This document shows, in pieces, positions 1 to 64,000 of a stretch of DNA of 64,000 bases. The notes under the pieces were generated by a model that made no database searches, was not told where the DNA came from, and saw only the letters and a program-made list of their open reading frames with translations. The stretch is taken from the NCBI GenBank assembly GCA_027673765.1, contig JAQDWB010000004.1, positions 96,427-160,426 of the forward strand, given 5' to 3'. The DNA is from Coriobacteriaceae bacterium AM113-163. GTDB taxonomy: Bacteria; Actinomycetota; Coriobacteriia; Coriobacteriales; Coriobacteriaceae. Made by a program: the position numbers and the translations under genes. Numbering within the stretch: the stretch's first letter is position 1; every line of letters starts with the position of its first letter.

Positions 1-662
1 GCCGATATAAGCAGCGGATGCGGCCCGGTAGCGAGGTCGCGGCGCTTTGCCTGAGCGAGCAACTCCGGCCTCCCCTCCTCAATATAGAGGCGCGTCACCT
101 CGAGCGCACGACGATACAGAGGGACGATACGTTCTTTGCTCCCCTTGCCCCAAAGGCGCAGCGTGCGTTCGGACCATGCGATGGACTCCACATTGAGTGC
201 TGCGAGCTCAGAGATACGAGCACCCGAGGCATAGAGCAGCTCGAGCATCGCCACATCGCGCAGTCCCGCGGGCGTCGAGGTATCAGGCGTCTTGAGCAGC
301 GCCTCGACCTGCTGGGTCGTCAGCACACCAGGTAGATCGCGCGGGAGCTTGGGCGAGGAAATTGCCGAGACCACATCGCCCTCCACGACCCCCTCGGCAG
401 CCATCCAGCGATAGAGAGATCGAATAGCCGACAGGTGCGCCGCAAGCGTTCGGGGAGCCACCTGCTCACGCGAAAGCTCGGCAAGATAGCGACGAATGGT
501 GCGCACGTCGGCAGCGAAAGCATCGATATCCTCACGCTCGCACCAGGCAGCAAAGCGCTCCAGCCGCGAGCCATAGGCCGTCACCGTGTTGGGAGAAAGA
601 CCCTCGACACGTGCGATGTAGGCGATAAACGAGTCGACGGTGTCGTACAGGTCAAAGGCTAT
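1..662 (-). CDS. xerC: Tyrosine recombinase XerC/XerD (partial, runs off left edge)
   Basis: Site-specific tyrosine recombinase that would resolve chromosome dimers at dif. Translating the minus strand from about 659 gives an N-terminal SAM-like core-binding domain (DTVDSFIAYIARVEGLSPNT) followed by the catalytic domain with the first catalytic Arg (GARISEL) and the beta-hairpin Lys (GKGSKERIVPL). The HxxR and Tyr motifs lie beyond the window. It follows trmFO directly and overlaps its stop, as in many Gram-positive genomes (dprA-trmFO-xerC). The frame is closed upstream by a TGA, and between that stop and the conserved N-terminus there is no ATG, GTG or TTG. The best-placed candidate is an ATA at 662-660 behind a GGAGG, so the start is uncertain. 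XerC versus XerD cannot be settled from this fragment. Confidence 0.85.
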   Translation of the reverse strand, partial: MAFDLYDTVDSFIAYIARVEGLSPNTVTAYGSRLERFAAWCEREDIDAFAADVRTIRRYLAELSREQVAPRTLAAHLSAIRSLYRWMAAEGVVEGDVVSAISSPKLPRDLPGVLTTQQVEALLKTPDTSTPAGLRDVAMLELLYASGARISELAALNVESIAWSERTLRLWGKGSKERIVPLYRRALEVTRLYIEEGRPELLAQAKRRDLATGPHPLLIS

Positions 663-1996
663 GACCGGTCGCCTCCAAACAGATCGGGGCGAGTTGCCAG
701 ATAGGCATCAAGAGCCTCGAGCGCACGGTCCGCGTAGGCCTGGTAGCGGTCGCGCTTGCTGCGGCGTTTGCCGTCCTCAAGCGGCGGCACGAGGCCAAAG
801 TTGACGTGCATGGGCTGGTAGCCCACCGTAGCTGGATCGGTCGCATACCCCACGAGCGCGCCCAGCGCACCCACGCGCGGCAGCTCGACGCCCGCGGCAC
901 CGATAGCCTCGGCATAGGTGTTGAGCGCGGCGAGCAGGCCCGTCGCCACGGCCTCCATGTACCCCTCGGTGCCGGTGATCTGACCGGCCAGGCGCACACC
1001 GGTACCGGGCACGGCAAAGGTGCCATCGAGCACGTGCGGGGCATCGACAAAGGTATTGCGGTGCATGACACCGTAGCGGAAGAACTCGGCGTTCTCCAGA
1101 CCCGGCACCATATGGAAGACGCGTTTCTGCTCGCCAAAGGTCAGGTTGGTCTGGAAGCCCACCAGGTTATAGGCGGTCTTCTCCTTGTTCTCGGCACGCA
1201 GTTGAATCGCCGCCCAGGGGCGACGTCCGGTACGCGGGTCGGTGAGGCCGACGGGCTTCATGGCGCCAAAGCGAATGGCGTCCTTGCCGGTGCGCGCAAC
1301 CTCCTCGGCAGGCTGGCATGCCTGGAACAGATCGCCGCCCTCAAAGTCCTTGAGCACCACGCGGTCGGCCGTGGTAAGCGCCTCGATAAAGGCCTCGTAC
1401 TCCTCTTTATTGAGTGGAGCGTTGAGATAGTCGCCGCTCCCCTGTTCCTCGTAGCGCGACTGCGAGAACAGCACGTCCATATCGAGCGTGGAGGCATCGA
1501 CGATCGGCGCCGCGGCATCGAAGAACGCAAGGGCGTCGCCACCGACGAGCTTCATGACCTCTTCGCTCAGCGCCGGCGAGCACAGGGGGCCCGCGGCAAT
1601 GACCACATGGCCCTCGGGAATCTGCGTGACCTCGCCGTGAATGATCTCGATATTGGGACGGGCGGCAACCTCGGCCTCGACAAGCTCGGAAAACTTGACG
1701 CGGTCGACCGCCAAGGCACCACCGGCGGGAACAGCCGCGCGATGGGCGCAATCGAGCAGGACTGAACCCATGCGCTCAAGCTCGGCCTTCAGCAAACCAG
1801 CCGCGGAATCCGGACGGGTCGACTTAAACGAATTGGAGCAGACGAGCTCTGCCAGGTGATCGGTATGGTGGGCCGGGGAGCTCACCTGGGGGCGCATCTC
1901 GCACAGCTTTACGGCAAACCGGCGGTCTGCCAGCTGAATCGCGCATTCCGAACCCGCCAGACCGCCACCGATAACCGTCACCTGATCAAACAGCAT
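659..1996 (-). CDS. trmFO: TrmFO, folate/FAD-dependent tRNA (uracil-54-C5) methyltransferase
   Basis: Makes ribothymidine at U54 of the tRNA T-loop using methylene-tetrahydrofolate and FADH2. The N-terminal dinucleotide-binding motif GGGLAGSE (residues 10-17) binds FAD. Cys53 in CSNSFKS and Cys227 in FQACQPAEE match the two cysteines known to matter in the family. The 445-residue length is normal. The ATG at 1996 is preferred over an in-frame TTG two codons earlier because the AAAGGTG ribosome site then sits at the right distance. The gene begins 14 bases after dprA ends, and its stop overlaps xer. In Firmicutes topA commonly sits between dprA and trmFO; it is absent here. Confidence 0.96.
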   Translation of the reverse strand: MLFDQVTVIGGGLAGSECAIQLADRRFAVKLCEMRPQVSSPAHHTDHLAELVCSNSFKSTRPDSAAGLLKAELERMGSVLLDCAHRAAVPAGGALAVDRVKFSELVEAEVAARPNIEIIHGEVTQIPEGHVVIAAGPLCSPALSEEVMKLVGGDALAFFDAAAPIVDASTLDMDVLFSQSRYEEQGSGDYLNAPLNKEEYEAFIEALTTADRVVLKDFEGGDLFQACQPAEEVARTGKDAIRFGAMKPVGLTDPRTGRRPWAAIQLRAENKEKTAYNLVGFQTNLTFGEQKRVFHMVPGLENAEFFRYGVMHRNTFVDAPHVLDGTFAVPGTGVRLAGQITGTEGYMEAVATGLLAALNTYAEAIGAAGVELPRVGALGALVGYATDPATVGYQPMHVNFGLVPPLEDGKRRSKRDRYQAYADRALEALDAYLATRPDLFGGDRS

Positions 1997-2010
1997 CTGC
2001 AAACACCTTT

Positions 2011-2946
2011 CTAATTGACACGTTTTCCATTGTGACCGAAGGGTGTCTGGGCGTGAAGGGCAAACTTGGAGGGCGCATACCTTCCATCCATCATGCGCTC
2101 GATAAGGCCCTCGAGCTCAAGCGAGCCCAAGAGCTTGAGCACTCCGACGGCATCGAGCGAGACAAGCGCCGCGATGTCGTCGACCTTGAGCGGAGAGGCG
2201 ATGAGCGCATGCATCACGGTCTGCTGTGTTGGATCCAGGTCGGCAATGCCGGGCGCATCGGGGCGCGAGTAGCGCAGGGTGCCGTAGATGCGTGAGATAG
2301 CCATCTCGATAGATTCCTCGTCGATGATGCAGCAGGCCCCGTTCGCAATGAGGTAATTCGTGCCATGCGACTCGGGCGATAGGATCGACCCCGGCACGGC
2401 AAGAAGTTCGCGCCCCAAATCCATAGCAGCCTCGGCTGTAGAAAACGTCCCGGAAGGCATGCCCGCCTCGGATACAAAGAGGGCTTGTGACAGTGCCGCG
2501 ATCACGCGATTGCGGCGTGGAAAGGCAAACTTGCGCGGACCCATGCCCCACGGGGATATCGACACGACCGCGCCACCCGTATCGAGCGTGCGCGTAATAA
2601 GCCCCGCACTCGAACGCGGGTAGACCACGTCGGCACCCGTCCCCAGCACCACGACGTGTTTGCCGCCGGCGTTGACCGCAGCCCAACCCGAGGCCTGGTC
2701 ACAACCGACCGCGCCGCCCGAAACAACCGTCACTCCCGCCTCGACCGCCACCTTTGCCGCAAGCTCTGCCACGGCAAGACCATACGGCGAGGCCTTGCGC
2801 GCGCCGATGATGGAGAGCGCGGGCGTCGAAAGCACCTCGGGGTTGCCGCGCACATAGAGCGTCTGGGGAACATCAGAAAGCTCCAAAACAGTCTCGGGAT
2901 ACAACGCGTCACCTGGATGCAGCTCGAAGGTCCCCTCGGCCATCAT
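2011..2946 (-). CDS. dprA: DprA/Smf, DNA-processing protein
   Basis: Binds incoming single-stranded DNA and loads RecA during natural transformation. The Rossmann-like fold is shown by IGARKAS (47-53), SGGAVGCDQ (76-84), the GTGADVVYP stretch and FPRRNR (142-147), the usual DprA landmarks. A C-terminal winged-helix-like region (about 240-305) follows. At 311 residues the length is typical. The start is the ATG at 2946-2944, which overlaps the comM TGA (ATGA) and follows a clear GGAGGG; the frame stays open further upstream but that part lies inside comM. Its place directly after comM suggests a shared competence/recombination role. Confidence 0.95.
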   Translation of the reverse strand: MMAEGTFELHPGDALYPETVLELSDVPQTLYVRGNPEVLSTPALSIIGARKASPYGLAVAELAAKVAVEAGVTVVSGGAVGCDQASGWAAVNAGGKHVVVLGTGADVVYPRSSAGLITRTLDTGGAVVSISPWGMGPRKFAFPRRNRVIAALSQALFVSEAGMPSGTFSTAEAAMDLGRELLAVPGSILSPESHGTNYLIANGACCIIDEESIEMAISRIYGTLRYSRPDAPGIADLDPTQQTVMHALIASPLKVDDIAALVSLDAVGVLKLLGSLELEGLIERMMDGRYAPSKFALHAQTPFGHNGKRVN

Positions 2947-4466
2947 TGGTCCCTCCTTCCCTGGTACATCGCCGCCTCGAGCACGTGGTCCTGCGTCACC
3001 CGCTCGCTCTCGGCGACGTCGGCGATGGTACGCGCGATACGCACCAGGCGTACGATGCCGCGGCCCGTGAGATGCGTGCGCTTCGACAGGCCGAGCACAC
3101 ACTTCTCCGCCGCATCATCGAGCTCAAAGGTCGAAACGACGCCGTCAATGGACCGCGTCTCGTCATCCTCGGCCTCGGCGTCCGCATCGTCCATACGGGA
3201 CTCGCGCCAGGCGCGAAAGGCGCGACCGCGCACAACGTAGTCACGCAACTCGGCCGACGACATACCCTCAGCACCCTCGATAATCACTTGGGGGTCGGGA
3301 CGGATCACATCGATCATCATGTCGATACGGTCGGCCAAAGGACCGCGCAGCTTTGCCCGATAGCGCTCCACCATCGATGCCGAGCAGCGGCATGGCACCT
3401 CGCGATCGCCCAAAAAGCCGCAGGGGCAGGGATTGCTCGCGGCCAGCAGCTGAAAGCGCGACGGGAAGGTAAAGGCCCCGTCGACGCGTACGATCCTCAC
3501 ATAGCCGCGTTCGATGGGCTGACGCAGCGTCTGCAGCACACCCGTGGGAAACTCGGCAAGCTCGTCCAAAAAGAGCACGCCGCCATGAGCCAGGCTGATC
3601 TCACCCGGATGCACCGGGCGCCCGCCGCCGATAAGGCCTGCGGTCGAAATACTGTGGTGGGGACTGCGGAAGGGCCGGTGCCCCGCCAATAAGCCATCGA
3701 TGTTCTCGCCCAAGACCGAATGGATGCACAGCGCCTCCTGCTGATCCTCAACGGAAAGCTCGGGCAGGATGCCGGTCATACGGCGCGCAAGCATCGTCTT
3801 GCCCGATCCCGGGGACCCAATCATGAGCAAGCCGAGTTCTCCTGCCGCCGCAAGCGCCATGCCGCGTTTAGCGACTTCCTGCCCCAGTACGTCGGCATAG
3901 TCGAGCTCAGGCTCAAAGGTCGCCTCGACGCCATCAGAATCCAAGTAATGCCGCGCAGCATCGCCCATACCATGAGCAAGCTGAGACAAATGATCGATGA
4001 ATCCGCAATCCACGCCCGCAAGCGGCACATGCTGATCGGACCTGCCGGCGATAAAGGACAGCCCCATATCACGCGCCAATAGCTGAAACGCCACCTCGCC
4101 CTTGACAGGAAGCACCGTACCGTCCAAGCCAAGCTCACCTGCGATAAGACAACGATCGAGGTTGTCGCGGGGAATCTGACCATCGGCCGCTAGAACCGCG
4201 ATGGCGATGGGCAGATCAAAGCCGCTACCGGTCTTGCGAATATCGCCGGGCGCCAGATTGACCGTAATGCCCGAGCGTGGGATCTCGAACCCGGCGGAGC
4301 GCATCGCGCAGCGAATACGACCGCGTGACTCCATCACCTCCATACTTGGGATGCCGAGCATCTGGATGCCCGGAACGCCACCGGCAAGCGAGACCTCGAC
4401 CGTGACGTGAATCGCCTCGACGCCGCGGATGCAGGCCGCGTGAACGGCAAACGTCTCGAACGCCAT
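2943..4466 (-). CDS. comM: ComM/YifB family Mg-chelatase-like AAA+ ATPase
   Basis: AAA+ helicase-like protein of the YifB/ComM family; ComM promotes branch migration during natural transformation. It has an N-terminal Lon-substrate-like ChlI fold (GIPSMEVMESRGRIRCA), Walker A GSPGSGKT at 217-224, Walker B LFLDELAEF near 290, and the zinc-like cysteine cluster CPCGFLGDREVPCRC. At 507 residues it is full length. The ATG at 4466 overlaps the yraN stop by one base (TGATG) behind CAGGTG, so the two are translationally coupled. The open frame upstream of this ATG lies within yraN and is not used. Confidence 0.93.
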   Translation of the reverse strand: MAFETFAVHAACIRGVEAIHVTVEVSLAGGVPGIQMLGIPSMEVMESRGRIRCAMRSAGFEIPRSGITVNLAPGDIRKTGSGFDLPIAIAVLAADGQIPRDNLDRCLIAGELGLDGTVLPVKGEVAFQLLARDMGLSFIAGRSDQHVPLAGVDCGFIDHLSQLAHGMGDAARHYLDSDGVEATFEPELDYADVLGQEVAKRGMALAAAGELGLLMIGSPGSGKTMLARRMTGILPELSVEDQQEALCIHSVLGENIDGLLAGHRPFRSPHHSISTAGLIGGGRPVHPGEISLAHGGVLFLDELAEFPTGVLQTLRQPIERGYVRIVRVDGAFTFPSRFQLLAASNPCPCGFLGDREVPCRCSASMVERYRAKLRGPLADRIDMMIDVIRPDPQVIIEGAEGMSSAELRDYVVRGRAFRAWRESRMDDADAEAEDDETRSIDGVVSTFELDDAAEKCVLGLSKRTHLTGRGIVRLVRIARTIADVAESERVTQDHVLEAAMYQGRRDQ

Positions 4467-4951
4467 CACGACACCTGCCAATCGAACGCGTTGTACTGAT
4501 GCTCGATCTCGGCGATATACCCGCCGCGAATGGTGACACCCACGGCATCGAAGCGAATCGCCTTGAGTGGATAATGCTCCATGAGGTAGCAACTTGCGAT
4601 GCGGCGGTAGCGGCGTTGCTTTTGGGCGTCCACGGCCTCCTCGGGAAAGACCCGCGTGTTGCAATCCAGTGCAACGCGTCTGGTCTTGACCTCGGCCATC
4701 ACCACGACATCGTCGAGCTCATCAAGCAGCACCAGATCGGCCTCGCCCTCGGTGCAACGATAACCCTGCTCCAGCAAGGTGTAGCCGCGCTCGTTAAAGT
4801 AGTCGATGGTGATCAGCTCGCCCATCATGCCCAGCTCGCGGGGACTGAGCCCCTTGATAAACTCGGGCGTCATCGCCCCGCAGTCGAGCTCGCCGTTTTC
4901 CCAACGCTCCTTGAGCTGCTGCGTCTTGCTCTTTTTGCTTGCGGCACTCAT
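4466..4951 (-). CDS. yraN: YraN family (UPF0102) nuclease-fold protein
   Basis: Small protein with a restriction-endonuclease-like core: MGELITIDYFNERGYTLL, then EGEADLVLLD and VMAEVKTR, the E...D...EVK arrangement of this fold. The family's function is not well defined; its genes usually sit between rnhB and comM/dprA, as here. At 161 residues it is longer than the usual ~120, because of about 40 charged residues (AASKKSKTQQLKERWENGE) before the core. The ATG at 4951 follows AAAGGAG. The next gene, comM, overlaps its stop by one base. A terminator upstream separates it from rnhB, so it probably begins its own transcript. Confidence 0.88.
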   Translation of the reverse strand: MSAASKKSKTQQLKERWENGELDCGAMTPEFIKGLSPRELGMMGELITIDYFNERGYTLLEQGYRCTEGEADLVLLDELDDVVVMAEVKTRRVALDCNTRVFPEEAVDAQKQRRYRRIASCYLMEHYPLKAIRFDAVGVTIRGGYIAEIEHQYNAFDWQVS

Positions 4952-5048
4952 GGGGTCTCCTTTCCCGCACACTGCATTGCCCCGATGATGAGGGCACCTT
5001 TCATGCGGGTAAGTACCGGAAGCAAACCAAAAGCTGACCAAATGCCGT

Positions 5049-5090
5049 CAAAAATCGGGCCGTACGCAGCAATGGTGTTGCATACGGCCC
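5049..5090 (-). terminator. Rho-independent terminator after rnhB
   Basis: On the minus strand an 8-bp GGGCCGTA/TACGGCCC stem, extended past one mismatch by about 6 more pairs, has an ATGG-like loop and is followed by GATTTTTGA. It lies 50 bases past the rnhB stop and before yraN, so it should end the rnhB transcript. Confidence 0.75.
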
Positions 5091-5140
5091 GCTACCAGCA
5101 GGTTTATAAAACCCCAAAGGTCCCTGTCTCCACAATTGAC

Positions 5141-5929
5141 CTAGAAAAGGCGCTCAGTCTGCAGAAAGTTTCCGCAAAAGCTCACGCGGTGCAGAGGACA
5201 AAGTCCATGTTTGCGAATGGCCTCGATATGCTCGGGGCTCGCATAGCCCTTCGACTCGGCCAGATGGTACTCGGGATACTCGGCGTCGTACTCGACCATC
5301 ATCTCGTCACGCGTCACCTTAGCCATGATGGACGCCGCGGCGATACAGGCGATTTTGGCATCGCCCTTCACCACATCGCGCTCGTTGGGAACGGCACCCA
5401 AAGGATTACCGTCCATGAGGACGCAGTCGGGTTCAAGCCCCGTATCGGCCACAGCACCCGCGACGGCAGCGCGGATGGCGCGGGCCATGCCCATATCATC
5501 GATATCCTTCGGCGCGATATGGCAAAAACCGATCGCCGTCGCCACCTCGGCAATCTTCACTGAGAGCAGCTCGCGGCGCGCCGGCGTGAGCTTTTTGGAA
5601 TCGTTGATGCCCCAGATGCGCGGCTCCATCGGAAGACACACGGCACACACGGTCAAGGGACCCGCTACCGAGCCACGACCCACCTCGTCGACGCCCACGA
5701 CCACGCCATCGCCACCAAGCTCATGCATAAGCTCGTACATGTCATTGACGCGCTCGCGCTCGGCAACCTCTTTGGAATGGCGTTTGAGGGCGCGTTCACA
5801 AGCCTTGATCACCTGCTGGCGCGGATCCTCGCGATAATGCTCCACGAGGGCGGGGATCTCCTCAAACGTGGCACTCGCCAGCTCGCCGGCAACCTGCGAT
5901 GCCGAAACCGAGCTCGTCATATTGGCCAT
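5141..5929 (-). CDS. rnhB: Ribonuclease HII
   Basis: Cleaves RNA in RNA-DNA hybrids and at single ribonucleotides in DNA. The type 2 RNase H signature DEVGRGSVAGP starts at Asp81-Glu82, and the third acidic residue is Asp171 in VLMDGNPLG. NDSKKLTP is also a hallmark. The protein is 262 residues, with about 75 N-terminal residues before the catalytic core, longer than the E. coli form. The ATG at 5929 follows AAGGAGGG; an upstream in-frame start lies across this ribosome site. The gene follows rplS, a common neighbour. Confidence 0.96.
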   Translation of the reverse strand: MANMTSSVSASQVAGELASATFEEIPALVEHYREDPRQQVIKACERALKRHSKEVAERERVNDMYELMHELGGDGVVVGVDEVGRGSVAGPLTVCAVCLPMEPRIWGINDSKKLTPARRELLSVKIAEVATAIGFCHIAPKDIDDMGMARAIRAAVAGAVADTGLEPDCVLMDGNPLGAVPNERDVVKGDAKIACIAAASIMAKVTRDEMMVEYDAEYPEYHLAESKGYASPEHIEAIRKHGLCPLHRVSFCGNFLQTERLF

Positions 5930-6022
5930 ACCAGGCCCTCCTTGCATGCAAATCAGATAAAAAGAAGGGCCACCCGAAGGTGACCCTTACGTCCAAACGA
6001 GTGGACAGACGCTGCGATCTTC

Positions 6023-6364
6023 TTAGCGCTTCTCGGGGATACGAGCAGCCTTGCCCACCTTGTCGCGGAGGTAGTACAGCTTGGCGCGACGGACGCGACC
6101 ATGACGAACGACCTCGAGCTTGGCGATCTTGGGGCTGTGAAGCGGGAAGGTACGCTCAACACCGACACCGAAGGACATCTTGCGGACGGTGAAGGTCTCG
6201 CGGGCACCGGCGCCGGCCATGCGGATGACGTCGCCCTGGAAGACCTGGATGCGCTCGCGGTCGCCTTCCTTAATGCGGTAGTGAACCTTGACGTTGTCGG
6301 CGACGCGAACCTGAGGAATGTCCTCGCGGATCTGCTGACGCTCGATTGCGCGGATGTAATCCAT
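6023..6364 (-). CDS. rplS: Ribosomal protein L19
   Basis: 50S protein at the 30S-50S interface. The conserved [29 protein letters not shown] and the C-terminal [14 protein letters not shown] mark it. At 113 residues the length is normal. The ATG at 6364 lies behind TAAGGAA; a TTG two codons earlier is less well spaced. In most bacteria rplS closes the rpsP-rimM-trmD operon. Here ppdK, its regulator, glyQS and lepB separate it from trmD, and it has its own strong promoter. Confidence 0.97.
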
Positions 6365-6433
6365 GTGCAATTCCTTACTCTTCTAGAGGTGCCGTACCAC
6401 CTTGGCCGGCACGTAGTTGAACAAACGTATTCG

Positions 6434-6461
6434 AGTATACACGCGCGGGTTTCTGCTGCAA
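6434..6461 (-). promoter_or_regulatory. Sigma-70-type promoter of rplS
   Basis: Read on the minus strand: -35 TTGCAG (6461-6456), a 16-base spacer and -10 TATACT (6439-6434), about 70 bases before the rplS ATG. Confidence 0.7.
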
Positions 6462-6507
6462 GAACAATTTTTTACGCAGACAAAAAGACAAAACCCGCAC
6501 ATGATAA

Positions 6508-6535
6508 CCGCCCGCCTCACGAATGAGGCGGGCGG
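6508..6535 (-). terminator. Hairpin downstream of ppdK
   Basis: A CCGCCCGCCTCA/TGAGGCGGGCGG stem (12 bp, 4-base loop) lies 39 bases past the ppdK stop. On the minus strand a T-rich stretch follows only after a gap (GGGTTTTGTCTTTTT), so it is a plausible but not textbook terminator. Confidence 0.6.
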
Positions 6536-6573
6536 CATGAAGGGGGCTACGCTAGGCGTCTAAACGCTAAACG

Positions 6574-9324
6574 CTAGGCGGAACGCTTGGCCTCGAGTTT
6601 GGCCTGAGCGGCGGCCAGGCGCGCCAGGGGCACGCGGTAAGGCGAGCAGGACACATAGTCCACGTCGGCCACGTTGAACAGGCCCTTGATGGACTTGGGG
6701 TCGCCGCCGTGCTCACCGCACACGCCAAAGTGCATGCCGGGGTTGGTGGCGCGACCCTTCGCCACGGCCATGCGCACGAGCTCCAGTACCGCCGAGTCGA
6801 TGGTCTCGAAGGGGTTATCTTTCAAGATCTTCTTGTGCATGTACAGCGGGATGAACTTAGCCTCGGCGTCGTCACGCGAGAAACCGAACGTCGTCTGCGT
6901 GAGGTCGTTGGTGCCAAAGCAGAAGAAGTCGGCGTGCTGTGCGATCTCGTCGGCGACCATGCAGGCGCGCGGCAGCTCGAGCATCGTGCCCACGGGAATG
7001 TTGAGCTCGACACCTTCCTCGGCGGAAACCTCGGCAATCACGCGCTCGATGACCTCGCGAGTCTGAACGTGCTCGGCCGTAATGGAAACGAGCGGGACCA
7101 TAATCTCGGGACGCGGGTCGACGCCTTCCTTGATAAGGCGAGCGGCAGCCGTTGCCACGGCACGGACCTGCATGAGCGGCAGGTCACCGAAGACGACGGA
7201 CAGGCGCACGCCGCGCAGGCCGAGCATCGGGTTGGACTCGACCATGCCGTCGATACGACGCAGGCGGGCACGCAGGGCGGCGAGCTCTTCCTCGCTGGCG
7301 CCGGCGGCCTCCTTCTTGGTGATGGCGACCTCAAGCTCACGCGGATCATCCAGGAACTCATGAAGCGGCGGATCGAGCAGGCGAACGACCACATCGCGAC
7401 CGGACATGGTCTTGAACATCGCCAAGAAATCCTCAGTCTGGACCTTGAGCAGATCGGCCAGGGCATGCTGCTTCACAGCCTCGTCGTCGGACAGGATGAA
7501 GCTCTGGATAATGTTCTTGCGATCGCCTAGGAACATATGCTCGGTGCGGCACAGGCCGATGGCCTCGGCACCAAACTCGAGCGCGAGCTCGGCATCCTCG
7601 GGGTTGTCGGCGTTGACGCGCACGTGATTGGGGTGACCGTCGGTCTCGTCCAGGCGGATCTCGTCGGCCCAGGACAGGATGGTGTCCAGATCGCCGGTGA
7701 GCTCGGCCGAAACCAGATCGACGGCGCCGTCGACGACGATACCCTGAGTGCCGTCGATGGAGATGATGTCGCCCTCATGCAGCACGCGGTCGCTGCCCTC
7801 GATGCGCACGACCTTCTCGGCCGCGTCGATATGGAAACGCTCGACACCGCAGACGCAGGGGGTACCCATACCACGGGCGATAACGGCGGCGTGGCTCGTC
7901 TTGCCGCCATGGCTCGTCAAGATACCCTCGGCGGCGACCATACCCTTCAGGTCGTCGGGGTTGGTCTCCCAGCGGACCAGAATGACCTTGTGGCCCTCGG
8001 CAGAACGCGCGACGGCGTCATCACTCGAGAACACGACCTCGCCCACGGCGGCACCGGGGCTGGCGTTAAGGCCACATGCGAGCGCCTCGTACTTCTTGGA
8101 GGAGTCGAACTGCGGGTGCAGGAGCTGGTCGAGCTGCGCGGGGTCAATGCGGCTCACGGCCTCCTCACGGGTGATCAGACCCTCCTCGACCATTTCGATG
8201 GCGATGCGCAGGGCGGCGGTGGCGGTACGCTTGCCCACGCGGGTCTGGAGCATCCAGAGCTTACCCTGCTCGATGGTGAACTCGATGTCGCACATGTCGC
8301 GGTAGTGGTCCTCAAGCGTCAGGAAGACACGCTCAAGCTCCTCACCTGCGGACTCGAGGCCCGGGGTGGTCTTGAGATCGGCGATGGGCTCGGTGTTGCG
8401 GATGCCGGCGACGACGTCCTCGCCTTGGGCGTTGACCAGAAAGTCACCGTAGAACTCCTTGGTTCCGTCGGCCGGGTTGCGCGTAAAGGCGACGCCGGTC
8501 GCCGAGGTCTCGCCCTTATTGCCAAAGGCCATAGCCTGGACGTTGACGGCGGTTCCAAGGTCATCGGAAATGCCATGCTGCTTGCGGTAGATGCAGGCGC
8601 GCTCGTTCATCCAGCTGCCAAAGACGGCCTGGATGGCAAGGCGCAGCTGAAGCTCCGGATCGTGCGGGAAGATGGGCTTGCCGTCCGTGACCTCGAGCTC
8701 GGGGTACAGGGCGGCCTCGACGTTGTCGGAGAAAATGCCCTTGAACGTCTCGACGAGCTCCTGCAGGTCCTCGGCCGAAAGATCGGAATCGACGCGAACG
8801 CCGGCGACCAGGCGTGCCTGGGTCAGGGCGTTCTCGAACAGGTCGGCATCGACACCCATGACGACATTGGAGAACATCTGGATAAAGCGGCGGTAGCTAT
8901 CCCAGGCAAAGCGCGGGTTCTGCGTCTGGGCGATAAGGCCCTGGACGGAGTCGTCGTTGAGGCCCAGGTTGAGGACCGTGTCCATCATGCCGGGCATGGA
9001 GAACGGAGCGCCCGAGCGCACCGAGACGAGCAGCGGGTCGCGGGCGTCGCCGAGCTTCTTGCCGCAGCGGGCCTCGAGATCGGCCTCGGCGGCAACGATC
9101 TCGTCGAGCGCGCCTTCGGGCCAGACGTTGCCGGCACCAGAGTACTCGACGCAGGTCTGGCAGGTAATGGTAAAGCCACCGGGAACCGGCAGGCCGATAC
9201 GGCTCATCTCGGCAAGGTTAGCGCCTTTGCCGCCAAGCACGAAGTTCATCGACTTGTCGCCCTCGGTGACACAAGTGCCCTGGGCATCGGTTCCAAAACG
9301 GTAAACCCTCTTGCAATCGCTCAC
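6574..9324 (-). CDS. ppdK: Pyruvate, phosphate dikinase
   Basis: Interconverts pyruvate + ATP + Pi and PEP + AMP + PPi, linking glycolysis and gluconeogenesis. The N-terminal ATP-grasp nucleotide-binding domain contains VLGGKGANLAEM (29-40). The phosphohistidine domain carries GGKTSHAA (473-480) with catalytic His478 and the neighbouring Thr476 that the regulator would phosphorylate. The C-terminal PEP-binding barrel ends with CGEHGGDP. At 916 residues it is full length. The start is GTG at 9324 behind GGAAGGGGA. The next gene upstream encodes its regulator. A 267-base spacer with repeats precedes it. Confidence 0.97.
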   Translation of the reverse strand: MSDCKRVYRFGTDAQGTCVTEGDKSMNFVLGGKGANLAEMSRIGLPVPGGFTITCQTCVEYSGAGNVWPEGALDEIVAAEADLEARCGKKLGDARDPLLVSVRSGAPFSMPGMMDTVLNLGLNDDSVQGLIAQTQNPRFAWDSYRRFIQMFSNVVMGVDADLFENALTQARLVAGVRVDSDLSAEDLQELVETFKGIFSDNVEAALYPELEVTDGKPIFPHDPELQLRLAIQAVFGSWMNERACIYRKQHGISDDLGTAVNVQAMAFGNKGETSATGVAFTRNPADGTKEFYGDFLVNAQGEDVVAGIRNTEPIADLKTTPGLESAGEELERVFLTLEDHYRDMCDIEFTIEQGKLWMLQTRVGKRTATAALRIAIEMVEEGLITREEAVSRIDPAQLDQLLHPQFDSSKKYEALACGLNASPGAAVGEVVFSSDDAVARSAEGHKVILVRWETNPDDLKGMVAAEGILTSHGGKTSHAAVIARGMGTPCVCGVERFHIDAAEKVVRIEGSDRVLHEGDIISIDGTQGIVVDGAVDLVSAELTGDLDTILSWADEIRLDETDGHPNHVRVNADNPEDAELALEFGAEAIGLCRTEHMFLGDRKNIIQSFILSDDEAVKQHALADLLKVQTEDFLAMFKTMSGRDVVVRLLDPPLHEFLDDPRELEVAITKKEAAGASEEELAALRARLRRIDGMVESNPMLGLRGVRLSVVFGDLPLMQVRAVATAAARLIKEGVDPRPEIMVPLVSITAEHVQTREVIERVIAEVSAEEGVELNIPVGTMLELPRACMVADEIAQHADFFCFGTNDLTQTTFGFSRDDAEAKFIPLYMHKKILKDNPFETIDSAVLELVRMAVAKGRATNPGMHFGVCGEHGGDPKSIKGLFNVADVDYVSCSPYRVPLARLAAAQAKLEAKRSA

Positions 9325-9446
9325 GATACATCCCCTTCCATGCGCTCTCGCGCACGACCGTGGTAACGAATCGACCCGCCGGATGCGGGCCGTGAGGGAA
9401 CTATACGGCGGGATTTGAACGGGCTTGAGCAGAGGATACGCGGTTT

Positions 9447-9550
9447 GGTAAACGTGCTAAAACCGGCGGTAAACGGTAGGTAAAGGTGGTTACCTTATGA
9501 AGATACCACTATAGTGTAATTGCAGTTCATAAGCGGTAGAAACTGGTAAA
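9447..9550. promoter_or_regulatory. GGTAAA repeat cluster and inverted repeat upstream of ppdK
   Basis: Four exact GGTAAA copies start at 9447, 9468, 9479 and 9545; the intervals are 21, 11 and 66 bases, close to whole helical turns. Between them lie GGTTACC (9488-9494), a perfect palindrome CACTATAGTG (9507-9516) and the arms TTATGAA (9495-9501) / TTCATAA (9526-9532). TATAGT read on the minus strand could be a -10 for ppdK. The arrangement resembles an operator region; no regulator can be named. Confidence 0.45.
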
Positions 9551-9591
9551 TCGCTTTATCAATATCAGGTATTTTTAGCTAATCCAATAAG

Positions 9592-10467
9592 CTAGCTTTG
9601 TTGGGCGCGGCGGGCGGCACGGCGGGCCCTTGCCTCTTGAATCTCTTCGAGGTGAGCGAGGATTTCGGAGGCACTCTCCTCGATCGCCTTGCCGTCGGTG
9701 CGCACCACAAAGCAGCCCAGGCGCTTCATGAGGGCACGAGCCTCCTCAAGCTCACTGCGTACGCTCTCGGGCTCGGCATAGGAGCCGGCAACAGCACGGG
9801 CATAGTCGTCGCCCAAGCGGCTATCGCGAATTTCGGAAATCACATCGACGGTCGAAATCAGGCCGAACAGGCGCATCGGGTCAACCTCGTAAATCGACTT
9901 GGGCGGCTCCATGCCATGCGCCAGTGGCACATTGGCGACCTTGTAACCCTGATAGGCTAAATACATCGACAGCGGCGTCTTGGATGTACGCGACACACCC
10001 AACAGCACGATATCGGCACCCGACAGATCGTCACAACCACGACCGTCATCGTGCTCAACGAAATACTCCATGGCCTCGATACGATGGAAATACCGATCGT
10101 CGGTCTTGTGAATCACGCCCGCCACACCCTTGGGCGGCACGCCGACGAGCGAAGACAGCACGGCGAGCGTCGGACCGATCAGGTCGACCGAGCGAATGTG
10201 CAGCATGCCCAAGTAGTCGAGCACGCGAGCACGAAGGGCCGGGTCGACGATGGTATGGAACACGGCGATATCGCGATGGTCGGCATCGACGCGCGGCCCC
10301 ACAAATGACTTGACCTGCTCCACGGAGGTCACCTTAGGCAGGCGCAAAACGCGAAAAGCCCCTACATCAAATTGCCCGGACGCCGCAAGCACCACCTCAC
10401 AAGCGGTATCGCCGAGCGAGTCGGAGATAACGATAACGGTGGGACGAGCGGTGACCGGGCAATCCAT
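9592..10467 (-). CDS. Bifunctional PPDK regulatory kinase/phosphorylase (PDRP1, DUF299)
   Basis: This family switches pyruvate phosphate dikinase off and on by ADP-dependent phosphorylation of an active-site Thr and Pi-dependent dephosphorylation. The sequence has the family P-loop GVSRTSKTP (157-165), the VISDSLGDTA N-terminus and HKTDDRYFHRIEAMEYFVEHDDG. At 291 residues it is slightly longer than usual because of an Ala/Arg-rich tail. The ATG at 10467 follows AAAGGAG, 32 bases after glyS. The ppdK gene immediately downstream makes the PPDK rather than PEP-synthase version the natural reading. Confidence 0.93.
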   Translation of the reverse strand: MDCPVTARPTVIVISDSLGDTACEVVLAASGQFDVGAFRVLRLPKVTSVEQVKSFVGPRVDADHRDIAVFHTIVDPALRARVLDYLGMLHIRSVDLIGPTLAVLSSLVGVPPKGVAGVIHKTDDRYFHRIEAMEYFVEHDDGRGCDDLSGADIVLLGVSRTSKTPLSMYLAYQGYKVANVPLAHGMEPPKSIYEVDPMRLFGLISTVDVISEIRDSRLGDDYARAVAGSYAEPESVRSELEEARALMKRLGCFVVRTDGKAIEESASEILAHLEEIQEARARRAARRAQQS

Positions 10468-10501
10468 GCGGGGCTCCTTTTGCGCTTATGCGCAGGCTGG
10501 C

Positions 10502-12598
10502 TTACTTTTTGCGGGCAAGCTCACCGATGTTGGCAATGCCGGAGAAAACGGCCTCGAAGCGGTTGAGCAGCTTAAGGCGATTATCGCGAAGCTGCTCGTC
10601 CTTGTCCATGACCATGACCTCATCGAAGAAACGGTCGATGGGCGCGCGCAGGGCGGCGAGGGCGGCAAATGCGGCCGGGTAGTCCTCGGCAGCAAGGGCG
10701 GCATCGACGGCGGTCTGAGCAGCCTCGGAGGCGTCGGCGAGCGCAAGCTCGACCTCGCCCATAAGGCTGCGGTCATACTCCGCACCCAGCTCGGGCTTGG
10801 AGATATGCGCGGCGCGGGCATAGGCGGTCGCCAGGTTGTCGAACGTCTCAGCGTCGTTCTTGCGGGCCTCGTCGAGGGCGGCGCAGCGGGCGAAGAAGAC
10901 GGACGGGGCGATGATGTGCACCGCGGAGACGGCGGCGACGGTATCGGCCGGAATCTTTTCGTCGCGGGCCATGCTCACCAGGCGGCCATGGAAGAAGTCA
11001 CGAACCTGCTGGGCGACCTCGGCGGCGTCGAACTCAATGCCCTGCTCGCTATAGAGCTCGAGCGCAAAGTCGATGAGCGACGTGGGGTCGATCGGCAGAC
11101 GGTCGCGCAGGATGTTGATGATGCCGATGGCGGCACGACGCAGCGCGTACGGGTCGGAAGAGCCGGTCGGGGGCTCGCCGATGGCAAAGATGCCGGCAAT
11201 GGTATCGAGCTTGTCGGCGCAGGCCACAATGCAGCCAGCGGTGCCCTCGGGCAGCTCGTCGCCGGCAAAGCGGGGACGATAGTGATCGCGAATAGCGTGA
11301 GCGACCTCTTCGTTCTCCCCCATCGCGATGGCGTAGTAACCGCCCATCACACCCTGCTGGCTCGTGAACTCGACGACGGCGTTGGACACCAGGTCGGCCT
11401 TGCACAGGTGCGCGGCGCGGCCGGCATCGGCGGCCAGGTGGGCACCCAGGTGAGCCTCACGGGCAATAGCGAGCGCGAGCTGCTCAATACGCTCGGACTT
11501 GGCGAGCACGCTGCCGAGCTTCTCCTGGAAGGCAACCTTGGCCAGGCGCTCACGGAACTCGTCGAGGGAGATCTTCAGATCCTCCTCGTAGAAGAACTTG
11601 GCGTCGTCCAGGCGGGCGCGCACGACGCGCTCGTTGCCGTCAATCACGCGCTCGGCGTTCTCGGGCTTGCTGTTGGAGACGACCACGAACTCACGCGTCA
11701 GCTTGCCCTCGCCGTCATAGATCGGGAAGTAGCGCTGGTTGGTGAGCATAGACTCGCAGATGATCTCGTGCGGGACCTTGAGGAACTCCTCGTCGAAGGT
11801 ACCGACGAGCACCGTCGGCCACTCGCAGAGGTTGATGACCTCCTCAAAGACCTTCTTGGGCGTATCGACGTGGCAGCCAGGACGGGCGGCCTCGACCTCG
11901 GCGATACCGGCAAGGATGGCCTCGCGACGGCGCTCGGCAGAAAGCACGCCGGCGTCCTCGAGCACCTGCTCGTAAACAGCGGGGCTGGCGACCACATGGT
12001 CACCGGGGCCCAGGACGCGATGACCGCGCGTGGTGTTGCCGCTCGTCACGTCGGCAAACGACACGGGCACGACGTCCTCACCCAAAAGGCAGCAGATCCA
12101 GCGGACCGGACGCACGAACGTGGCATGCTCGTGGCCCCAGCGCTGAGAACGGTAGTTGGGCCACTGCAGGCCGGCGATGGTCTTCTCGCACAGGGCCGTC
12201 AGGATCGGGGTGGCCGGGGCGGAAGGAATGTTCTTCTCGGCAAAGACGTACTCACGGCCGTCGGTATCCTCACGACGGACCAGGTCCTCGGCAGCCACAC
12301 CGCACTTGCGGGCGAAGCCCTGGGCGGCCTTGGTGGCGTTACCGTCAGCGTCGAAGGCGATGTTTGCCGCGGGGCCACGCTTGACCTCGTGAACCTCATC
12401 GGTCGCGGTGGCAACGTCGGCAACGAGCGCAGCCAGGCGACGCGGGCTCGAGATCACGCGGACCTCGCCGTGGGCCAGACCGGCCTCGTCGAGACCCTTG
12501 GCGATCATGGTACCAAGCTGCTTGACGGCATTGTTCAGCGGTGCAGAGGGCATTTCCTCCGTACCGATCTCAAACAGGAAATCCTTAGCGTCTGCCAT
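10502..12598 (-). CDS. glyS: Glycine--tRNA ligase beta subunit
   Basis: Beta chain of the bacterial alpha2beta2 glycyl-tRNA synthetase; it carries tRNA recognition. The N-terminus DFLFEIGTEEMPS and the internal SPRRLAALV and RGHRVLGPG stretches are characteristic, as is a C-terminal DALR-like anticodon-binding region (about 590-690, ending RFEAVFSGIANIGELARKK). At 698 residues it is full length. It starts 3 bases after the glyQ stop, so the two chains are cotranslated from one mRNA. Confidence 0.97.
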   Translation of the reverse strand: MADAKDFLFEIGTEEMPSAPLNNAVKQLGTMIAKGLDEAGLAHGEVRVISSPRRLAALVADVATATDEVHEVKRGPAANIAFDADGNATKAAQGFARKCGVAAEDLVRREDTDGREYVFAEKNIPSAPATPILTALCEKTIAGLQWPNYRSQRWGHEHATFVRPVRWICCLLGEDVVPVSFADVTSGNTTRGHRVLGPGDHVVASPAVYEQVLEDAGVLSAERRREAILAGIAEVEAARPGCHVDTPKKVFEEVINLCEWPTVLVGTFDEEFLKVPHEIICESMLTNQRYFPIYDGEGKLTREFVVVSNSKPENAERVIDGNERVVRARLDDAKFFYEEDLKISLDEFRERLAKVAFQEKLGSVLAKSERIEQLALAIAREAHLGAHLAADAGRAAHLCKADLVSNAVVEFTSQQGVMGGYYAIAMGENEEVAHAIRDHYRPRFAGDELPEGTAGCIVACADKLDTIAGIFAIGEPPTGSSDPYALRRAAIGIINILRDRLPIDPTSLIDFALELYSEQGIEFDAAEVAQQVRDFFHGRLVSMARDEKIPADTVAAVSAVHIIAPSVFFARCAALDEARKNDAETFDNLATAYARAAHISKPELGAEYDRSLMGEVELALADASEAAQTAVDAALAAEDYPAAFAALAALRAPIDRFFDEVMVMDKDEQLRDNRLKLLNRFEAVFSGIANIGELARKK

Positions 12599-12601
12599 GG
12601 C

Positions 12602-13513
12602 TTACGCCACCTCGCCTTCCTGGTCGGCATTCTCGTTGACTCCGGCGACCTCGGCCATGTAGGCCTCGCAGCACGCCTTGGCGACGGCGCGGACGCGCAG
12701 GATGTAGTTGGCACGCTCGACTGCGGACAGGGCGCCGCGGGCATCGAGCAGGTTGAAGGCATGGCTGCACTTCATGACGCAGTCGTACGCCGGCAGCGGT
12801 AGCTTGCGCTCCAGGCAGGAGTGGCACTCGGCCTCATAGTCGTCGAACTTCTGACGCATCATCTCGACGTTGGCGACCTCAAAGTTGTAGGCACTGAACT
12901 CGCGCTCGTTCTCCAGGAACACGTCGCCGTAGGTCATGGGCGTGCCGTCGGGCAGGTAGCTCCACACCAAGTCGTAAACCGAGTTGACACCCTGGGCGTA
13001 CATGGCGATACGCTCCAGGCCATAGGTGATCTCGACGGGCACGGGGTCGACCTCGATGCCGCCCACCTGCTGGAAGTACGTAAACTGCGTGACCTCCATG
13101 CCGTTGAGCCAGACCTCCCAGCCAAGGCCCCAGGCACCGAGCGTCGGGCTCTCCCAGTCGTCCTCGACAAAGCGGACGTCATGGTCGTTGGGGTCCAGGC
13201 CAATGGCGGCCAGCGAACCCAGGTAGAGCTCCTGGGCGTTGACCGGCGAGGGCTTGATGAGCACCTGGAACTGATAGTAGTGCTGCATGCGGTTGGGGTT
13301 CTCGCCGTAGCGGCCGTCGGCGGGACGGCGGCAGGGCTGCGCATAGCAGGTGCGCCACTCGGCGGGACCGAGCGAGCGCAGCGTGGTCGCGGTATGGAAG
13401 GTACCGGCACCGACCTCGGAGTCATAGGGCTGCATAATGACGCAGCCCTGCTCGCCCCAGTACTGCTGGAGGCGCAGGATGATGTCTTGGAAGGAAAGCG
13501 ATGAAGCGTTCAT
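12602..13513 (-). CDS. glyQ: Glycine--tRNA ligase alpha subunit
   Basis: Catalytic class II chain of the heterotetrameric glycyl-tRNA synthetase. The hallmarks are [52 protein letters not shown] and [19 protein letters not shown]. At 303 residues the length is typical. The 59 bases between it and lepB are too short for a T-box leader; a TATAGT there could be a -10 box, so an internal promoter is possible. Confidence 0.97.
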
Positions 13514-13572
13514 GCCTCTAATATCCCCTCGTCGAAACGATTACACGGTTAGGTACTGTACTATAGCGGTTT

Positions 13573-14136
13573 TTAGTCGATAGCGCCGATACGGTTGAGC
13601 GGCCAGTAGCGCACAAGTGCAACGGCTATCAAGTCGGAGCGGTCGACCGGGCCAAAGTAGCGGGAGTCGGCAGAGTTCTCGCGGTTGTCGCCCATCACCC
13701 ACACACAGTCGTCAGGGACGGTGTAGGGATAACTCACCTGAGCAGCGGGCGCCTGGGCGGAAAGCGGCCAGCTCATGCCGGTCGTATAGTCCTCATCGAG
13801 CGCCTGGCCGTCGACGACGACCTTGCCGTCCTGCAGGTCAACCGTCTGGCCGGCCGTGGCGATGACGCGCTTTACCAGCACGTCATGCTCGGACGTGCCA
13901 TCGGGGTTGTGGAACACCACGATATCACCCTGTTTGACGGGCTGCCCGAGCTCGAGCGTCACCTTTTGTGCCAGGATCTGGTCGCCGATCTCGATTGTGG
14001 ACTCCATGGAACCGGTGGGCACCACAAAGGGTTCGACCACAAATGAGCGAATCAAGAAGGTGGCGACCAGCGCGATCGCGACGACCACGATCCACTCAAA
14101 GGCGCCCCTCAGGGCAGAATGCTGCGATGGAACCAT
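13573..14136 (-). CDS. lepB: Signal peptidase I
   Basis: Membrane-anchored Ser/Lys protease that cuts signal peptides from secreted proteins. One N-terminal membrane helix (about 13-30, WIVVVAIALVATFLI) is followed by the catalytic Ser43 in GSMEST, general base Lys89 in VLVKRVIA, and the C-terminal GDNRENSADSRYFGPV box. At 187 residues it is a compact Gram-positive form. The ATG at 14136 is two bases past the trmD TGA; GAGGAG overlapping the trmD end serves as its ribosome site. It is usually found near rplS/rnhB; here it sits between trmD and glyQ. Confidence 0.95.
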   Translation of the reverse strand: MVPSQHSALRGAFEWIVVVAIALVATFLIRSFVVEPFVVPTGSMESTIEIGDQILAQKVTLELGQPVKQGDIVVFHNPDGTSEHDVLVKRVIATAGQTVDLQDGKVVVDGQALDEDYTTGMSWPLSAQAPAAQVSYPYTVPDDCVWVMGDNRENSADSRYFGPVDRSDLIAVALVRYWPLNRIGAID

Positions 14137-14138
14137 TC

Positions 14139-14897
14139 TCACTCCTCGCTCTGCGAATACGAAGCGTCCAGGATCTCCTGCGCGTACGTGCGCTCCTCTA
14201 CCGTAAGGCGTGCCGTCTCGATAAGATCGGGACGCCAGCGACAGGTACGCTCGATAGAGTTTTTGCGACGCCAGGCATCGACCTTGGCGTGGTCGCCGCT
14301 TACGAGCACTGGTGGCACGCCCTCGCCATTGAACTCGGCGGGGCGGGTGTACTGCGCGTACTCGAGCAGGCCACCGTCCTCGGCGGTCGAGAAGGACTCG
14401 TCCACGTTGCTCATCTCGTCGCCCAAGGCTCCGGGGATGAGTCGTACGACGGCATCGGCCACGACCATAGCGGGCAACTCACCGCCCGTGAGCACGTAGT
14501 CGCCAATCGACAGACGCTCATCGGCATACGCATATGCGCGCTCGTCGACGCCCTCGTAACGGCTGCACACAAACAGCAGGCGCTCGCTTTTGAGCAGGCG
14601 CTCGGCCACATGCTGCGTAAAGGGCTCCCCGCAGGGGGTGAAGAACACCACGGTGGGCTTGGGACCCTCGGAGCTGATGGCCTCGATTGCCTCGGCAATG
14701 GGCTCGACCTTCATGAGCATGCCCTGCCCGCCGCCATACGGCTCGTCATCGACGGTGCGATGGCGGTCGTGCGTCCAGTCGCGCAGGTTATACGCCTTAA
14801 AATCAAAAAGGCCGGCCTTGCGGGCGCGGCCCAAAATCGACGTGGACATGACGGGCTCAAACATCTCGGGAAAGACCGAAAGGGTCTCAATCAGCAT
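14139..14897 (-). CDS. trmD: tRNA (guanine-37-N1)-methyltransferase
   Basis: SPOUT-class enzyme that methylates G37 next to the anticodon and prevents +1 frameshifting. Its knot-forming signature is clear: SRYEGVDER and LSIGDYVLTGGELPA, with DEPYGGGQGML earlier. At 252 residues it is full length. It follows rimM by 10 bases and precedes lepB by 2, consistent with one ribosome-biogenesis transcript starting at rpsP. Confidence 0.97.
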   Translation of the reverse strand: MLIETLSVFPEMFEPVMSTSILGRARKAGLFDFKAYNLRDWTHDRHRTVDDEPYGGGQGMLMKVEPIAEAIEAISSEGPKPTVVFFTPCGEPFTQHVAERLLKSERLLFVCSRYEGVDERAYAYADERLSIGDYVLTGGELPAMVVADAVVRLIPGALGDEMSNVDESFSTAEDGGLLEYAQYTRPAEFNGEGVPPVLVSGDHAKVDAWRRKNSIERTCRWRPDLIETARLTVEERTYAQEILDASYSQSEE

Positions 14898-14907
14898 GCC
14901 GTCCTCC

Positions 14908-15429
14908 CTACTTGTCCATATCGATCAAGCCGTCCATAACGTGGACGGAAATTGTTCCTGTGTCGGGAAGATCGAGCACAACCTGCTCGATCACGGGAAT
15001 CAGTACCTCGCCGTACCGATCACCCTCGACAACCCAAACATCGTTGGCGGGCGTCGACATGATCTCGACAATCGTGCCAAGCGAACCGAAGCGCTCATCG
15101 ATCACCTCGCGACCCATCAGGTCGGTATAGGCGGCGTCGAGTGAATCGAGCTCAAAATCGTCACGATTTGCCAGCACATAGCATCCCGTGATGCCCTCAG
15201 CGGCCGTCAAGTCATCAATGCCCTCAAACGAGATCAGATCGCCATCGCCCGTATCGGTGACGGACACAACCGTGCAAAAACGGTCGCGCTTGAGTGCCGG
15301 CGGCGTCAAGGCGACACGCATACCCGGCTCCAATACAGAAGGAAGCCCCCGCAGCGGCTGCGCGAGGACCTCCCCCTTCCTTCCGTGCGGCTTGACCACA
15401 CGGGCGATGTTTTTGTACTGGGACCTCAA
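14908..15429 (-). CDS. rimM: Ribosome maturation factor RimM
   Basis: Assists late 30S assembly by binding S19. The N-terminal barrel YKNIARVVKPHGRKGEVLAQPL and the PRC-barrel half VIDERFGSLGTIVEIMSTPANDVWVV are typical; 173 residues is normal. The likely start is a TTG at 15429, 4 bases past the khpA stop; the Shine-Dalgarno spacing (TAGGACC) is tight, so the exact start is uncertain by a few codons. Confidence 0.92.
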   Translation of the reverse strand: MRSQYKNIARVVKPHGRKGEVLAQPLRGLPSVLEPGMRVALTPPALKRDRFCTVVSVTDTGDGDLISFEGIDDLTAAEGITGCYVLANRDDFELDSLDAAYTDLMGREVIDERFGSLGTIVEIMSTPANDVWVVEGDRYGEVLIPVIEQVVLDLPDTGTISVHVMDGLIDMDK

Positions 15430-15433
15430 GGTC

Positions 15434-15718
15434 CTAGCCCAGAACCTCTACCTCGACAGCGGTGTCGAGGTGAGCGGCCAAAGCACGGGCGAGCGTGCGA
15501 ATGGCCTTGATGGTACGGCCGCGACGGCCGATGACCTTAGCGACGTCATCCTCGGCAACCGAAACCTCAATCGTGGAGGCGTCGTCACCATCGATGACCT
15601 CGAGGCTCACGGAATCCGGGTCGTCGACGATCTGAACAACGAGATATTCGACGAGATCGGCGATGCGATCTGAGAGCATTGCCTCACCCTCGAGCTGTGC
15701 AGCGTCAACCTCAGGCAC
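15434..15718 (-). CDS. khpA: KhpA, KH-domain RNA-binding protein
   Basis: Small single-KH RNA-binding protein, partner of KhpB in Gram-positive bacteria with roles in cell-size and RNA regulation. The GXXG loop is VIGRRGRT near residues 62-69, within the KH fold LVEYLVVQIVDDPDSVSLEV. Its position between rpsP and rimM is the family's normal site. The GTG at 15718 follows GAGGAG with good spacing, giving 94 residues; starting at Met14 would give the more usual ~80. It begins 3 bases past the rpsP stop. Confidence 0.9.
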   Translation of the reverse strand: MPEVDAAQLEGEAMLSDRIADLVEYLVVQIVDDPDSVSLEVIDGDDASTIEVSVAEDDVAKVIGRRGRTIKAIRTLARALAAHLDTAVEVEVLG

Positions 15719-15721
15719 GAT

Positions 15722-16063
15722 TTACTCCTCGGCGCCCTCAGCGGCCTCAGCTGCAGCCTTAGCGGCCTCGGCCTCTTTGGCGAGCTGCTTCTTGGACTTC
15801 TTGACGACGGTCTCGGTCTTCTCGCCCTCGTTGGCGGCCTTGACCAGAGCGGCGACGGCGTCGGTAAGCTGAGCGCCCTTGGACTGCCAGTCAGCAATCT
15901 TCTCGAGGTCGAGGTTGATGGTCTTGGGGGCGGTCATCGGGTTGTAGCGGCCAACCTCCTCGATGATACGACCGTCACGCGGGGCGCGGGAATCGGCGAC
16001 GACGACACGGTAGTACGGACGCTTCTTAGCGCCGTGACGAGCAAGGCGAATCTTGACTGCCAA
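15722..16063 (-). CDS. rpsP: Ribosomal protein S16
   Basis: 30S assembly protein. The N-terminus [31 protein letters not shown] and EEVGRYNP are diagnostic. The start is a TTG at 16063 behind GGAGGAG. The 113 residues include an Ala/Glu/Lys-rich tail (about 85-113) beyond the conserved ~80, common in actinobacterial S16. It is the first gene of the khpA-rimM-trmD-lepB run. Confidence 0.97.
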
Positions 16064-16192
16064 AGGAAACTCCTCCAACCAAGCAGCTTTAGGCTGCAAC
16101 TACAAACAAACAGTTGAACATAATACGCCATCGACGCGGGCAGGTGAAGTCCGTGAGACCAACTTCTTCGGTGTAGTCGAGGGCAAATCCAT

Positions 16193-16220
16193 ATCTTAGA
16201 CAAGAATTCGCGATTTGCAA
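16193..16220 (-). promoter_or_regulatory. Probable promoter of rpsP
   Basis: On the minus strand: -35 TTGCAA (16220-16215), a 16-base spacer and -10 TAAGAT (16198-16193), about 130 bases before the rpsP start. Confidence 0.5.
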
Positions 16221-16252
16221 GCACATACACGCACCCCACATGAGCTGCGCGG

Positions 16253-16258
16253 TATACT
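16253..16258 (+). promoter_or_regulatory. -10 box of dinB, implying a leaderless mRNA
   Basis: TATACT ends 6 bases before the dinB ATG at 16265, so transcription would begin at or beside the start codon. No good -35 hexamer or ribosome-binding site is visible. Confidence 0.5.
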
Positions 16259-16264
16259 CATGAC

Positions 16265-17518
16265 ATGGAAAGACGCGAACATACATACGGTTATGAGGAT
16301 GCTGCAGGCGTCGCGCCGCCACCCTGGACGGGTCCGGCGGTGGGCCTGATGGACCTCGATGCATTTTTTGCGAGCGTGGAGATGCTCGATCATCCCGAAT
16401 GGCGCGGCAAACCGCTCATCGTGGGTGGTGATGCCGATTCCCGCGGCGTTGTGTCCACGTGTTCGTACGAGGCACGTCGCTTTGGCGTGCATTCCGCCAT
16501 GCCCTCGGCCGAGGCACAGCGCCTCTGCCCGCAGGCCATTTGGACGCACGGACACTTTGATCGCTACCACGAGGTCAGCGCGCAGGTCATGGCGATTCTT
16601 GCCGATGAGACCCCGCGCGTGGAGCGCGTATCCATCGACGAGGCCTTTATCGATATCACGCCGGGCCGCTTTGCGCCCGAAGACCCGCTGCTGGTTGCAC
16701 GGCGCATAAGCGACCGCGTGGCAGCGCTGGGAGTGACCTGTTCCATTGGCGTGGGCTGCAACAAGACGGTCGCAAAGATCGCAAGCGAGCGGGATAAGCC
16801 GTTTGGGCTGACCATCGTGCGCCCCGGAACCGAGCAGCGCTTTTTGGCCGCGCTGCCGGTATCTGCCATGAGCGGCATCGGGCGCTCGGCCGAGGAGCGA
16901 CTGCGCCGCATGCGCATCTACACGCTCGGCGAGCTGTCACGCGCGCCGGAATCCACGCTAGCTGCAATTTTTGGCGTCAACGGCGAACGCATGCGCCAGC
17001 GTGCGCTGGGGCTCGAAATATCCGAAGTAACAAGCCTCGATGAGGAACGCGAGGTTAAATCCGTGAGCAATGAGCGCACCTTTGCGAAAGATTTGACTGA
17101 GCGTGGGGACATCGAAGCGGCGATTGCGCTGTTGGGAGAGTCGGTTGGACGCCGCCTGCGCCGTCAGGGACTGACGGGCGGCACGCTAACGCTCAAGCTT
17201 AAGTATTCGTATGGCAGCGGACGCACGGCGCAGCGGCGTCTTCCCCACCCCACCGACGACGAGAACATCTTTGTCGCGGTTGCGCTCGAACTGCTCGACA
17301 ACATCTGGCAGGAAGGCATGCATGTTCGCTTAGCAGGCATCGGCATGAGCGACTTTGACCATCAGGGCGGCATCCAGACCGACCTGTTCTGCGAAGTCGA
17401 CGACCGCGGAGCCCAATCCAGCGACCGCCGCGAGCTCTCCGTCGCGATCGACGCCGTCCGAGACAAGTTCGGCGACACCGCCCTATCCTTCGGCCGCCAA
17501 TCCCGCTTCAACGATTAA
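16265..17518 (+). CDS. dinB: DNA polymerase IV (Y family)
   Basis: Translesion polymerase. Catalytic acidic residues are in LMDLDAFFASVE (Asp30) and VSIDEAFIDIT; the finger/thumb region has STCSYEARRFGVHSAMPSAEAQRLCP and CSIGVGCNKTVAKIASERDKPFG; a helix-hairpin-helix GIGRSAEERL and the little-finger domain follow. At 417 residues it is full length, with about 25 residues before the palm. It carries no obvious C-terminal beta-clamp motif that I can assign firmly. It is transcribed alone, divergently from rpsP, probably from a leaderless transcript. Confidence 0.95.
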   Translation: MERREHTYGYEDAAGVAPPPWTGPAVGLMDLDAFFASVEMLDHPEWRGKPLIVGGDADSRGVVSTCSYEARRFGVHSAMPSAEAQRLCPQAIWTHGHFDRYHEVSAQVMAILADETPRVERVSIDEAFIDITPGRFAPEDPLLVARRISDRVAALGVTCSIGVGCNKTVAKIASERDKPFGLTIVRPGTEQRFLAALPVSAMSGIGRSAEERLRRMRIYTLGELSRAPESTLAAIFGVNGERMRQRALGLEISEVTSLDEEREVKSVSNERTFAKDLTERGDIEAAIALLGESVGRRLRRQGLTGGTLTLKLKYSYGSGRTAQRRLPHPTDDENIFVAVALELLDNIWQEGMHVRLAGIGMSDFDHQGGIQTDLFCEVDDRGAQSSDRRELSVAIDAVRDKFGDTALSFGRQSRFND

Positions 17519-17539
17519 CCGCCTTTGGGCAAAAAGAAA

Positions 17540-17573
17540 GCCGGGCAGGTACGGAAAACCGCAACTGCCCGGC
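17540..17573. terminator. Terminator between dinB and rsfS (convergent ends)
   Basis: GCCGGGCAG/CTGCCCGGC, 9 bp with a 16-base loop. On the minus strand it is followed by CTTTCTTTTTG, a good U-tract for the end of the rsfS transcript; it can also stop dinB readthrough. Confidence 0.75.
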
Positions 17574-17616
17574 AAAATGCGCGAGGCTAACTAAAAGCCC
17601 CGTATCAAATGAGCCA

Positions 17617-18072
17617 CTAGAGGAGGTCGAGGGGGAGCTGGGGGGCATCACCCCAGAGCTTTTCTAGACGGTAGAAGTCGCGGGCTTCGGGAGTGAAGAC
17701 GTGAACGACGACCGAGCCGTAGTCCATGAGCATCCAGGTCTTCTGCTCGCGGCCCTCGATGGAGAACGGGTGCTCACCGCAGGCCTCGGCAACCTTCTCC
17801 TCGATCTCGTCGACGATAGAATCGACCTGACGGTTGTTGGTACCGGTGGCGATCACAAAGTAATCGCACACGTCGGAGAGCTCGGTCAGATCGAGCACCT
17901 GCACGTCCTCGCCTTTCTTGTCGTAGGCGGCCTGCGCGGCGGCGCGGGCGACATCCTCGGCGGCGACACCGCTCGCGGACAGGGAGGCGGCGGTGCGGTC
18001 GGACGTGGCAACGAAGCTCTTGTGCTCCACACCTTCAAGAATCTGCTCGTCAGTCATGGTCTCGTCGGCCAT
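17617..18072 (-). CDS. rsfS: Ribosome silencing factor RsfS
   Basis: Binds L14 and blocks subunit joining when nutrients are scarce. The conserved core is DVQVLDLTELSDVCDYFVIATGTNNRQVDSIVDEIEE and GREQKTWMLMDYGSVVVHVFTPEARDFYRLEKLWGDAP. The ATG at 18072 follows AAAGAGG, giving 151 residues, with about 55 extra N-terminal residues (Ala-rich) before the core; E. coli RsfS is 105. It is the last gene of the obgE-nadD-yqeK-rsfS run. Confidence 0.94.
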   Translation of the reverse strand: MADETMTDEQILEGVEHKSFVATSDRTAASLSASGVAAEDVARAAAQAAYDKKGEDVQVLDLTELSDVCDYFVIATGTNNRQVDSIVDEIEEKVAEACGEHPFSIEGREQKTWMLMDYGSVVVHVFTPEARDFYRLEKLWGDAPQLPLDLL

Positions 18073-18100
18073 GGAATACCTCTTTATAGACACACCCGAG

Positions 18101-18721
18101 CTAGCGCAGCTGGGCGTAATGGTTGTAAATCGTAATAGCCGTGGGATAAAGATAGCGCCCGGACTGGATCACATAGACCAGACCCTGCGCAAAACAGGAG
18201 AAGAACAACTCATCGAGCGAGGACTTCCCCACCATCTTGCGCAGCGCATGGGCATAGTCGCCGTGACGGTTGGGCTCGATGGCATCGGCCACAAAGACCA
18301 CCATATCGAGCGGCGTCATGTCGCAGGCACCCACGGTGTGACGGTCGACAGCCTGGAAAACGGCCGGTGACAGCTCGGGAAAAAGCTGCGGAAGCTCATA
18401 GGCGGCAACAGGGCCATGCAAAAGCGGCGTCGCGGCGGAAGGAGAGCCGGCAACCTTGATGCCATAGTGAAGCGCGCGGGCCACGAGCTCATCATCGGAA
18501 AGAACCTTGTCCCAGTCGTGAATTAAGCCGGCGGCAGCCGCATCAAAGCGGTCAACGCCGTAGACCTCGGCCAGATGAAGTGCGGTCTCGGCAACACCCA
18601 GCGAATGCACATAGCGCTTGCGCTTATCTTTCATGCGAACATCGAGCAGCTCTTGAATGCGCTTGAGCAGCGCGCGCTCATCGCCCTCAAACTGATCCTC
18701 AACCGACAACGTAGCCCCCAT
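18101..18721 (-). CDS. yqeK: YqeK-type HD-domain hydrolase (Ap4A-degrading family)
   Basis: HD-superfamily metal hydrolase; YqeK proteins split diadenosine tetraphosphate into two ADP. The first metal ligand His40 lies in RYVHSLGVAETA and the HD pair is His68-Asp69 in GLIHDWDK; HGPVAAY and the VDRHTVG and DAIEPNRHG motifs complete the set. It is 206 residues from the ATG at 18721, which overlaps the nadD TGA by one base. A GTG one codon earlier is also possible. Confidence 0.92.
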   Translation of the reverse strand: MGATLSVEDQFEGDERALLKRIQELLDVRMKDKRKRYVHSLGVAETALHLAEVYGVDRFDAAAAGLIHDWDKVLSDDELVARALHYGIKVAGSPSAATPLLHGPVAAYELPQLFPELSPAVFQAVDRHTVGACDMTPLDMVVFVADAIEPNRHGDYAHALRKMVGKSSLDELFFSCFAQGLVYVIQSGRYLYPTAITIYNHYAQLR

Positions 18722-19398
18722 CACTCAAAATCTTCTTGACCCAGATCGACATACAAACTGCGCTTGCGAATGTAGCCGAGCACAGACTCGCTCGTAAGAT
18801 AGCGCACGCTCATGCCGCGGGCAACTCGCTTACGAATGTTCGTCGAGCTGATCGCCAGCGCCGGAATCTGAATATAGCGCACATCGAACGGCAGCCCCGA
18901 CTCTTTGATTCGGGCACGCGCCGTATCGATATCAAAGCCCGGTCGCGTCGCCGCAATAAAGGTAGCAAGCTCAGCGATTCGTTCGGCATCATGCCAGGTC
19001 ACAATATCAATAATCGCGTCGGCACCCGTAATAAAGTAGAGCTTTACCTGCGGCGGGTAAAAGTCGCGAAGGGCATGAAGCGTATCGGCCGTATAGGTTA
19101 CGCCCGGACGGTCAATCTCGAACCGGCTCGCCAAAAAGGCCGGGTTCGCGGCGGTGGCGAGGACCGTCATGGCATAACGGTCCTCAGCAGGCGTCACCGG
19201 TTTGTCGAGTTTAAAGGCAGGAGAGCCGGCCGGCATAAAGAGCACAGCGTCCAAGTCGAGCGACTCGCGCGCCTGTTCGGCAGTCACCAGGTGCCCGTAA
19301 TGAATCGGGTCGAATGTGCCGCCCATAATGCCAAGCCGAAACTCTTTGCCCTCTTTTATGGGCAGCTCGGGCAAACCGATTCCACCGCGCAGCGACAT
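18721..19398 (-). CDS. nadD: Nicotinate-nucleotide adenylyltransferase
   Basis: Converts nicotinate mononucleotide to deamido-NAD in NAD synthesis. The nucleotidyltransferase signature GGTFDPIHYGH (26-36) and the C-terminal ISSTNIRKR are clear. At 225 residues it is normal, with about 20 extra N-terminal residues. The ATG at 19398 follows a GGAGGGCGAG overlapping the obgE end. It sits between obgE and yqeK, the usual order. Confidence 0.95.
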   Translation of the reverse strand: MSLRGGIGLPELPIKEGKEFRLGIMGGTFDPIHYGHLVTAEQARESLDLDAVLFMPAGSPAFKLDKPVTPAEDRYAMTVLATAANPAFLASRFEIDRPGVTYTADTLHALRDFYPPQVKLYFITGADAIIDIVTWHDAERIAELATFIAATRPGFDIDTARARIKESGLPFDVRYIQIPALAISSTNIRKRVARGMSVRYLTSESVLGYIRKRSLYVDLGQEDFE

Positions 19399-19401
19399 GG
19401 C

Positions 19402-20880
<1,479 letters not shown>

Positions 20881-20883
20881 CTA

Positions 20884-20927
20884 CAAAAAGAGGGAGACCC
20901 TTGAATCCTAAAACTCAAGTGCCTCCC
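20884..20927 (-). terminator. Terminator after rpmA
   Basis: On the minus strand GGGAGGCACTTGAG pairs imperfectly with TTCAAGGGTCTCCC and is followed by CTTTTTGTAG, 26 bases past the rpmA stop and just upstream of the obgE ribosome site. It could also act as a partial (attenuating) terminator within the operon. Confidence 0.65.
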
Positions 20928-20952
20928 ACATATGTGCTCTATGAAGGGTGAA

Positions 20953-21210
20953 TTACGCGTTCGCGAGCGGGCGTACGCTGACCCTGTGCTTGATACCCTT
21001 GTGGAACTCAACGGTACCGTCGACCAGCGCGAACAGCGTGTCGTCCTTGCCACGGCCAACGTTCTCACCCGGGTGGATGTGAGTGCCGTGCTGACGGACG
21101 AGAATCGTGCCCGTGGTTACCGTCTGGCCGGCATAGCGCTTCGTGCCAAGGCGCTGACCGCGGGAGTCACGGCCATTACGGGAGGAACCGAGTCCTTTTT
21201 TGTGTGCCAT
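20953..21210 (-). CDS. rpmA: Ribosomal protein L27
   Basis: 50S protein near the peptidyl-transferase centre. [20 protein letters not shown] and [21 protein letters not shown] are diagnostic; 85 residues. It begins directly with MAHKKG, without the cleaved N-terminal extension seen in many Firmicutes. It follows rplU by 33 bases. Confidence 0.98.
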
Positions 21211-21243
21211 TGTGTATACCTACTCTTTCGTTACGAGTGTAAT

Positions 21244-21618
21244 CTACTCGGCGACGGGAGCCTCGGCAACAGCCTCGGCCTCTGCCTTGACAGCCTTCTT
21301 GGCGCGGGACGTAGCCTGGACCTTCACGATCTTCAGCTTGGTGAGCTGCTGACGATGACCCTTCAGACGACGATAGCGCTTACGCTTGTGGAACTTGAAG
21401 ACCAGCTGCTTCTCGCCCTTGAACTGCTCAACGATCTGAGCGGTAACCTTGGCCTTGGCCAGCTTGTCGGGATCGGTGACGATCTTCTTACCATCGTTGA
21501 GGAAGATGACCGGCAGGGTGACCTTGTCGCCCTCATTGCCCTCGATCTTCTCGACGGTGATGACATCGTCGGTGGCGACCTTGTACTGCTTGCCGCCCGT
21601 GTTAACGATTGCGTACAT
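21244..21618 (-). CDS. rplU: Ribosomal protein L21
   Basis: 50S protein; MYAIVNTGGKQYKV and KRKRYRRLKGHRQQLTKLKI identify it. It is 124 residues from the ATG at 21618 (ribosome site GAAGGG), with an Ala/Glu/Lys-rich tail of about 20 residues beyond the usual end. In many Gram-positives the L21 gene follows an RNase E/G gene; here it follows the TIGR03936 gene directly. Confidence 0.97.
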   Translation of the reverse strand: MYAIVNTGGKQYKVATDDVITVEKIEGNEGDKVTLPVIFLNDGKKIVTDPDKLAKAKVTAQIVEQFKGEKQLVFKFHKRKRYRRLKGHRQQLTKLKIVKVQATSRAKKAVKAEAEAVAEAPVAE

Positions 21619-21685
21619 GTTTACTTGCCCTTCATGCATCAGTTAGTGCAACAGCCGAATATAGTAGCAGGCGATAATACCCCCG

Positions 21686-22498
21686 TCAACGAGTATGTGG
21701 AGCAAATCCACAAGTTCGCACAGGTATGGGGCTGACGAGTCGGCCCTCGTCGTCCTCGCATGCTTGATTCTGACGCTCGACATCGTAGGAGCAGATGGTC
21801 ACGAGGTCTTGCATACCGGTGGAAACAATAGGTGCATCCACGCCCGGGGTCAAGCCCTGCAACAAAACATCAGCAGCGGAAAGCAAAATTTCCGGACGCA
21901 TGGAGCCCTCGTTGTCGGCATGGGTGTCGAGCATGAGCACCAAATGATCCGGGCGCTCCCCCGCCGTGAGCTCATAGCCCACGAGCGTGTGATCCAAATC
22001 CAAGCGCTTGCTCTTTTTTCCGCGCGCGTAGTCGATGCCATGGTCCGCGCGCAGCGTGTCGATCGCACGACGCACCTCGTCGGGGCTTACGGGCGCCTCG
22101 GGATCCAAGTGCAGGTCGATGCGATACGACAGGCGCGTGAGCTGCGCCGTCAACGCCGGCGTGCGCACGTCGATGTACGCCGCCTCGATGGGCGCCAGAT
22201 CGGCCGGAGACGCCGCAGCCAGGCGCCCAAACGCCTCGTCGAGCGCCACGAACTCGGTCATAAACAGGTCATACCACTCGCAGGTCGACGACGTACCAAC
22301 CGGTAGCGCCGAAGAGAAGCCCACGCGCATGTGCGGAGAGAAGCCCTGCGTGACGGCATAGGGAAGTCCCGCACGGCGCACGATGCGCTCAATGGTATGG
22401 ATTACTTCGAGATGGCCCAGGTACTTAAGGCGGTCGCGCTTGCCATAGCGAACACGAAGCCTAAAGAGCGAGGGGTTGTCGGTCAGGCGCTCACTCAT
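21686..22498 (-). CDS. TIGR03936 / DUF2344 radical-SAM-linked protein
   Basis: A family found next to, or fused with, TIGR03960 radical SAM proteins; its biochemical role is not established. The recognisable core is FRLRVRYGKRDRLKYLGHLEVIHTIERIVRRAGLPYAVTQGFSPHMRVGFSSALPVGTSS. It is 270 residues. The ATG at 22498 overlaps the TGA of the radical SAM gene (ATGA), so the two are translationally coupled and probably work together. Confidence 0.9.
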   Translation of the reverse strand: MSERLTDNPSLFRLRVRYGKRDRLKYLGHLEVIHTIERIVRRAGLPYAVTQGFSPHMRVGFSSALPVGTSSTCEWYDLFMTEFVALDEAFGRLAAASPADLAPIEAAYIDVRTPALTAQLTRLSYRIDLHLDPEAPVSPDEVRRAIDTLRADHGIDYARGKKSKRLDLDHTLVGYELTAGERPDHLVLMLDTHADNEGSMRPEILLSAADVLLQGLTPGVDAPIVSTGMQDLVTICSYDVERQNQACEDDEGRLVSPIPVRTCGFAPHTR

Positions 22499-24372
22499 GC
22501 GCGATCACCCATCAATACATTCTTGGCGTGGAGCGTGGGGCAGATCCCGCAGCCGGTGCACGACGTGCGGGTGCAGTCGGGAGTCGTGACGCCCTCGAGC
22601 GAGCGACGGTACTCGCGCTCGAGGAAGCCGCGCGTGCAGCCGGGACTCACGTGTTCCCACGGCAGGCGCCAGTCCAACTCGTAGGGCAGGTGCACGAGCT
22701 CATTGAGGTCGATGCCGTTTTTGGCAGCAGCTTCCTTCCAGTTATCGAGCGAGAAATGCTCTACCCAGGCGTCAAAGCGAGAGCCCGAGCGCCAAGCATC
22801 GATGATGACGGGCGTCATGTCACGACCGGCGCGGGACAGCGCGGCCTCGATGAGCGAGGTCTCGGCATCGTGGTAATGCACGCGGACGGCACGGTTGCGA
22901 ACGCTCGTGATAAGCAGCTTCTGGCGACGCTTGACGTCGTCGTAGTCGAGCTGCGGGCACCACTGGAACGGCGTGGCAGCCTTGGGGATAAAGACCGAAA
23001 CCGAGATGGATACCGAAATCGAGCCGCGACGAGCCTTGGGCACCACGGAACGACCGAGCTCCAGCACGTGATCGGCCAGATTGGCAATGGCTACGATGTC
23101 CTCGTCGCGCTCACCGGGAAGGCCCATCATAAAGTAGAGCTTCATGCGGTTCCAGCCGGCCTCGAAGGCCGCCTTGGCCGCACGGTCCAGGTCCTCCTCG
23201 GTCACGTTCTTGTTAATGATGTCACGCATGCGCTGACTGCCGGCCTCGGGCGCGAACGTCAGGCCGCCCTTCTTTTCGCCGGCGACCGACTCGGCCATAT
23301 CCACGCCAAACGAATCCAGGCGCTGCGACGGAATAGATACGCGAATACCCGTATCCTCCAGGCGACGGTTGAGCCTGCCGAGTACGTCGCGAATGCAGGA
23401 GTGGTCAGTCGTGGAGAGCGAGGTCAGCGACACCTCGTCATAGCCGGTCTTTTCCAGACCCTGAATCACCGACGAGACGATCTGGTCGGCCGAGCGCTCG
23501 CGCACTGGGCGATACGTCATGCCGGCCTGGCAAAAACGACAGCCGCGGGCGCAGCCGCGCAGGATCTCGATAGACAGGCGGTCGTGGACCAGCTGCGCAT
23601 AGGGTACGCACGACTGCGACAGCGGATTCGTGGCGCCGAAATCCTCGACGACGCGCTTGTAGACCACGGTCGGCGCATCCTTGCCTTCACGCGGCACGGT
23701 GTAGCCATGCGGCGAACAGGGCTCGTCGTGACGAACCTCATAGAGCGACGGCACGTAGTTGCCGGCAATGGATGCAAGCTGCTCAACAATCTGTGCGCGC
23801 GGGACTCCTTCGTCGCGCAGGCGACGATGCAGCTGGCAGGTCTCGAGCAGCGACTCCTCGCCCTCGCCGATGAGGATGGCATCGAAGAAGGCCGCGTACG
23901 GCTCGGGGTTGTACACCGAGGGGCCGCCGGCGATGATAATGGGGTCGTCCTCGGTACGGTCGGCCGCTAACAGCGGAATGCCAGCGAGGTCGAGTGCCTC
24001 GAGGAAGTTCGTCACCGCCATCTCGTGCGGCACATGCAGGCCGACGATATCAAACGAAGCGACCGGCGCTGCGCCCTCGAGCGACAGCAGCGGAATGCCC
24101 GCCTCGCGCATGGCGTCACCCATATCGGGCCACGGCACATAGCCGCGCTCGCAGGAGATGCCCTCGGCCTGGTTAAGGATGTTGTAGAGGATGGCGATGC
24201 CCTGGTTAGGCAGACCGACCTCGTACACATCCGGGTAGATCAGGCAGCAACGGTAGTCGGCATCGGCCTTGGAAAGCGTGCCCCACTCGTGATCGATATA
24301 GCGGCTCGGTTTCTCGACCTTGGCGAGCAGCGGCTCAATTAAATGAAAACAGTCTTGGTATGCAACGCGCAA
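22495..24372 (-). CDS. TIGR03960 family B12-binding-like radical SAM protein
   Basis: Radical SAM enzyme of unknown substrate. The 4Fe-4S motif CxxxCxxC is at Cys274, Cys278 and Cys281 (RGCARGCRFCQAG). The N-terminal ~200 residues form a cobalamin-binding-like domain (PDVYEVGLPNQGIAILYNILN, IVGLHVPHEMAVTNFLEAL). A second cysteine cluster near the C-terminus (CTRTSCTGCGICPTLHAKN) may hold another cluster. It is 625 residues; the TTG at 24372 follows AGGGG overlapping the previous stop. Confidence 0.92.
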   Translation of the reverse strand: MRVAYQDCFHLIEPLLAKVEKPSRYIDHEWGTLSKADADYRCCLIYPDVYEVGLPNQGIAILYNILNQAEGISCERGYVPWPDMGDAMREAGIPLLSLEGAAPVASFDIVGLHVPHEMAVTNFLEALDLAGIPLLAADRTEDDPIIIAGGPSVYNPEPYAAFFDAILIGEGEESLLETCQLHRRLRDEGVPRAQIVEQLASIAGNYVPSLYEVRHDEPCSPHGYTVPREGKDAPTVVYKRVVEDFGATNPLSQSCVPYAQLVHDRLSIEILRGCARGCRFCQAGMTYRPVRERSADQIVSSVIQGLEKTGYDEVSLTSLSTTDHSCIRDVLGRLNRRLEDTGIRVSIPSQRLDSFGVDMAESVAGEKKGGLTFAPEAGSQRMRDIINKNVTEEDLDRAAKAAFEAGWNRMKLYFMMGLPGERDEDIVAIANLADHVLELGRSVVPKARRGSISVSISVSVFIPKAATPFQWCPQLDYDDVKRRQKLLITSVRNRAVRVHYHDAETSLIEAALSRAGRDMTPVIIDAWRSGSRFDAWVEHFSLDNWKEAAAKNGIDLNELVHLPYELDWRLPWEHVSPGCTRGFLEREYRRSLEGVTTPDCTRTSCTGCGICPTLHAKNVLMGDRA

Positions 24373-24382
24373 CGGAAAACCC

Positions 24383-25312
24383 CTAAGCTGCGAGATCGGA
24401 TGCGTCCTGGTAGGACGCGATAGGACGGGTAGCGCCCGCGACGGTGGTCACCAGATCGCGAACACGGGAGAACGTGGAAGTGACCACCTCGTTGGCACGG
24501 CTGTAGTCGACATCGCGCTCGTAGAGCGAAACGAGCGCACGGCCCATGCCGTAGGTGCCCGCGGCAGCAGTGAGCGCCTTGACGGCAAACCCAATATGCG
24601 GCGTCTGTTTGACGAGCGCGCGGGTGACCGCGCGGATCACAAGACCGCCGGCAAGCACGCCCGCGACCTCGTAGCCGCGCTCAGGCTTAATGCCGCGTCC
24701 AAAGACGGCAGCAAGCTCAAAGAGCATGCCCACCTGCGCCAGCGCCATAACGGGATAATCGGCGCCAGGCAAAAACACCAGCGCACCGGTCGCCATATTG
24801 GTGAGCGCGCACGAGGTGATGATACGATTGGCGGCCGCGATGCGCATGAAGGCAAAGTTCGCAGCAAAAGCCGTTTCCTTGTCGGTGCGATCGAGAATCC
24901 AGCGGGCAAGCGTCTCGAGCAGATACGTCTTATCGGTTGCCGCTACCACGCCGAGCATGGGCGTGGACTCCTCGATAAACGGCACCTCAACAGCAGACTC
25001 GGCAAGCACGCACACGGGCGCGCCGGCGATCACGAGCTCCTGCACGGCACTCTCCAAGCGGTCGGAACCACACGAGAGCACCAGCACCACATCGGTATCG
25101 GTCTTTGGAGCAATTCGCTCCTCCCCCAGACGCTCGACGCGCACAATACCCGAGGTCGTCTGCGGCACAAAGGCGTCACGCACCGTCTCGGCCAGAAAGC
25201 GCGAGGCGGACGAATCCAGATAGACCGAGACGCGCACCGGCGTATCGGAATCCTTCTTAACGGACGCGCCCATCTTAAAAGCGCGGGTCAGCTTATCTAC
25301 GGGAATTTTCAT
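24383..25312 (-). CDS. Unidentified membrane-associated protein (possible DUF697/YcjF-like)
   Basis: I do not recognise this 309-residue protein with confidence. Residues 1-140 are soluble, with alternating beta/alpha character (VRVSVYLDSSAS, DVVLVLSCGSDRLESAVQELVIAGAPVCVLAES), reminiscent of a degenerate nucleotide-binding fold without a P-loop. Residues 150-265 are Ala/Gly-rich and hydrophobic (TNMATGALVFLPGADYPVMALAQVGMLFEL, GVLAGGLVIRAVTRALV), similar in character to DUF697 domains of GTPase-linked membrane proteins. It lies between rodA and the TIGR03960 gene with short gaps, so it is probably cotranscribed with cell-shape genes. Confidence 0.6.
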   Translation of the reverse strand: MKIPVDKLTRAFKMGASVKKDSDTPVRVSVYLDSSASRFLAETVRDAFVPQTTSGIVRVERLGEERIAPKTDTDVVLVLSCGSDRLESAVQELVIAGAPVCVLAESAVEVPFIEESTPMLGVVAATDKTYLLETLARWILDRTDKETAFAANFAFMRIAAANRIITSCALTNMATGALVFLPGADYPVMALAQVGMLFELAAVFGRGIKPERGYEVAGVLAGGLVIRAVTRALVKQTPHIGFAVKALTAAAGTYGMGRALVSLYERDVDYSRANEVVTSTFSRVRDLVTTVAGATRPIASYQDASDLAA

Positions 25313-25330
25313 AGCAAACCCCTCCAGCGG

Positions 25331-26557
25331 TTACGCGGCGCCCGAACGATGCCGCCATATGGATTGTACGATACCCACCGTCAGCAGCTGAATCATCATC
25401 GAAGACGAACCAAAGCTAATAAACGGTAGCGGAATACCGGTAATCGGCATCATGCCGATGCACATGCCGATGTTTTCGAAGGTCTGGAACGCCCACATGC
25501 CAACGATGCCAACACACGAAAGACGCAAAAACAGGGACTCACACTTAAAGGCGACGCGAATCGTCGAAAAGATAAGCAGCACGTAGAGGCACAGGAGCAA
25601 AAAGGAGCCGCAGAAGCCAAAGGTCTCGGACAAAAAGGCGAAGACGAAGTCGGTATGGAACTCGGGTAGGAAGCCGCCGGCCGACTGCGTCGCATGCCCC
25701 AGGCCCTTACCAAAGAAACCGCCCGAGCCGACCGCGATCAACGACTGCTGCAGATTGTACGCATCGTCCGAATCGGCATTATCGGGGTCGATAAAGACCG
25801 TCAGGCGGTTCATCTGATACTGCTTGATGAGCACATCGTGGCCGAGCAACGAATCAAAGACCGAATCGAGCGCCAGGACGAGGGCCACCAGGCCCACGAG
25901 CAGGGCCAGGGTCGACAGCACCCATTCGCGACGTGCACCGCTCATGCAGATGACGATGGCGCCAGAAACCAGTACGACCAGGCCCGATCCCAGGTCGCCC
26001 ATGGCAACGACGGCCAAAAACGGAATGGACAGCATGCCGCAGAGCTTGACGTAGTCGCGAACGGTATCGATGCGCCCGTTATACTGCGAGCCAAGCGTAG
26101 CAATAAAGAAGATGGTGATGAGCTTGGCAAGCTCAACCGGCTGGAATGTCAAGCCGATACCGGGAATCTTGATCCAGCCCGTCATGCCCAAACCGCCCGT
26201 ATAGGACAGACCTGGAATCTTAGGCGAGAGGATCACGATCAGGTCGATGACGAGCAACGCCGTCGAGAAATTGGAAATACCGCGCAGATCGGTACGCCAG
26301 ACCAGCACCGCCAGCACCGCACCGATGCCAATTCCCAGCAGATGGCGTGAGAACGAGGCATCGGCCTTAAACTGCGAAGCCGACCAGATAATGATGGCAC
26401 CGTAGGCGACAAGCGCCACAGTAGCCACGAGCACACCGATATGCACCTTTTGGCGAAACGTGCCGCGCGACGCCGAAAGTTGCTTGTTGACGCGGTCCAG
26501 GCTGCTGCGAGAGCCGGTCTTGGTTGAACGGAACAGATCCGCCGGAGAAAAATCCAT
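25331..26557 (-). CDS. rodA: RodA, SEDS-family peptidoglycan glycosyltransferase
   Basis: Polymerises glycan strands for lateral wall growth together with PBP2. It is a multi-pass SEDS protein of 408 residues with about ten membrane helices; diagnostic segments are LTFQPVELAKL, YQMNRLTVFIDP, SGGFFGKGLG and the terminal ITGIPLPFISFGSSSM. The ATG at 26557 follows ATAGGAGG, 9 bases past the PBP2 stop. Genomic pairing with mreBCD and PBP2 supports RodA rather than FtsW. Confidence 0.95.
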   Translation of the reverse strand: MDFSPADLFRSTKTGSRSSLDRVNKQLSASRGTFRQKVHIGVLVATVALVAYGAIIIWSASQFKADASFSRHLLGIGIGAVLAVLVWRTDLRGISNFSTALLVIDLIVILSPKIPGLSYTGGLGMTGWIKIPGIGLTFQPVELAKLITIFFIATLGSQYNGRIDTVRDYVKLCGMLSIPFLAVVAMGDLGSGLVVLVSGAIVICMSGARREWVLSTLALLVGLVALVLALDSVFDSLLGHDVLIKQYQMNRLTVFIDPDNADSDDAYNLQQSLIAVGSGGFFGKGLGHATQSAGGFLPEFHTDFVFAFLSETFGFCGSFLLLCLYVLLIFSTIRVAFKCESLFLRLSCVGIVGMWAFQTFENIGMCIGMMPITGIPLPFISFGSSSMMIQLLTVGIVQSIWRHRSGAA

Positions 26558-26566
26558 CGCAACCTC

Positions 26567-28636
26567 CTATCGAACCGAAGAATCGCCCGAGGCCGAAGAG
26601 GTATCGGGCTCGTCATAAATCACGCCGAGCACGTCGCGCACGACATGCATCGCGGTATCCGAGCCACCGCCGCCCTGCTCCAGGACAGTAGCGATAACAT
26701 ACTTGGGATCATCGGCCGGTGCATAGGCGCAGAACCACGCGTATTCGTCCTCGCCGCTTTTCTCGCCCGTGCCCGACTTGCCGTATACCTGCGGCGTCAG
26801 GGTGCCAAAGTGAGCCGCCAGGGACGTCGATGCCGTGTAAATCACGTCGTGCATGCCGTTGCGGACAAGAGCCAAATCCGAATCGCTGTTGATCTTGGCC
26901 TCTAGGCGCTTCTTCTTGCCCTTTCCGTTGTACTTATAGGCATCGCCGTCGCCATCGCGCGACACGGCAGACAAAAACACGTGAGGCACGTACTGTTTGC
27001 CGCCGTTGGCAAGACCCATATAGGCGCACGCCATCTGCAGGGGCGTCACCAGGATGTCGCCCTGGCCGATGGCAATATTGGTCATATCGCCGGCATTCCA
27101 CTTGCGGTCCTCGGCAGAGGCGTCGGTGAAGTACGACTCTTTCCACTCGGCATCGGGAATACGGCCCGCGCCCTCACTCGGCAGATCGATACCGCAGGTC
27201 TTGCCTAGGCCCCAGCGACGAAAGACCTCCTGCAGCCCCTCGGAATGTTGCTCGTCATAAAAGAACGCCTTGCCCATGTCGTAGAAGACGGGGTCGCACG
27301 AGTTGGCGATACCCGACTGCAGCGTCATGGTGCCGTGGCCAGACGTCAACCAGCAGCGCTTGCCCCAAGCCTTGCCCAGGCCAGTCCAATAGCCCGTGCA
27401 GTTGGTTGTCTGCGTTGAAGTGTAGGTTCCAAACTCAAGACCGGCCAGTGCCGAGAGCGGCTTGATGGTCGAGGCCGACATGTACTGTCCGCTAATGGCG
27501 CGGTTGAGCAGCGGGTGCGAACCCTTGTCATCATTGAGCTCGGTCCACACGTCATTTGAGACGCCGCCGATAAAGACGGACGGATCGAACTTGGGCTCGC
27601 TCGCCATGCCCAGGATCTCGCCATTGTTGGGATCGAGACACACCACGGCGCCGTTGCCGGCATTGCTGTAGCCAGTGGTCTTGGCAAGCTCGATAGCGCT
27701 CGCCAGCGCCGTCTCACAGGCCTGTTGGATCTTAAGGTCGAGCGTAAGCTTAATGTCGGAGCCGGCCTTCGCGGGCACGGCGCCGGCCTGACCGGTCACA
27801 TTGCCCGAGGCATCGACCTTGACGGTCTGCTCGCCACGAATGCCCTGCAGCAGGTTTTCGTAGTAGCTCTCAACGCCCGCCTGGCCCACGATATCGCCCG
27901 ACTGGTACGTAATCTTGCCAGCAGAAGCATCATCATCGCCAGAGGTTTTCTTATTCTGAGCCTCGAGCTGCTCGGAGGTAATGGTGCCGGTATAGCCCAA
28001 GATATGGCATGCCGTCTCGCCATATGGATACTGGCGCTCGGTACGCTCGGCAATCTTGACGCCCGGGAACTCGCCGGCGTGCTCCTGAATATAGGCGACC
28101 GTGGAACGACGGACGTCCGTCGCGATGGTATGCAGGCTCTGAGCGCCCTCTGTATTGTCCTGAATATTGCGAAGGACCGCCACGTAAGGCATTCCAAGCA
28201 AGTTGGCAAGATGGCGAACCAGAACCTCATCCTCCGCAAGGTCGCGGTAGGCCACGACAGCAAGTGAGGGACGGTTCTGGACAAGCGCCACGCCATTGCG
28301 GTCGAGGATGCGACCGCGCACAGCGGGTGTGGTAACGGTGCGAGTCTGATTACTATTAGCCTGCTTCTCGTAATAGTCCGACGAGACCATCTGCATGCCC
28401 CACAGCTTGACGGCAAGCGCCGCAAACATCGCGCCCACACCCGTGGTGAGGATGGAAAAGCGGCCCTTAAAGGCGGTCGCCGCGGTATTGCCCTCGCCCT
28501 CGGTGGCGCGCGGGGCCGTTCCATGCTGCGTATCGTAGGTAAATCGGGAATCGCCACGACGCATGATGACCAGCGCGACCACGATGGCCACGACCAACAC
28601 GATACCGGCGATAATAACCGTCAACTGGGAAGACAT
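26567..28636 (-). CDS. mrdA: Penicillin-binding protein 2 (elongasome transpeptidase)
   Basis: Class B PBP that crosslinks peptidoglycan with RodA. The nucleophile motif STIK (Ser389-Lys392), a SCD element in IANSCDP and the KSGTG motif near the C-terminus are present, and the N-terminal pedestal domain has RGRILDRNG (108-116). It is 689 residues. The N-terminus is unusual: a first membrane helix at about 5-25 is followed by a polar linker and a second hydrophobic segment at about 60-80, where most PBP2 have one anchor. It starts 13 bases past the mreD end, with GGGAGG. Confidence 0.95.
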   Translation of the reverse strand: MSSQLTVIIAGIVLVVAIVVALVIMRRGDSRFTYDTQHGTAPRATEGEGNTAATAFKGRFSILTTGVGAMFAALAVKLWGMQMVSSDYYEKQANSNQTRTVTTPAVRGRILDRNGVALVQNRPSLAVVAYRDLAEDEVLVRHLANLLGMPYVAVLRNIQDNTEGAQSLHTIATDVRRSTVAYIQEHAGEFPGVKIAERTERQYPYGETACHILGYTGTITSEQLEAQNKKTSGDDDASAGKITYQSGDIVGQAGVESYYENLLQGIRGEQTVKVDASGNVTGQAGAVPAKAGSDIKLTLDLKIQQACETALASAIELAKTTGYSNAGNGAVVCLDPNNGEILGMASEPKFDPSVFIGGVSNDVWTELNDDKGSHPLLNRAISGQYMSASTIKPLSALAGLEFGTYTSTQTTNCTGYWTGLGKAWGKRCWLTSGHGTMTLQSGIANSCDPVFYDMGKAFFYDEQHSEGLQEVFRRWGLGKTCGIDLPSEGAGRIPDAEWKESYFTDASAEDRKWNAGDMTNIAIGQGDILVTPLQMACAYMGLANGGKQYVPHVFLSAVSRDGDGDAYKYNGKGKKKRLEAKINSDSDLALVRNGMHDVIYTASTSLAAHFGTLTPQVYGKSGTGEKSGEDEYAWFCAYAPADDPKYVIATVLEQGGGGSDTAMHVVRDVLGVIYDEPDTSSASGDSSVR

Positions 28637-28649
28637 CTACGGGCCTCCC

Positions 28650-29216
28650 CTATTTGAGCTTGCGGGTCTTGGGCTTAAAGCGCATACCCGTCTGGCGCCC
28701 GCCACGTGCGGAGAATCCATAGCCGGACTGCGGCACGACGCCGGACATCAAAAACGGAATAGCAACCAGACCCGTCAGGATCGAAGACGGCAGCGCATGG
28801 CCGAAGATCGCCACGACAAAGCTCGTCTCCAAACCCATAAACAGCAAGATGATGCTGTAAATCACATTAATGACGAGCGCGAAGGTGCCCACCGTGATGC
28901 CGCGCGCACTCGGGGTACCGCCCGTCTGACCAGCGGCGCTGTGCACCAGGGCAAAAGAACCCACGGTCAGCAGGAGCGACATAACGCCCACCGGCACGGC
29001 AGCGGACAGGTCATAGAACAAGCCGCTGCAAAAACCGCACGCGACGGCACGGGTCGGGTCGCCCGAGAACACACTCAGGCACACAAGAATAATCATAAAG
29101 TTGACGCGACCGCCCGCAATGGAGATCTGCGGTGCGAGGCCTGCCTGCAGCAGCACGCACACGATGGCGGCGATTACAAACGTGCGAGAGCTCATCCCCT
29201 GCTCGTGTAGATCCAT
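28650..29216 (-). CDS. mreD: Rod-shape protein MreD
   Basis: Membrane component of the elongasome. The 188-residue protein has about five to six membrane helices (SSRTFVIAAIVCVLLQAGLAP, RVNFMIILVCLSVFSGDPTRAVACGFCSGLFYDL). The sequence is weakly conserved, so the call rests on topology and on its place between mreC and PBP2. The ATG at 29216 sits at the right distance from AGGGGG; an ATG two codons earlier is too close to it. Confidence 0.88.
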   Translation of the reverse strand: MDLHEQGMSSRTFVIAAIVCVLLQAGLAPQISIAGGRVNFMIILVCLSVFSGDPTRAVACGFCSGLFYDLSAAVPVGVMSLLLTVGSFALVHSAAGQTGGTPSARGITVGTFALVINVIYSIILLFMGLETSFVVAIFGHALPSSILTGLVAIPFLMSGVVPQSGYGFSARGGRQTGMRFKPKTRKLK

Positions 29217-29227
29217 GGACATGCCCC

Positions 29228-30226
29228 CTATTCGCTCGAGCCGGAATCGGTCGTCTCGGACGTGTCGGAACTGTCATCCGAACTCTCGTCCTTCGTCTTG
29301 GTCGCAGCGTCGCGCGACGTTCCCTGCGGCGTGCTGTTTGCCGTGCTCACGTCCTCATCCGAGGCCGACTGTTCGTCGGTCAGCGAGGTAATGACCAGCA
29401 CTTCCTCGTTGTTCTCGGCCGTGGTCTGAGCGCGCACCACAATGGTGTAGTACACGTCGTTTGCAGATTTCTCAACCGACGAGACGGTGCCGAGCGGTAG
29501 GCCCTTGGGGAACACGCCACCGATGCCCGAGGTCACGATGATGTCGCCGACTTTAACGTCGGAGTCGACGCTCACGTACTCAAGACGCAGCGTGCCGTCA
29601 GCCTGACCCTGCAGCATGCCCTGGGCGCGCGTGTCCTGCACCATGGCGGACACGCCCGAGTTCTCGTCGCCAATCAGGCGCACGGTAGAGGTCTTGGCCG
29701 ATACCTCGATAATCTGGCCGATAACACCGGCCGAACTCGTCACGGGCATGTTGATGGAAAGCCCATCGGCAGAACCCTTGTCGATGGTTACGGTCGAAGT
29801 CCAGGCATCGCCGGAGGCACCAACGATACGAGCTGCGGTCGATTTGAGGTTGTAGGTCGACTGCAGGCCGACCAGCCCTTCCAGACGCTCAGCGGTCTTT
29901 TGAGCCTCGGAGAGCTCAGCAACCTTAGAGGTCAGTTCCTCGTTTTGCTTCTTAAGCTCGTCGAGCGTGTCCTGCGACGCCGTAAGGTTAGAGAACACGT
30001 TGCCGATAGCATTGAAGGGAGCCGCCACGGCCGAGCCCACAAAGCGCACCGGCGAGGTAATCGTCGTTACGCCTGAACGCACGGCATGAATCGGCCCGGC
30101 CTCGCCCTCACGAATATAAAACGTGAGCAGCAATACCGAAATCAGGCTGAAAACAATCAACGGGCGCATACCCGTTGATTGTCGCTTGGTATTCAGATTT
30201 GTGGAGAAACCCGAAGATCGTGCCAA
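29228..30226 (-). CDS. mreC: Rod-shape protein MreC
   Basis: Bitopic elongasome protein that activates PBP2/RodA. It has one membrane helix at about 21-38 (RPLIVFSLISVLLLTF), a coiled coil at about 85-115 (LDELKKQNEELTSKVAELSEAQKTAERLEGLVGL) and two beta domains (GDAWTSTVTIDKGSADGLSINMPV, KVGDIIVTSGIGGVFPKGLPLGTV). The tail (about 285-332) is very Ser/Thr/Asp/Glu-rich and looks disordered. It starts with TTG at 30226 behind AAGGTGG. Confidence 0.94.
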   Translation of the reverse strand: MARSSGFSTNLNTKRQSTGMRPLIVFSLISVLLLTFYIREGEAGPIHAVRSGVTTITSPVRFVGSAVAAPFNAIGNVFSNLTASQDTLDELKKQNEELTSKVAELSEAQKTAERLEGLVGLQSTYNLKSTAARIVGASGDAWTSTVTIDKGSADGLSINMPVTSSAGVIGQIIEVSAKTSTVRLIGDENSGVSAMVQDTRAQGMLQGQADGTLRLEYVSVDSDVKVGDIIVTSGIGGVFPKGLPLGTVSSVEKSANDVYYTIVVRAQTTAENNEEVLVITSLTDEQSASDEDVSTANSTPQGTSRDAATKTKDESSDDSSDTSETTDSGSSE

Positions 30227-30247
30227 ATGGAATCCACCTTTTGGAAA

Positions 30248-31291
30248 TTAAGCATTGGTCTGGACGAAGCCGCCATCAAACGCATTGGCCTCGAGCACGC
30301 GGGCACAGCCGTTAACGACGTTATCGAGCGCCGTGGGGCTGACGTTGACCGAAACGCCGGTCTCATCGCGCAGGCGCACGTCTAGACCGCGCAGCAGCGC
30401 GCCGCCACCGGTCAGCAAAATGCCGTAGTACATAAGGTCCGAGGCAAGATCGGGAGGCGTAGCGTCGAGCGCGTCCTTGACAGCCTTGGCCATCTCGTCG
30501 AGCGGCTTGTTGAGCGCGCGACGAATCTCCTCGCTCTCGATGCGCACGGTCTTGGGCAGACCGGTGATCACGTCGCGGCCGTTGACCTCGACGTCGAGCT
30601 CGTCCTTGAGCGGCACGGCGGAGCCGACCTTGATCTTGATGTCCTCTGCCGTACGCTCGCCGATGGCCAGGTTGTAGGCATCGCGAACGTGCGTGAGGAT
30701 GGCCTGATCGAACTCGTCGCCGGCAATACGGATGGACTGCGAGACGACGATGCCGCCCATGGCGATAACGGCAACCTCGGTGGTACCGCCACCGATGTCG
30801 ATGACCATGGAGCCGGTGGGCTCCTCGACGGGCAGGTCGGCGCCGATAGCGGCGGCCATAGGCTCTTCGATCAGATAGGCCTGGCGGGCACCGGCCTGGA
30901 TCGTGGCCTCAAAGACAGCACGTTTCTCGACCGACGTGACACCGGAGGGAACGCAGACGACAACGCGCGGACGCGGAGTCCACGGATAGCGCTTCTCGGA
31001 CGCCTTGTCGATAAAGTAGCGAAGCATGGCCTCGGTAACATCGAAGTCGGCGATAACGCCGTCCTTAAGGGGACGAACGGCCACAATGTTGCCGGGTGTA
31101 CGGCCGAGCATGCGCTTTGCCTCGATACCGACCGCCAGGATGCGCTCGTCGTTCTTGTCGATGGCGACAACAGAGGGCTCGCGAATGACGATGCCCTTGC
31201 CGCGCACGGAGACAAGCGTATTGGCGGTGCCGAGGTCGATGGCAAGATCGCCCGCATAGCTACCGAAGAACATATCCATCAAAGAAAACAA
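30248..31291 (-). CDS. mreB: Rod-shape-determining actin homologue MreB
   Basis: Actin-like ATPase that positions the lateral wall synthesis machinery. Its phosphate-1 motif is AIDLGTANTLV, phosphate-2 is VIDIGGGTTEVAVIA, and the adenosine motif is LTGGGALLRGL. At 347 residues it is full length. The likely start is TTG at 31291 (GGAG five bases before); an ATG four codons in is the alternative. It heads mreBCD-PBP2-rodA. Confidence 0.97.
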   Translation of the reverse strand: MFSLMDMFFGSYAGDLAIDLGTANTLVSVRGKGIVIREPSVVAIDKNDERILAVGIEAKRMLGRTPGNIVAVRPLKDGVIADFDVTEAMLRYFIDKASEKRYPWTPRPRVVVCVPSGVTSVEKRAVFEATIQAGARQAYLIEEPMAAAIGADLPVEEPTGSMVIDIGGGTTEVAVIAMGGIVVSQSIRIAGDEFDQAILTHVRDAYNLAIGERTAEDIKIKVGSAVPLKDELDVEVNGRDVITGLPKTVRIESEEIRRALNKPLDEMAKAVKDALDATPPDLASDLMYYGILLTGGGALLRGLDVRLRDETGVSVNVSPTALDNVVNGCARVLEANAFDGGFVQTNA

Positions 31292-31351
31292 CGCAACTCC
31301 TGATGTGTTGGATGATTGCTGGAAAACTACTAGCTCATCATACTAGCGCAA

Positions 31352-31384
31352 GCCCGGCACCTCACTTGCGGTGAAGCGCCGGGC
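31352..31384 (-). terminator. Hairpin between the TPR gene and mreB
   Basis: GCCCGGC/GCCGGGC with an inner CTCAC/GTGAA partial match lies 23 bases past the TPR gene's stop and upstream of mreB. It lacks a clean U-tract on the minus strand, so termination is likely but not certain. Confidence 0.5.
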
Positions 31385-31406
31385 AAAGCTAAATCCCATA
31401 AGGTCA

Positions 31407-32711
31407 CTACTGGTTGTCAGCAGCCGAGAAATCCATATCGAGCGAGGAAACGGCCCAGCCGATATGGTTGTCGGAGCGCACGAATTTGACGGTGTACTCC
31501 TGCTCGCCTCCCTTGGACAGCGATGCCTTCACCTTGGCGGTCGTCTCGGTCATGGACTGATCCATGCCCTCGACGGACACGGTGGCACCCTGCGGAATCG
31601 AGGAGATGATCATCGACTTGGCGTCCTCGGACAGGCTCGAGGCCAGGCAAGACTCGGCCTTTGCGGTGTCACCGTCGCCGGCAGCCTGGAACAGATCGGT
31701 AACGACAGACTCCTGAGACGGGAAGCCAAAGCCGCGCGTGTAAGCAAAGCCCAGACCGCCCGCGGCGATCAAAATGAGCAGAAGCAGCACGATGAAGACT
31801 TTGAGGCCCGTGTGGCGATGGCGACGACGGACCTTGGCCTGCTTACGATCCTGACGGTCCTGCTGGACCATCTCGGACTCGGACAGCGTAAAGAAGCCGG
31901 TGTCCGAGGGATCAGGCATAAACTGACCGGTCGCGCCCGTAGGATCGAGCGGATCGACGGCAGGAGCGTCCATCGCGGGCGCCGGAGCCGTGGCCATAGC
32001 CGTCTGGGCAGACAGCGCGGCAAGCGAATCGTGCACGCGGGCAAGCTCATCGGCCTGCTCGGAGGTGAGCTGGTAGATGCCATCGGCAGTAGCGGTGTTA
32101 AAGGCGTCGAGTGCGTCGGAGGGACGGCCGGCGGCAGAAAGCGCCTGACCCATGCCGGCGTTGAGCGCACGCGTGTCGTCGCGGGGGCCGGCAAAGTCGA
32201 TAGCCGTGCGGTAGGTCTCCACGGCGTCCGCCGGACGGCCGAGCTTAATGAAGCAACGACCGAGCTCGCCGAGTGCGGCGGCAGGAGCCGGATTGGCGCC
32301 GTCGATGGCAGCCTGACGGAAGGCGGTTCCCGCGTTGGCATAGTCGCCCGACTGGAACAGCGCATTGCCCAGGCCCAGATAGGCCTTGAACGGCGTGGCA
32401 TAGGAAGCATCCTGCGTAGCGGCAGAGAAAGCCTGAGCGGCCGTCGTGTAGTCGCCCACGGCGGCGAGCGCCTTGCCGCGGTTGGTGAGCAGCGCGCCGC
32501 GCTTGCCGTAGGTACCGTCGTTGAGGGCGGCGGCATAGGCCTCGGCGGCCTCGGCATACATGCCCAGGTGCATCAAGGCGTTGCCACGAAGGTGATCGGC
32601 CTCGCCCATAATCTCATCGGGAGTCTTTGCCGCCCCAAGCATCTGGGCTGCAGCGGAAAAATCACCCGCGCGGTAAGCGGCGCGGCCCTGTTGGATCAGC
32701 TGGCTATTCAA
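31407..32711 (-). CDS. TPR-repeat membrane protein of unknown function
   Basis: This 434-residue protein has about six tetratricopeptide repeats in residues 1-215 (for example AAYRAGDFSAAAQMLGAAK, GNALMHLGMYAEAAEAYAAAL, GNALFQSGDYANAGTAFRQAA, GRCFIKLGRPADAVETYRTAI). An Ala/Pro linker and a basic stretch (RKQAKVRRRHRH) precede one membrane helix (about 305-325, VFIVLLLLILIAAGGLGFAY). The C-terminal ~110 residues form a DUF4878-like or lipoprotein-like extracellular domain (AESCLASSLSEDAKSMIIS). The TPRs would face the cytoplasm. TTG start at 32711 behind AAAGGGG. The function is not known; partner genes are the cyclophilin and zinc-ribbon protein next to it. Confidence 0.8.
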   Translation of the reverse strand: MNSQLIQQGRAAYRAGDFSAAAQMLGAAKTPDEIMGEADHLRGNALMHLGMYAEAAEAYAAALNDGTYGKRGALLTNRGKALAAVGDYTTAAQAFSAATQDASYATPFKAYLGLGNALFQSGDYANAGTAFRQAAIDGANPAPAAALGELGRCFIKLGRPADAVETYRTAIDFAGPRDDTRALNAGMGQALSAAGRPSDALDAFNTATADGIYQLTSEQADELARVHDSLAALSAQTAMATAPAPAMDAPAVDPLDPTGATGQFMPDPSDTGFFTLSESEMVQQDRQDRKQAKVRRRHRHTGLKVFIVLLLLILIAAGGLGFAYTRGFGFPSQESVVTDLFQAAGDGDTAKAESCLASSLSEDAKSMIISSIPQGATVSVEGMDQSMTETTAKVKASLSKGGEQEYTVKFVRSDNHIGWAVSSLDMDFSAADNQ

Positions 32712-32722
32712 GGAAGTCCCCT

Positions 32723-33265
32723 TTACTCGTGAACGATCTCGACATGAACGATCTCGTCGCCGGCACGCAGCTGCGAAATCACATCGAGACCCTCGACCGT
32801 GGTACCAAAGACGGTGTAACCGGAATCGAGATTATGCTGGGCACCCAGGCAGAAGTAGAACTGCGAACCCGCGGAATCGGGGTCCATGGAGCGTGCCATG
32901 GCAAGGGCGCCATCGACATGGCTGTTGCGCGGATTGGTGGCAAACTCGCCCTTGATGCAGTAGCCGGGGCCACCGGTACCGGGCATGCCGTCGGGGCCCT
33001 CAAGACCGGCAGCGACGTCGGCGCCGGACATGTCGCGGGTATTGGGGTCCCCGCCCTGGATAACAAAACCGGGCACATAGCGATGGAACTTAAGGCCATC
33101 ATAGAAGCCCATCGTGGAAAGCTCGCAGAAGTTCGCGACATGAATGGGAGCGCCCTCGCCGTCAAACTTGACCTTGATGGTACCCTTCGACGTCTCGATT
33201 ACGGCACACTCGTCGCCGACAAGCTGATACTCGGGCGTGTAGAGCTCTTTCTTAAAACCAAACAT
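32723..33265 (-). CDS. Cyclophilin-type peptidyl-prolyl cis-trans isomerase
   Basis: Proline isomerase with the cyclophilin fold: IETSKGTIKVKFDGEGAP, the active-site FHRYVPGFVIQGGDP with its catalytic Arg, and SAGSQFYFCLGAQHNLDSGYTVFGTTVEGLDVI. It is 180 residues with no signal peptide, so cytoplasmic. The ATG at 33265 follows AGGAGGG. Confidence 0.94.
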   Translation of the reverse strand: MFGFKKELYTPEYQLVGDECAVIETSKGTIKVKFDGEGAPIHVANFCELSTMGFYDGLKFHRYVPGFVIQGGDPNTRDMSGADVAAGLEGPDGMPGTGGPGYCIKGEFATNPRNSHVDGALAMARSMDPDSAGSQFYFCLGAQHNLDSGYTVFGTTVEGLDVISQLRAGDEIVHVEIVHE

Positions 33266-33372
33266 GTGGTTCCCTCCTCGTGCGTTTAAAGCATATTTGT
33301 ACGAATTGTAGCAATAAGCACGGGTTTACATCAATTGCGCACGTAGGTTATGCCGACTATGGCGAACTAATT

Positions 33373-34515
33373 TTAGGAACGCTGCTGCGGCTTCCAGGAA
33401 CCCACATTGGCATCGTACTGGTTCAGCGCGCTGTTGCCGCCCTGCGCGATGGGCGCCAGGATCTCGCTTTGGTGGGAACTCATCGACTCGCCATCGGGAA
33501 TGGCCAGCGAGATATCCCAGCTCTGGCAGATCACGTCGACGCGCTCATACATCCACTCGGCAAGCTGCTTTAAGTGGGCGATGTCATCCGCATAGACCGT
33601 ATCGTCCTGTACTTTCAGGTTGTTGAGCTCATCTTGCGTCTTTTTGATCTGGTCGCGCAGGGCGTAGGCACTCTGCGACAGCTCCTGACGGGTGGACAGC
33701 GGCGTTCGGAGATAACCGTTGTTAAAGGAATCGATGACCTCGCCGATCTGGTCCTCGTCAGCGTAGGACACGATGGTCTGATACAGACCATCGAGCCTGG
33801 TATAGAGCTGATCATCGGTGAGCACGGTTTCTTCCTGAACCACCTCGGCAGAATCGCCCTGCTTGGTATCGTCCTCAGTCGCCTCGCCCTTTTGACGCGT
33901 GGGGAAGGTGGTTTGTGCAGCTTGGCCAAACTGGTCGTAGAAGCCAGGCATAACACCCATGGGATCGGTCGTCACGAACCAATAGGCACCACCGCACACG
34001 ACGGCAAGGACCGCGATGATAATGAGCGGCTTGGGAATATGACGCTTATGCTTGTGATAGGCGTCCTCGTCGGGGTGCACCTTGCGCTTGGGTTTTTGAG
34101 CATCGTCATGCAGGGAAACGGGCGTGGGAATATCGACCTTGGGGATACCGAAATCCTTATCGAAAGCCGGCAGCACGCAGGTCTCATTGGGGTCGGCGGC
34201 GTCCGAAAGCACCGCAGCGGCAGAGGCCGGCGCATGCGGCACCTCGGTATCGATCTGCTCTTGCGTTAGGCGCGGAAAGCCCGCCGTGCGGCCCGCTGCC
34301 AGGTCGGATGCTGCCGCATCCTCGGAGAGGATACCCGGAGCCGGGCGTCCGCATTTGGGGCATGTACGATCATGCGGAGAAAGACGGGCACCGCAGCCCT
34401 CACAGAACACAAACTCGGTGTGCTCGGGACCATCGCCCGGACCCACATAGGCGTTGCAGTAGGGGCAGAACGAGGCGCCGTCCTCGATAGTCTTAAGGCA
34501 ATGCGGGCAGATCAC
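33373..34515 (-). CDS. Zinc-ribbon membrane protein of unknown function
   Basis: A 380-residue protein with two N-terminal zinc ribbons, each with paired CxxC motifs (CPHCLKTIEDGASFCPYC and CEGCGARLSPHDRTCPKC). There follow an acidic linker, a Lys/His-rich stretch (KRKVHPDEDAYHKHKRHIPK), one membrane helix (about 165-185, PLIIIAVLAVVCGGAYWFV) and an extracellular alpha-helical domain of about 190 residues with no family I can name. The start is GTG at 34515 (AGAGG before it), because the cysteines then begin at residue 3; an upstream TTG is less well placed. It shares the cytoplasmic sensor/TM/outer domain layout with the TPR protein two genes away. Confidence 0.78.
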   Translation of the reverse strand: MICPHCLKTIEDGASFCPYCNAYVGPGDGPEHTEFVFCEGCGARLSPHDRTCPKCGRPAPGILSEDAAASDLAAGRTAGFPRLTQEQIDTEVPHAPASAAAVLSDAADPNETCVLPAFDKDFGIPKVDIPTPVSLHDDAQKPKRKVHPDEDAYHKHKRHIPKPLIIIAVLAVVCGGAYWFVTTDPMGVMPGFYDQFGQAAQTTFPTRQKGEATEDDTKQGDSAEVVQEETVLTDDQLYTRLDGLYQTIVSYADEDQIGEVIDSFNNGYLRTPLSTRQELSQSAYALRDQIKKTQDELNNLKVQDDTVYADDIAHLKQLAEWMYERVDVICQSWDISLAIPDGESMSSHQSEILAPIAQGGNSALNQYDANVGSWKPQQRS

Positions 34516-34618
34516 GGCATCCTCTTTTCGAAGCAATTCAAACAATCGAGGTTAGAGCATAACATCGCCACGGCTCTACTGGAGCAAGGCACCAATTCAA
34601 CATCGCCAGGGCGCGTAG

Positions 34619-37336
34619 TTACTTCTTCTTTTTGCTCGGCATCGAGACTTTGATGCCTTGGGCGGACTTGGTTACGCGAGAGCGCTTGGCTCCGCTACCC
34701 TTCTTTTTCTTGGGCTGGGCCTGGGCCACGCCCTCGAGTGCGCGGGCCTCGGCCTCGCGAACGGTGCGAGCTTCGCGGCGCTGCGCCATGTCGGCGACGA
34801 CGCGCTTGGCAAAACGCTCGGCCGTCGAACCCGTCGAGCTCACCTTGCCGCCACCGCGACCAAAGCGAACGCGCACACCGCGGCCAAAACCAGTTGCGGC
34901 ATGACGACGACGCGGCTTGAGCGAATCCATCATCGTGGCGAGCTTAAAGAACACCGAGCAGGTGATGACCACGATGACAGCCAAGATAACCATCTGGCCC
35001 ATCGACAGGTTGGCAATAGACAGCAGCTTCGGGAATCCGATAACGCCCGTCAGGATGCCGGCAACTACAAACACAAAGAGCGCCACACGTAAGGGCGTGA
35101 GGGGCTGCGAGATACGCCAGATCAGGCTGACACTCGCAGCGCACGACGTAAGTAGGCACATCGTAGACAGCGTGAGCTGGTTAAAGCCGAACACGCGCGC
35201 CACAAAGATATCGAGCGCCGCGGCCAAAATGACCGCAAGCGACGCCGGCAGTGCCCGCTTGAGCACGTTCGTCAGGAACGACCCCTTCACGCGAGCATTG
35301 TTGGGCTCCAGGCCCAACACAAAGCCCGGCGCGCCAATGCAGAAGAAGTTGATGAGCGTCATCTGAATCGGCTCGAAAGGGTACGGCGGCAGTGCGATGC
35401 ACAGCGCCGCCAGGCCCATCGAGAACAGCGTCTTGGTCAAGAACAGCGAAGCCGAACGCTGCAGGTTGTTGATGGAGCGACGGCCCTCGGCCACCACAGC
35501 AGGCATCGAGGCAAAGTCGTTGTCGACGAGCACGATCTCGGCCACGTTGCGCGCGGCATCGGAGCCGGCCGCCATGGCGACGGAGCAGTCGGCCTCCTTG
35601 AGCGCCAGCACGTCGTTGACGCCGTCGCCCGTCATGGCCACGGTGTGCTCGCGGCGCTTGAGTGCCTGCACGAGCTCGCGCTTCTGCTGCGGGGTCACAC
35701 GACCAAAAACATGGTAGCGGTCCACTGCGGCATCGAGCTTGGCCGGCGTATCGAGCGTCGTGGCGTCCACATAAGCGTCCGCCCCCGGCACGCCCACCAC
35801 GCGCGCGATCGACGACACCGTACGCGGGTCGTCGCCACTGATCACGTTAAGGGTCACGCCCTGCTCGTTAAAGTAGCCGATGGTCTCGGCCGCCGAGGTA
35901 CGAATCTCGTCGCGGATGGTCACAAAGCCCACGGGCTCGGCCTCGCCCACCATATCGCCATCGGGCGTAAAGCCGTCCACGCGCGCCACCACGAGCACGC
36001 GGCAGGTATCGGCAAGCTCGGCGACACGGTTCTCGACCTGGGCAAACGCACGATCAGAGAGCACAAACTGCGCCGCACCCATCACATAGGAGCCCTGCGC
36101 AAACGAGGCACCACTCCACTTTTTGGAGGACGAGAACGGAATGACCGACAGCGGCTCAGACACCTCGACCGGGCGATCGGCGTAATAGTTGAGCAGCGCC
36201 TGGCAGGTCTCGTTGGCATCGGCCGAGGTCGCACGCGCCACGTTAGCCAGCGCAAAATCGAGCACCGTGGTATCGACGGGAACGGCGGCGTCGCTCTCCC
36301 CCACACCCATACCCTCGACCGGTAGCGGATAGGTACCCTCGACCTCCATGCGACCCGACGTGATGGTGCCCGTCTTGTCCAGGCACAGCACGTCGACGCG
36401 AGCGAGCGTCTCGATGCAGTAGAGCTGCTGCGCCAGCACCTTGCGGCGGGCCAGGCGCACCGTGGCGATGGCGAGCACCGACGAGGTCAGCAGCACCAGG
36501 CCTTGCGGGATCATGCCCAGCAGGGCGCCCACCGTGGACAGCAGCGCCGACGAAGGCACATGACCAGCCAACAGCTCGGAGAAGCACCACGAAAGCGCGC
36601 TATCGCCCGGGGTTCCCGCGGCATCCCACAGCTCGCTCACACTCGAGGCAAACAACGCCAAACCGAGCGGGATCATGATGATGCTCGCAAAGCGCGCGAT
36701 GGCATTAAGCGCGTTCATGATCTCGGAATTGACCTTTTTGACGTACTTGGCCTCATTATTAATTTTAGCCACGTAGTTGTCGGCGCCGACATGGATCACG
36801 CGGGCGCGCAGCAGGCCCGAGTCGATAAAGCTGCCGCTCATGAGCTCGGAACCGGGCTGCTTCTTAATAAGGTCGCTCTCGCCCGTCAGCAGGCTCTCGT
36901 TCACGAGCGCCTCGCCCGAAACCACCACGGCGTCAGCGGGAATCTGGTCGCCGCGCCCCAGGCGGATGATGTCGTCGAGCACGATCTGGTCCAGGTCGAG
37001 CTCCACCTCGGCGCCGTCGCGCACCGCGATGGCCTTCTTGGAGGTCAGCAGCGTGAGCTTATCGACCATCTTCTTGGAACGCATGGACTGGATGACGCCA
37101 ATAGCAGTATTGAGGAACACTACGAACAGGAACGTCAGATTCTTAAACGAACCGGTCAAAATGACCAGGAACGCCAAGATCACGTTGATCAAATTGAACA
37201 GCGTGCAGAGGTTCTCGATGATGAGCTCTTTGACCGACTTGGTCTTGAGCTCCATGTTGCGGTTGATCTTACCGGCGGCGATGCGCTCCTCGACCTCGGC
37301 GGTCGAGAGTCCGCGCTCGATATCCGTTGCTGCCAT
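34619..37336 (-). CDS. Cation-transporting P-type ATPase (CtpE/Exp7-like)
   Basis: P-type ATPase with the actuator motif TGES (about 151-154), the phosphorylation motif DKTGT (about 320-324) and the hinge TGDGVNDVLALKEAD. The membrane motif is MIPQGL where calcium pumps have PEGL, as in the CtpE/Exp7 group; the transported ion is probably Ca2+ or another divalent cation, by family inference only. It is about 905 residues with 8-10 membrane helices and an unusual cytoplasmic C-terminal extension of about 90 residues rich in Arg/Lys, ending SMPSKKKK. The ATG at 37336 is preferred over one five codons earlier. Confidence 0.92.
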   Translation of the reverse strand: MAATDIERGLSTAEVEERIAAGKINRNMELKTKSVKELIIENLCTLFNLINVILAFLVILTGSFKNLTFLFVVFLNTAIGVIQSMRSKKMVDKLTLLTSKKAIAVRDGAEVELDLDQIVLDDIIRLGRGDQIPADAVVVSGEALVNESLLTGESDLIKKQPGSELMSGSFIDSGLLRARVIHVGADNYVAKINNEAKYVKKVNSEIMNALNAIARFASIIMIPLGLALFASSVSELWDAAGTPGDSALSWCFSELLAGHVPSSALLSTVGALLGMIPQGLVLLTSSVLAIATVRLARRKVLAQQLYCIETLARVDVLCLDKTGTITSGRMEVEGTYPLPVEGMGVGESDAAVPVDTTVLDFALANVARATSADANETCQALLNYYADRPVEVSEPLSVIPFSSSKKWSGASFAQGSYVMGAAQFVLSDRAFAQVENRVAELADTCRVLVVARVDGFTPDGDMVGEAEPVGFVTIRDEIRTSAAETIGYFNEQGVTLNVISGDDPRTVSSIARVVGVPGADAYVDATTLDTPAKLDAAVDRYHVFGRVTPQQKRELVQALKRREHTVAMTGDGVNDVLALKEADCSVAMAAGSDAARNVAEIVLVDNDFASMPAVVAEGRRSINNLQRSASLFLTKTLFSMGLAALCIALPPYPFEPIQMTLINFFCIGAPGFVLGLEPNNARVKGSFLTNVLKRALPASLAVILAAALDIFVARVFGFNQLTLSTMCLLTSCAASVSLIWRISQPLTPLRVALFVFVVAGILTGVIGFPKLLSIANLSMGQMVILAVIVVITCSVFFKLATMMDSLKPRRRHAATGFGRGVRVRFGRGGGKVSSTGSTAERFAKRVVADMAQRREARTVREAEARALEGVAQAQPKKKKGSGAKRSRVTKSAQGIKVSMPSKKKK

Positions 37337-37365
37337 ACCACGTCCCATCACGTCGCGTCGGTATA

Positions 37366-37408
37366 AGAAAAACCGCCCGGACCATGCGAGGTTCGGACGG
37401 TCTTACGT
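37366..37408 (-). terminator. Terminator downstream of tRNA-Arg(CCG)
   Basis: On the minus strand CCGTCCG/CGGGCGG, with one T-G pair and an inner ACC/GGT, is followed by TTTTTC. It begins 4 bases past the tRNA 3' end. Confidence 0.75.
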
Positions 37409-37412
37409 TCGA

Positions 37413-37489
37413 TGGTGCCCCATGTTGGATTCGAACCAACGGCCTTCTGCTCCGGAGGCAGACGCTCTAATCCCCTGAGCTAATAGGGC
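37413..37489 (-). tRNA. tRNA-Arg (anticodon CCG)
   Basis: Complete cloverleaf on the minus strand: acceptor GCCCTAT/ATGGGGC (one T-G pair), D stem GCTC/GAGC, anticodon stem TCTGC/GCAGA with loop CTCCGGA (anticodon CCG), T arm GTTGG-TTCGAAT-CCAAC, discriminator A and an encoded CCA. Confidence 0.95.
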
Positions 37490-37609
37490 CAACGGTTGGC
37501 ATTATACCCAAGTGCACCACGGGCTATCAAAATAAAAGAAAAAGCTTTGCAATTCCGGGGAAGACGCGGCGCAACGGCTCACTTTAGAAGGCAAAAGCGA
37601 ATCAGATAG

Positions 37610-37615
37610 TATAAA
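37610..37615 (+). promoter_or_regulatory. -10 box of the aromatic amino acid operon
   Basis: TATAAA, with the small leader ORF's ATG 6 bases downstream. No convincing -35 is seen, so the site is tentative. Confidence 0.4.
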
Positions 37616-37620
37616 CTCTC

Positions 37621-37683
37621 ATGCACCATATATACACGGCTCGCGATGCGGGCCGTTTTTGCAAGGGTTATCCATCGAGGTGA
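37621..37683 (+). CDS. Candidate leader peptide of the aro operon (20 residues)
   Basis: An ATG at 37621 opens a 20-codon frame beginning MHHIYTARDAG, with Tyr5, Phe13 and Tyr17, that ends with a TGA 10 bases before the aroF ATG. It spans the hairpin at 37636-37660 completely. The -10 box 6 bases before suggests leaderless translation. Its aromatic codons and its overlap with the hairpin fit attenuation control of an aromatic amino acid operon, but it may be chance; no ribosome site is present. Confidence 0.35.
   Translation: MHHIYTARDAGRFCKGYPSR
37636..37660 (+). promoter_or_regulatory. Intrinsic-terminator-like attenuator in the aroF leader
   Basis: A 9-bp stem ACGGCTCGC/GCGGGCCGT (one T-G pair) with a GAT loop is followed directly by TTTT. 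It lies between the probable promoter and aroF, and no plus-strand gene precedes it, so it would act on the aro operon itself. Confidence 0.6.
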
Positions 37684-37693
37684 GAGGCACACC

Positions 37694-38716
37694 ATGATTG
37701 CAATTTTAAAGCAGAGCGCCAGCGACGAGGCCGTCAGCCATATCGTCAGCTGGATTGAGAAAAAGGGTCTGAAGACCGATGTCTCGCGCGGCGAGAACGA
37801 GACGATCATCGGCCTGGTGGGCGATACGACCAAGATCGACCCGTTCCTGCTCGAGTCCATGGACGTCGTCGAGCGCGTGCAGCGCGTCTCCGAGCCGTTC
37901 AAGCGCGCCAACCGCAAGTTCCACCCCGAGGACTCCGTCATCGACTGCGGCCACGGCGTCAAGATCGGCGGCGACCAGTTCCAGGTCATCGCCGGCCCGT
38001 GCTCCGTCGAGGGCGAGAACCTCATCCGCATCGCCCGCCGCGTGAAGGCCGCCGGCGCCACGATGTTGCGCGGCGGCGCCTACAAGCCCCGCACCTCCCC
38101 GTACGCCTACCAGGGCATGGGTCCCGCTGGCCTGGACCTGCTGTGCGAGGCATCTGCCGAGCTCGACATGCCGATCGTCACCGAGATCATGGACCCGCGC
38201 GACGTGCAGGTCTTCCTGGACAAGAAGATCGACGTCATGCAGATCGGCGCCCGCAACGCCCAGAACTTCCCTCTGCTCAAAGAGGTCGGCAAGACCAAGA
38301 CTCCAATCTTGCTTAAGCGCGGCATGTCCGGCACGATCGATGAGCTGCTCATGGCCGCAGAGTACATCATGAGCGAGGGCAACGACAACGTCATCCTGTG
38401 CGAGCGCGGCATCCGCACCTTCGAGACCCGTACTCGCAACACATTCGACCTCAACGCCGTTCCGGTGCTGCACCACCTGTCGCACCTGCCCGTCGTCGCC
38501 GACCCCAGCCACGCCACCGGCTACACCCGCTACGTTGAGCCCATGGCGCTCGCCGCGACCGCCTGCGGTGCCAACGGCCTGGAGATCGAGGTCCACGACG
38601 AGCCCAGCCGCGCCTGGTCCGACGGCGCCCAGGCCCTCACCCCCGATCAGTTCGACGACACCATGCGCCGCATCCGAGCCATCCGCGAGGTTGTCTGCCA
38701 AGAGACCATGGAGTAG
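37694..38716 (+). CDS. aroF: 3-deoxy-7-phosphoheptulonate synthase (DAHP synthase, type I-beta)
   Basis: First shikimate pathway step: PEP + erythrose 4-phosphate to DAHP. The N-terminal ~75 residues form the ferredoxin-like domain found in the AroG/AroF I-beta class (MIAILKQSASDEAVSHIVSWI), a known site of feedback control in relatives. The barrel carries AGPCSVE, GGAYKPRTSPYAYQG, IGARNAQNFPLL, LKRGMSGTIDE, CERGIRTFE and DPSHATG. It is 340 residues. The ATG at 37694 follows GAGGTGAGAGG; an in-frame ATG 16 codons upstream lies inside the hairpin and lacks a ribosome site. Confidence 0.96.
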   Translation: MIAILKQSASDEAVSHIVSWIEKKGLKTDVSRGENETIIGLVGDTTKIDPFLLESMDVVERVQRVSEPFKRANRKFHPEDSVIDCGHGVKIGGDQFQVIAGPCSVEGENLIRIARRVKAAGATMLRGGAYKPRTSPYAYQGMGPAGLDLLCEASAELDMPIVTEIMDPRDVQVFLDKKIDVMQIGARNAQNFPLLKEVGKTKTPILLKRGMSGTIDELLMAAEYIMSEGNDNVILCERGIRTFETRTRNTFDLNAVPVLHHLSHLPVVADPSHATGYTRYVEPMALAATACGANGLEIEVHDEPSRAWSDGAQALTPDQFDDTMRRIRAIREVVCQETME

Positions 38717-38719
38717 CCC

Positions 38720-39634
38720 ATGGGTACAGTGAGAAACGCGCGCGTTAACCAGGGCGGCCCCAAGTGCGCCGGCATCGTCGGCCTTGGCCTCATCGGCGGC
38801 AGCTTTGCCCGCGGCTATGCGCAGGCGGGCGTCCGCGTGCTGGCCTGGGATTCCGATGACGATGTCATGACGGCTGCCAGCATGGGCACCGTTGCCGGCG
38901 AGCTCAACGACGAGACGCTCGGCGAATGCGACATCATCGTCCTGGCTTGCTACCCCGAAGCCTGCATCGAGTGGCTCGAGGCACACGCCCAGGCACTCGC
39001 CGACGCCACCGATACCGAGGCCATCATGGGCCCCGTGGTAATTGACACGGTGGGCGTCAAGGGTATCGTGTGCGAGCGCGCCTTTGAGCTTGCCCGCGAG
39101 CACGGCTTTTACTTTGTGGGCGCGCACCCCATGGCGGGCACGCAGTACTCGGGCTATGCACACTCCCGCGCCGACCTGTTCCAGGGCGCCCCGCTGGTGC
39201 TCGTACCGCCCGCGGTGGACGATGCGCTCAAGCTGGAGCTTTTGGGCCAGGTGCGCGAGATGGTGCGCCCCTTGGGCTTTGGCAAGTTCAGCGTGACGAG
39301 CGCCGCCGAGCACGACCGCGTCATCGCCTTTACGAGCCAGCTCGCGCATGTCGTCTCAAACGCCTATGTTAAGAGCCCGACCGCTCAGGTTCACCACGGC
39401 TTTTCGGCCGGCAGCTACCGCGACCTCACCCGCGTAGCGCACCTCAACCCGCAAATGTGGTCCGAGCTCATGATCGACGACGCCGACGCGCTCGCCTTCG
39501 AGATCGACCATCTGATCGAATCGCTCGGCGCCTACAGCCGCGCGCTCAAGGACCGCGACCAGCGCTATCTGGAGAATCTCCTTGCCGAGGGCGACCGCAT
39601 TAAGCGCGCACTCGACGACGAGGCCTCCCACTAG
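38720..39634 (+). CDS. tyrA: Prephenate dehydrogenase
   Basis: Converts prephenate to 4-hydroxyphenylpyruvate for tyrosine. The Rossmann motif is GIVGLGLIGGSFARG (about 18-32), with VVIDTVGVKGIV, GAHPMAGTQYSGY and the helical dimer domain (ITSQ-like FTSQLAHVVSNAYV). At 304 residues it lacks an ACT domain, so no Tyr-feedback domain is visible. It starts 3 bases past the aroF stop. Confidence 0.94.
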   Translation: MGTVRNARVNQGGPKCAGIVGLGLIGGSFARGYAQAGVRVLAWDSDDDVMTAASMGTVAGELNDETLGECDIIVLACYPEACIEWLEAHAQALADATDTEAIMGPVVIDTVGVKGIVCERAFELAREHGFYFVGAHPMAGTQYSGYAHSRADLFQGAPLVLVPPAVDDALKLELLGQVREMVRPLGFGKFSVTSAAEHDRVIAFTSQLAHVVSNAYVKSPTAQVHHGFSAGSYRDLTRVAHLNPQMWSELMIDDADALAFEIDHLIESLGAYSRALKDRDQRYLENLLAEGDRIKRALDDEASH

Positions 39635-39670
39635 ACAACCCATCACGCCAGGTCGAAAGGACCGAAGCTT

Positions 39671-40777
39671 ATGGCGATTACCATCGATATCGACACCGCA
39701 CGCCCCTACCAGGTGCATGTTGGCACGTTTTTGCTGGAGCAGGCGGGACCGCTCGTGCGCGCCACTGCCGGCGGCACCAAGGCCGTCATCGTTACGGACA
39801 CCAACGTGGGCCCCCTCTACCAGATGCCCGTTAAGCAGAGCCTGGAAGCGTCAGGCTACGAGGTGAGCATCTGCACCTTCGAGGCCGGCGAGGCCCATAA
39901 GCGCGCCGAAACCTATGTTGCCATTTTGGAGTTTGTGGCCGAGCACGAGCTTTCGCGCTCCGACGTGATCGTGGCACTCGGCGGCGGTGTCGTGGGCGAC
40001 GTGACGGGCTTTGTGGCCGCCACCTACATGCGCGGCTGCAAGTTTGTGCAGATCCCCACGAGCCTGCTCGCCATGGTGGATTCGTCGGTGGGAGGCAAGA
40101 CCGCCATCGACCTGGCTGCCGGCAAGAACTTGGCCGGCGCCTTTTGGCAGCCGAGCGTGGTTATCGCCGACGTGGGGTGCCTGGCCACCCTCACTCCCGA
40201 GCAGTTCGCCGACGGCTGCGGCGAGGTCGTCAAGCACGCCGTGATCGCCGACCCGGAGCTCTTCGCCGAGCTGGAGAAGACCCCGCTCACGCTGGAGCTG
40301 CTCAACCGCGATGTGGCCCGCGTAGCGCTCATCATCGCCCGCAATATCGACATCAAGCGCGCCGTGGTCGTCGCCGACGAGCGCGAAACCAACCAGCGCA
40401 AGCTCCTCAACTTTGGACACAGCGCCGGGCACGCCGTCGAGGCCTGCGAGCACTTTGAGCTGGGACACGGCAACTGCGTGTCGATCGGCATGGGTATCAT
40501 CACGCGCGCCGCGGCCCTGCACGGCATTTGCGATGCTGCACTGCCCGATCGTATTGAGGAACTCTGCGCCCGCCATGGCCTCAAGACCCGCTGCGACCTA
40601 GATGCCGATGCCGTCTTTGCCGAGGCGCTCCACGACAAGAAGCGCGCGGGCGACACTATCGACCTGGTGATTCCGCACGGCATTGGCCGCTGCAGTATCG
40701 ACCGCACGCCGCTTTCCACTTTCCACGAACTCATTGCCGAGGGCCTCGGCCAGAAGGGAGACGCATCCGCATGCTAG
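39671..40777 (+). CDS. aroB: 3-dehydroquinate synthase
   Basis: NAD-dependent cyclisation of DAHP to 3-dehydroquinate. The NAD-binding and active-site motifs are ALGGGVVGDVTGFVAATYMRG, PTSLLAMVDSSVGGKTAIDL, GCGEVVKHAVI and LNFGHSAGHAVEA. It is 368 residues. The ATG at 39671 follows AAAGGACC. Its end overlaps aroA by 7 bases. Confidence 0.97.
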   Translation: MAITIDIDTARPYQVHVGTFLLEQAGPLVRATAGGTKAVIVTDTNVGPLYQMPVKQSLEASGYEVSICTFEAGEAHKRAETYVAILEFVAEHELSRSDVIVALGGGVVGDVTGFVAATYMRGCKFVQIPTSLLAMVDSSVGGKTAIDLAAGKNLAGAFWQPSVVIADVGCLATLTPEQFADGCGEVVKHAVIADPELFAELEKTPLTLELLNRDVARVALIIARNIDIKRAVVVADERETNQRKLLNFGHSAGHAVEACEHFELGHGNCVSIGMGIITRAAALHGICDAALPDRIEELCARHGLKTRCDLDADAVFAEALHDKKRAGDTIDLVIPHGIGRCSIDRTPLSTFHELIAEGLGQKGDASAC

Positions 40778-42090
40778 CCCGCATCACCCCGTCCCCGCTT
40801 AAGGGCACCGTTCCCGCCATCGCGTCCAAGTCGATGGCGCATCGCCTCATCATCTGCGCTGCGCTTGCCAACGGCGAGACGCACGTCACCTGCAATACCA
40901 CCTGCGCCGACATCGAGGCCACGGTGCGTTGCCTTACGGCCCTGGGTGCTCGCATCGAGACCGTCGAGGACGGCTTCCAGGTCCACCCCACCATGAAGAG
41001 TGTTGAGTTTGGCCTGCTCAAGGCCCTTGCCGGCAGCACGCTTGACTGCGGTGAAAGTGGATCCACGCTCCGCTTTATGTTGCCCGTCGCCTGCGCGCTG
41101 GGCGCAGAAGCAACTTTTGTGGGTCAGGGGCGCTTGGGCGCCCGCCCGCTCTCCCCGCTCTCGGACGAGATCATCGCCGCCGGCTGCGACCTACAGGGTC
41201 TGGGCGGTTTTCCGCTCAAGACGAGCGGACGCATGCGCCCGGGCACTTTTGTGCTTCCGGGCAACGTGAGCTCGCAGTATATCTCCGGCCTGCTGCTGGC
41301 AGCCCCGCTGCTGGCCCAGCCCTCCTGCGTGCAGGTAACCGGCCTCATCGAGAGCCGCCCCTACATCAACCTGACGATCCAGGCCATGAAGGCCTTTGGC
41401 GTCGAGGTCAACGTCGAGCGCATTCCGGCCAAGGACGGCCAGCCCGAGGTCACGAACTTCCGCGTGAGCAGTGGCTCGTACCGCACGCCCGGCAGCGTAG
41501 CCGTCGAGGGCGACTGGTCCAACGCCGCCTTTTGGCTGTGCGCCGGTGCCATCGGCACCGACCCAATCACCGTCGAGGGCGTGTCGCTAAGCTCCGCACA
41601 GGGCGACCGCAACGTGCTTGCCGCGCTTTCGCGCTTTGGCGCCCGCATCGTGCGCTCCACCAACGCCGCCACCGTGCAGTCCGACAAGCTCGCCGGCTTT
41701 GAGATGAGTGCCCACGACATTCCGGACCTGGTGCCCGTCATCTCGGCCGTGGCCTCGTTGGCACAGGGCCGCACCTTTATTCGCGATTGCGCCCGTCTGC
41801 GCATCAAGGAATCCGACCGTCTGGTCACCACCACCCGCGAGCTCACCGCGCTGGGCGCGCAGGTGCGCATTGCCGGCGATGACCTCATCATCAAGGGTGT
41901 CGATGCCTTCACCGGCGGCGAGGTCGATTCGCACAACGACCACCGCATCGCCATGATGGCCGCCATCGCCGCGAGCCGCGCCACTGGCGAGGTCGTGATC
42001 CTCGGCGCCGAGGCCGTCAACAAGTCCTATCCCGATTTCTTCGACCACTACCGCCTGCTGGGCGGCAAGGTCACGCTCGAGGAGGAATAG
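40771..42090 (+). CDS. aroA: 3-phosphoshikimate 1-carboxyvinyltransferase (EPSP synthase)
   Basis: Transfers enolpyruvyl from PEP to shikimate 3-phosphate. The motifs are SKSMAHRLIICAALANG, GESGSTLRFMLPVACALG, RLGARPLSPL, GNVSSQYISGLLLAAPLL and DHRIAMMAAIAA. It is 439 residues. Phe or similar residues that define glyphosate class were not analysed. It starts within the end of aroB and ends one base before aroC. Confidence 0.97.
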   Translation: MLARITPSPLKGTVPAIASKSMAHRLIICAALANGETHVTCNTTCADIEATVRCLTALGARIETVEDGFQVHPTMKSVEFGLLKALAGSTLDCGESGSTLRFMLPVACALGAEATFVGQGRLGARPLSPLSDEIIAAGCDLQGLGGFPLKTSGRMRPGTFVLPGNVSSQYISGLLLAAPLLAQPSCVQVTGLIESRPYINLTIQAMKAFGVEVNVERIPAKDGQPEVTNFRVSSGSYRTPGSVAVEGDWSNAAFWLCAGAIGTDPITVEGVSLSSAQGDRNVLAALSRFGARIVRSTNAATVQSDKLAGFEMSAHDIPDLVPVISAVASLAQGRTFIRDCARLRIKESDRLVTTTRELTALGAQVRIAGDDLIIKGVDAFTGGEVDSHNDHRIAMMAAIAASRATGEVVILGAEAVNKSYPDFFDHYRLLGGKVTLEEE

Positions 42091-42091
42091 C

Positions 42092-43189
42092 ATGTCCTCG
42101 ACCTTTGGCAACGTCTTGCACTTAAGCATCTTCGGCCAGTCGCACTCCCCCGCCATCGGCTGCTCCCTCGATGGCATTCCGGCGGGCATCGCTGTTGACC
42201 AGGAGCAGCTGCAGGCCTTCCTCGACCGTCGTGCCCCCGGTCGCGACGAGACCGCGACCAAACGCCGCGAGGCCGACGCCGCCCACATCATCGCCGGCGT
42301 GGTCGATGGACATACCACCGGCGCGCCCATCGCCGCGATTATCGAGAACACCAACACGCGCTCCAAGGATTACTCCGAGCTGCGCCGCAAGCCCCGTCCG
42401 GGACATGCGGACTTCCCTGCGCGTGTGAAGTATCACAACATGCACGATGTCGCCGGTGGCGGTCATTTCTCCGGCCGCCTAACGGCCCCCTTATGCATCG
42501 CCGGCGGCATTGCGCTGCAGGCACTCGAGGCCCGCGGCATTCAGGTCATGGCGCACGTCGCGCAGATCGGCGGCATCTCCGACCTGCCGATGGACGATAT
42601 GGTCTATCGCGAGGCCGATCGCAAGGCGATCCTTACGAACGATTTGCCGTGCATTGATGCCGCTGCAGCCAGCCGTATGCGCAAGGAGATCCTAGCCGCG
42701 CGCGACGAACTCGACAGCATCGGCGGCATCGTGGAGTGCGGCATTTACGGGCTTCCCGCGGGCATCGGCGACCCCATGTTCGACGGCATCGAGAACCGCA
42801 TCGCGCAGATCGCGTTTGGCATTCCCGCCGTAAAGGGCGTGGAGTTTGGCATGGGCTTTGCCGTCGCCGCCATGCGCGGCAGCGAGAACAACGATCCGTA
42901 TCGCATCGATGCCGAGACCGGCGAAATCGAGATCGAGTCCAATAACGCCGGCGGCATCCTGGGCGGTATTTCGACCGGCGCGCCCGTCATGTGGCGCATG
43001 GCCGTAAAGCCGACGCCCTCAATTGGCCGCGAGCAGCAGACCGTAGACATGGACGCCATGGAAAATACCGAGCTCTCGGTCCACGGCCGTCACGATCCCT
43101 GCATCGTCCCCCGAGCCGTCCCCGTAGCCGAAGCAGCCGCCGCCCTCGCCATCTGGGACGCCCTCCTCGAGGACGCCGCCCAGCTCTAA
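42092..43189 (+). CDS. aroC: Chorismate synthase
   Basis: FMN-dependent elimination giving chorismate. Diagnostic: FGQSHSPAIGCSLDGIPAG, RRAPGRDETATKRREADA, VAGGGHFSGRLTAPLCIAGG and GILGGISTGAPV. It is 365 residues. The spacing of one base after aroA implies translational coupling. Confidence 0.97.
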   Translation: MSSTFGNVLHLSIFGQSHSPAIGCSLDGIPAGIAVDQEQLQAFLDRRAPGRDETATKRREADAAHIIAGVVDGHTTGAPIAAIIENTNTRSKDYSELRRKPRPGHADFPARVKYHNMHDVAGGGHFSGRLTAPLCIAGGIALQALEARGIQVMAHVAQIGGISDLPMDDMVYREADRKAILTNDLPCIDAAAASRMRKEILAARDELDSIGGIVECGIYGLPAGIGDPMFDGIENRIAQIAFGIPAVKGVEFGMGFAVAAMRGSENNDPYRIDAETGEIEIESNNAGGILGGISTGAPVMWRMAVKPTPSIGREQQTVDMDAMENTELSVHGRHDPCIVPRAVPVAEAAAALAIWDALLEDAAQL

Positions 43190-43242
43190 CCCGACTCACC
43201 TGGGTTGCCCGTCAGCTCTGCCATTACGTGAAAGGGGCCTCC

Positions 43243-44388
43243 ATGGACCTTGCCGATATTCGCCAGGCCATCGATGGCATCGACACCACGCTCCTCAACA
43301 GCTTTGTCGAGCGCATGGACATTGCCACCGAGGTCGCCAAGTCAAAGATCGAGATGGGCAAGGCCGTCTTTGACCCCGCCCGCGAGCGCTCCAAACTCAA
43401 CAACCTCGCCAGCCGCGCGCCCGAGCGCTACGAGGCCCAGACCATCGCCCTGTTTCGTCTCCTCATGAGCATGAGCAAAGCCGAGCAGCAGCGCTACATC
43501 AACGAGCTCAAGGGCATCACGATCTCGCAAAAGGCCCACGCCACGGCCGCAACCTTCGATACGCCCTTCCCCCAGACGGCCAGCGTTGCCTGTCAAGGCG
43601 TGGAAGGCGCCTACAGCCAGATCGCCGCGTGCAAGCTCTTCGACGTGCCCGATATCGCATTCTTTGAGACCTTCGAGGGCGTCATGCGCGCCGTGCGCGA
43701 CGGCTTCTGCGAGTTTGGCGTGCTGCCCATCGAAAACTCAACCGCCGGCTCGGTCAACGCTGTCTACGACCTGCTCGCCCAGTTCGACTTCTATATCGTG
43801 CGCTCGCTGCGCCTCAAGATCGACCACAACTTGCTCGTCAAGCCCGGCACCAAGTTCGTGGACATACGCGAGGTCTACAGCCACGGTCAGGCCATCGCGC
43901 AGTGCGCTAGCTTTATCGAGGCGCACGGCCTGCACGCCACCAAGTACCCCAACACGGCCATGTCGGCCGAGATGGTCGCCAGCTCCGAGCGCACCGATGT
44001 TGCCGCCATCGCATCGCGCAGCTGCGCGGCACTCTATGGCCTGGAGGTGCTGGAGCCCAACATTCAGGACTCGGACAACAACTACACGCGCTTTGTCGTC
44101 ATCAGCCGCGAGCCGCGCGTCTACCCCGGCGCTAATCGCACCTCGCTCATGATCACCACGGCCAACGAGCCGGGCGCGCTCTATCGCGTACTCGAGCGCT
44201 TCTACGCACTCAACATCAACCTCATCAAGCTCGAGAGCCGCCCCATCCCCGGCCGCGACTTTGAGTTTATGTTCTACTTTGACCTGGACTGCCCCTTTGG
44301 CAGCAAGGCCCTCGACGACCTGCTCGATTCCATCGACGACGTATGCGAGAGCTTCACCTACTTTGGCAGCTACACGGAGGTGCTCTAG
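43243..44388 (+). CDS. pheA: Bifunctional chorismate mutase / prephenate dehydratase
   Basis: P-protein that makes phenylpyruvate. Residues 1-90 are an AroQ-type chorismate mutase (IRQAIDGIDTTLLNSFVERMDIATEVAKSK). The dehydratase domain starts near 105 (VACQGVEGAYSQIAA) with GVLPIENSTAGSVNAVYD and SRSCAALYGLEVLEPNIQDSDNNYTRFVVI. A C-terminal ACT domain (about 300-380, SLMITTANEPGALYRVLERF, then LIKLESRPIPG) predicts Phe feedback. It is 381 residues; the ATG at 43243 follows AAAGGGG. The open frame further upstream lies in aroC. Confidence 0.95.
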   Translation: MDLADIRQAIDGIDTTLLNSFVERMDIATEVAKSKIEMGKAVFDPARERSKLNNLASRAPERYEAQTIALFRLLMSMSKAEQQRYINELKGITISQKAHATAATFDTPFPQTASVACQGVEGAYSQIAACKLFDVPDIAFFETFEGVMRAVRDGFCEFGVLPIENSTAGSVNAVYDLLAQFDFYIVRSLRLKIDHNLLVKPGTKFVDIREVYSHGQAIAQCASFIEAHGLHATKYPNTAMSAEMVASSERTDVAAIASRSCAALYGLEVLEPNIQDSDNNYTRFVVISREPRVYPGANRTSLMITTANEPGALYRVLERFYALNINLIKLESRPIPGRDFEFMFYFDLDCPFGSKALDDLLDSIDDVCESFTYFGSYTEVL

Positions 44389-45639
44389 ATGACCGATACC
44401 GCCGCAACCCGTCCCTACGGCGTGCTGGGCCGTGTGCTGGGCCACAGCTACACCCCGACCATCTACAAAGAGCTCGTTGGGCTTGAGTACGTGCGATTTG
44501 AGCGCGAGCCCGAGGATCTTGAGGCTTTTATGACGGGTAACGAATGGGAAGGCACCAACGTGACCATCCCCTACAAGCGCGCCGTCATGGACTACCTGGA
44601 CGAGCTGAGCCCGCTGGCCGAGCGCATGGGAAACGTTAACACCATCACGCGCCTGCCCGACGGCCGCCTGCGCGGCGACAACACCGACTACTTCGGTTTC
44701 CAGTGCCTAGTCGAGGAGCTGGGCGTTGAAGTTGCCGGCAAGAAGGTCCTCGTGCTTGGTGCCACCGGTGGTGCCGGCACCACGGCAAGCATGGTGCTCG
44801 GCGATCTGGGCGCCGCAGTCGTGCCCGTGGGCCGCACGAGCGAGGTCAACTACGGCAACATCGCGCAGCAGTCCGACGCCGCCCTGCTCGTCAACTGCAC
44901 GCCTGCCGGTATGTTCCCCCACTGCCCTGACGCGCCTTGCACACTCGAGGGGCTCGATGCGCTCGAAGGCGCTATCGACATTGTCTACAACCCCGCCCGC
45001 ACGGGCCTGATGCTCGAGGCTGAGCGCCGCGGCATCCCCTGCATCGGTGGTTTGCTCATGCTTGTGGCCCAGGCGGCGCAAGCCGTCGAGCGCTATACCG
45101 GCCAGGTCACCCCGCGTGAGCGCATCCTGGACGTGACGGAACGCTTGTCACGCCGCGAACAGAACATCGCCCTGATCGGCATGCCGGGCTCGGGCAAAAC
45201 CCGCGTGGGTGAGCAGATCGCCCTGCTCACTGGCCGCGAGCACATCGACTTAGACGCCGCGCTTGAGAAGCGTCTGGGCATGCCCTGTGCCGACTATATC
45301 GTCGAGCGCGGCGAGGCGGCCTTCCGCGAGCAGGAGACGGCGGCGTTGTCCGACATCTCCAAGCGCAGCGGCCTGGTGCTCTCCACCGGCGGCGGCGTGG
45401 TCACGCGGGACGAGAACTACCCGCTGCTGCACCAGAACAGCCAGATTGTGATGCTCAACCGCAAGCTCGACGAACTCGCCCACAAGGGCCGCCCCATCAC
45501 CGCGCGCGACGGGATCGATAAGCTGGCCAAGCAGCGCATGCCACGCTACCGCGCCTGGGCCGACTACATCATCGACTCACGCGATTGCGCCGCCAACACC
45601 GCCCAGGCCCTTCTCGACACCCTCCCGCCCGCTCTCTAA
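44389..45639 (+). CDS. Shikimate dehydrogenase - shikimate kinase fusion protein
   Basis: Two consecutive pathway enzymes in one 416-residue chain. Residues 1-250 are AroE-like: GRVLGHSYTPTIYKEL, NVTIPYKRAVMDYLDE, GNVNTITR, GDNTDYFGF, GATGGAGTTASMVLGDLG and NCTPAGMFP. Residues 258-416 are AroK-like: P-loop GMPGSGKT (264-271), DLDAALEKRLGMPCADYIVERGEAAFREQE and LSTGGGVVTR. Each half keeps its key motifs, so both activities are expected. It begins directly after the pheA stop codon. Confidence 0.93.
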   Translation: MTDTAATRPYGVLGRVLGHSYTPTIYKELVGLEYVRFEREPEDLEAFMTGNEWEGTNVTIPYKRAVMDYLDELSPLAERMGNVNTITRLPDGRLRGDNTDYFGFQCLVEELGVEVAGKKVLVLGATGGAGTTASMVLGDLGAAVVPVGRTSEVNYGNIAQQSDAALLVNCTPAGMFPHCPDAPCTLEGLDALEGAIDIVYNPARTGLMLEAERRGIPCIGGLLMLVAQAAQAVERYTGQVTPRERILDVTERLSRREQNIALIGMPGSGKTRVGEQIALLTGREHIDLDAALEKRLGMPCADYIVERGEAAFREQETAALSDISKRSGLVLSTGGGVVTRDENYPLLHQNSQIVMLNRKLDELAHKGRPITARDGIDKLAKQRMPRYRAWADYIIDSRDCAANTAQALLDTLPPAL

Positions 45640-45641
45640 CC

Positions 45642-45682
45642 AAAACCACCACAAAGGGGACAGGCACTTTTGTGGTGGTTTT
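45642..45682 (+). repeat. Hairpin element between aroE::aroK and aroQ
   Basis: A perfect 14-bp stem AAAACCACCACAAA/TTTGTGGTGGTTTT encloses GGGGACAGGCACT. It could terminate or weaken readthrough into aroQ. A shorter related motif (AAAGGTCCCTGTCTCC) occurs at 5115-5130, so it may belong to a dispersed intergenic repeat family. Confidence 0.6.
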
Positions 45683-45703
45683 CCAATCGCAAAGGAAGCA
45701 ACC

Positions 45704-46141
45704 ATGAAAGCACTCGTCATCAACGGCCCCAACCTCAACATGCTCGGCATTCGCGAGCCGGGCATCTATGGCAGCGACAACTACGACCGCTTAGTGCAGA
45801 TCTGCCAGGAAGCGGGCGCCTCACAGGGCTTCGACGAGGTCGAAGTCTTCCAGTCCAACCACGAGGGCAGCATCGTCGACAAGATCCAGGAAGCCTACGG
45901 CAAGGTCGACGGCATCGTCATCAACCCGGCGGGTTACACGCACACGAGCGTCGCGATCCTCGACGCCCTCAAGGCCGTCGCCATCCCGGCTGTGGAGGTC
46001 CACATAAGCGCCGTCGAGACCCGCGAGGACTTCCGCCAGGTAAGCTACGCCCGCCTGGCCTGCTTCGCCACCATCACCGGCGAAGGCCTCCAAGGCTACG
46101 CCCACGCGTTGGAGCTGCTGAGGAAACATCTCGAAAAGTAG
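45704..46141 (+). CDS. aroQ: 3-dehydroquinate dehydratase, type II
   Basis: Dehydrates 3-dehydroquinate to 3-dehydroshikimate, completing the pathway in this operon. The family motifs are NGPNLNMLGIREPGIYG, FQSNHEGSIVDKIQEAYG, INPAGYTHTSVAILDAL and VEVHISAVETREDFRQ. It is 145 residues. Its last codons (GYAHALELLRKHLEK) have a diverged second copy at 47751, on the far side of a two-gene cassette. Confidence 0.96.
   Translation: MKALVINGPNLNMLGIREPGIYGSDNYDRLVQICQEAGASQGFDEVEVFQSNHEGSIVDKIQEAYGKVDGIVINPAGYTHTSVAILDALKAVAIPAVEVHISAVETREDFRQVSYARLACFATITGEGLQGYAHALELLRKHLEK
46094..46127 (+). repeat. Direct repeat, copy 1 (inside the aroQ 3' end)
   Basis: 34 bases within the last codons of aroQ. 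They match 47751-47784 at 30 of 34 positions. Confidence 0.75.
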
Positions 46142-46187
46142 CCTCGCGAGCAAATCCATCAACGCCGATTCGCACGCTAATATAGCC

Positions 46188-46225
46188 AGTGCCGCCAGCA
46201 GCAACCTCGCTACTGGCGGCACTTT
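46188..46225 (+). terminator. Terminator after aroQ
   Basis: AGTGCCGCCAG/CTGGCGGCACT, a perfect 11-bp stem with a 14-base loop, followed by TTATT. It would end the aro operon transcript. Confidence 0.75.
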
Positions 46226-46235
46226 ATTACTGGCA

Positions 46236-46241
46236 TATAAT
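46236..46241 (+). promoter_or_regulatory. -10 box upstream of the DUF4869-like gene
   Basis: An exact TATAAT, 31 bases before the ATG at 46273. The -35 region is weak. It lies just past the aroQ terminator, so the cassette is probably transcribed independently. Confidence 0.45.
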
Positions 46242-46272
46242 CGTTGCAGTCACACAACGTCTGGAGACGCGC

Positions 46273-46722
46273 ATGTTAAGCATCCATCTGGGAGATTATC
46301 CCGGTTCCATCTACGATACCGAAACCTATTTTAGGAACTCATACTTGAACTCATGGTTCGAAGACCCTATGGCCGCACAGATGATTAAAAGCGTGGACGG
46401 ATCAGAGCTCATCGGTCCCCACAACATCGTAAGCAAACAACTGGGCTCAATCACCCCACTCGAACTGTCCGGCGGCGTCAAGACGCTGCTGCTAGTACGC
46501 AATCTCCCAAACATGGTGTTCAACGCATCGACCTGCGGAGACAACTGTGCCCGCTGGCTACTCAAGATCGGCAAAGAGCAGGATGTGCTGGTGACCCTTT
46601 ACCACATCATGAAGTTCCCCTGGAAGAACTTTGAAATCCGCATTGAAAACGATGACCGCATCGTCAGGAACATGCAGGAGTTTGTCGGTGCCACCAATGA
46701 TTTTCTGGATGTTGATGAGTAA
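46273..46722 (+). CDS. DUF4869-like protein
   Basis: A 149-residue protein of unknown function. Its start (MLSIHLGDYPGSIYDTETYFRNSY) and the overall pattern resemble DUF4869 proteins, which occur beside ATPases; this is recognition by memory, not by search. Residues 85-110 contain VRNLPNMVFNASTCGDNCARWLLKIG, which could be the functional core, and the C-terminus is acidic. There is no membrane helix or signal peptide. Base composition is less GC-rich than the aro genes. It overlaps the next gene by one base (TAATG), so the two products are made together. Confidence 0.65.
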   Translation: MLSIHLGDYPGSIYDTETYFRNSYLNSWFEDPMAAQMIKSVDGSELIGPHNIVSKQLGSITPLELSGGVKTLLLVRNLPNMVFNASTCGDNCARWLLKIGKEQDVLVTLYHIMKFPWKNFEIRIENDDRIVRNMQEFVGATNDFLDVDE

Positions 46723-47723
46723 TGAAGGGAACGCATACCGTTGTCGTAGAGCGTGCAAAGGTCAAATACACGCTCACCTTTAAGCGCAACATCTCCTTTA
46801 TACGCGGCAACAGCGGGACGGGCAAAACGACGCTCATCTCGATGATACGCGACTACAACGACCGAGGACCGGAAAGCGGCGTTACACTCAGCTGCGACGT
46901 GCCCTGCGAAACGCTTTCCGGCAGACGCTGGGAGCGCGAGCTGTCGATCTTCGAAGATTCAATCGTCTTTCTAGATGAGGGCAACGAGTTTATCTATTCA
47001 AAGGACTTCGCCAAAGCCGTAAACGGCTCATCCAACTATTTTGTCCTGATATCTCGTCGCGATGCCAACGAGCTCCCCTACAGCGTCGACGAGATCCTAA
47101 AGCTAGTCAACACCACAAGCAAGACAATTAATGGCCGCAAGAGCGACAGACGCTTCTACTCGGTGACCAAGCCGCTATATGACCACACGGCAAGCATGTT
47201 GTATCAGGATCTAAATGTTGGATTCGAGATACCCGACGCCGTAGTTGTTGAGGATAGCAAATCTGGCTATCAATTCTACAACGCTCTTTGCAACCGACTC
47301 GGGATTCCCTGCTATACCGCTACCGGCGTTGCGAATCTAAAACGAACAATTCACGACTGCCCCGAACAAAACATTCTTGCCATAGGAGACGGCGCAGCGT
47401 TTGGCCCCTACATCGAAAAGGTGCTGGGACAGCGCGTTTACAAGAACGTTCGCTTGTTCCTCCCGGAATCATTTGAGTGGACACTTCTGCAATCTGGCCT
47501 CATCCCCAACAACGATATCCCAAAGATTCTCGAGGACCCCTCGAACTACATCGAGAGCCGCGACTACCTGAGCTGGGAGCGGTTCTTCACCGACGTATTG
47601 ATCAAGTACTCTGCAGACACTCGCTACGTCTACAGAAAGGCACGGCTCAACGAGCAGTACCTAAAGCCGCAGGCGATGGATGCAGTTGCAAGCGTCTTGC
47701 CCGAGTGTCTGAGGGCGGAATAG
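46722..47723 (+). CDS. P-loop ATPase with TOPRIM-like C-terminal region
   Basis: A 333-residue protein. Walker A is GNSGTGKT (29-36) and Walker B is SIVFLDEG (80-87), both in a short ATPase core; LISRRDANELPYS (109-121) may be a sensor segment. The second half has VVVEDSKSGYQFYNAL (174-189) and NILAIGDGAAFGPYI (217-231), an acidic-strand, helix, strand-Asp arrangement reminiscent of TOPRIM nucleases of the OLD type, though without an ABC signature in the ATPase. This reading is inference. With the preceding gene it forms a compact module that could act in defence or as a regulator. Confidence 0.65.
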   Translation: MKGTHTVVVERAKVKYTLTFKRNISFIRGNSGTGKTTLISMIRDYNDRGPESGVTLSCDVPCETLSGRRWERELSIFEDSIVFLDEGNEFIYSKDFAKAVNGSSNYFVLISRRDANELPYSVDEILKLVNTTSKTINGRKSDRRFYSVTKPLYDHTASMLYQDLNVGFEIPDAVVVEDSKSGYQFYNALCNRLGIPCYTATGVANLKRTIHDCPEQNILAIGDGAAFGPYIEKVLGQRVYKNVRLFLPESFEWTLLQSGLIPNNDIPKILEDPSNYIESRDYLSWERFFTDVLIKYSADTRYVYRKARLNEQYLKPQAMDAVASVLPECLRAE

Positions 47724-47750
47724 CGAGTCCTTAACATCATTTGGAAACCA

Positions 47751-47784
47751 GGCAACGCCCACGCTTTGGAGCTGCCGAGGGAAC
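47751..47784 (+). repeat. Direct repeat, copy 2 (displaced aroQ 3' end)
   Basis: Matches 46094-46127 at 30 of 34 positions. All four differences are single-base substitutions and the frame is kept through a TAA at 47796. Confidence 0.75.
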
Positions 47785-47875
47785 GACTGCTACACTAACC
47801 CTTGGGGCGACACATTAGGTATGTTTGTCCCTAAACTAAAGGAACTGTCCGATTAACATACAAAGGAGCACATCC

Positions 47876-49000
47876 ATGTCCCAGTACGATTACCTCGTCG
47901 TCGGTGCCGGCCTCTCGGGCGCCGTCTTCGCCAACGCCGCCATGCGCGCCGGCAAGTCGGTCCTGGTCATCGACCGCCGCGACCACATCGCCGGCAACGT
48001 CTACACCGAGGACGTCGAGGGCATCCAGGTCCACCGCTACGGCGCCCACATCTTCCACACCTCCATGAGAGACGTCTGGGACTACGTCAACCGCTTCGCC
48101 GAGTTCAACAACTACGTCAACTCGCCGGTCGCCAACTTCCACGGCAATATGTACAACATGCCCTTCAACATGAACACCTTCGCCAAGATGTGGCCGGGCG
48201 TCGTCACGCCGGCGGACGCCAAGGCCAAGATCGCCGAGCAGGTGGCCGCCGAGAACATCGGCGAGCCGGCAAACCTCGAGGAGCAGGCGCTGTCCCTCGT
48301 CGGCCGCGACATCTTCGAGACGCTCGTGAAGGGCTACACCGAGAAGCAGTGGGGCCGCGACTGCCGCGGCCTGCCCGCGAGCATCATCAAGCGCCTCCCC
48401 TGCCGCTTCACCTACGACAACAACTACTTCAACGACCGCTACCAGGGCATCCCCATGGGCGGATACACCAAGATGGTCGCCAACATGCTCGAGGGCATCG
48501 AGGTGCGCTGCGGCGTGGAGTACAAGGAGCTGGCCGCCGCCGAGCTCGATATCGCCGCCAGGACGATCTACTGCGGCCCCATCGACGCGTTCTACGACTT
48601 CAGGCTGGGCACGCTGGAGTACCGCAGCCTGCGTTTTGAGACCGAGACGCTCGACGAACAGGACCACCAGGGCGTGGCCGTGGTCAACTACACCGAGCGC
48701 GAGATCCCCTACACGCGCATCATCGAGCACAAGCACTTTGAGTTCGGCACGCAGGACAAGACCGTCATCACGCGCGAGTACCCGGCCGACTGGAAGCCCG
48801 GCGACGAGCCCTACTACCCCATCAACGACACCAGGAACGAGGCCCTCTACAAGCAGTACGAGGAGCTGGCGGCGCAGGAGGGCGACGTGATCTTTGCCGG
48901 ACGCCTGGGCGGCTACAAGTACTACGACATGGACAAGGCCATCGCCGCGGCCTTCGAGCTTGTCCGCAACGAACTGGGCGTGGAGCCGACTGAGGCGTAG
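47876..49000 (+). CDS. glf: UDP-galactopyranose mutase
   Basis: FAD enzyme converting UDP-galactopyranose to UDP-galactofuranose for surface glycans. The FAD motif is VVGAGLSGAVFA (about 8-19), then DRRDHIAGNVYTE, GAHIFHTS, YTEKQWG, RFTYDNNYFNDRYQGIP and GRLGGYKYYDMD. It is 374 residues. The ATG at 47876 follows AAAGGAG. Its base composition is like the core genome, unlike the neighbours on both sides. An inverted repeat GTATGTT/AACATAC (47818-47862) lies in its leader. Confidence 0.96.
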   Translation: MSQYDYLVVGAGLSGAVFANAAMRAGKSVLVIDRRDHIAGNVYTEDVEGIQVHRYGAHIFHTSMRDVWDYVNRFAEFNNYVNSPVANFHGNMYNMPFNMNTFAKMWPGVVTPADAKAKIAEQVAAENIGEPANLEEQALSLVGRDIFETLVKGYTEKQWGRDCRGLPASIIKRLPCRFTYDNNYFNDRYQGIPMGGYTKMVANMLEGIEVRCGVEYKELAAAELDIAARTIYCGPIDAFYDFRLGTLEYRSLRFETETLDEQDHQGVAVVNYTEREIPYTRIIEHKHFEFGTQDKTVITREYPADWKPGDEPYYPINDTRNEALYKQYEELAAQEGDVIFAGRLGGYKYYDMDKAIAAAFELVRNELGVEPTEA

Positions 49001-49030
49001 AGGCGAGGGCTCAGCCAGCCGATATAAGCA

Positions 49031-49078
49031 AACAGGAGGTCTGGCGCAGCGTTCATGAGCTGCGCCAGACCTCCTGTT
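49031..49078. terminator. Long perfect hairpin between glf and the AAA+ ATPase gene
   Basis: Two perfect 20-base arms (49031-49050 and 49059-49078, beginning AACAGGAGGT) with an 8-base loop lie 30 bases past glf and 9 bases past the convergent ATPase gene. A U-tract is poor on both strands. It probably terminates both transcripts. Confidence 0.65.
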
Positions 49079-49087
49079 ATTAGCGAA

Positions 49088-50269
49088 CTAGTCAATTCGT
49101 TCTGTACGCCTCAAATATCGATCAAACTGAGGTACAGTAAAATCAACCTCTCCTCTTGCGGCGGAGTAAATCATGCCCTTGCTAATTAATTGAGCTCGTA
49201 GGGGTCCAATAGACGAAACGTCTCTCCCCATATAATGAGCCACATTCGCGAGCGTACAGGGAAGCTCGCCGCAGCGAACCATGGCAATCAAAAACTCCTT
49301 TTGCCTTGGAGTGCATCGATCGTACCTAACGCTAAAGAAACCTTCGTCAAGACGCATATCCGTTATAGAGGTGCAGCCGAGCACGGTTTCTAGTGAAATG
49401 AACTTACTATCGGATAAAGTCCAAATGGTCGAACAAAGCTCCTGGATGAAATACGGGTAGCCCTCTGTATAGTCAATGATGACATCGACAGCCTCGTCGG
49501 AATAGCGCACATCAAGCTTTTGTGCGGGCCTGACAATAGCCTCAACCGCCTTGTCACGAGGAAGCGAATCGACCTTCACAAAGCTAAACTGCCTCTCGGA
49601 ATAGGTCTTGGCTTCGCCCAGCATCTTTAGAAGCTTGGGCAAGCCGGCACAGCCAAACATAACGGGAAGGCCAAGCTGGGTCGCGCGATGAAGCGCGCAC
49701 GCCAAGGCTTCAAGTTCTTCTTTACTGGCATACTGCAGCTCGTCAATTCCAATAAAAATCGAAGATCCTGCAGCTTGAGCATATTTTCCTAGAACGACAA
49801 GTATATCGGTAAAATCGCCAGATAGATTATGAGACGAGGCGAGAGACGCCCCAAGAACCTCTTCATTAAAGCCCAGAGACAACGAGCCATCGCCCGCATC
49901 AACAGATAGCGTTAAGGATGCAAACAGGTTCTTAATCTGTTCCAATTTACTCTTAACGAGTTCAATTCGATTAAGCGAAGCCGATAGCGAGCAACAAGCC
50001 GAAGCCAAAGGAGCAATCAAACCCTTCTTCTCTTCGACCTCAATATGGCGGACAAGAATACCCTCGCCCTCGGCTACTGATTCAATCGAGTTAAGCAATA
50101 CTGTTTTACCAACGCCCCTAAGGCCGTACAAAACAAGCGAACGGCTCTGGTAGTTCGCAGCAAGCGCCTTGAGTTGAAGAGAAGCCGCTTCGAGAATATC
50201 GTCGCGCCCGGCAAGATACTTGGGCATCGCGCCCGCACCGGGCGTATACGGATTGCGATAATCGATCAT
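49088..50269 (-). CDS. AAA+ ATPase with C-terminal winged helix (ORC1-like), role unknown
   Basis: A 393-residue ATPase: Walker A GLRGVGKT (49-56), Walker B IFIGIDE (171-177), a sensor-1-like PVMFGCAGLPKL and a lid region (DEAVDVIIDYTEGYPYFIQELC). The last ~80 residues (TPRQKEFLIAMVRCGELPCTLANVAHYMGRDVSSIGPLRAQLISKGMIY) form a winged-helix DNA-binding-like domain. The N-terminus NPYTPGAGAMPKYLAGRDD is typical of stand-alone ORC1-like AAA proteins in Actinobacteria. The ATG follows GGGAG. It stands alone, with lower GC than the core genome, suggesting acquisition. Confidence 0.82.
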   Translation of the reverse strand: MIDYRNPYTPGAGAMPKYLAGRDDILEAASLQLKALAANYQSRSLVLYGLRGVGKTVLLNSIESVAEGEGILVRHIEVEEKKGLIAPLASACCSLSASLNRIELVKSKLEQIKNLFASLTLSVDAGDGSLSLGFNEEVLGASLASSHNLSGDFTDILVVLGKYAQAAGSSIFIGIDELQYASKEELEALACALHRATQLGLPVMFGCAGLPKLLKMLGEAKTYSERQFSFVKVDSLPRDKAVEAIVRPAQKLDVRYSDEAVDVIIDYTEGYPYFIQELCSTIWTLSDSKFISLETVLGCTSITDMRLDEGFFSVRYDRCTPRQKEFLIAMVRCGELPCTLANVAHYMGRDVSSIGPLRAQLISKGMIYSAARGEVDFTVPQFDRYLRRTERID

Positions 50270-51037
50270 TGCAAGCTCCCAAAGAATAACGGCCGACCGA
50301 CAATTTGCTATATATCATACCAAGACAGCGATAGAGCGATACGGGCAGTAGAAAGCACAGTCCGGCGACAATCAACCAAAAAAAGCAGGAAGACGCCAAT
50401 TATCGATTTGCCAATTTCTACAGCATCACTCAATTACACCCTGAACGAGGTTTTATCACGAAAGCTGATGTGTACGCCAGTTCATGAAGTCGGTCGACAG
50501 CCATCCGCGTGAACCGACCATCAGCCAAAATATGATCGCATTCTCAACCATCGCAACGACACCTTCCTGAGGAACGTGTTATCGGTGGCGACGAACACCC
50601 TTGTCCTCGCGGCATGGACTCCCGCGCCGCCGTCGCCACAATTAACGTTCGGCGGTCACGCAAGCACACACGCCACCGTCGACGCCAGAGGTGCATCCGT
50701 GAACGATCCTCAAGCCGAGCGTGCCCATGCATGTCTCGAGACCGCCCCCCGTAGCCGTTCCCGCCGTCCAGCCCCGTCACCGCAGGACAGGACGGCCCCA
50801 ACGTCCATGATGGGGCTGATGGCCTGCTCGGTGAGTGGCCCGGGCGGCGATCGAATGCCTGCCATCCCGTCGGTCGACCTCGGGATGGCAGGGGTCTTCG
50901 GCATCGCGTCTGCTAATATCACCTTAGCGGTCCCCATCCATTCTCAATTAATTTAACTTTCACCGCCATAAAATAGAATACAAATGCGCGATTGCCTGGA
51001 TTTAGTAAAATAGCTACCGCGGAGAAAGGAGCGTCGA
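50270..51037. other. 768-base intergenic region with a decayed GC-rich patch
   Basis: 50270-50530 is AT-rich with no convincing frame. 50540-50935 is strikingly GC-rich compared with both sides. Reading the minus strand, one frame gives a protein-like stretch (ATDNTFLRKVSLRWL, about 50560-50600) interrupted by stops, and a plus-strand frame (50576-50956) is open but looks low-complexity. This fits a decayed gene or insertion remnant that I cannot name. A perfect 11-bp hairpin CCTGCCATCCC/GGGATGGCAGG (50858-50892) ends the patch. 50940-51037 is AT-rich and probably holds the licD promoter. Confidence 0.5.
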
Positions 51038-52147
51038 GTGCTCAACAAAATCAAGCAATTCTTACCAGCATCCTCCAGATCACTTCATGCTATGCACGAG
51101 GACATATTCAAACTGCAAGAAAAGCTGGATAGAATATATCAACGCATTGAAGTCGCTGACAACGGCATCAATATGAACATCAATTACAAATTCGACACTA
51201 TTGCAATTCCGATGATTGAATCTCTTTCTCTCAATCTCGATGCTCATGACGAACATATGAAAATGTTTGCCTGGGAAGAATTCAGGCAGCCAGGTGAGGA
51301 CATCCAGGAGGCAAAGGAGCGATTCTTTAGAGAGTTGCCCAAAGCAACTGGCGGCCTAAGGCTTTTACAGCTTGGGTGCTCAAAACTATTGGGGGAATTC
51401 GATACCCTCTGCAAAGAAAACGACATTAGCTATTGGATTAACTTCGGGACACTTATCGGAGCAATTAGGCATAAAGGATTCATTCCTTGGGATGATGATA
51501 CAGATCTCGGCATAATGCGAGATGACCTAGAAAAGCTATGCGATATCGTTCAGCATGATAATCGATATAAGATTTCAATTGCTTACGACCGCTTCGCTCA
51601 TTGTCGCCAAGTCAGATTTCTTTACAACGAGGAAAACATACCTTGCTTCCTCGATTTATTCATTTACGACTGGGCGCCGTCAATAGACAACAAATTCGCC
51701 GAAGAGCAGCGAAATCTTCGCGCGCAAATGGTAAAGGAAATGGATTCTGACGATAAATTGTTATTTTGGGAAGACGAGCCTTATTACTCAGGTGATAAAA
51801 AAGGTTTAATCCAAGAGCATTACGATCGCTGCCTTGAAAAATCCAAAGCAGTGGGGCTCATATGTGAGAGACAGCACGCAAAAGCCATCGTATGGGCTAT
51901 CGACAACCTAGATGATGGAAAACAAAAACAATGGGTCTACCCCATCGCGGACCTCTTCCCCACTAGAACGGTGCCATTTGAATGCGTTGAGCTCGAGGAG
52001 CCAAATAATCCTGGCCTATTCCTTTGGAGTCGCTATGGAGACATCTACGAGCTTCCAAATGACATAAACAGCCATTTCCAGCATGTCAATGATGACGAAC
52101 TGGAAAGCGGCCCCTCAAATCTCGCCATGAAACGTCTACTTGATTAA
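51038..52147 (+). CDS. LicD family phosphotransferase
   Basis: LicD-type proteins transfer phosphocholine or related nucleotide-activated phosphate groups to surface glycans. The signature is WINFGTLIGAIRHKGFIPWDDDTDLGIMRDD (about 139-169), with the catalytic-like DDDxD. An N-terminal coiled-coil-like part (about 15-75) precedes it. It is 369 residues. The start is GTG at 51038 behind GAAAGGAG. It is AT-rich compared with the core genome. The cytidylyltransferase gene just downstream (opposite strand) could supply its CDP-activated donor. Confidence 0.88.
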   Translation: MLNKIKQFLPASSRSLHAMHEDIFKLQEKLDRIYQRIEVADNGINMNINYKFDTIAIPMIESLSLNLDAHDEHMKMFAWEEFRQPGEDIQEAKERFFRELPKATGGLRLLQLGCSKLLGEFDTLCKENDISYWINFGTLIGAIRHKGFIPWDDDTDLGIMRDDLEKLCDIVQHDNRYKISIAYDRFAHCRQVRFLYNEENIPCFLDLFIYDWAPSIDNKFAEEQRNLRAQMVKEMDSDDKLLFWEDEPYYSGDKKGLIQEHYDRCLEKSKAVGLICERQHAKAIVWAIDNLDDGKQKQWVYPIADLFPTRTVPFECVELEEPNNPGLFLWSRYGDIYELPNDINSHFQHVNDDELESGPSNLAMKRLLD

Positions 52148-52157
52148 TGGTTCAATT

Positions 52158-52193
52158 ATTCCCCGTGCGAAGGTCAAACCTCGCACGGGGAAT
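52158..52193. terminator. Terminator between licD-like and tagD-like genes
   Basis: ATTCCCCGTGCG/CGCACGGGGAAT with an inner AGGT/ACCT, followed on the plus strand by ATTTTATT. It serves both convergent genes. Confidence 0.75.
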
Positions 52194-52196
52194 ATT

Positions 52197-52673
52197 TTAT
52201 TGAGCAAGCCTGCCCTTCACTTCTGTCGTAGAGATTCCGGGGGTACGATCCAGGTAGACAACATCACAGATGTCTTTTAACGATTCGAAACGAGGGTCGC
52301 CAGCCCAGTCTCCCCCCATACAGACAATATCAGCATGATACATTTTGATGTCACACGGCTTTTGATCCCAATTATCTTCGGGGATAACCAAGTCGACATA
52401 GCGCAAAGCTTCAAGCATTTCGCGCCTCACGTCATAGGAGTAGAAGCTGTTTTTTCCCTTAAGGGCATTAAATTCGTCCGTAGATAAGCCAACAATTAAA
52501 TAGTCACCAAGCTTAGAAGCTTGCTGCAGAAGACGAATATGACCGTAGTGAAGCAGATCAAACGTTCCGTACGTGAGTACTCGTTTTAAAGAATGACGAT
52601 TCTCAGCACTTGTCAAACCGTTCTCAAGCAGTTCGGGGTTGGCCTCAATCCGAACAGATGATAGTTTTTCCAT
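52197..52673 (-). CDS. tagD: TagD-like cytidylyltransferase (glycerol-3-phosphate type)
   Basis: Makes a CDP-alditol such as CDP-glycerol from CTP. The nucleotidyltransferase signature is TYGTFDLLHYGHIRLLQQA (GTFD at 36-39, HYGH at 42-45) and the C-terminal RTPGISTTEVKGRL is the second CTP-binding motif. It is 158 residues; TagD is ~130, and the extra ~30 are N-terminal (VRIEANPELLENGLTS). It lies opposite the licD-like gene in a polysaccharide region, so the product may be a donor for phosphate-linked decoration. The exact substrate cannot be told. Confidence 0.87.
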   Translation of the reverse strand: MEKLSSVRIEANPELLENGLTSAENRHSLKRVLTYGTFDLLHYGHIRLLQQASKLGDYLIVGLSTDEFNALKGKNSFYSYDVRREMLEALRYVDLVIPEDNWDQKPCDIKMYHADIVCMGGDWAGDPRFESLKDICDVVYLDRTPGISTTEVKGRLAQ

Positions 52674-52680
52674 CAGCTAC

Positions 52681-52711
52681 TCCATATAAGAAGAGCCGTC
52701 ATTTTGACGGC
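52681..52711 (-). terminator. Terminator downstream of tRNA-Arg(TCT)
   Basis: GCCGTCA/TGACGGC, 7 bp with a 3-base loop, followed on the minus strand by TCTTCTTATATGG. It lies between the tRNA and the tagD-like gene. Confidence 0.6.
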
Positions 52712-52725
52712 CCAATAAATGCGGG

Positions 52726-52799
52726 TGCTCCATGGCGGATTCGAACCGTCGACCTTGGGATTAGAAGTCCCCTGCTCTATCCAACTGAGCTAATGGAGC
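52726..52799 (-). tRNA. tRNA-Arg (anticodon TCT)
   Basis: Acceptor GCTCCAT/ATGGAGC (perfect), D stem GCTC/GAGC, anticodon loop CTTCTAA (anticodon TCT), T loop TTCGAAT, discriminator A. CCA is not encoded. Two stem mismatches are seen: G27-A43 in the anticodon stem and A50-C64 in the T stem. Confidence 0.92.
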
Positions 52800-52853
52800 A
52801 TAGAGTCATGTAAGTACGCCAGAAGCGTGTTTACACAACGTGTAAATTATAAC

Positions 52854-53621
52854 CTACTTAAACTGGTCGTGGTATGCCTTGCACACCTCATCGACGGGAC
52901 CATCCATGCGTAGGTCGCCTTTCTCGATCCAAACCGCACGCTGGCAAATGCGTTCAACCTGCTCCATGGAGTGAGAAACAAACAACACCGTTACATCACC
53001 GCTCTCAATAAAATGCTGAATACGACGCTCGCATTTTTGCTGGAAGAACACATCACCAACAGAAAGCGTCTCATCAACAATAAGGATATCGGGCTCGGTA
53101 ATAGTAGCGATAGCAAAGGCAATACGAGCAACCATGCCCGAAGAGAAGTTCTTAAGCGGCATGTCGACAAAGTCTTTAAGCTCGGCGAACTCGATGATGT
53201 CATCGAAGCTCGCGTCAATAAACTCCTTGGTATAACCAAGCAGAGCACCGTTAAGGTAGATATTCTCGCGTGCCGTAAGCTCGGGATCAAAGCCGGCGCC
53301 CAGCTCGATGAGCGGGGCGATGTTGCCGTGAACCTTAACCTCACCCTCACTGGGCTCCAGAACGCCAGCAACGATCTTAAGCATCGTAGACTTGCCGGAA
53401 CCGTTGGTACCAACCAGACCGACAACCTCGCCACGATGAACATTAAAGGAGATGTGCTTAAGCGCGCGGAACTCTTCAAAGAAGAGCTCGTGCTTTGCAA
53501 GCTTAATAAAGTATTCCTTGAGGTTCGTCAAAGACTCAGACGCCATATTGAAGATCATAGTGACGTCTTTAACCTCAACAGCAAGAGGCTGCTTGCTGTA
53601 ATCAACCGTAGTCGCAGACAT
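52854..53621 (-). CDS. Polysaccharide ABC exporter, ATP-binding protein (TagH/Wzt-like)
   Basis: ATPase of an export system for lipid-linked glycans or teichoic acids. Walker A GTNGSGKST (about 72-80), signature NFSSGMVAR, Walker B ILIVDETLSVGD and the switch HSMEQ are present; VHGNIAPLIELGAGFDPELTARENIYLNG is typical of the TagH/Wzt/RfbE group. It is 255 residues, lacking the C-terminal substrate-binding domain of some Wzt, so substrate choice rests elsewhere. It follows the permease by 11 bases. Confidence 0.93.
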   Translation of the reverse strand: MSATTVDYSKQPLAVEVKDVTMIFNMASESLTNLKEYFIKLAKHELFFEEFRALKHISFNVHRGEVVGLVGTNGSGKSTMLKIVAGVLEPSEGEVKVHGNIAPLIELGAGFDPELTARENIYLNGALLGYTKEFIDASFDDIIEFAELKDFVDMPLKNFSSGMVARIAFAIATITEPDILIVDETLSVGDVFFQQKCERRIQHFIESGDVTVLFVSHSMEQVERICQRAVWIEKGDLRMDGPVDEVCKAYHDQFK

Positions 53622-53632
53622 AACAGCGCTCC

Positions 53633-54478
53633 TTAAATATAGAGAATAAACTTGTGCTCGGTCTTATGGAACACGGTATAGCCAATAACAAGGGCGACAA
53701 CGGCCCAAACAACACACAGGCCAAACGTAAGCGCGGAAGGCACAGTATTGAACAGGAAAATATCGCGCATAAACTGCAGATAGTTGTACATAGGATTCAC
53801 AATGACCAGCACCTGAATCCAATGGGCCATCTGGCTAATGTAATCGGTGGTCCAGAAAATAGGCGTCAGGTACATCCATGCGGTGATAACGACGGTCCAC
53901 AGGTGCATAACATCACGGAAAAATACGGCAAGCGCCGAGAGCATCATGCCCAAGCCCATGCAAAAGCACATAAGCAAAAACAGGCAAACCGGCAGCAAGA
54001 TTAAATGCCAGGTAGGAAGAACATGGAACCACAGCATAACCAGCGCGACGGCAACCAGAGAGAAGGCAAAGTTAACGAGCGAGAACAGCACCTTCTGAAC
54101 CGGGAACACCCAGCGGTGCACCTTAACCTTTTTAAGCAAGGACGACGCCGCGATGATGGACATGAGTGCCTGGTTCGTCGACTCGGACATAACCGAGAAC
54201 GTAATGTTGCCGACAATCAGGTACAGCGGATACATCTCGGGCGTTATGGAACCATTGCGGCTCTGACCAAAAATGGTCGAGAACACAATGGACATGACGA
54301 CCATCATAAGAAGCGGATTGAGTACCGACCACGCAACACCCAAAACGCTGCGACGATACTTAATCTTAAAATCCTTAGTGACAAGCTGCCTCAGGATGTA
54401 TTTGTCTTTTTCGAAATCATTTTTAGCGTGAGAGGCCGGCTTAGCCACCGCTTTCTGACTATCTACGCTGTCAGTCAC
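53633..54478 (-). CDS. Polysaccharide ABC exporter, permease (TagG/Wzm-like)
   Basis: Membrane half of the glycan exporter. It is an ABC-2-type permease of 282 residues with six membrane helices; LRQLVTKDFKIKYRRSVLGVAWSVLNPLLMMVVMSIVFSTIF is diagnostic. The start is GTG at 54478 with AAGGAG 7 bases before; longer in-frame starts upstream lack a good ribosome site. It is divergent from the glycosyltransferase gene at 54625. Confidence 0.92.
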   Translation of the reverse strand: MTDSVDSQKAVAKPASHAKNDFEKDKYILRQLVTKDFKIKYRRSVLGVAWSVLNPLLMMVVMSIVFSTIFGQSRNGSITPEMYPLYLIVGNITFSVMSESTNQALMSIIAASSLLKKVKVHRWVFPVQKVLFSLVNFAFSLVAVALVMLWFHVLPTWHLILLPVCLFLLMCFCMGLGMMLSALAVFFRDVMHLWTVVITAWMYLTPIFWTTDYISQMAHWIQVLVIVNPMYNYLQFMRDIFLFNTVPSALTFGLCVVWAVVALVIGYTVFHKTEHKFILYI

Positions 54479-54600
54479 GGACCATCTCCTTGTCTCGTAA
54501 TTCATAACAGTGGAAAGTATAGCCTTCAAAGACGGCAACTAACCCAGCGATGTAAATATGGAAAAGTACCCCATATCAAATACAGGCATCTGACGGCAGG

Positions 54601-54606
54601 TATACT
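54601..54606 (+). promoter_or_regulatory. -10 box of the glycosyltransferase gene at 54625
   Basis: TATACT 18 bases before the ATG; the -35 is not clear. Confidence 0.4.
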
Positions 54607-54624
54607 AACAACCCGTAATAAGTT

Positions 54625-55578
54625 ATGGGGGCATTCATCTTGGACTATACAAACACAGCGGTTATCATTCCCTGCTATAACGAGGCCGTCACCATAGGTA
54701 AAGTCATAGACGATTTCCACCGCGAACTCCCCGGAGCCACGGTCTACGTCTACGACAACAACTCAACAGATGGGACGTCCCAGATTGCCTTGGAGCACGG
54801 CGCCACGGTGCGGCTCGAACCGCGCCAGGGAAAGGGCAACGTGTGCCGTCAGATGTTCCGCGACATCGACGCAGGCTGCTACCTCATGGTCGACGGCGAC
54901 GACACGTATCCCGCCGAAGCAGCCCGAGCGCTCTGCGACCCTATCCTTGCGGGAGAGGCGGATATGACCGTGGGCGACCGCCTCTCCAACGGCACTTACA
55001 CCGAGGAGAACAAGCGCGCCTTCCACGGATTCGGCAACGACCTGGTCCGCTCCATGATCAAGTGGATCTACGGCTACAGCTTTGAGGACGTCATGACGGG
55101 CTACCGCGCCATGAGCCAGCCGTTCGTCAAGACGTTCCCCGTCCTGAGCGAAGGCTTCCAGATCGAGACCGAGCTCTCCATCCACGCCGTCGATCACCGT
55201 TGGCGAATTAAGGATGTCCCGGTGGAGTACCGGGACCGCCCCGCCGGTTCAGTGTCCAAGCTCGACACGGTCGGCGACGGCATCAAGGTCATCGCCATGA
55301 TCGGCACGCTCTTCAAGGACTACCGACCGCTCAAATTCTTCAGCCTCATCGCCCTGATCTTCGCCGCTATCGGCCTCGCGCTCGGCATCCCCATCATTGT
55401 TGAGTACTTCCATACCGGGCTGGTGCCCCGTTTCCCAACCGCCATGCTCGCCGCGTGTTTCACGTTCCTATGCGGCCTCAGCCTGGCAACGGGCCTCATC
55501 CTCGACTCGGTCGCCAAGGTCGAAAAGAAACAATGGGAGCTTCAGGTATACAAAACGCGCAATTCAATAGGTGAGTAG
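54625..55578 (+). CDS. Family 2 glycosyltransferase with C-terminal membrane helices (polyprenyl-phosphate type)
   Basis: GT-A fold transferase likely loading a sugar on undecaprenyl phosphate or a nascent glycan. Motifs: VIIPCYNEAVTIGKVIDDF, VYDNNSTDGTS, the DxD-type MVDGDDTYP (about 88-96), QGKGNVCRQMF and EGFQIETELSIHA. Two membrane helices lie near the C-terminus (about 240-262 and 275-297). It is 317 residues from ATG; a TTG five codons in has a comparable ribosome-site spacing, so the start is uncertain. Base composition is GC-rich in its first half. Confidence 0.9.
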   Translation: MGAFILDYTNTAVIIPCYNEAVTIGKVIDDFHRELPGATVYVYDNNSTDGTSQIALEHGATVRLEPRQGKGNVCRQMFRDIDAGCYLMVDGDDTYPAEAARALCDPILAGEADMTVGDRLSNGTYTEENKRAFHGFGNDLVRSMIKWIYGYSFEDVMTGYRAMSQPFVKTFPVLSEGFQIETELSIHAVDHRWRIKDVPVEYRDRPAGSVSKLDTVGDGIKVIAMIGTLFKDYRPLKFFSLIALIFAAIGLALGIPIIVEYFHTGLVPRFPTAMLAACFTFLCGLSLATGLILDSVAKVEKKQWELQVYKTRNSIGE

Positions 55579-55584
55579 GCTTCA

Positions 55585-56669
55585 ATGAACACTAATAAGC
55601 GTCTTACAAACTGGGATCTTTTAAGAGCCCTCTCAATGTTTCTAGTTGTTGTTGTTCACATCGCACCGCAACTGGGCAGCTTTCGCGGCATTAACGCCGG
55701 TGCGATAGTAGGAACAAGCGCCATTATTTGCGACCCGATTTTTTCTGTCTGTCGGGCTATTTCGCATTAAGGCCCCTAAAGAAAAGCTACAAGGATTACC
55801 TCTTTGGTAAAGCCCTGTCGTTATTGCTTCCCATCTTTGTATATGCAGGACTTCTTTACGTATACAAGGCTACGACAGGCTCAGTTACGGACACCAACTT
55901 CATCAGATACACGAGCGGCTTGATTCAAGGTGGCTGGTGGTTTGTCCCGGCACTCATTCCGTTCATTTTAGTAGCACCGGTACTGTCCAAAATGTTCGAC
56001 GCCCTCGATGATCGTACCTGCAAAATTGCCCTGTTTGTGACCTTAGGAATCTATGCATGGGGTGGACTGTCATCCGCTGCATACTCTTTGCTCATCAACT
56101 CTCAGCATGTCACCTTTGCGGCGGCCATAAGCATGCTTCAACGCATTATTCCGCGATCGCTTCTCGGAGGAACGTATTTCACATTCTTTTGCATGGGATA
56201 TTTCATCAAGAGGGCTACCCCATTGCTAGACACGCGTGAAACCCATTTTATTATGGTGTCAGGCGCATTTTTCTTCTTCATTGACATTGCTAGCGCATAT
56301 TTTGGACTTGATCGATCTGACCCAAGTTTCAACTGGATGATTGTTACCGTCGCCATATTTATCGCGTTTGATGGAATTAAGCTCCAATCGAAATCGCTTT
56401 CTAAGCTTATCGAATGGGCCGCAAAAAGGTCCTATTCCATTTATCTCCTACAATACGAAACGATTGAATTTGCCATCGGCGTCATCTATATAGGCGCATT
56501 ACACAGTGGCTACGCGACGCTAGCATGGCCGTTAAGGCTGATCACTTGGATATCAGCGACAGCGCTGGCATATGGTACGGCGCTGACAATAGCCTCGATT
56601 GTCGATGCGTTCGTCATTGAGCCCATTCAGACAAAGCTTAAACAGCACCGCCTGAAAACCGCAGGATAG
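55585..56669 (+). pseudogene. Acyltransferase family 3 gene, frameshifted at a T6 run
   Basis: Membrane O-acyltransferase that would acetylate a surface glycan. The first frame (55585-55770) gives NWDLLRALSMFLVVVVHIAPQLGSF with the catalytic-type His of this family and then fails after ICDPI. The rest continues in another frame (FFCLSGYFALRPLKKSYKDYLFGKALSLLLP to HRLKTAG, ending 56669). The switch occurs at GATTTTTTCTG (55738-55748). One extra T would restore a single open frame. It may be phase-variable, a recent pseudogene or a sequencing error. It starts 6 bases past the glycosyltransferase stop. Confidence 0.8.
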
Positions 56670-56714
56670 ATCGTTTCAACAGCGAACGGATTTTCATGCC
56701 AATTTGCATGATAA

Positions 56715-56748
56715 AGAGACGGCTAAGATCAATATCCTAACCGTCTCT
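56715..56748. terminator. Terminator between the acyltransferase and glycosyltransferase genes
   Basis: AGAGACGG/CCGTCTCT, 8 bp with a partly pairing interior, in the convergent gap. The flanking TTAT and AT-rich bases give modest U-tracts on both strands. Confidence 0.6.
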
Positions 56749-56802
56749 CTTATAAAACTCTAAATTCGACAATTCGCGAACAGCACTGCAGCTGTAAACA
56801 TA

Positions 56803-57981
56803 TTAAGAGCGAGTCTTAAGCGCCTCAACCGCCTCGGAAATGGATGGCGCATCTTCAAATAAATCGTTCTGTATTTCCTTCGCAGGCGAGACGCCGCAGG
56901 CGGCGAGTAGCGAAGATTTAGCGCGATCGATAAACATAAACACCGCCGCTTTATAACCCTTTAGCTCGGCAACAAACGAATAAATACTTGATGCGCCAAA
57001 CGAAGACGGGCCATCATGATCAAGAAGCTGCTGATAAAACTTCAAGATTCTATCGCCCGACAACATTTGGGCAATCTCATCAATCGTCAAATGCTTGGAC
57101 AAAATGCGCTGTAGCTCGCGTAGGAGTTCTTTGCGGTCTTCCTGATCTTCAAGATCAAGAACATCAAAAATGAGAAAGTCTGAAACAAAGAGCAGCATGG
57201 AACGGCCGGACTCTCCTTCGAATCTCCCCTGCTTGGCCCAATCCGCCATGATTCGATCAACCACTTGCAAATGCTTCTGCAGTCGCAGTTTCTCATCCTG
57301 CGCCATCACGCACATCGCAGAGTCCTTGCGGGATAAACGGTATTCGTAAAGTGAATCAGAAAGAAGCTTTGTGCGAGAAGACCTTCCAAGCGTAGCGAAC
57401 GAAAACACCTGGTCCTCGCCAAGAGTCAATCCGACAGGAAAATAGAGCTCATGGTCGCGCAAGAAGGAAAGGCGATAAGCTCCATTCCAGGGAAACGGCC
57501 TAGTCTTAGCATAAAAGACGAGCTTATCGCTGTAGCCGAAATACTCTTCATCATCTAATGACAACGTCGACGTAAGCCACGGATTGGAAAGCTCGATCGG
57601 AAAGGGATCGGCGGAGAACTTTAAGATATCCACCTGGCTGTCATTGTCGAAGGCCTGGCGAACGACATCACAGGCATTAGGCTTAAGCAAGTCATCGGCA
57701 TCGACAAAAAGGATAATCTCACCACGAGCCTTATCGATACCAAAGTTTCTAGCAGCGGAAACTCCCCGGTTAACTTCGTGATAGATAGCAAATCGAGAAT
57801 CGCGAGCGGCATACAAGTCGAGCAGCTCGCCCGACCCATCTGTGGATCCATCATCAACACAGATAATCTCGATATTGTTGTATGACTGAACCGCAATCGA
57901 ATCGAGGGTATCCAGCAGATAGCCACCGACGTTATAAACAGGGACAACGATTGACAGCAACGGACAATATAAATCAGACAT
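56803..57981 (-). CDS. Family 2 glycosyltransferase
   Basis: GT-A transferase for surface glycan: SIVVPVYNVGGYLLDTLDSIAVQSYNNIEIICVDDGSTDGS (about 10-50), VSAARNFGIDKARGEIILFVDADD (about 74-97, with DxD). It is 392 residues; the C-terminal ~180 have no domain I recognise. It starts just after the next glycosyltransferase gene (1-base gap), so the two are cotranscribed. Confidence 0.92.
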   Translation of the reverse strand: MSDLYCPLLSIVVPVYNVGGYLLDTLDSIAVQSYNNIEIICVDDGSTDGSGELLDLYAARDSRFAIYHEVNRGVSAARNFGIDKARGEIILFVDADDLLKPNACDVVRQAFDNDSQVDILKFSADPFPIELSNPWLTSTLSLDDEEYFGYSDKLVFYAKTRPFPWNGAYRLSFLRDHELYFPVGLTLGEDQVFSFATLGRSSRTKLLSDSLYEYRLSRKDSAMCVMAQDEKLRLQKHLQVVDRIMADWAKQGRFEGESGRSMLLFVSDFLIFDVLDLEDQEDRKELLRELQRILSKHLTIDEIAQMLSGDRILKFYQQLLDHDGPSSFGASSIYSFVAELKGYKAAVFMFIDRAKSSLLAACGVSPAKEIQNDLFEDAPSISEAVEALKTRS

Positions 57982-57982
57982 A

Positions 57983-59098
57983 TTAACGGCGGAGCTTTCT
58001 CTTCATCATACGAGCTACCATAGAGAAGCCGCCAGCTGCAAAATACTCGCGAATCGTATTGAGCTTACCGGAGCCCGTAAGCGAATACTGGACCTTAAGA
58101 AGATCAGTGTTCTCGGCAAAATCCTTTACACGAGCAAACTCACCAGGATTAAAGCCGTAGCGGTCAAACGGAGCTTCGGCACAAATAATGTTATTCGCCT
58201 GCAACTCTTCAGCCATTTCATTCGAATAGACGCTAATAAAATCGCGACGAAGTTCAGGCGCCAGCCTGTTAAGGTTCCAATCGTAGTTATAGAACTTCAC
58301 TTTGGCACGAATGGGATCAAGCGCCGGCTTAAGATCAGGGCGGTCCTCATTTAGGAAGCGCGACATCTCATGATGCTCATCGCAAACACAAAACACCTTG
58401 CCCGGATTGTTCACCGAAGAATGCTCATTATCCTGACGATAGTGCAGGAACGCCTTTCCCGAATACATTGCGCGCCGTGCACAGGCAAGGACTTTAAAGG
58501 TGAAGCTCGTGTCCTGGAAGGACGCTCCTGGAGTAGGAAGAAAAGAGATGTTATTGGAAGACAGAAAGTCCTTACGATACAGTGCAGACCAAATGGAAGG
58601 CTTGGCCCAGAATGCGTCGGGCGCATCGATGGGCTTATGTACGCCCATGCCGATCAGCTCTTGACTCATCGCGGGAAAATAGACGTCATGACGATTAAGC
58701 CTTGAACTATCGCGAGACGACCAATAGAGCCAGAAATTGCATTTAAAAAGATCGAGCTCGTTGTCCTCGGCCTGCTGAACCATAAACTCAAGCGCATCGG
58801 CATCCAAGAAATCGTCGGACTCAAGAATAGAAATATACTTACCCTTGGCGATTTCAAGACCACGATTCATGGAGTCGCCGTAGCCGGAATTTGGCTTATC
58901 AATAACAACGAATCGGGGGTCTTCAGACGCAAATCCATTGATGATCTCCAAGGAAGAATCCGTAGAGCCATCGTTGATGCAGATGATTTCAATATCTTTG
59001 AGAGTCTGATTCTTCAGAGAGCTAAGGCACTCATCGAGATATTTCTCGACATTGCAAATAGGCACGAGTACCGAAACGAGCGGCTGGTTTTGCGACAC
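57983..59098 (-). CDS. Family 2 glycosyltransferase
   Basis: GT-A transferase: VSVLVPICNVEKYLDECLSSLKNQTLKDIEIICINDGSTDSS and YGDSMNRGLEIAKGKYISILESDD (ExDD where many have DxD). It is 371 residues from the GTG at 59098 (GGAG 5 bases before); a start nine codons earlier is less likely. The C-terminus is basic (MMKRKLRR). The ExDD substitution may alter metal binding but is known in the superfamily. Confidence 0.9.
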   Translation of the reverse strand: MSQNQPLVSVLVPICNVEKYLDECLSSLKNQTLKDIEIICINDGSTDSSLEIINGFASEDPRFVVIDKPNSGYGDSMNRGLEIAKGKYISILESDDFLDADALEFMVQQAEDNELDLFKCNFWLYWSSRDSSRLNRHDVYFPAMSQELIGMGVHKPIDAPDAFWAKPSIWSALYRKDFLSSNNISFLPTPGASFQDTSFTFKVLACARRAMYSGKAFLHYRQDNEHSSVNNPGKVFCVCDEHHEMSRFLNEDRPDLKPALDPIRAKVKFYNYDWNLNRLAPELRRDFISVYSNEMAEELQANNIICAEAPFDRYGFNPGEFARVKDFAENTDLLKVQYSLTGSGKLNTIREYFAAGGFSMVARMMKRKLRR

Positions 59099-59240
59099 AA
59101 TGACTCCAATACAAGCATGACACATATGGTATGCAACTCAAATGAATCGATTATAACAAATGGCTCTGAACGAGACTGAATCCTCAAAGACCGCCACCTG
59201 CAAACAAGCAGACCGTAAGCTACACTCAATACTAGAAGTT

Positions 59241-59290
59241 AAAGACCTATTGAAACGTCCGCATTAACGGCGTGAATGGATTAGGTCTTT
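59241..59290. repeat. Inverted repeat in the divergent glycosyltransferase/acyltransferase promoter region
   Basis: AAAGACCTA (59241-59249) and TAGGTCTTT (59282-59290) with an inner CCG/CGG. It lies 34 bases before the acyltransferase start, so it may be a 5' leader structure or an operator. Confidence 0.4.
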
Positions 59291-59323
59291 CAAATAATTA
59301 CGACCCTCGATAAGGAGCATTCA

Positions 59324-60361
59324 GTGAAAAAAAGATATCCCGAGTTTGATGTCGCAAAAGCAATAGCACTTGCCGGCGTCATCATTGGCCACTCAACATA
59401 TCTGGGGACACCAGATAGGCTTGCCTCTATTTTCTACTCATTTGATATGCCTCTCTTTTTTATTGTCAGCGGATTCTTTAGCAAGCCCGAGGCTAAACTC
59501 ACACCCGACTACGTTAAAAAGAATGCCAAATCGCTTCTGATGCCTTATCTGATTACCTGTATAGGCGTAATTGGATGCTCGTTCTTAGGGGCAGTCTTAA
59601 CAGGGAAAACTAACCCAATAGAGATGGCAAACCACTGGTTTATGGCAAGCCTCTACGGCTGTGGAGGTATCACGCCCGCAACCCCAGCATTCGTATCCGC
59701 TATCGGAGCCCTTTGGTATCTCTTCGCGCTTTTCTTTGGCAAAATGCTCCTGACCGTCGTTAATCAATTTCGACATCCCGCAATTTTGGTTCTGGGTTTT
59801 TTCTTCTGCGGCAACGTTCTGGCCCAAATCGTTTGGCTTCCTTGGAGCATCCTACAGGCATTAAGTGCAACGCTCTTTTTGTACATTGGACAGATCATTC
59901 GAAAGCACGCCCTACTCGATGAAAACTCAATCGAACCCATCTGCTGGTTGTTCATGGCGGGAATATGGGGCTACTCAGCCCTATGCTTTGGAAAGCTTTA
60001 CATGGTGACAAACACCTACGTTAACGGGACGCAGGATGTCATCGGGAGCATTTTTGGTTCATTGGTGATTCTCAAGCTATGCCAAATGGCTTGCAAGCAT
60101 ATTCCACGCGTCACGAAGCCCATCGCTTGGATCGGAAAGTACACGCTCCCGCTCTTCTGCATGCATCTTATTGAGTTAAACGTGTTTCCCTACCGATATG
60201 TTTCCGGTATCGTCGAGAATCTTCCGCTAGCGCCGTGGATCGGATATCTAATTGTCCGCTTCGCTATCATTGCCTTACTTACGGGCATCTTATACGTGCT
60301 TCCACGCCCGATTTCCAAATGGTATTTCCAGTCAAAACAAAAGAGCCAAACTGGGCGATAA
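59324..60361 (+). CDS. Acyltransferase family 3 membrane protein
   Basis: Integral membrane acyltransferase of the OafA/WecH type. Near the N-terminus RYPEFDVAKAIALAGVIIGHSTYLG has the conserved His; FYSFDMPLFFIVSGFFSKPE follows. It is 345 residues with about ten membrane helices. The start is GTG at 59324 behind AAGGAG. It is related to, but distinct from, the frameshifted gene at 55585, so one of the two acyl modifications could persist without the other. Confidence 0.9.
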   Translation: MKKRYPEFDVAKAIALAGVIIGHSTYLGTPDRLASIFYSFDMPLFFIVSGFFSKPEAKLTPDYVKKNAKSLLMPYLITCIGVIGCSFLGAVLTGKTNPIEMANHWFMASLYGCGGITPATPAFVSAIGALWYLFALFFGKMLLTVVNQFRHPAILVLGFFFCGNVLAQIVWLPWSILQALSATLFLYIGQIIRKHALLDENSIEPICWLFMAGIWGYSALCFGKLYMVTNTYVNGTQDVIGSIFGSLVILKLCQMACKHIPRVTKPIAWIGKYTLPLFCMHLIELNVFPYRYVSGIVENLPLAPWIGYLIVRFAIIALLTGILYVLPRPISKWYFQSKQKSQTGR

Positions 60362-60388
60362 AAACTATATGCCCCGCAAATGAGGACA

Positions 60389-60416
60389 GCGCCTCTATTC
60401 AATTGAGTAGAGGCGC
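60389..60416. terminator. Terminator shared by convergent genes
   Basis: GCGCCTCTA/TAGAGGCGC, 9 bp with a 10-base loop, overlapping the last codons of the large membrane protein gene on the minus strand and lying 28 bases past the acyltransferase. Flanks are AT-rich but U-tracts are short. Confidence 0.6.
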
Positions 60417-62449
60417 ATATCTTTCTTACTTAAGACAAGCGAAAAACCAGGGGTGGAATCATCAATCGAATCAATGCCCGTCCAGCCAGACTTATGATAA
60501 CCAGGCATATCCACACCCTCGCGTCCGTTCTCGCCGTAATCTAAAACGAGAAGATACTTGGCACCAGCCTTTTTAACGTCACGCGCAATCAGCGAATCAT
60601 AAGAAATGCGGTCGAGTCCATGGCGGATTTGCTTGCTGACCGCCGTCTCGCCCTTGCCAAAGGAGCTGAACTTTCGATACATAAGATTAAGGTCGTTTGC
60701 GGCATATCCGTAGACACTGCCGTCAAAGGGATTGTTGATAATCAGCTCATCACCGGCCATTTGCTTGACCTCGCCAAGAAACGCCAACTCATCGGACGTC
60801 AGATTATTATCGACATCATAGATACTATACATGTAATTAAGCACGCTTTTAGTAAATCCGACCGGGGAATAGTTGTTAATGGACGGGTTGACACTTTCGG
60901 GCCAAAACAAGCCGCAGGCAATCAGGACGATGCAGAGCGCCTGGGGGAGATACCTGGCAGAACGGTCCATCCCAACAGAAACGGAAAATGCGCTCTGAAC
61001 TTTTCTCAAGATAAAGTCGAGACCAAGCGTCGAAAGCGGAATGCTAAACAGTGCGGTCATCGCAGCGACGCGATATTGGTCTGTATACCAAAAGCCTGTA
61101 AGGAAATGCCTGATAAAACCGTCTTGAGTAGCATCGACAACAAACAGAACCGCGGAAAATAGATAGACGAAGAAGTAGCCACGGAAGGACCTATTGCCCA
61201 AGGCCCAGAGGCTACCAAGGACAACCAGACATGCAAGAAGAATACAGGGCGTATTCTCATTAAAGGAAAAGGAGAATGACCTCCACACGGCATCAAAGAT
61301 GTACGTAAAGGAAGGCCAATGGAAGTTGATGACCCCTTGCAAAAAGCTTGCTTTCGTCATCAAAAACCAAATGATGGCAACAGCAAAAAGCACAAGGCAG
61401 CGTGATGCATAATGGGCAAACTTGGCCGAAATCGATTGCTTGCGAAGCAGCTGGCGCTCAATTAGACCGCCCACACAGACAACAATCGAAGGAACCAAAA
61501 GAATGCCAAGCGTGAAAACCGCATTCGGTTGCAAAGCCACTAGAGCCACCATGCCAAAGAGCAAGGCCGCAAGGACAGAACAATGAACCGTGCAAACAGA
61601 CCGAGCTTCTTCAAAGCTTTGCATAAACCAGATGAAAACAGCGGCAACTGCAGGAACGGCACAAAACGCAGCGAAATTTGGATAGACAGGCCCCCAGTAG
61701 AGCAATGTCCAAGGGAAAGCGGTCGAAGCAAGCGTTACGACAGCGGCGCAAATGCCCTTTCGCACATCATCCTTGGTAATAACCGCAATGAAGGACTGAA
61801 TACCCAAGGGCAATACAAACGCGACGAATACAAAATTGGTGAGGTTAATGGCCGCCATAACAGATATATTGAACGTACGTGCAACGAGAGCGGCAATGAT
61901 ATGCCAAGCAGCGGGATAAAAACCGGTGCTTGCATTAGGACTAAACGCTTCTGATCCCGCCTCGAGATACGATCCAACCGAGAGGATTGAATAGCTAGAG
62001 GCGTGCTTCATGCTCTGAATTACACTCAAATGAAACGAATTGTCATATACCTGAAGAAAGTTATCCGGCAGACCAATGCCGCGAACAAAAAAATAAACCG
62101 ACACGGGAACAGATAGGGCAAGGGCGCACAGATACGGAAGCTGGGAGACAATATCGTTATCAAAAAAAGCGCTTCGTCCGTGAAAGCGGAAATAGCACGC
62201 CATGCCACTGACCACAGCAAAGAAGAACAACGAGATCAATAAGGCAAAATAGCCCCCGGCGACTCCAACAAACCGGAGAATGATGCCCATAAAGACCAAA
62301 AAGAAGACACTGATTACAGGGCCAAAGGAAAGAGACAGTTTAAAGGGAACTCCAAATGCTCGCGATGCCAACATGCCCGGCAAAATCAATGCAAAGGCCG
62401 CAATAAAAGCTTCGATGAACAACAGCGACCAACTCATGAAATACCTCAC
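60395..62449 (-). CDS. Large polytopic membrane protein (DUF6541-like)
   Basis: A 684-residue protein with about 13-15 membrane helices and a soluble C-terminal part (about 560-684). Its composition and layout resemble DUF6541 and other GT-C-like proteins: an early extracytoplasmic loop with YDNSFHLSVIQSMKHASS, and VTLASTAFPWTLLYWGPVYPNFAAF. GT-C enzymes use polyprenyl-linked sugars, so a transferase role is possible, but no catalytic residues can be assigned. ATG at 62449. It is AT-rich and downstream of the GT2-DUF2304 set on the same strand. Confidence 0.72.
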   Translation of the reverse strand: MRYFMSWSLLFIEAFIAAFALILPGMLASRAFGVPFKLSLSFGPVISVFFLVFMGIILRFVGVAGGYFALLISLFFFAVVSGMACYFRFHGRSAFFDNDIVSQLPYLCALALSVPVSVYFFVRGIGLPDNFLQVYDNSFHLSVIQSMKHASSYSILSVGSYLEAGSEAFSPNASTGFYPAAWHIIAALVARTFNISVMAAINLTNFVFVAFVLPLGIQSFIAVITKDDVRKGICAAVVTLASTAFPWTLLYWGPVYPNFAAFCAVPAVAAVFIWFMQSFEEARSVCTVHCSVLAALLFGMVALVALQPNAVFTLGILLVPSIVVCVGGLIERQLLRKQSISAKFAHYASRCLVLFAVAIIWFLMTKASFLQGVINFHWPSFTYIFDAVWRSFSFSFNENTPCILLACLVVLGSLWALGNRSFRGYFFVYLFSAVLFVVDATQDGFIRHFLTGFWYTDQYRVAAMTALFSIPLSTLGLDFILRKVQSAFSVSVGMDRSARYLPQALCIVLIACGLFWPESVNPSINNYSPVGFTKSVLNYMYSIYDVDNNLTSDELAFLGEVKQMAGDELIINNPFDGSVYGYAANDLNLMYRKFSSFGKGETAVSKQIRHGLDRISYDSLIARDVKKAGAKYLLVLDYGENGREGVDMPGYHKSGWTGIDSIDDSTPGFSLVLSKKDMRLYSIE

Positions 62450-62482
62450 GAACGAAGTGAATAAACAATTTGAAATCTAATT

Positions 62483-62650
62483 TTATTTCAAATGGACAAC
62501 TCCCGGGAAGTCATATATTAGACATAGCAAAACAGCCATATAGAACGAAAAGCATAGAAGAAGAATGGGTGCCAAGACACTGAAAGTGCCATAGAAAAAA
62601 TATAACACTGAGAAACTCAATACAGTAATGAGTGAGCCAAACAGTTTCAT
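62483..62650 (-). CDS. Small membrane protein (55 residues)
   Basis: An ATG at 62650 overlaps the DUF2304 gene's TGA (ATGA). The frame encodes MKLFGSLITVLSFSVLYFFY, then a second hydrophobic stretch (APILLLCFSFYMAVLLCLIY) and a short tail ending HLK before TAA: two membrane helices. The overlap suggests translational coupling with DUF2304. No family recognised. It may be an accessory subunit of the glycan-lipid pathway. Confidence 0.55.
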   Translation of the reverse strand: MKLFGSLITVLSFSVLYFFYGTFSVLAPILLLCFSFYMAVLLCLIYDFPGVVHLK

Positions 62651-62979
62651 TTCCTCTTTGCATCAAGCGCCGCAGCCTGAACTAGCGAATTAAGGCGCTC
62701 TTCCTGCTTTGACAGTCGTAACGAAATTCTGAAATCACGAACCACTAGGACTGCTAAAACATATAGAAAGACAAGATTTGATGCAGACATAAATCCCAAC
62801 AAGTTTGAAAAAAATGAGGCAATTTCCGGGAAAACGCCAAGCACCACGAAGCTCGTGCTAAATAAAAGCCAAAAAACAGAATCCAAAACCTGCATTCTGC
62901 ATCTTTTGAGGTTGTGTACAACGAAAATAAAAACAATCACAGCGCAGGCAACAAGAAACACGCGCAAGGAAGTTGACAT
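62647..62979 (-). CDS. DUF2304 family membrane protein
   Basis: A 110-residue protein with three membrane helices (RVFLVACAVIVFIFVVHNL, VFWLLFSTSFVVLGVF, NLVFLYVLAVLVVRDF) and a polar C-terminus with a Lys/Glu helix (LSKQEERLNSLVQAAALDAKRK). DUF2304 genes typically follow a polyprenyl-phosphate GT2 gene, as here. The ATG at 62979 has a modest TAGGTG before it and gives the expected length; a longer frame from 63018 is less likely. Confidence 0.82.
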   Translation of the reverse strand: MSTSLRVFLVACAVIVFIFVVHNLKRCRMQVLDSVFWLLFSTSFVVLGVFPEIASFFSNLLGFMSASNLVFLYVLAVLVVRDFRISLRLSKQEERLNSLVQAAALDAKRK

Positions 62980-62983
62980 GCAA

Positions 62984-63676
62984 TCACCTAAACCATTGAA
63001 CAATAAGAAGCGTGACAAATACTCGAACCATGTATTGAATCGACCTAATTGGATTTAAATAGCTCTCTCCACCCTGCCGCTCGCGCATGGATACCTGTAT
63101 TTCCGATACCTTATAACCTTGCTTGATAAAGAAGGCGATGGACTCGGGTTCAGGATTGAGCGTATCGTTGCAGGAATATTCTTTTAAAACGTCTCGATTG
63201 AAAAGTCGAAATCCAGACGTAGGATCGCTAATCCTTTTACCAGTTAACATTTTAATAATGAAAGTAATCATTCTCGAACCAAACATGCGCATTGACATAT
63301 CTTTACGCATCGACAAAAAACGAGAACCAATTACTATGTCAGCGTTGTCAAATTGAGCCTTCGAAACAAGCTCCGAAATATACTCAGGCCGATGTTGTCC
63401 ATCCGCATCGAATTGAACCATGTAGTCGTAATCATTCTCCAGCGCATAACAAGCTGCCGTTTGAAATCCAACCGTCAAGCCGCAGTTAATTAGCATATTA
63501 ATAACATTGCATCCCAAATTCGTACAAAGCTTGAGAGTGCAATCTCGAGAGCCGTCGTTAATGACGACGAAGTCAAACTCCGGGGCCACTCTCTTTAGTT
63601 CAAGAATAGTGCCCTCTATGCATTCCTCTTCGTTATAAGCAGGAATCGCAACAAGAACTTTTGGCAAATTCGTCAC
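62984..63676 (-). CDS. Family 2 glycosyltransferase (polyprenyl-phosphate sugar synthase type)
   Basis: Short GT-A enzyme of the dolichol-phosphate-mannose-synthase-like group: VLVAIPAYNEEECIEGTILEL, VVINDGSRDCT, YDYMVQFDADGQHRPEYI (DxD), DIVIGSRFL and the C-terminal GGESYLNPIRSI. It is 230 residues from the GTG at 63676 (AAGGACGG about 8-10 bases before); an ATG at 63703 is the alternative. It begins the GT2-DUF2304-small membrane protein-DUF6541 set. Confidence 0.9.
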   Translation of the reverse strand: MTNLPKVLVAIPAYNEEECIEGTILELKRVAPEFDFVVINDGSRDCTLKLCTNLGCNVINMLINCGLTVGFQTAACYALENDYDYMVQFDADGQHRPEYISELVSKAQFDNADIVIGSRFLSMRKDMSMRMFGSRMITFIIKMLTGKRISDPTSGFRLFNRDVLKEYSCNDTLNPEPESIAFFIKQGYKVSEIQVSMRERQGGESYLNPIRSIQYMVRVFVTLLIVQWFR

Positions 63677-64000
63677 GTACGAACCGTCCTTAAATATCAA
63701 CATAATGCTTTACGGCATCATCTAGGTGATTCTTTATACATTCGATAAACAAGATAGATGATAACTCTTAGTACGATAGCAAATTTACGGCTGTTTGTAC
63801 TCCTAACAGCATCCATATCAGTCTTCCGATACCATAGGCACTTTAATAAAACTCAAAATGCAGCCAAGCCGTTGTCGACAAGAATTACAAATGCGACAGC
63901 TCGCTCGCGGAATTCAGCCAGTAAAAAAACAGATGCACGCTGGAGTAAAAGCTCCAACAAGCCCATTACAGTCTGAAATAGGCCATCGATAAATTTCGAT
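63677..64000. other. AT-rich end of window, no gene supported
   Basis: On the minus strand the frames close with stops near 63968 and 63860; the tail of a gene entering from the right edge may end near 63968 but only about 10 codons are seen. A plus-strand frame at 63758-63976 has no homology I recognise and no ribosome site. Nothing else is supported. Confidence 0.4.

Follow-up and report, generated by a model that had tools for sequence, protein, structure and literature searches.

The gene pair between two copies of the aroQ end in the window (the whole stretch of 64,000 nucleotides analyzed here, from Coriobacteriaceae bacterium AM113-163, a gut Collinsella) was most likely inserted behind aroQ long ago. 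We give about even chances to an entry of this DUF4869/ATPase pair into its slot via the last ~38 bp of aroQ, by which it would have been stacked before a glf unit. Site-specific recombination is a plausible but unproven route for this entry.

The repeated aroQ end and the genes it encloses

The aroQ gene (type II dehydroquinase; 45704..46141, + strand; PF01220, E 1e-53) is intact, with the C-terminus ...HLEK-stop. Close to its end, positions 46093-46127 (aroQ nt 390-424) are identical at 31/35 bases to positions 47750-47784 downstream, the same repeat that the first-pass annotation had given as 30/34. The best 35-mer reached 25 identical bases in 200 third-order Markov simulations, and 200 random window positions gave a best 35-mer of 30 (once) and otherwise of at most 27, which rules out a chance origin of the repeat. 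We read the 4/35 differences between the two copies as drift. The first copy of the core (46093..46131, + strand; aroQ nt 390-428) is a candidate attL-like site and carries cassette-associated alleles at nt 390, 419, and 420. The second copy (47750..47798, + strand), a candidate attR-like site or a remnant, reads in frame, as had been claimed, as GNAHALELPRERLLH-stop and ends at 47798. In both the window and the genome G013, the intact aroQ ends in EK-stop and the second copy in LLH-stop, the tail of the glf-type relatives.

The two copies enclose the DUF4869 gene (46273..46722, + strand, 149 aa; PF16163, E 3.4e-47) and the P-loop ATPase gene (46722..47723, + strand, 333 aa) and nothing else, in agreement with the first-pass annotation. 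It had also reported no integrase in the cassette, and we matched no integrase or transfer family there. Between the ATPase gene stop and the second copy lies a 26-bp spacer (47724..47749), which has 25/26 bases in common with G013 and ends with TTTGGAAACC; no aroQ similarity was seen in the spacer or before the second copy. At another slot, in G006 (locus L121), CATTTGGAAAC is found 13 bp upstream of DUF4869; it also occurs close to where the window's spacer ends, which may be chance.

The cargo behind the second copy is glf (UDP-galactopyranose mutase; 47876..49000, + strand; PF03275, E 1e-83), and the far border of the slot is a tRNA-Arg(TCT) gene (52723..52800, − strand). The window's slot thus measures 6.6 kb, from 46142 to tRNA-Arg at 52723. 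It also contains an AAA_16-type NTPase gene (49088-50269, − strand; PF13191, E 7e-10), present in the window only among the compared slot stretches, several of which end early. A perfect 20-bp inverted repeat with an 8-bp loop behind glf (49031-49078) is probably a terminator. Just before aroQ (45642-45682), a perfect 14-bp inverted repeat surrounds GGGGACAGGCAC, a motif that is single-copy in the window. Rfam gave no matches at 44000-50500. The G+C content of the pair (49.8 and 52.4%) compares with 62.3% for aroQ and 64.8% for the aro operon; since the neighboring glycan-export genes wzt (49.6%) and wzm (48.2%) are equally low, it is no argument alone.

Variable cargo between aroQ and tRNA-Arg

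We searched 43 Collinsella genomes, one per species, and found an aroQ match in 42. We assign 22 of these genomes to the window's aerofaciens-like group (88-94% identity in the matched part of aroQ), giving 23 haplotypes with the window. Across the group, the interval from aroQ to tRNA-Arg(TCT) is between 104 bp and 6.6 kb long: in C. aerofaciens and its kin, this is a slot with variable cargo, a hot-spot beside aroQ as the first-pass annotation had considered. The slot is empty in 10/22 genomes, where aroQ ends in EK-stop and is followed by 104-105 bp and then by tRNA-Arg(TCT). Six of the 22 genomes carry glf only, with aroQ (LLH-stop) joined directly to the glf leader and one copy of the end, an arrangement that had been proposed as support for integration. 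tRNA-Arg lies about 1.4 kb after aroQ in five of these six strains; for the sixth, G027, the stretch examined showed no tRNA. As an integration site, tRNA-Arg was rejected, the slot containing no copy of it or of its end.

DUF4869 is carried by 7/23 haplotypes (window, G013, G012, G001, G031, G005, and G007). In the window and G013, the pair is followed by the second aroQ end and then by glf. G012 has DUF4869, a deleted ATPase gene, the second aroQ end, and the tRNA. In G001 and G031, the pair precedes an acyltransferase gene (PF01757 in G001, shortened in G031); in G005 and G007, DUF4869 and a deleted ATPase gene precede the acyltransferase gene or its edge, where the contig of G007 ends. The internal deletion of the ATPase gene is similar in G005, G007, and G012 (loci L167, L134, and L173), with DUF4869 kept. 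The locus is a mosaic, in which the intact and the deleted ATPase alleles each occur in two right-hand contexts.

A second aroQ end is present in 3/7 DUF4869 carriers versus 0/16 other haplotypes, and 20/23 haplotypes have a single end. It was not found in 4/7 cassette strains, including G007 with its early contig end. According to the first-pass annotation, a cassette present in all relatives with aroQ always duplicated would speak against integration; we found 7/23 carriers and 3/23 second ends. No cargo other than the pair was seen between duplicated aroQ ends in the group. The tail of aroQ goes with the cargo, being LLH in 6/6 glf-only genomes, EK in 10/10 empty slots and 6/7 cassette haplotypes, and VK in G001.

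We evaluated the association between cassette carriage and aroQ alleles, using label permutations that ignore strain kinship (several empty-slot genomes are close kin). The observed minimum p was reached in 0/60 permutations for aroQ nt 386-428, in 4/60 for nt 1-385 (borderline), and in 10/60 for the 1250 bp upstream. The association comes mainly from nt 390, with A in 7/7 carriers versus 1/16 others, and single sites outside the core are scattered (p 0.003-0.02, uncorrected). The second copy begins at aroQ nt 387 in G012, 390 in the window, and 391 in G013, thus within 4 bp. Both an association that peaks in the core and near-equal starts of the second copy would be expected if the pair had been inserted through the core.

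At fourfold sites, the window differs from the three other intact carriers by 0.15-0.23 in the ATPase gene and by 0.14-0.17 in aroQ; against G005 and G012, the values are 0.37 and 0.46 for DUF4869, and 0.31 and 0.21 for aroQ. On these values, the cassette, with a divergence no lower than that of aroQ, appears to be an old resident without sign of recent mobility. In G012, the sequence past the second copy matches an empty-slot genome at 97% identity, and therefore the right side may be a later replacement. Its second copy is without the LLH tail and has 3/32 differences to the aroQ end of G015 (empty slot) versus 6/32 to its own. The spacer likeness between the window and G012 is not significant, being reached in 539 and 394 of 5000 shuffles. 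Since the window and G013 share their junction, there were at most two independent events; considering the flank, tail, spacer, and second-copy affinity of G012, there may have been just one old founder event, with recombination thereafter.

Routes of entry into the slot

Entry through the aroQ end would involve recombination over the ~38-bp core, by a site-specific recombinase or by homologous recombination. The incoming unit would restore the gene end with the aroQ C-terminus that it carried (EK-stop), and the LLH-stop end of the glf cargo would be left behind the pair. The outcome would be two cargo units in series, each headed by an aroQ end. As the EK tail goes with the pair, the LLH tail goes with glf, and both are found in series, the pair seemingly entered at the tip, before the glf unit. 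We infer both the use of the core as a recombination site and this order of events. The two copies, the single-copy relatives, the linkage of tail and cargo, and the association strongest in the core all argue for such an insertion. Against it count the 4/7 carriers without a second copy, the lack of other repeat-flanked cargo, the occurrence of the pair elsewhere without edge repeats, an association due mainly to one site, the missing LLH tail of the second copy in G012, and the limit of two independent events. Of the site-specific integration at a gene 3' end put forward in the first-pass annotation, the insertion is upheld by the single-copy relatives; the site-specific route is plausible but unproven, as neither an integrase in the cassette nor another core site was found.

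With up to 3 mismatches, the core was found nowhere outside the aroQ locus in 42 Collinsella genomes (21 matches in 20/42 genomes, one of them the second copy of G013); this search left out G064 and, at 3 mismatches, misses the own aroQ end of G008 and the second copy of G012. As an exact pattern, the core was not found in viral contigs. No integrase-bearing relative using the same core was found in the 42 genomes (one per species) or, by exact pattern, in the viral contigs. Edge repeats of the pair were present, among 21 Collinsella loci, only at the aroQ locus of G013 (L113), and were absent from 15 other Coriobacteriia loci and one Agathobacter plasmid, with L113 rerun as the control; this test did not include two more places in G270 or the broken pieces of G264 and G225. 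Off the edges, matches were found at L122 (40 bp, 80%, at -451/+1303, E 9e-6; a second one gapped, 60 columns, 75%, E 1e-4), L231 (43 bp, 79%, at -147/+434), and L248 (27 bp, 89%, at -500/+1417), with weaker ones (E >=0.001) at L117, L121, L123-L127, and L129-L132. The fragment matched at L231 is similar to an interior stretch of the downstream gene rather than to a gene end. As L113 was the only one of these tested loci with an edge repeat, we rejected the idea that the pair is generally mobile and brings edge repeats of its own. We also rejected aroQ as an integration site elsewhere, as the own-end scan gave only short matches: two at E <0.01 (14 and 16 bp) in 75 aroQ loci (L036-L110), and at most 16-23 bp (E 0.018-0.094) in 12/20 other aroQ-bearing Collinsella genomes. 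The literature search returned no paper combining aroQ with an attachment site, integrase, and integration.

A close rival to insertion through the core, which we entertain tentatively, is the displacement of alleles: a donor aroQ(EK)-DUF4869-ATPase would have recombined in or before aroQ, with an illegitimate right joint, and the recipient aroQ (LLH-stop) would survive as a remnant of its last ~50 bp. It needs neither an integrase nor an att site, and it is consistent with the mosaic of intact and deleted ATPase alleles, each in two right-hand contexts, and with a second core site being found neither in the 42 genomes nor in the viral contigs. Homology-facilitated illegitimate recombination and displaced genes are on record (PMC3240628 and PMC5361080). 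However, the second copies of G012 and of the window and G013 start within 4 bp, which speaks against displacement, as does the lack of a clear donor tract upstream of nt 390 (nt 1-385: 4/60, borderline), although old recombination could have erased such a tract.

The first-pass annotation had also suggested a minimal passive element. That it still moves today, acted on in trans by a tyrosine recombinase whose gene lies elsewhere in the cell, is improbable: the anatomy is like attL/attR, and tyrosine recombinase families were matched in 6/6 relatives searched (which does not imply activity here), but the divergence of the cassette is equal to or above that of aroQ, the two copies have drifted (4/35 differences in the window), the core was not found elsewhere in 42 genomes, and pairs at other loci are without edge repeats. 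A decayed tandem duplication of the whole aroQ with the cassette in between, the alternative named in that annotation, is disfavored and very improbable. The second copy does read in frame to the stop, but no aroQ homology was seen before it, and 20/23 haplotypes are single-ended. Because six relatives have the aroQ-glf junction with a single end, insertion is favored over decayed duplication.

The two proteins and comparable systems

The LSGGVKT motif of DUF4869 (about 46465-46485) is nearly invariant in 41 aligned sequences, and the key residues of Walker A (about 46806-46832) and Walker B (about 46959-46982) of the ATPase are invariant or nearly so in 56. The ATPase also has a candidate TOPRIM-like part (about 47229-47720, + strand). 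An ABC signature (LSGG-like) is absent from the window's ATPase and from the family consensus, and hhalign aligned the ATPase family with ABC families on Walker A. Foldseek gave no match at E <=0.001 for either protein, and Pfam and PDB profile searches gave no link between DUF4869 and ABC proteins; this link comes from structure ranks, the motif, and hhalign only. In PADLOC, NCBIfam, and PHROGs, the ATPase had weak matches, mostly P-loop (in PADLOC confined to the N-terminal P-loop region), and DUF4869 had at most one weak match. Judging from the motifs, this suggests that DUF4869, with its ABC-signature-like motif, and the ATPase, with its Walker motifs and TOPRIM-like tail, could possibly form a split ABC ATPase-nuclease. 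The term DUF4869 appears in no paper of the open-licence literature searched. A phage origin of the pair was rejected: no relative was found in viral contigs, by a search that finds close relatives only, and phage DNA gave no match to the pair; yet five unannotated fecal 'Bacteriophage sp.' records (MT835885, MT836187, MT836825, MT835722, and MT839573) contain ATPase relatives with 34-43% identity.

In OLD-family nucleases, the ABC signature motif is in the same polypeptide as the Walker motifs. The ATPase of the window resembles them in having Walker A and B; unlike them and PARIS, it is without the signature, the signature-like LSGGVKT being found in its partner DUF4869, a separate protein. 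OLD-family ATPase/TOPRIM nucleases (OLD, Gabija GajA, and the retron Eco8 effector) and PARIS AriA/AriB are treated here as one family, in part following PMC10568477.

Cis-mobilizable elements (CIMEs), with tandem accretion at gene 3' ends, have direct repeats of a conserved gene 3' end, no integration or transfer genes, and stacked units headed by the gene end (PMC5704250). The cassette is similar in its flanking aroQ 3'-end repeats (candidate att), the single-copy sites of relatives, the absence of integration and transfer genes, and the stacking of units with an aroQ end at the head of each; it differs in having only two genes, and the searches revealed no parental element that combines an integrase with this core. 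By this analogy, the cassette would be a CIME-like element with putative mobility. In the Dehalococcoides ssrA islands, cargo lies in tandem behind a single gene, between copies of the gene's 3' end, with a 20-bp direct repeat; 16 have an integration module and 15 do not (PMC3146451). Length and place are similar here, the stacked cargo at a gene 3' end is in common with these islands, and the lack of an integration module is in common with 15 of them; in contrast, the repeat there is of 20 bp and 16 islands bear a module, and no module was seen here.

A broader picture is speculative and, in our view, unlikely: small gene-end-capped units of the Collinsella glycan locus would insert and stack at the aroQ tip via an outside recombinase, and the unit here would encode an immune module of two proteins not described before, in which a TOPRIM nuclease is fused to a split ABC ATPase with DUF4869 as the signature half and the ATPase as the Walker half.

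The pair is widespread and unnamed, and has the look of an ABC ATPase-nuclease whose parts are divided between two proteins. The locus illustrates how cargo comes and goes at the tip of one gene in the variable surface-glycan region of a common gut bacterium.
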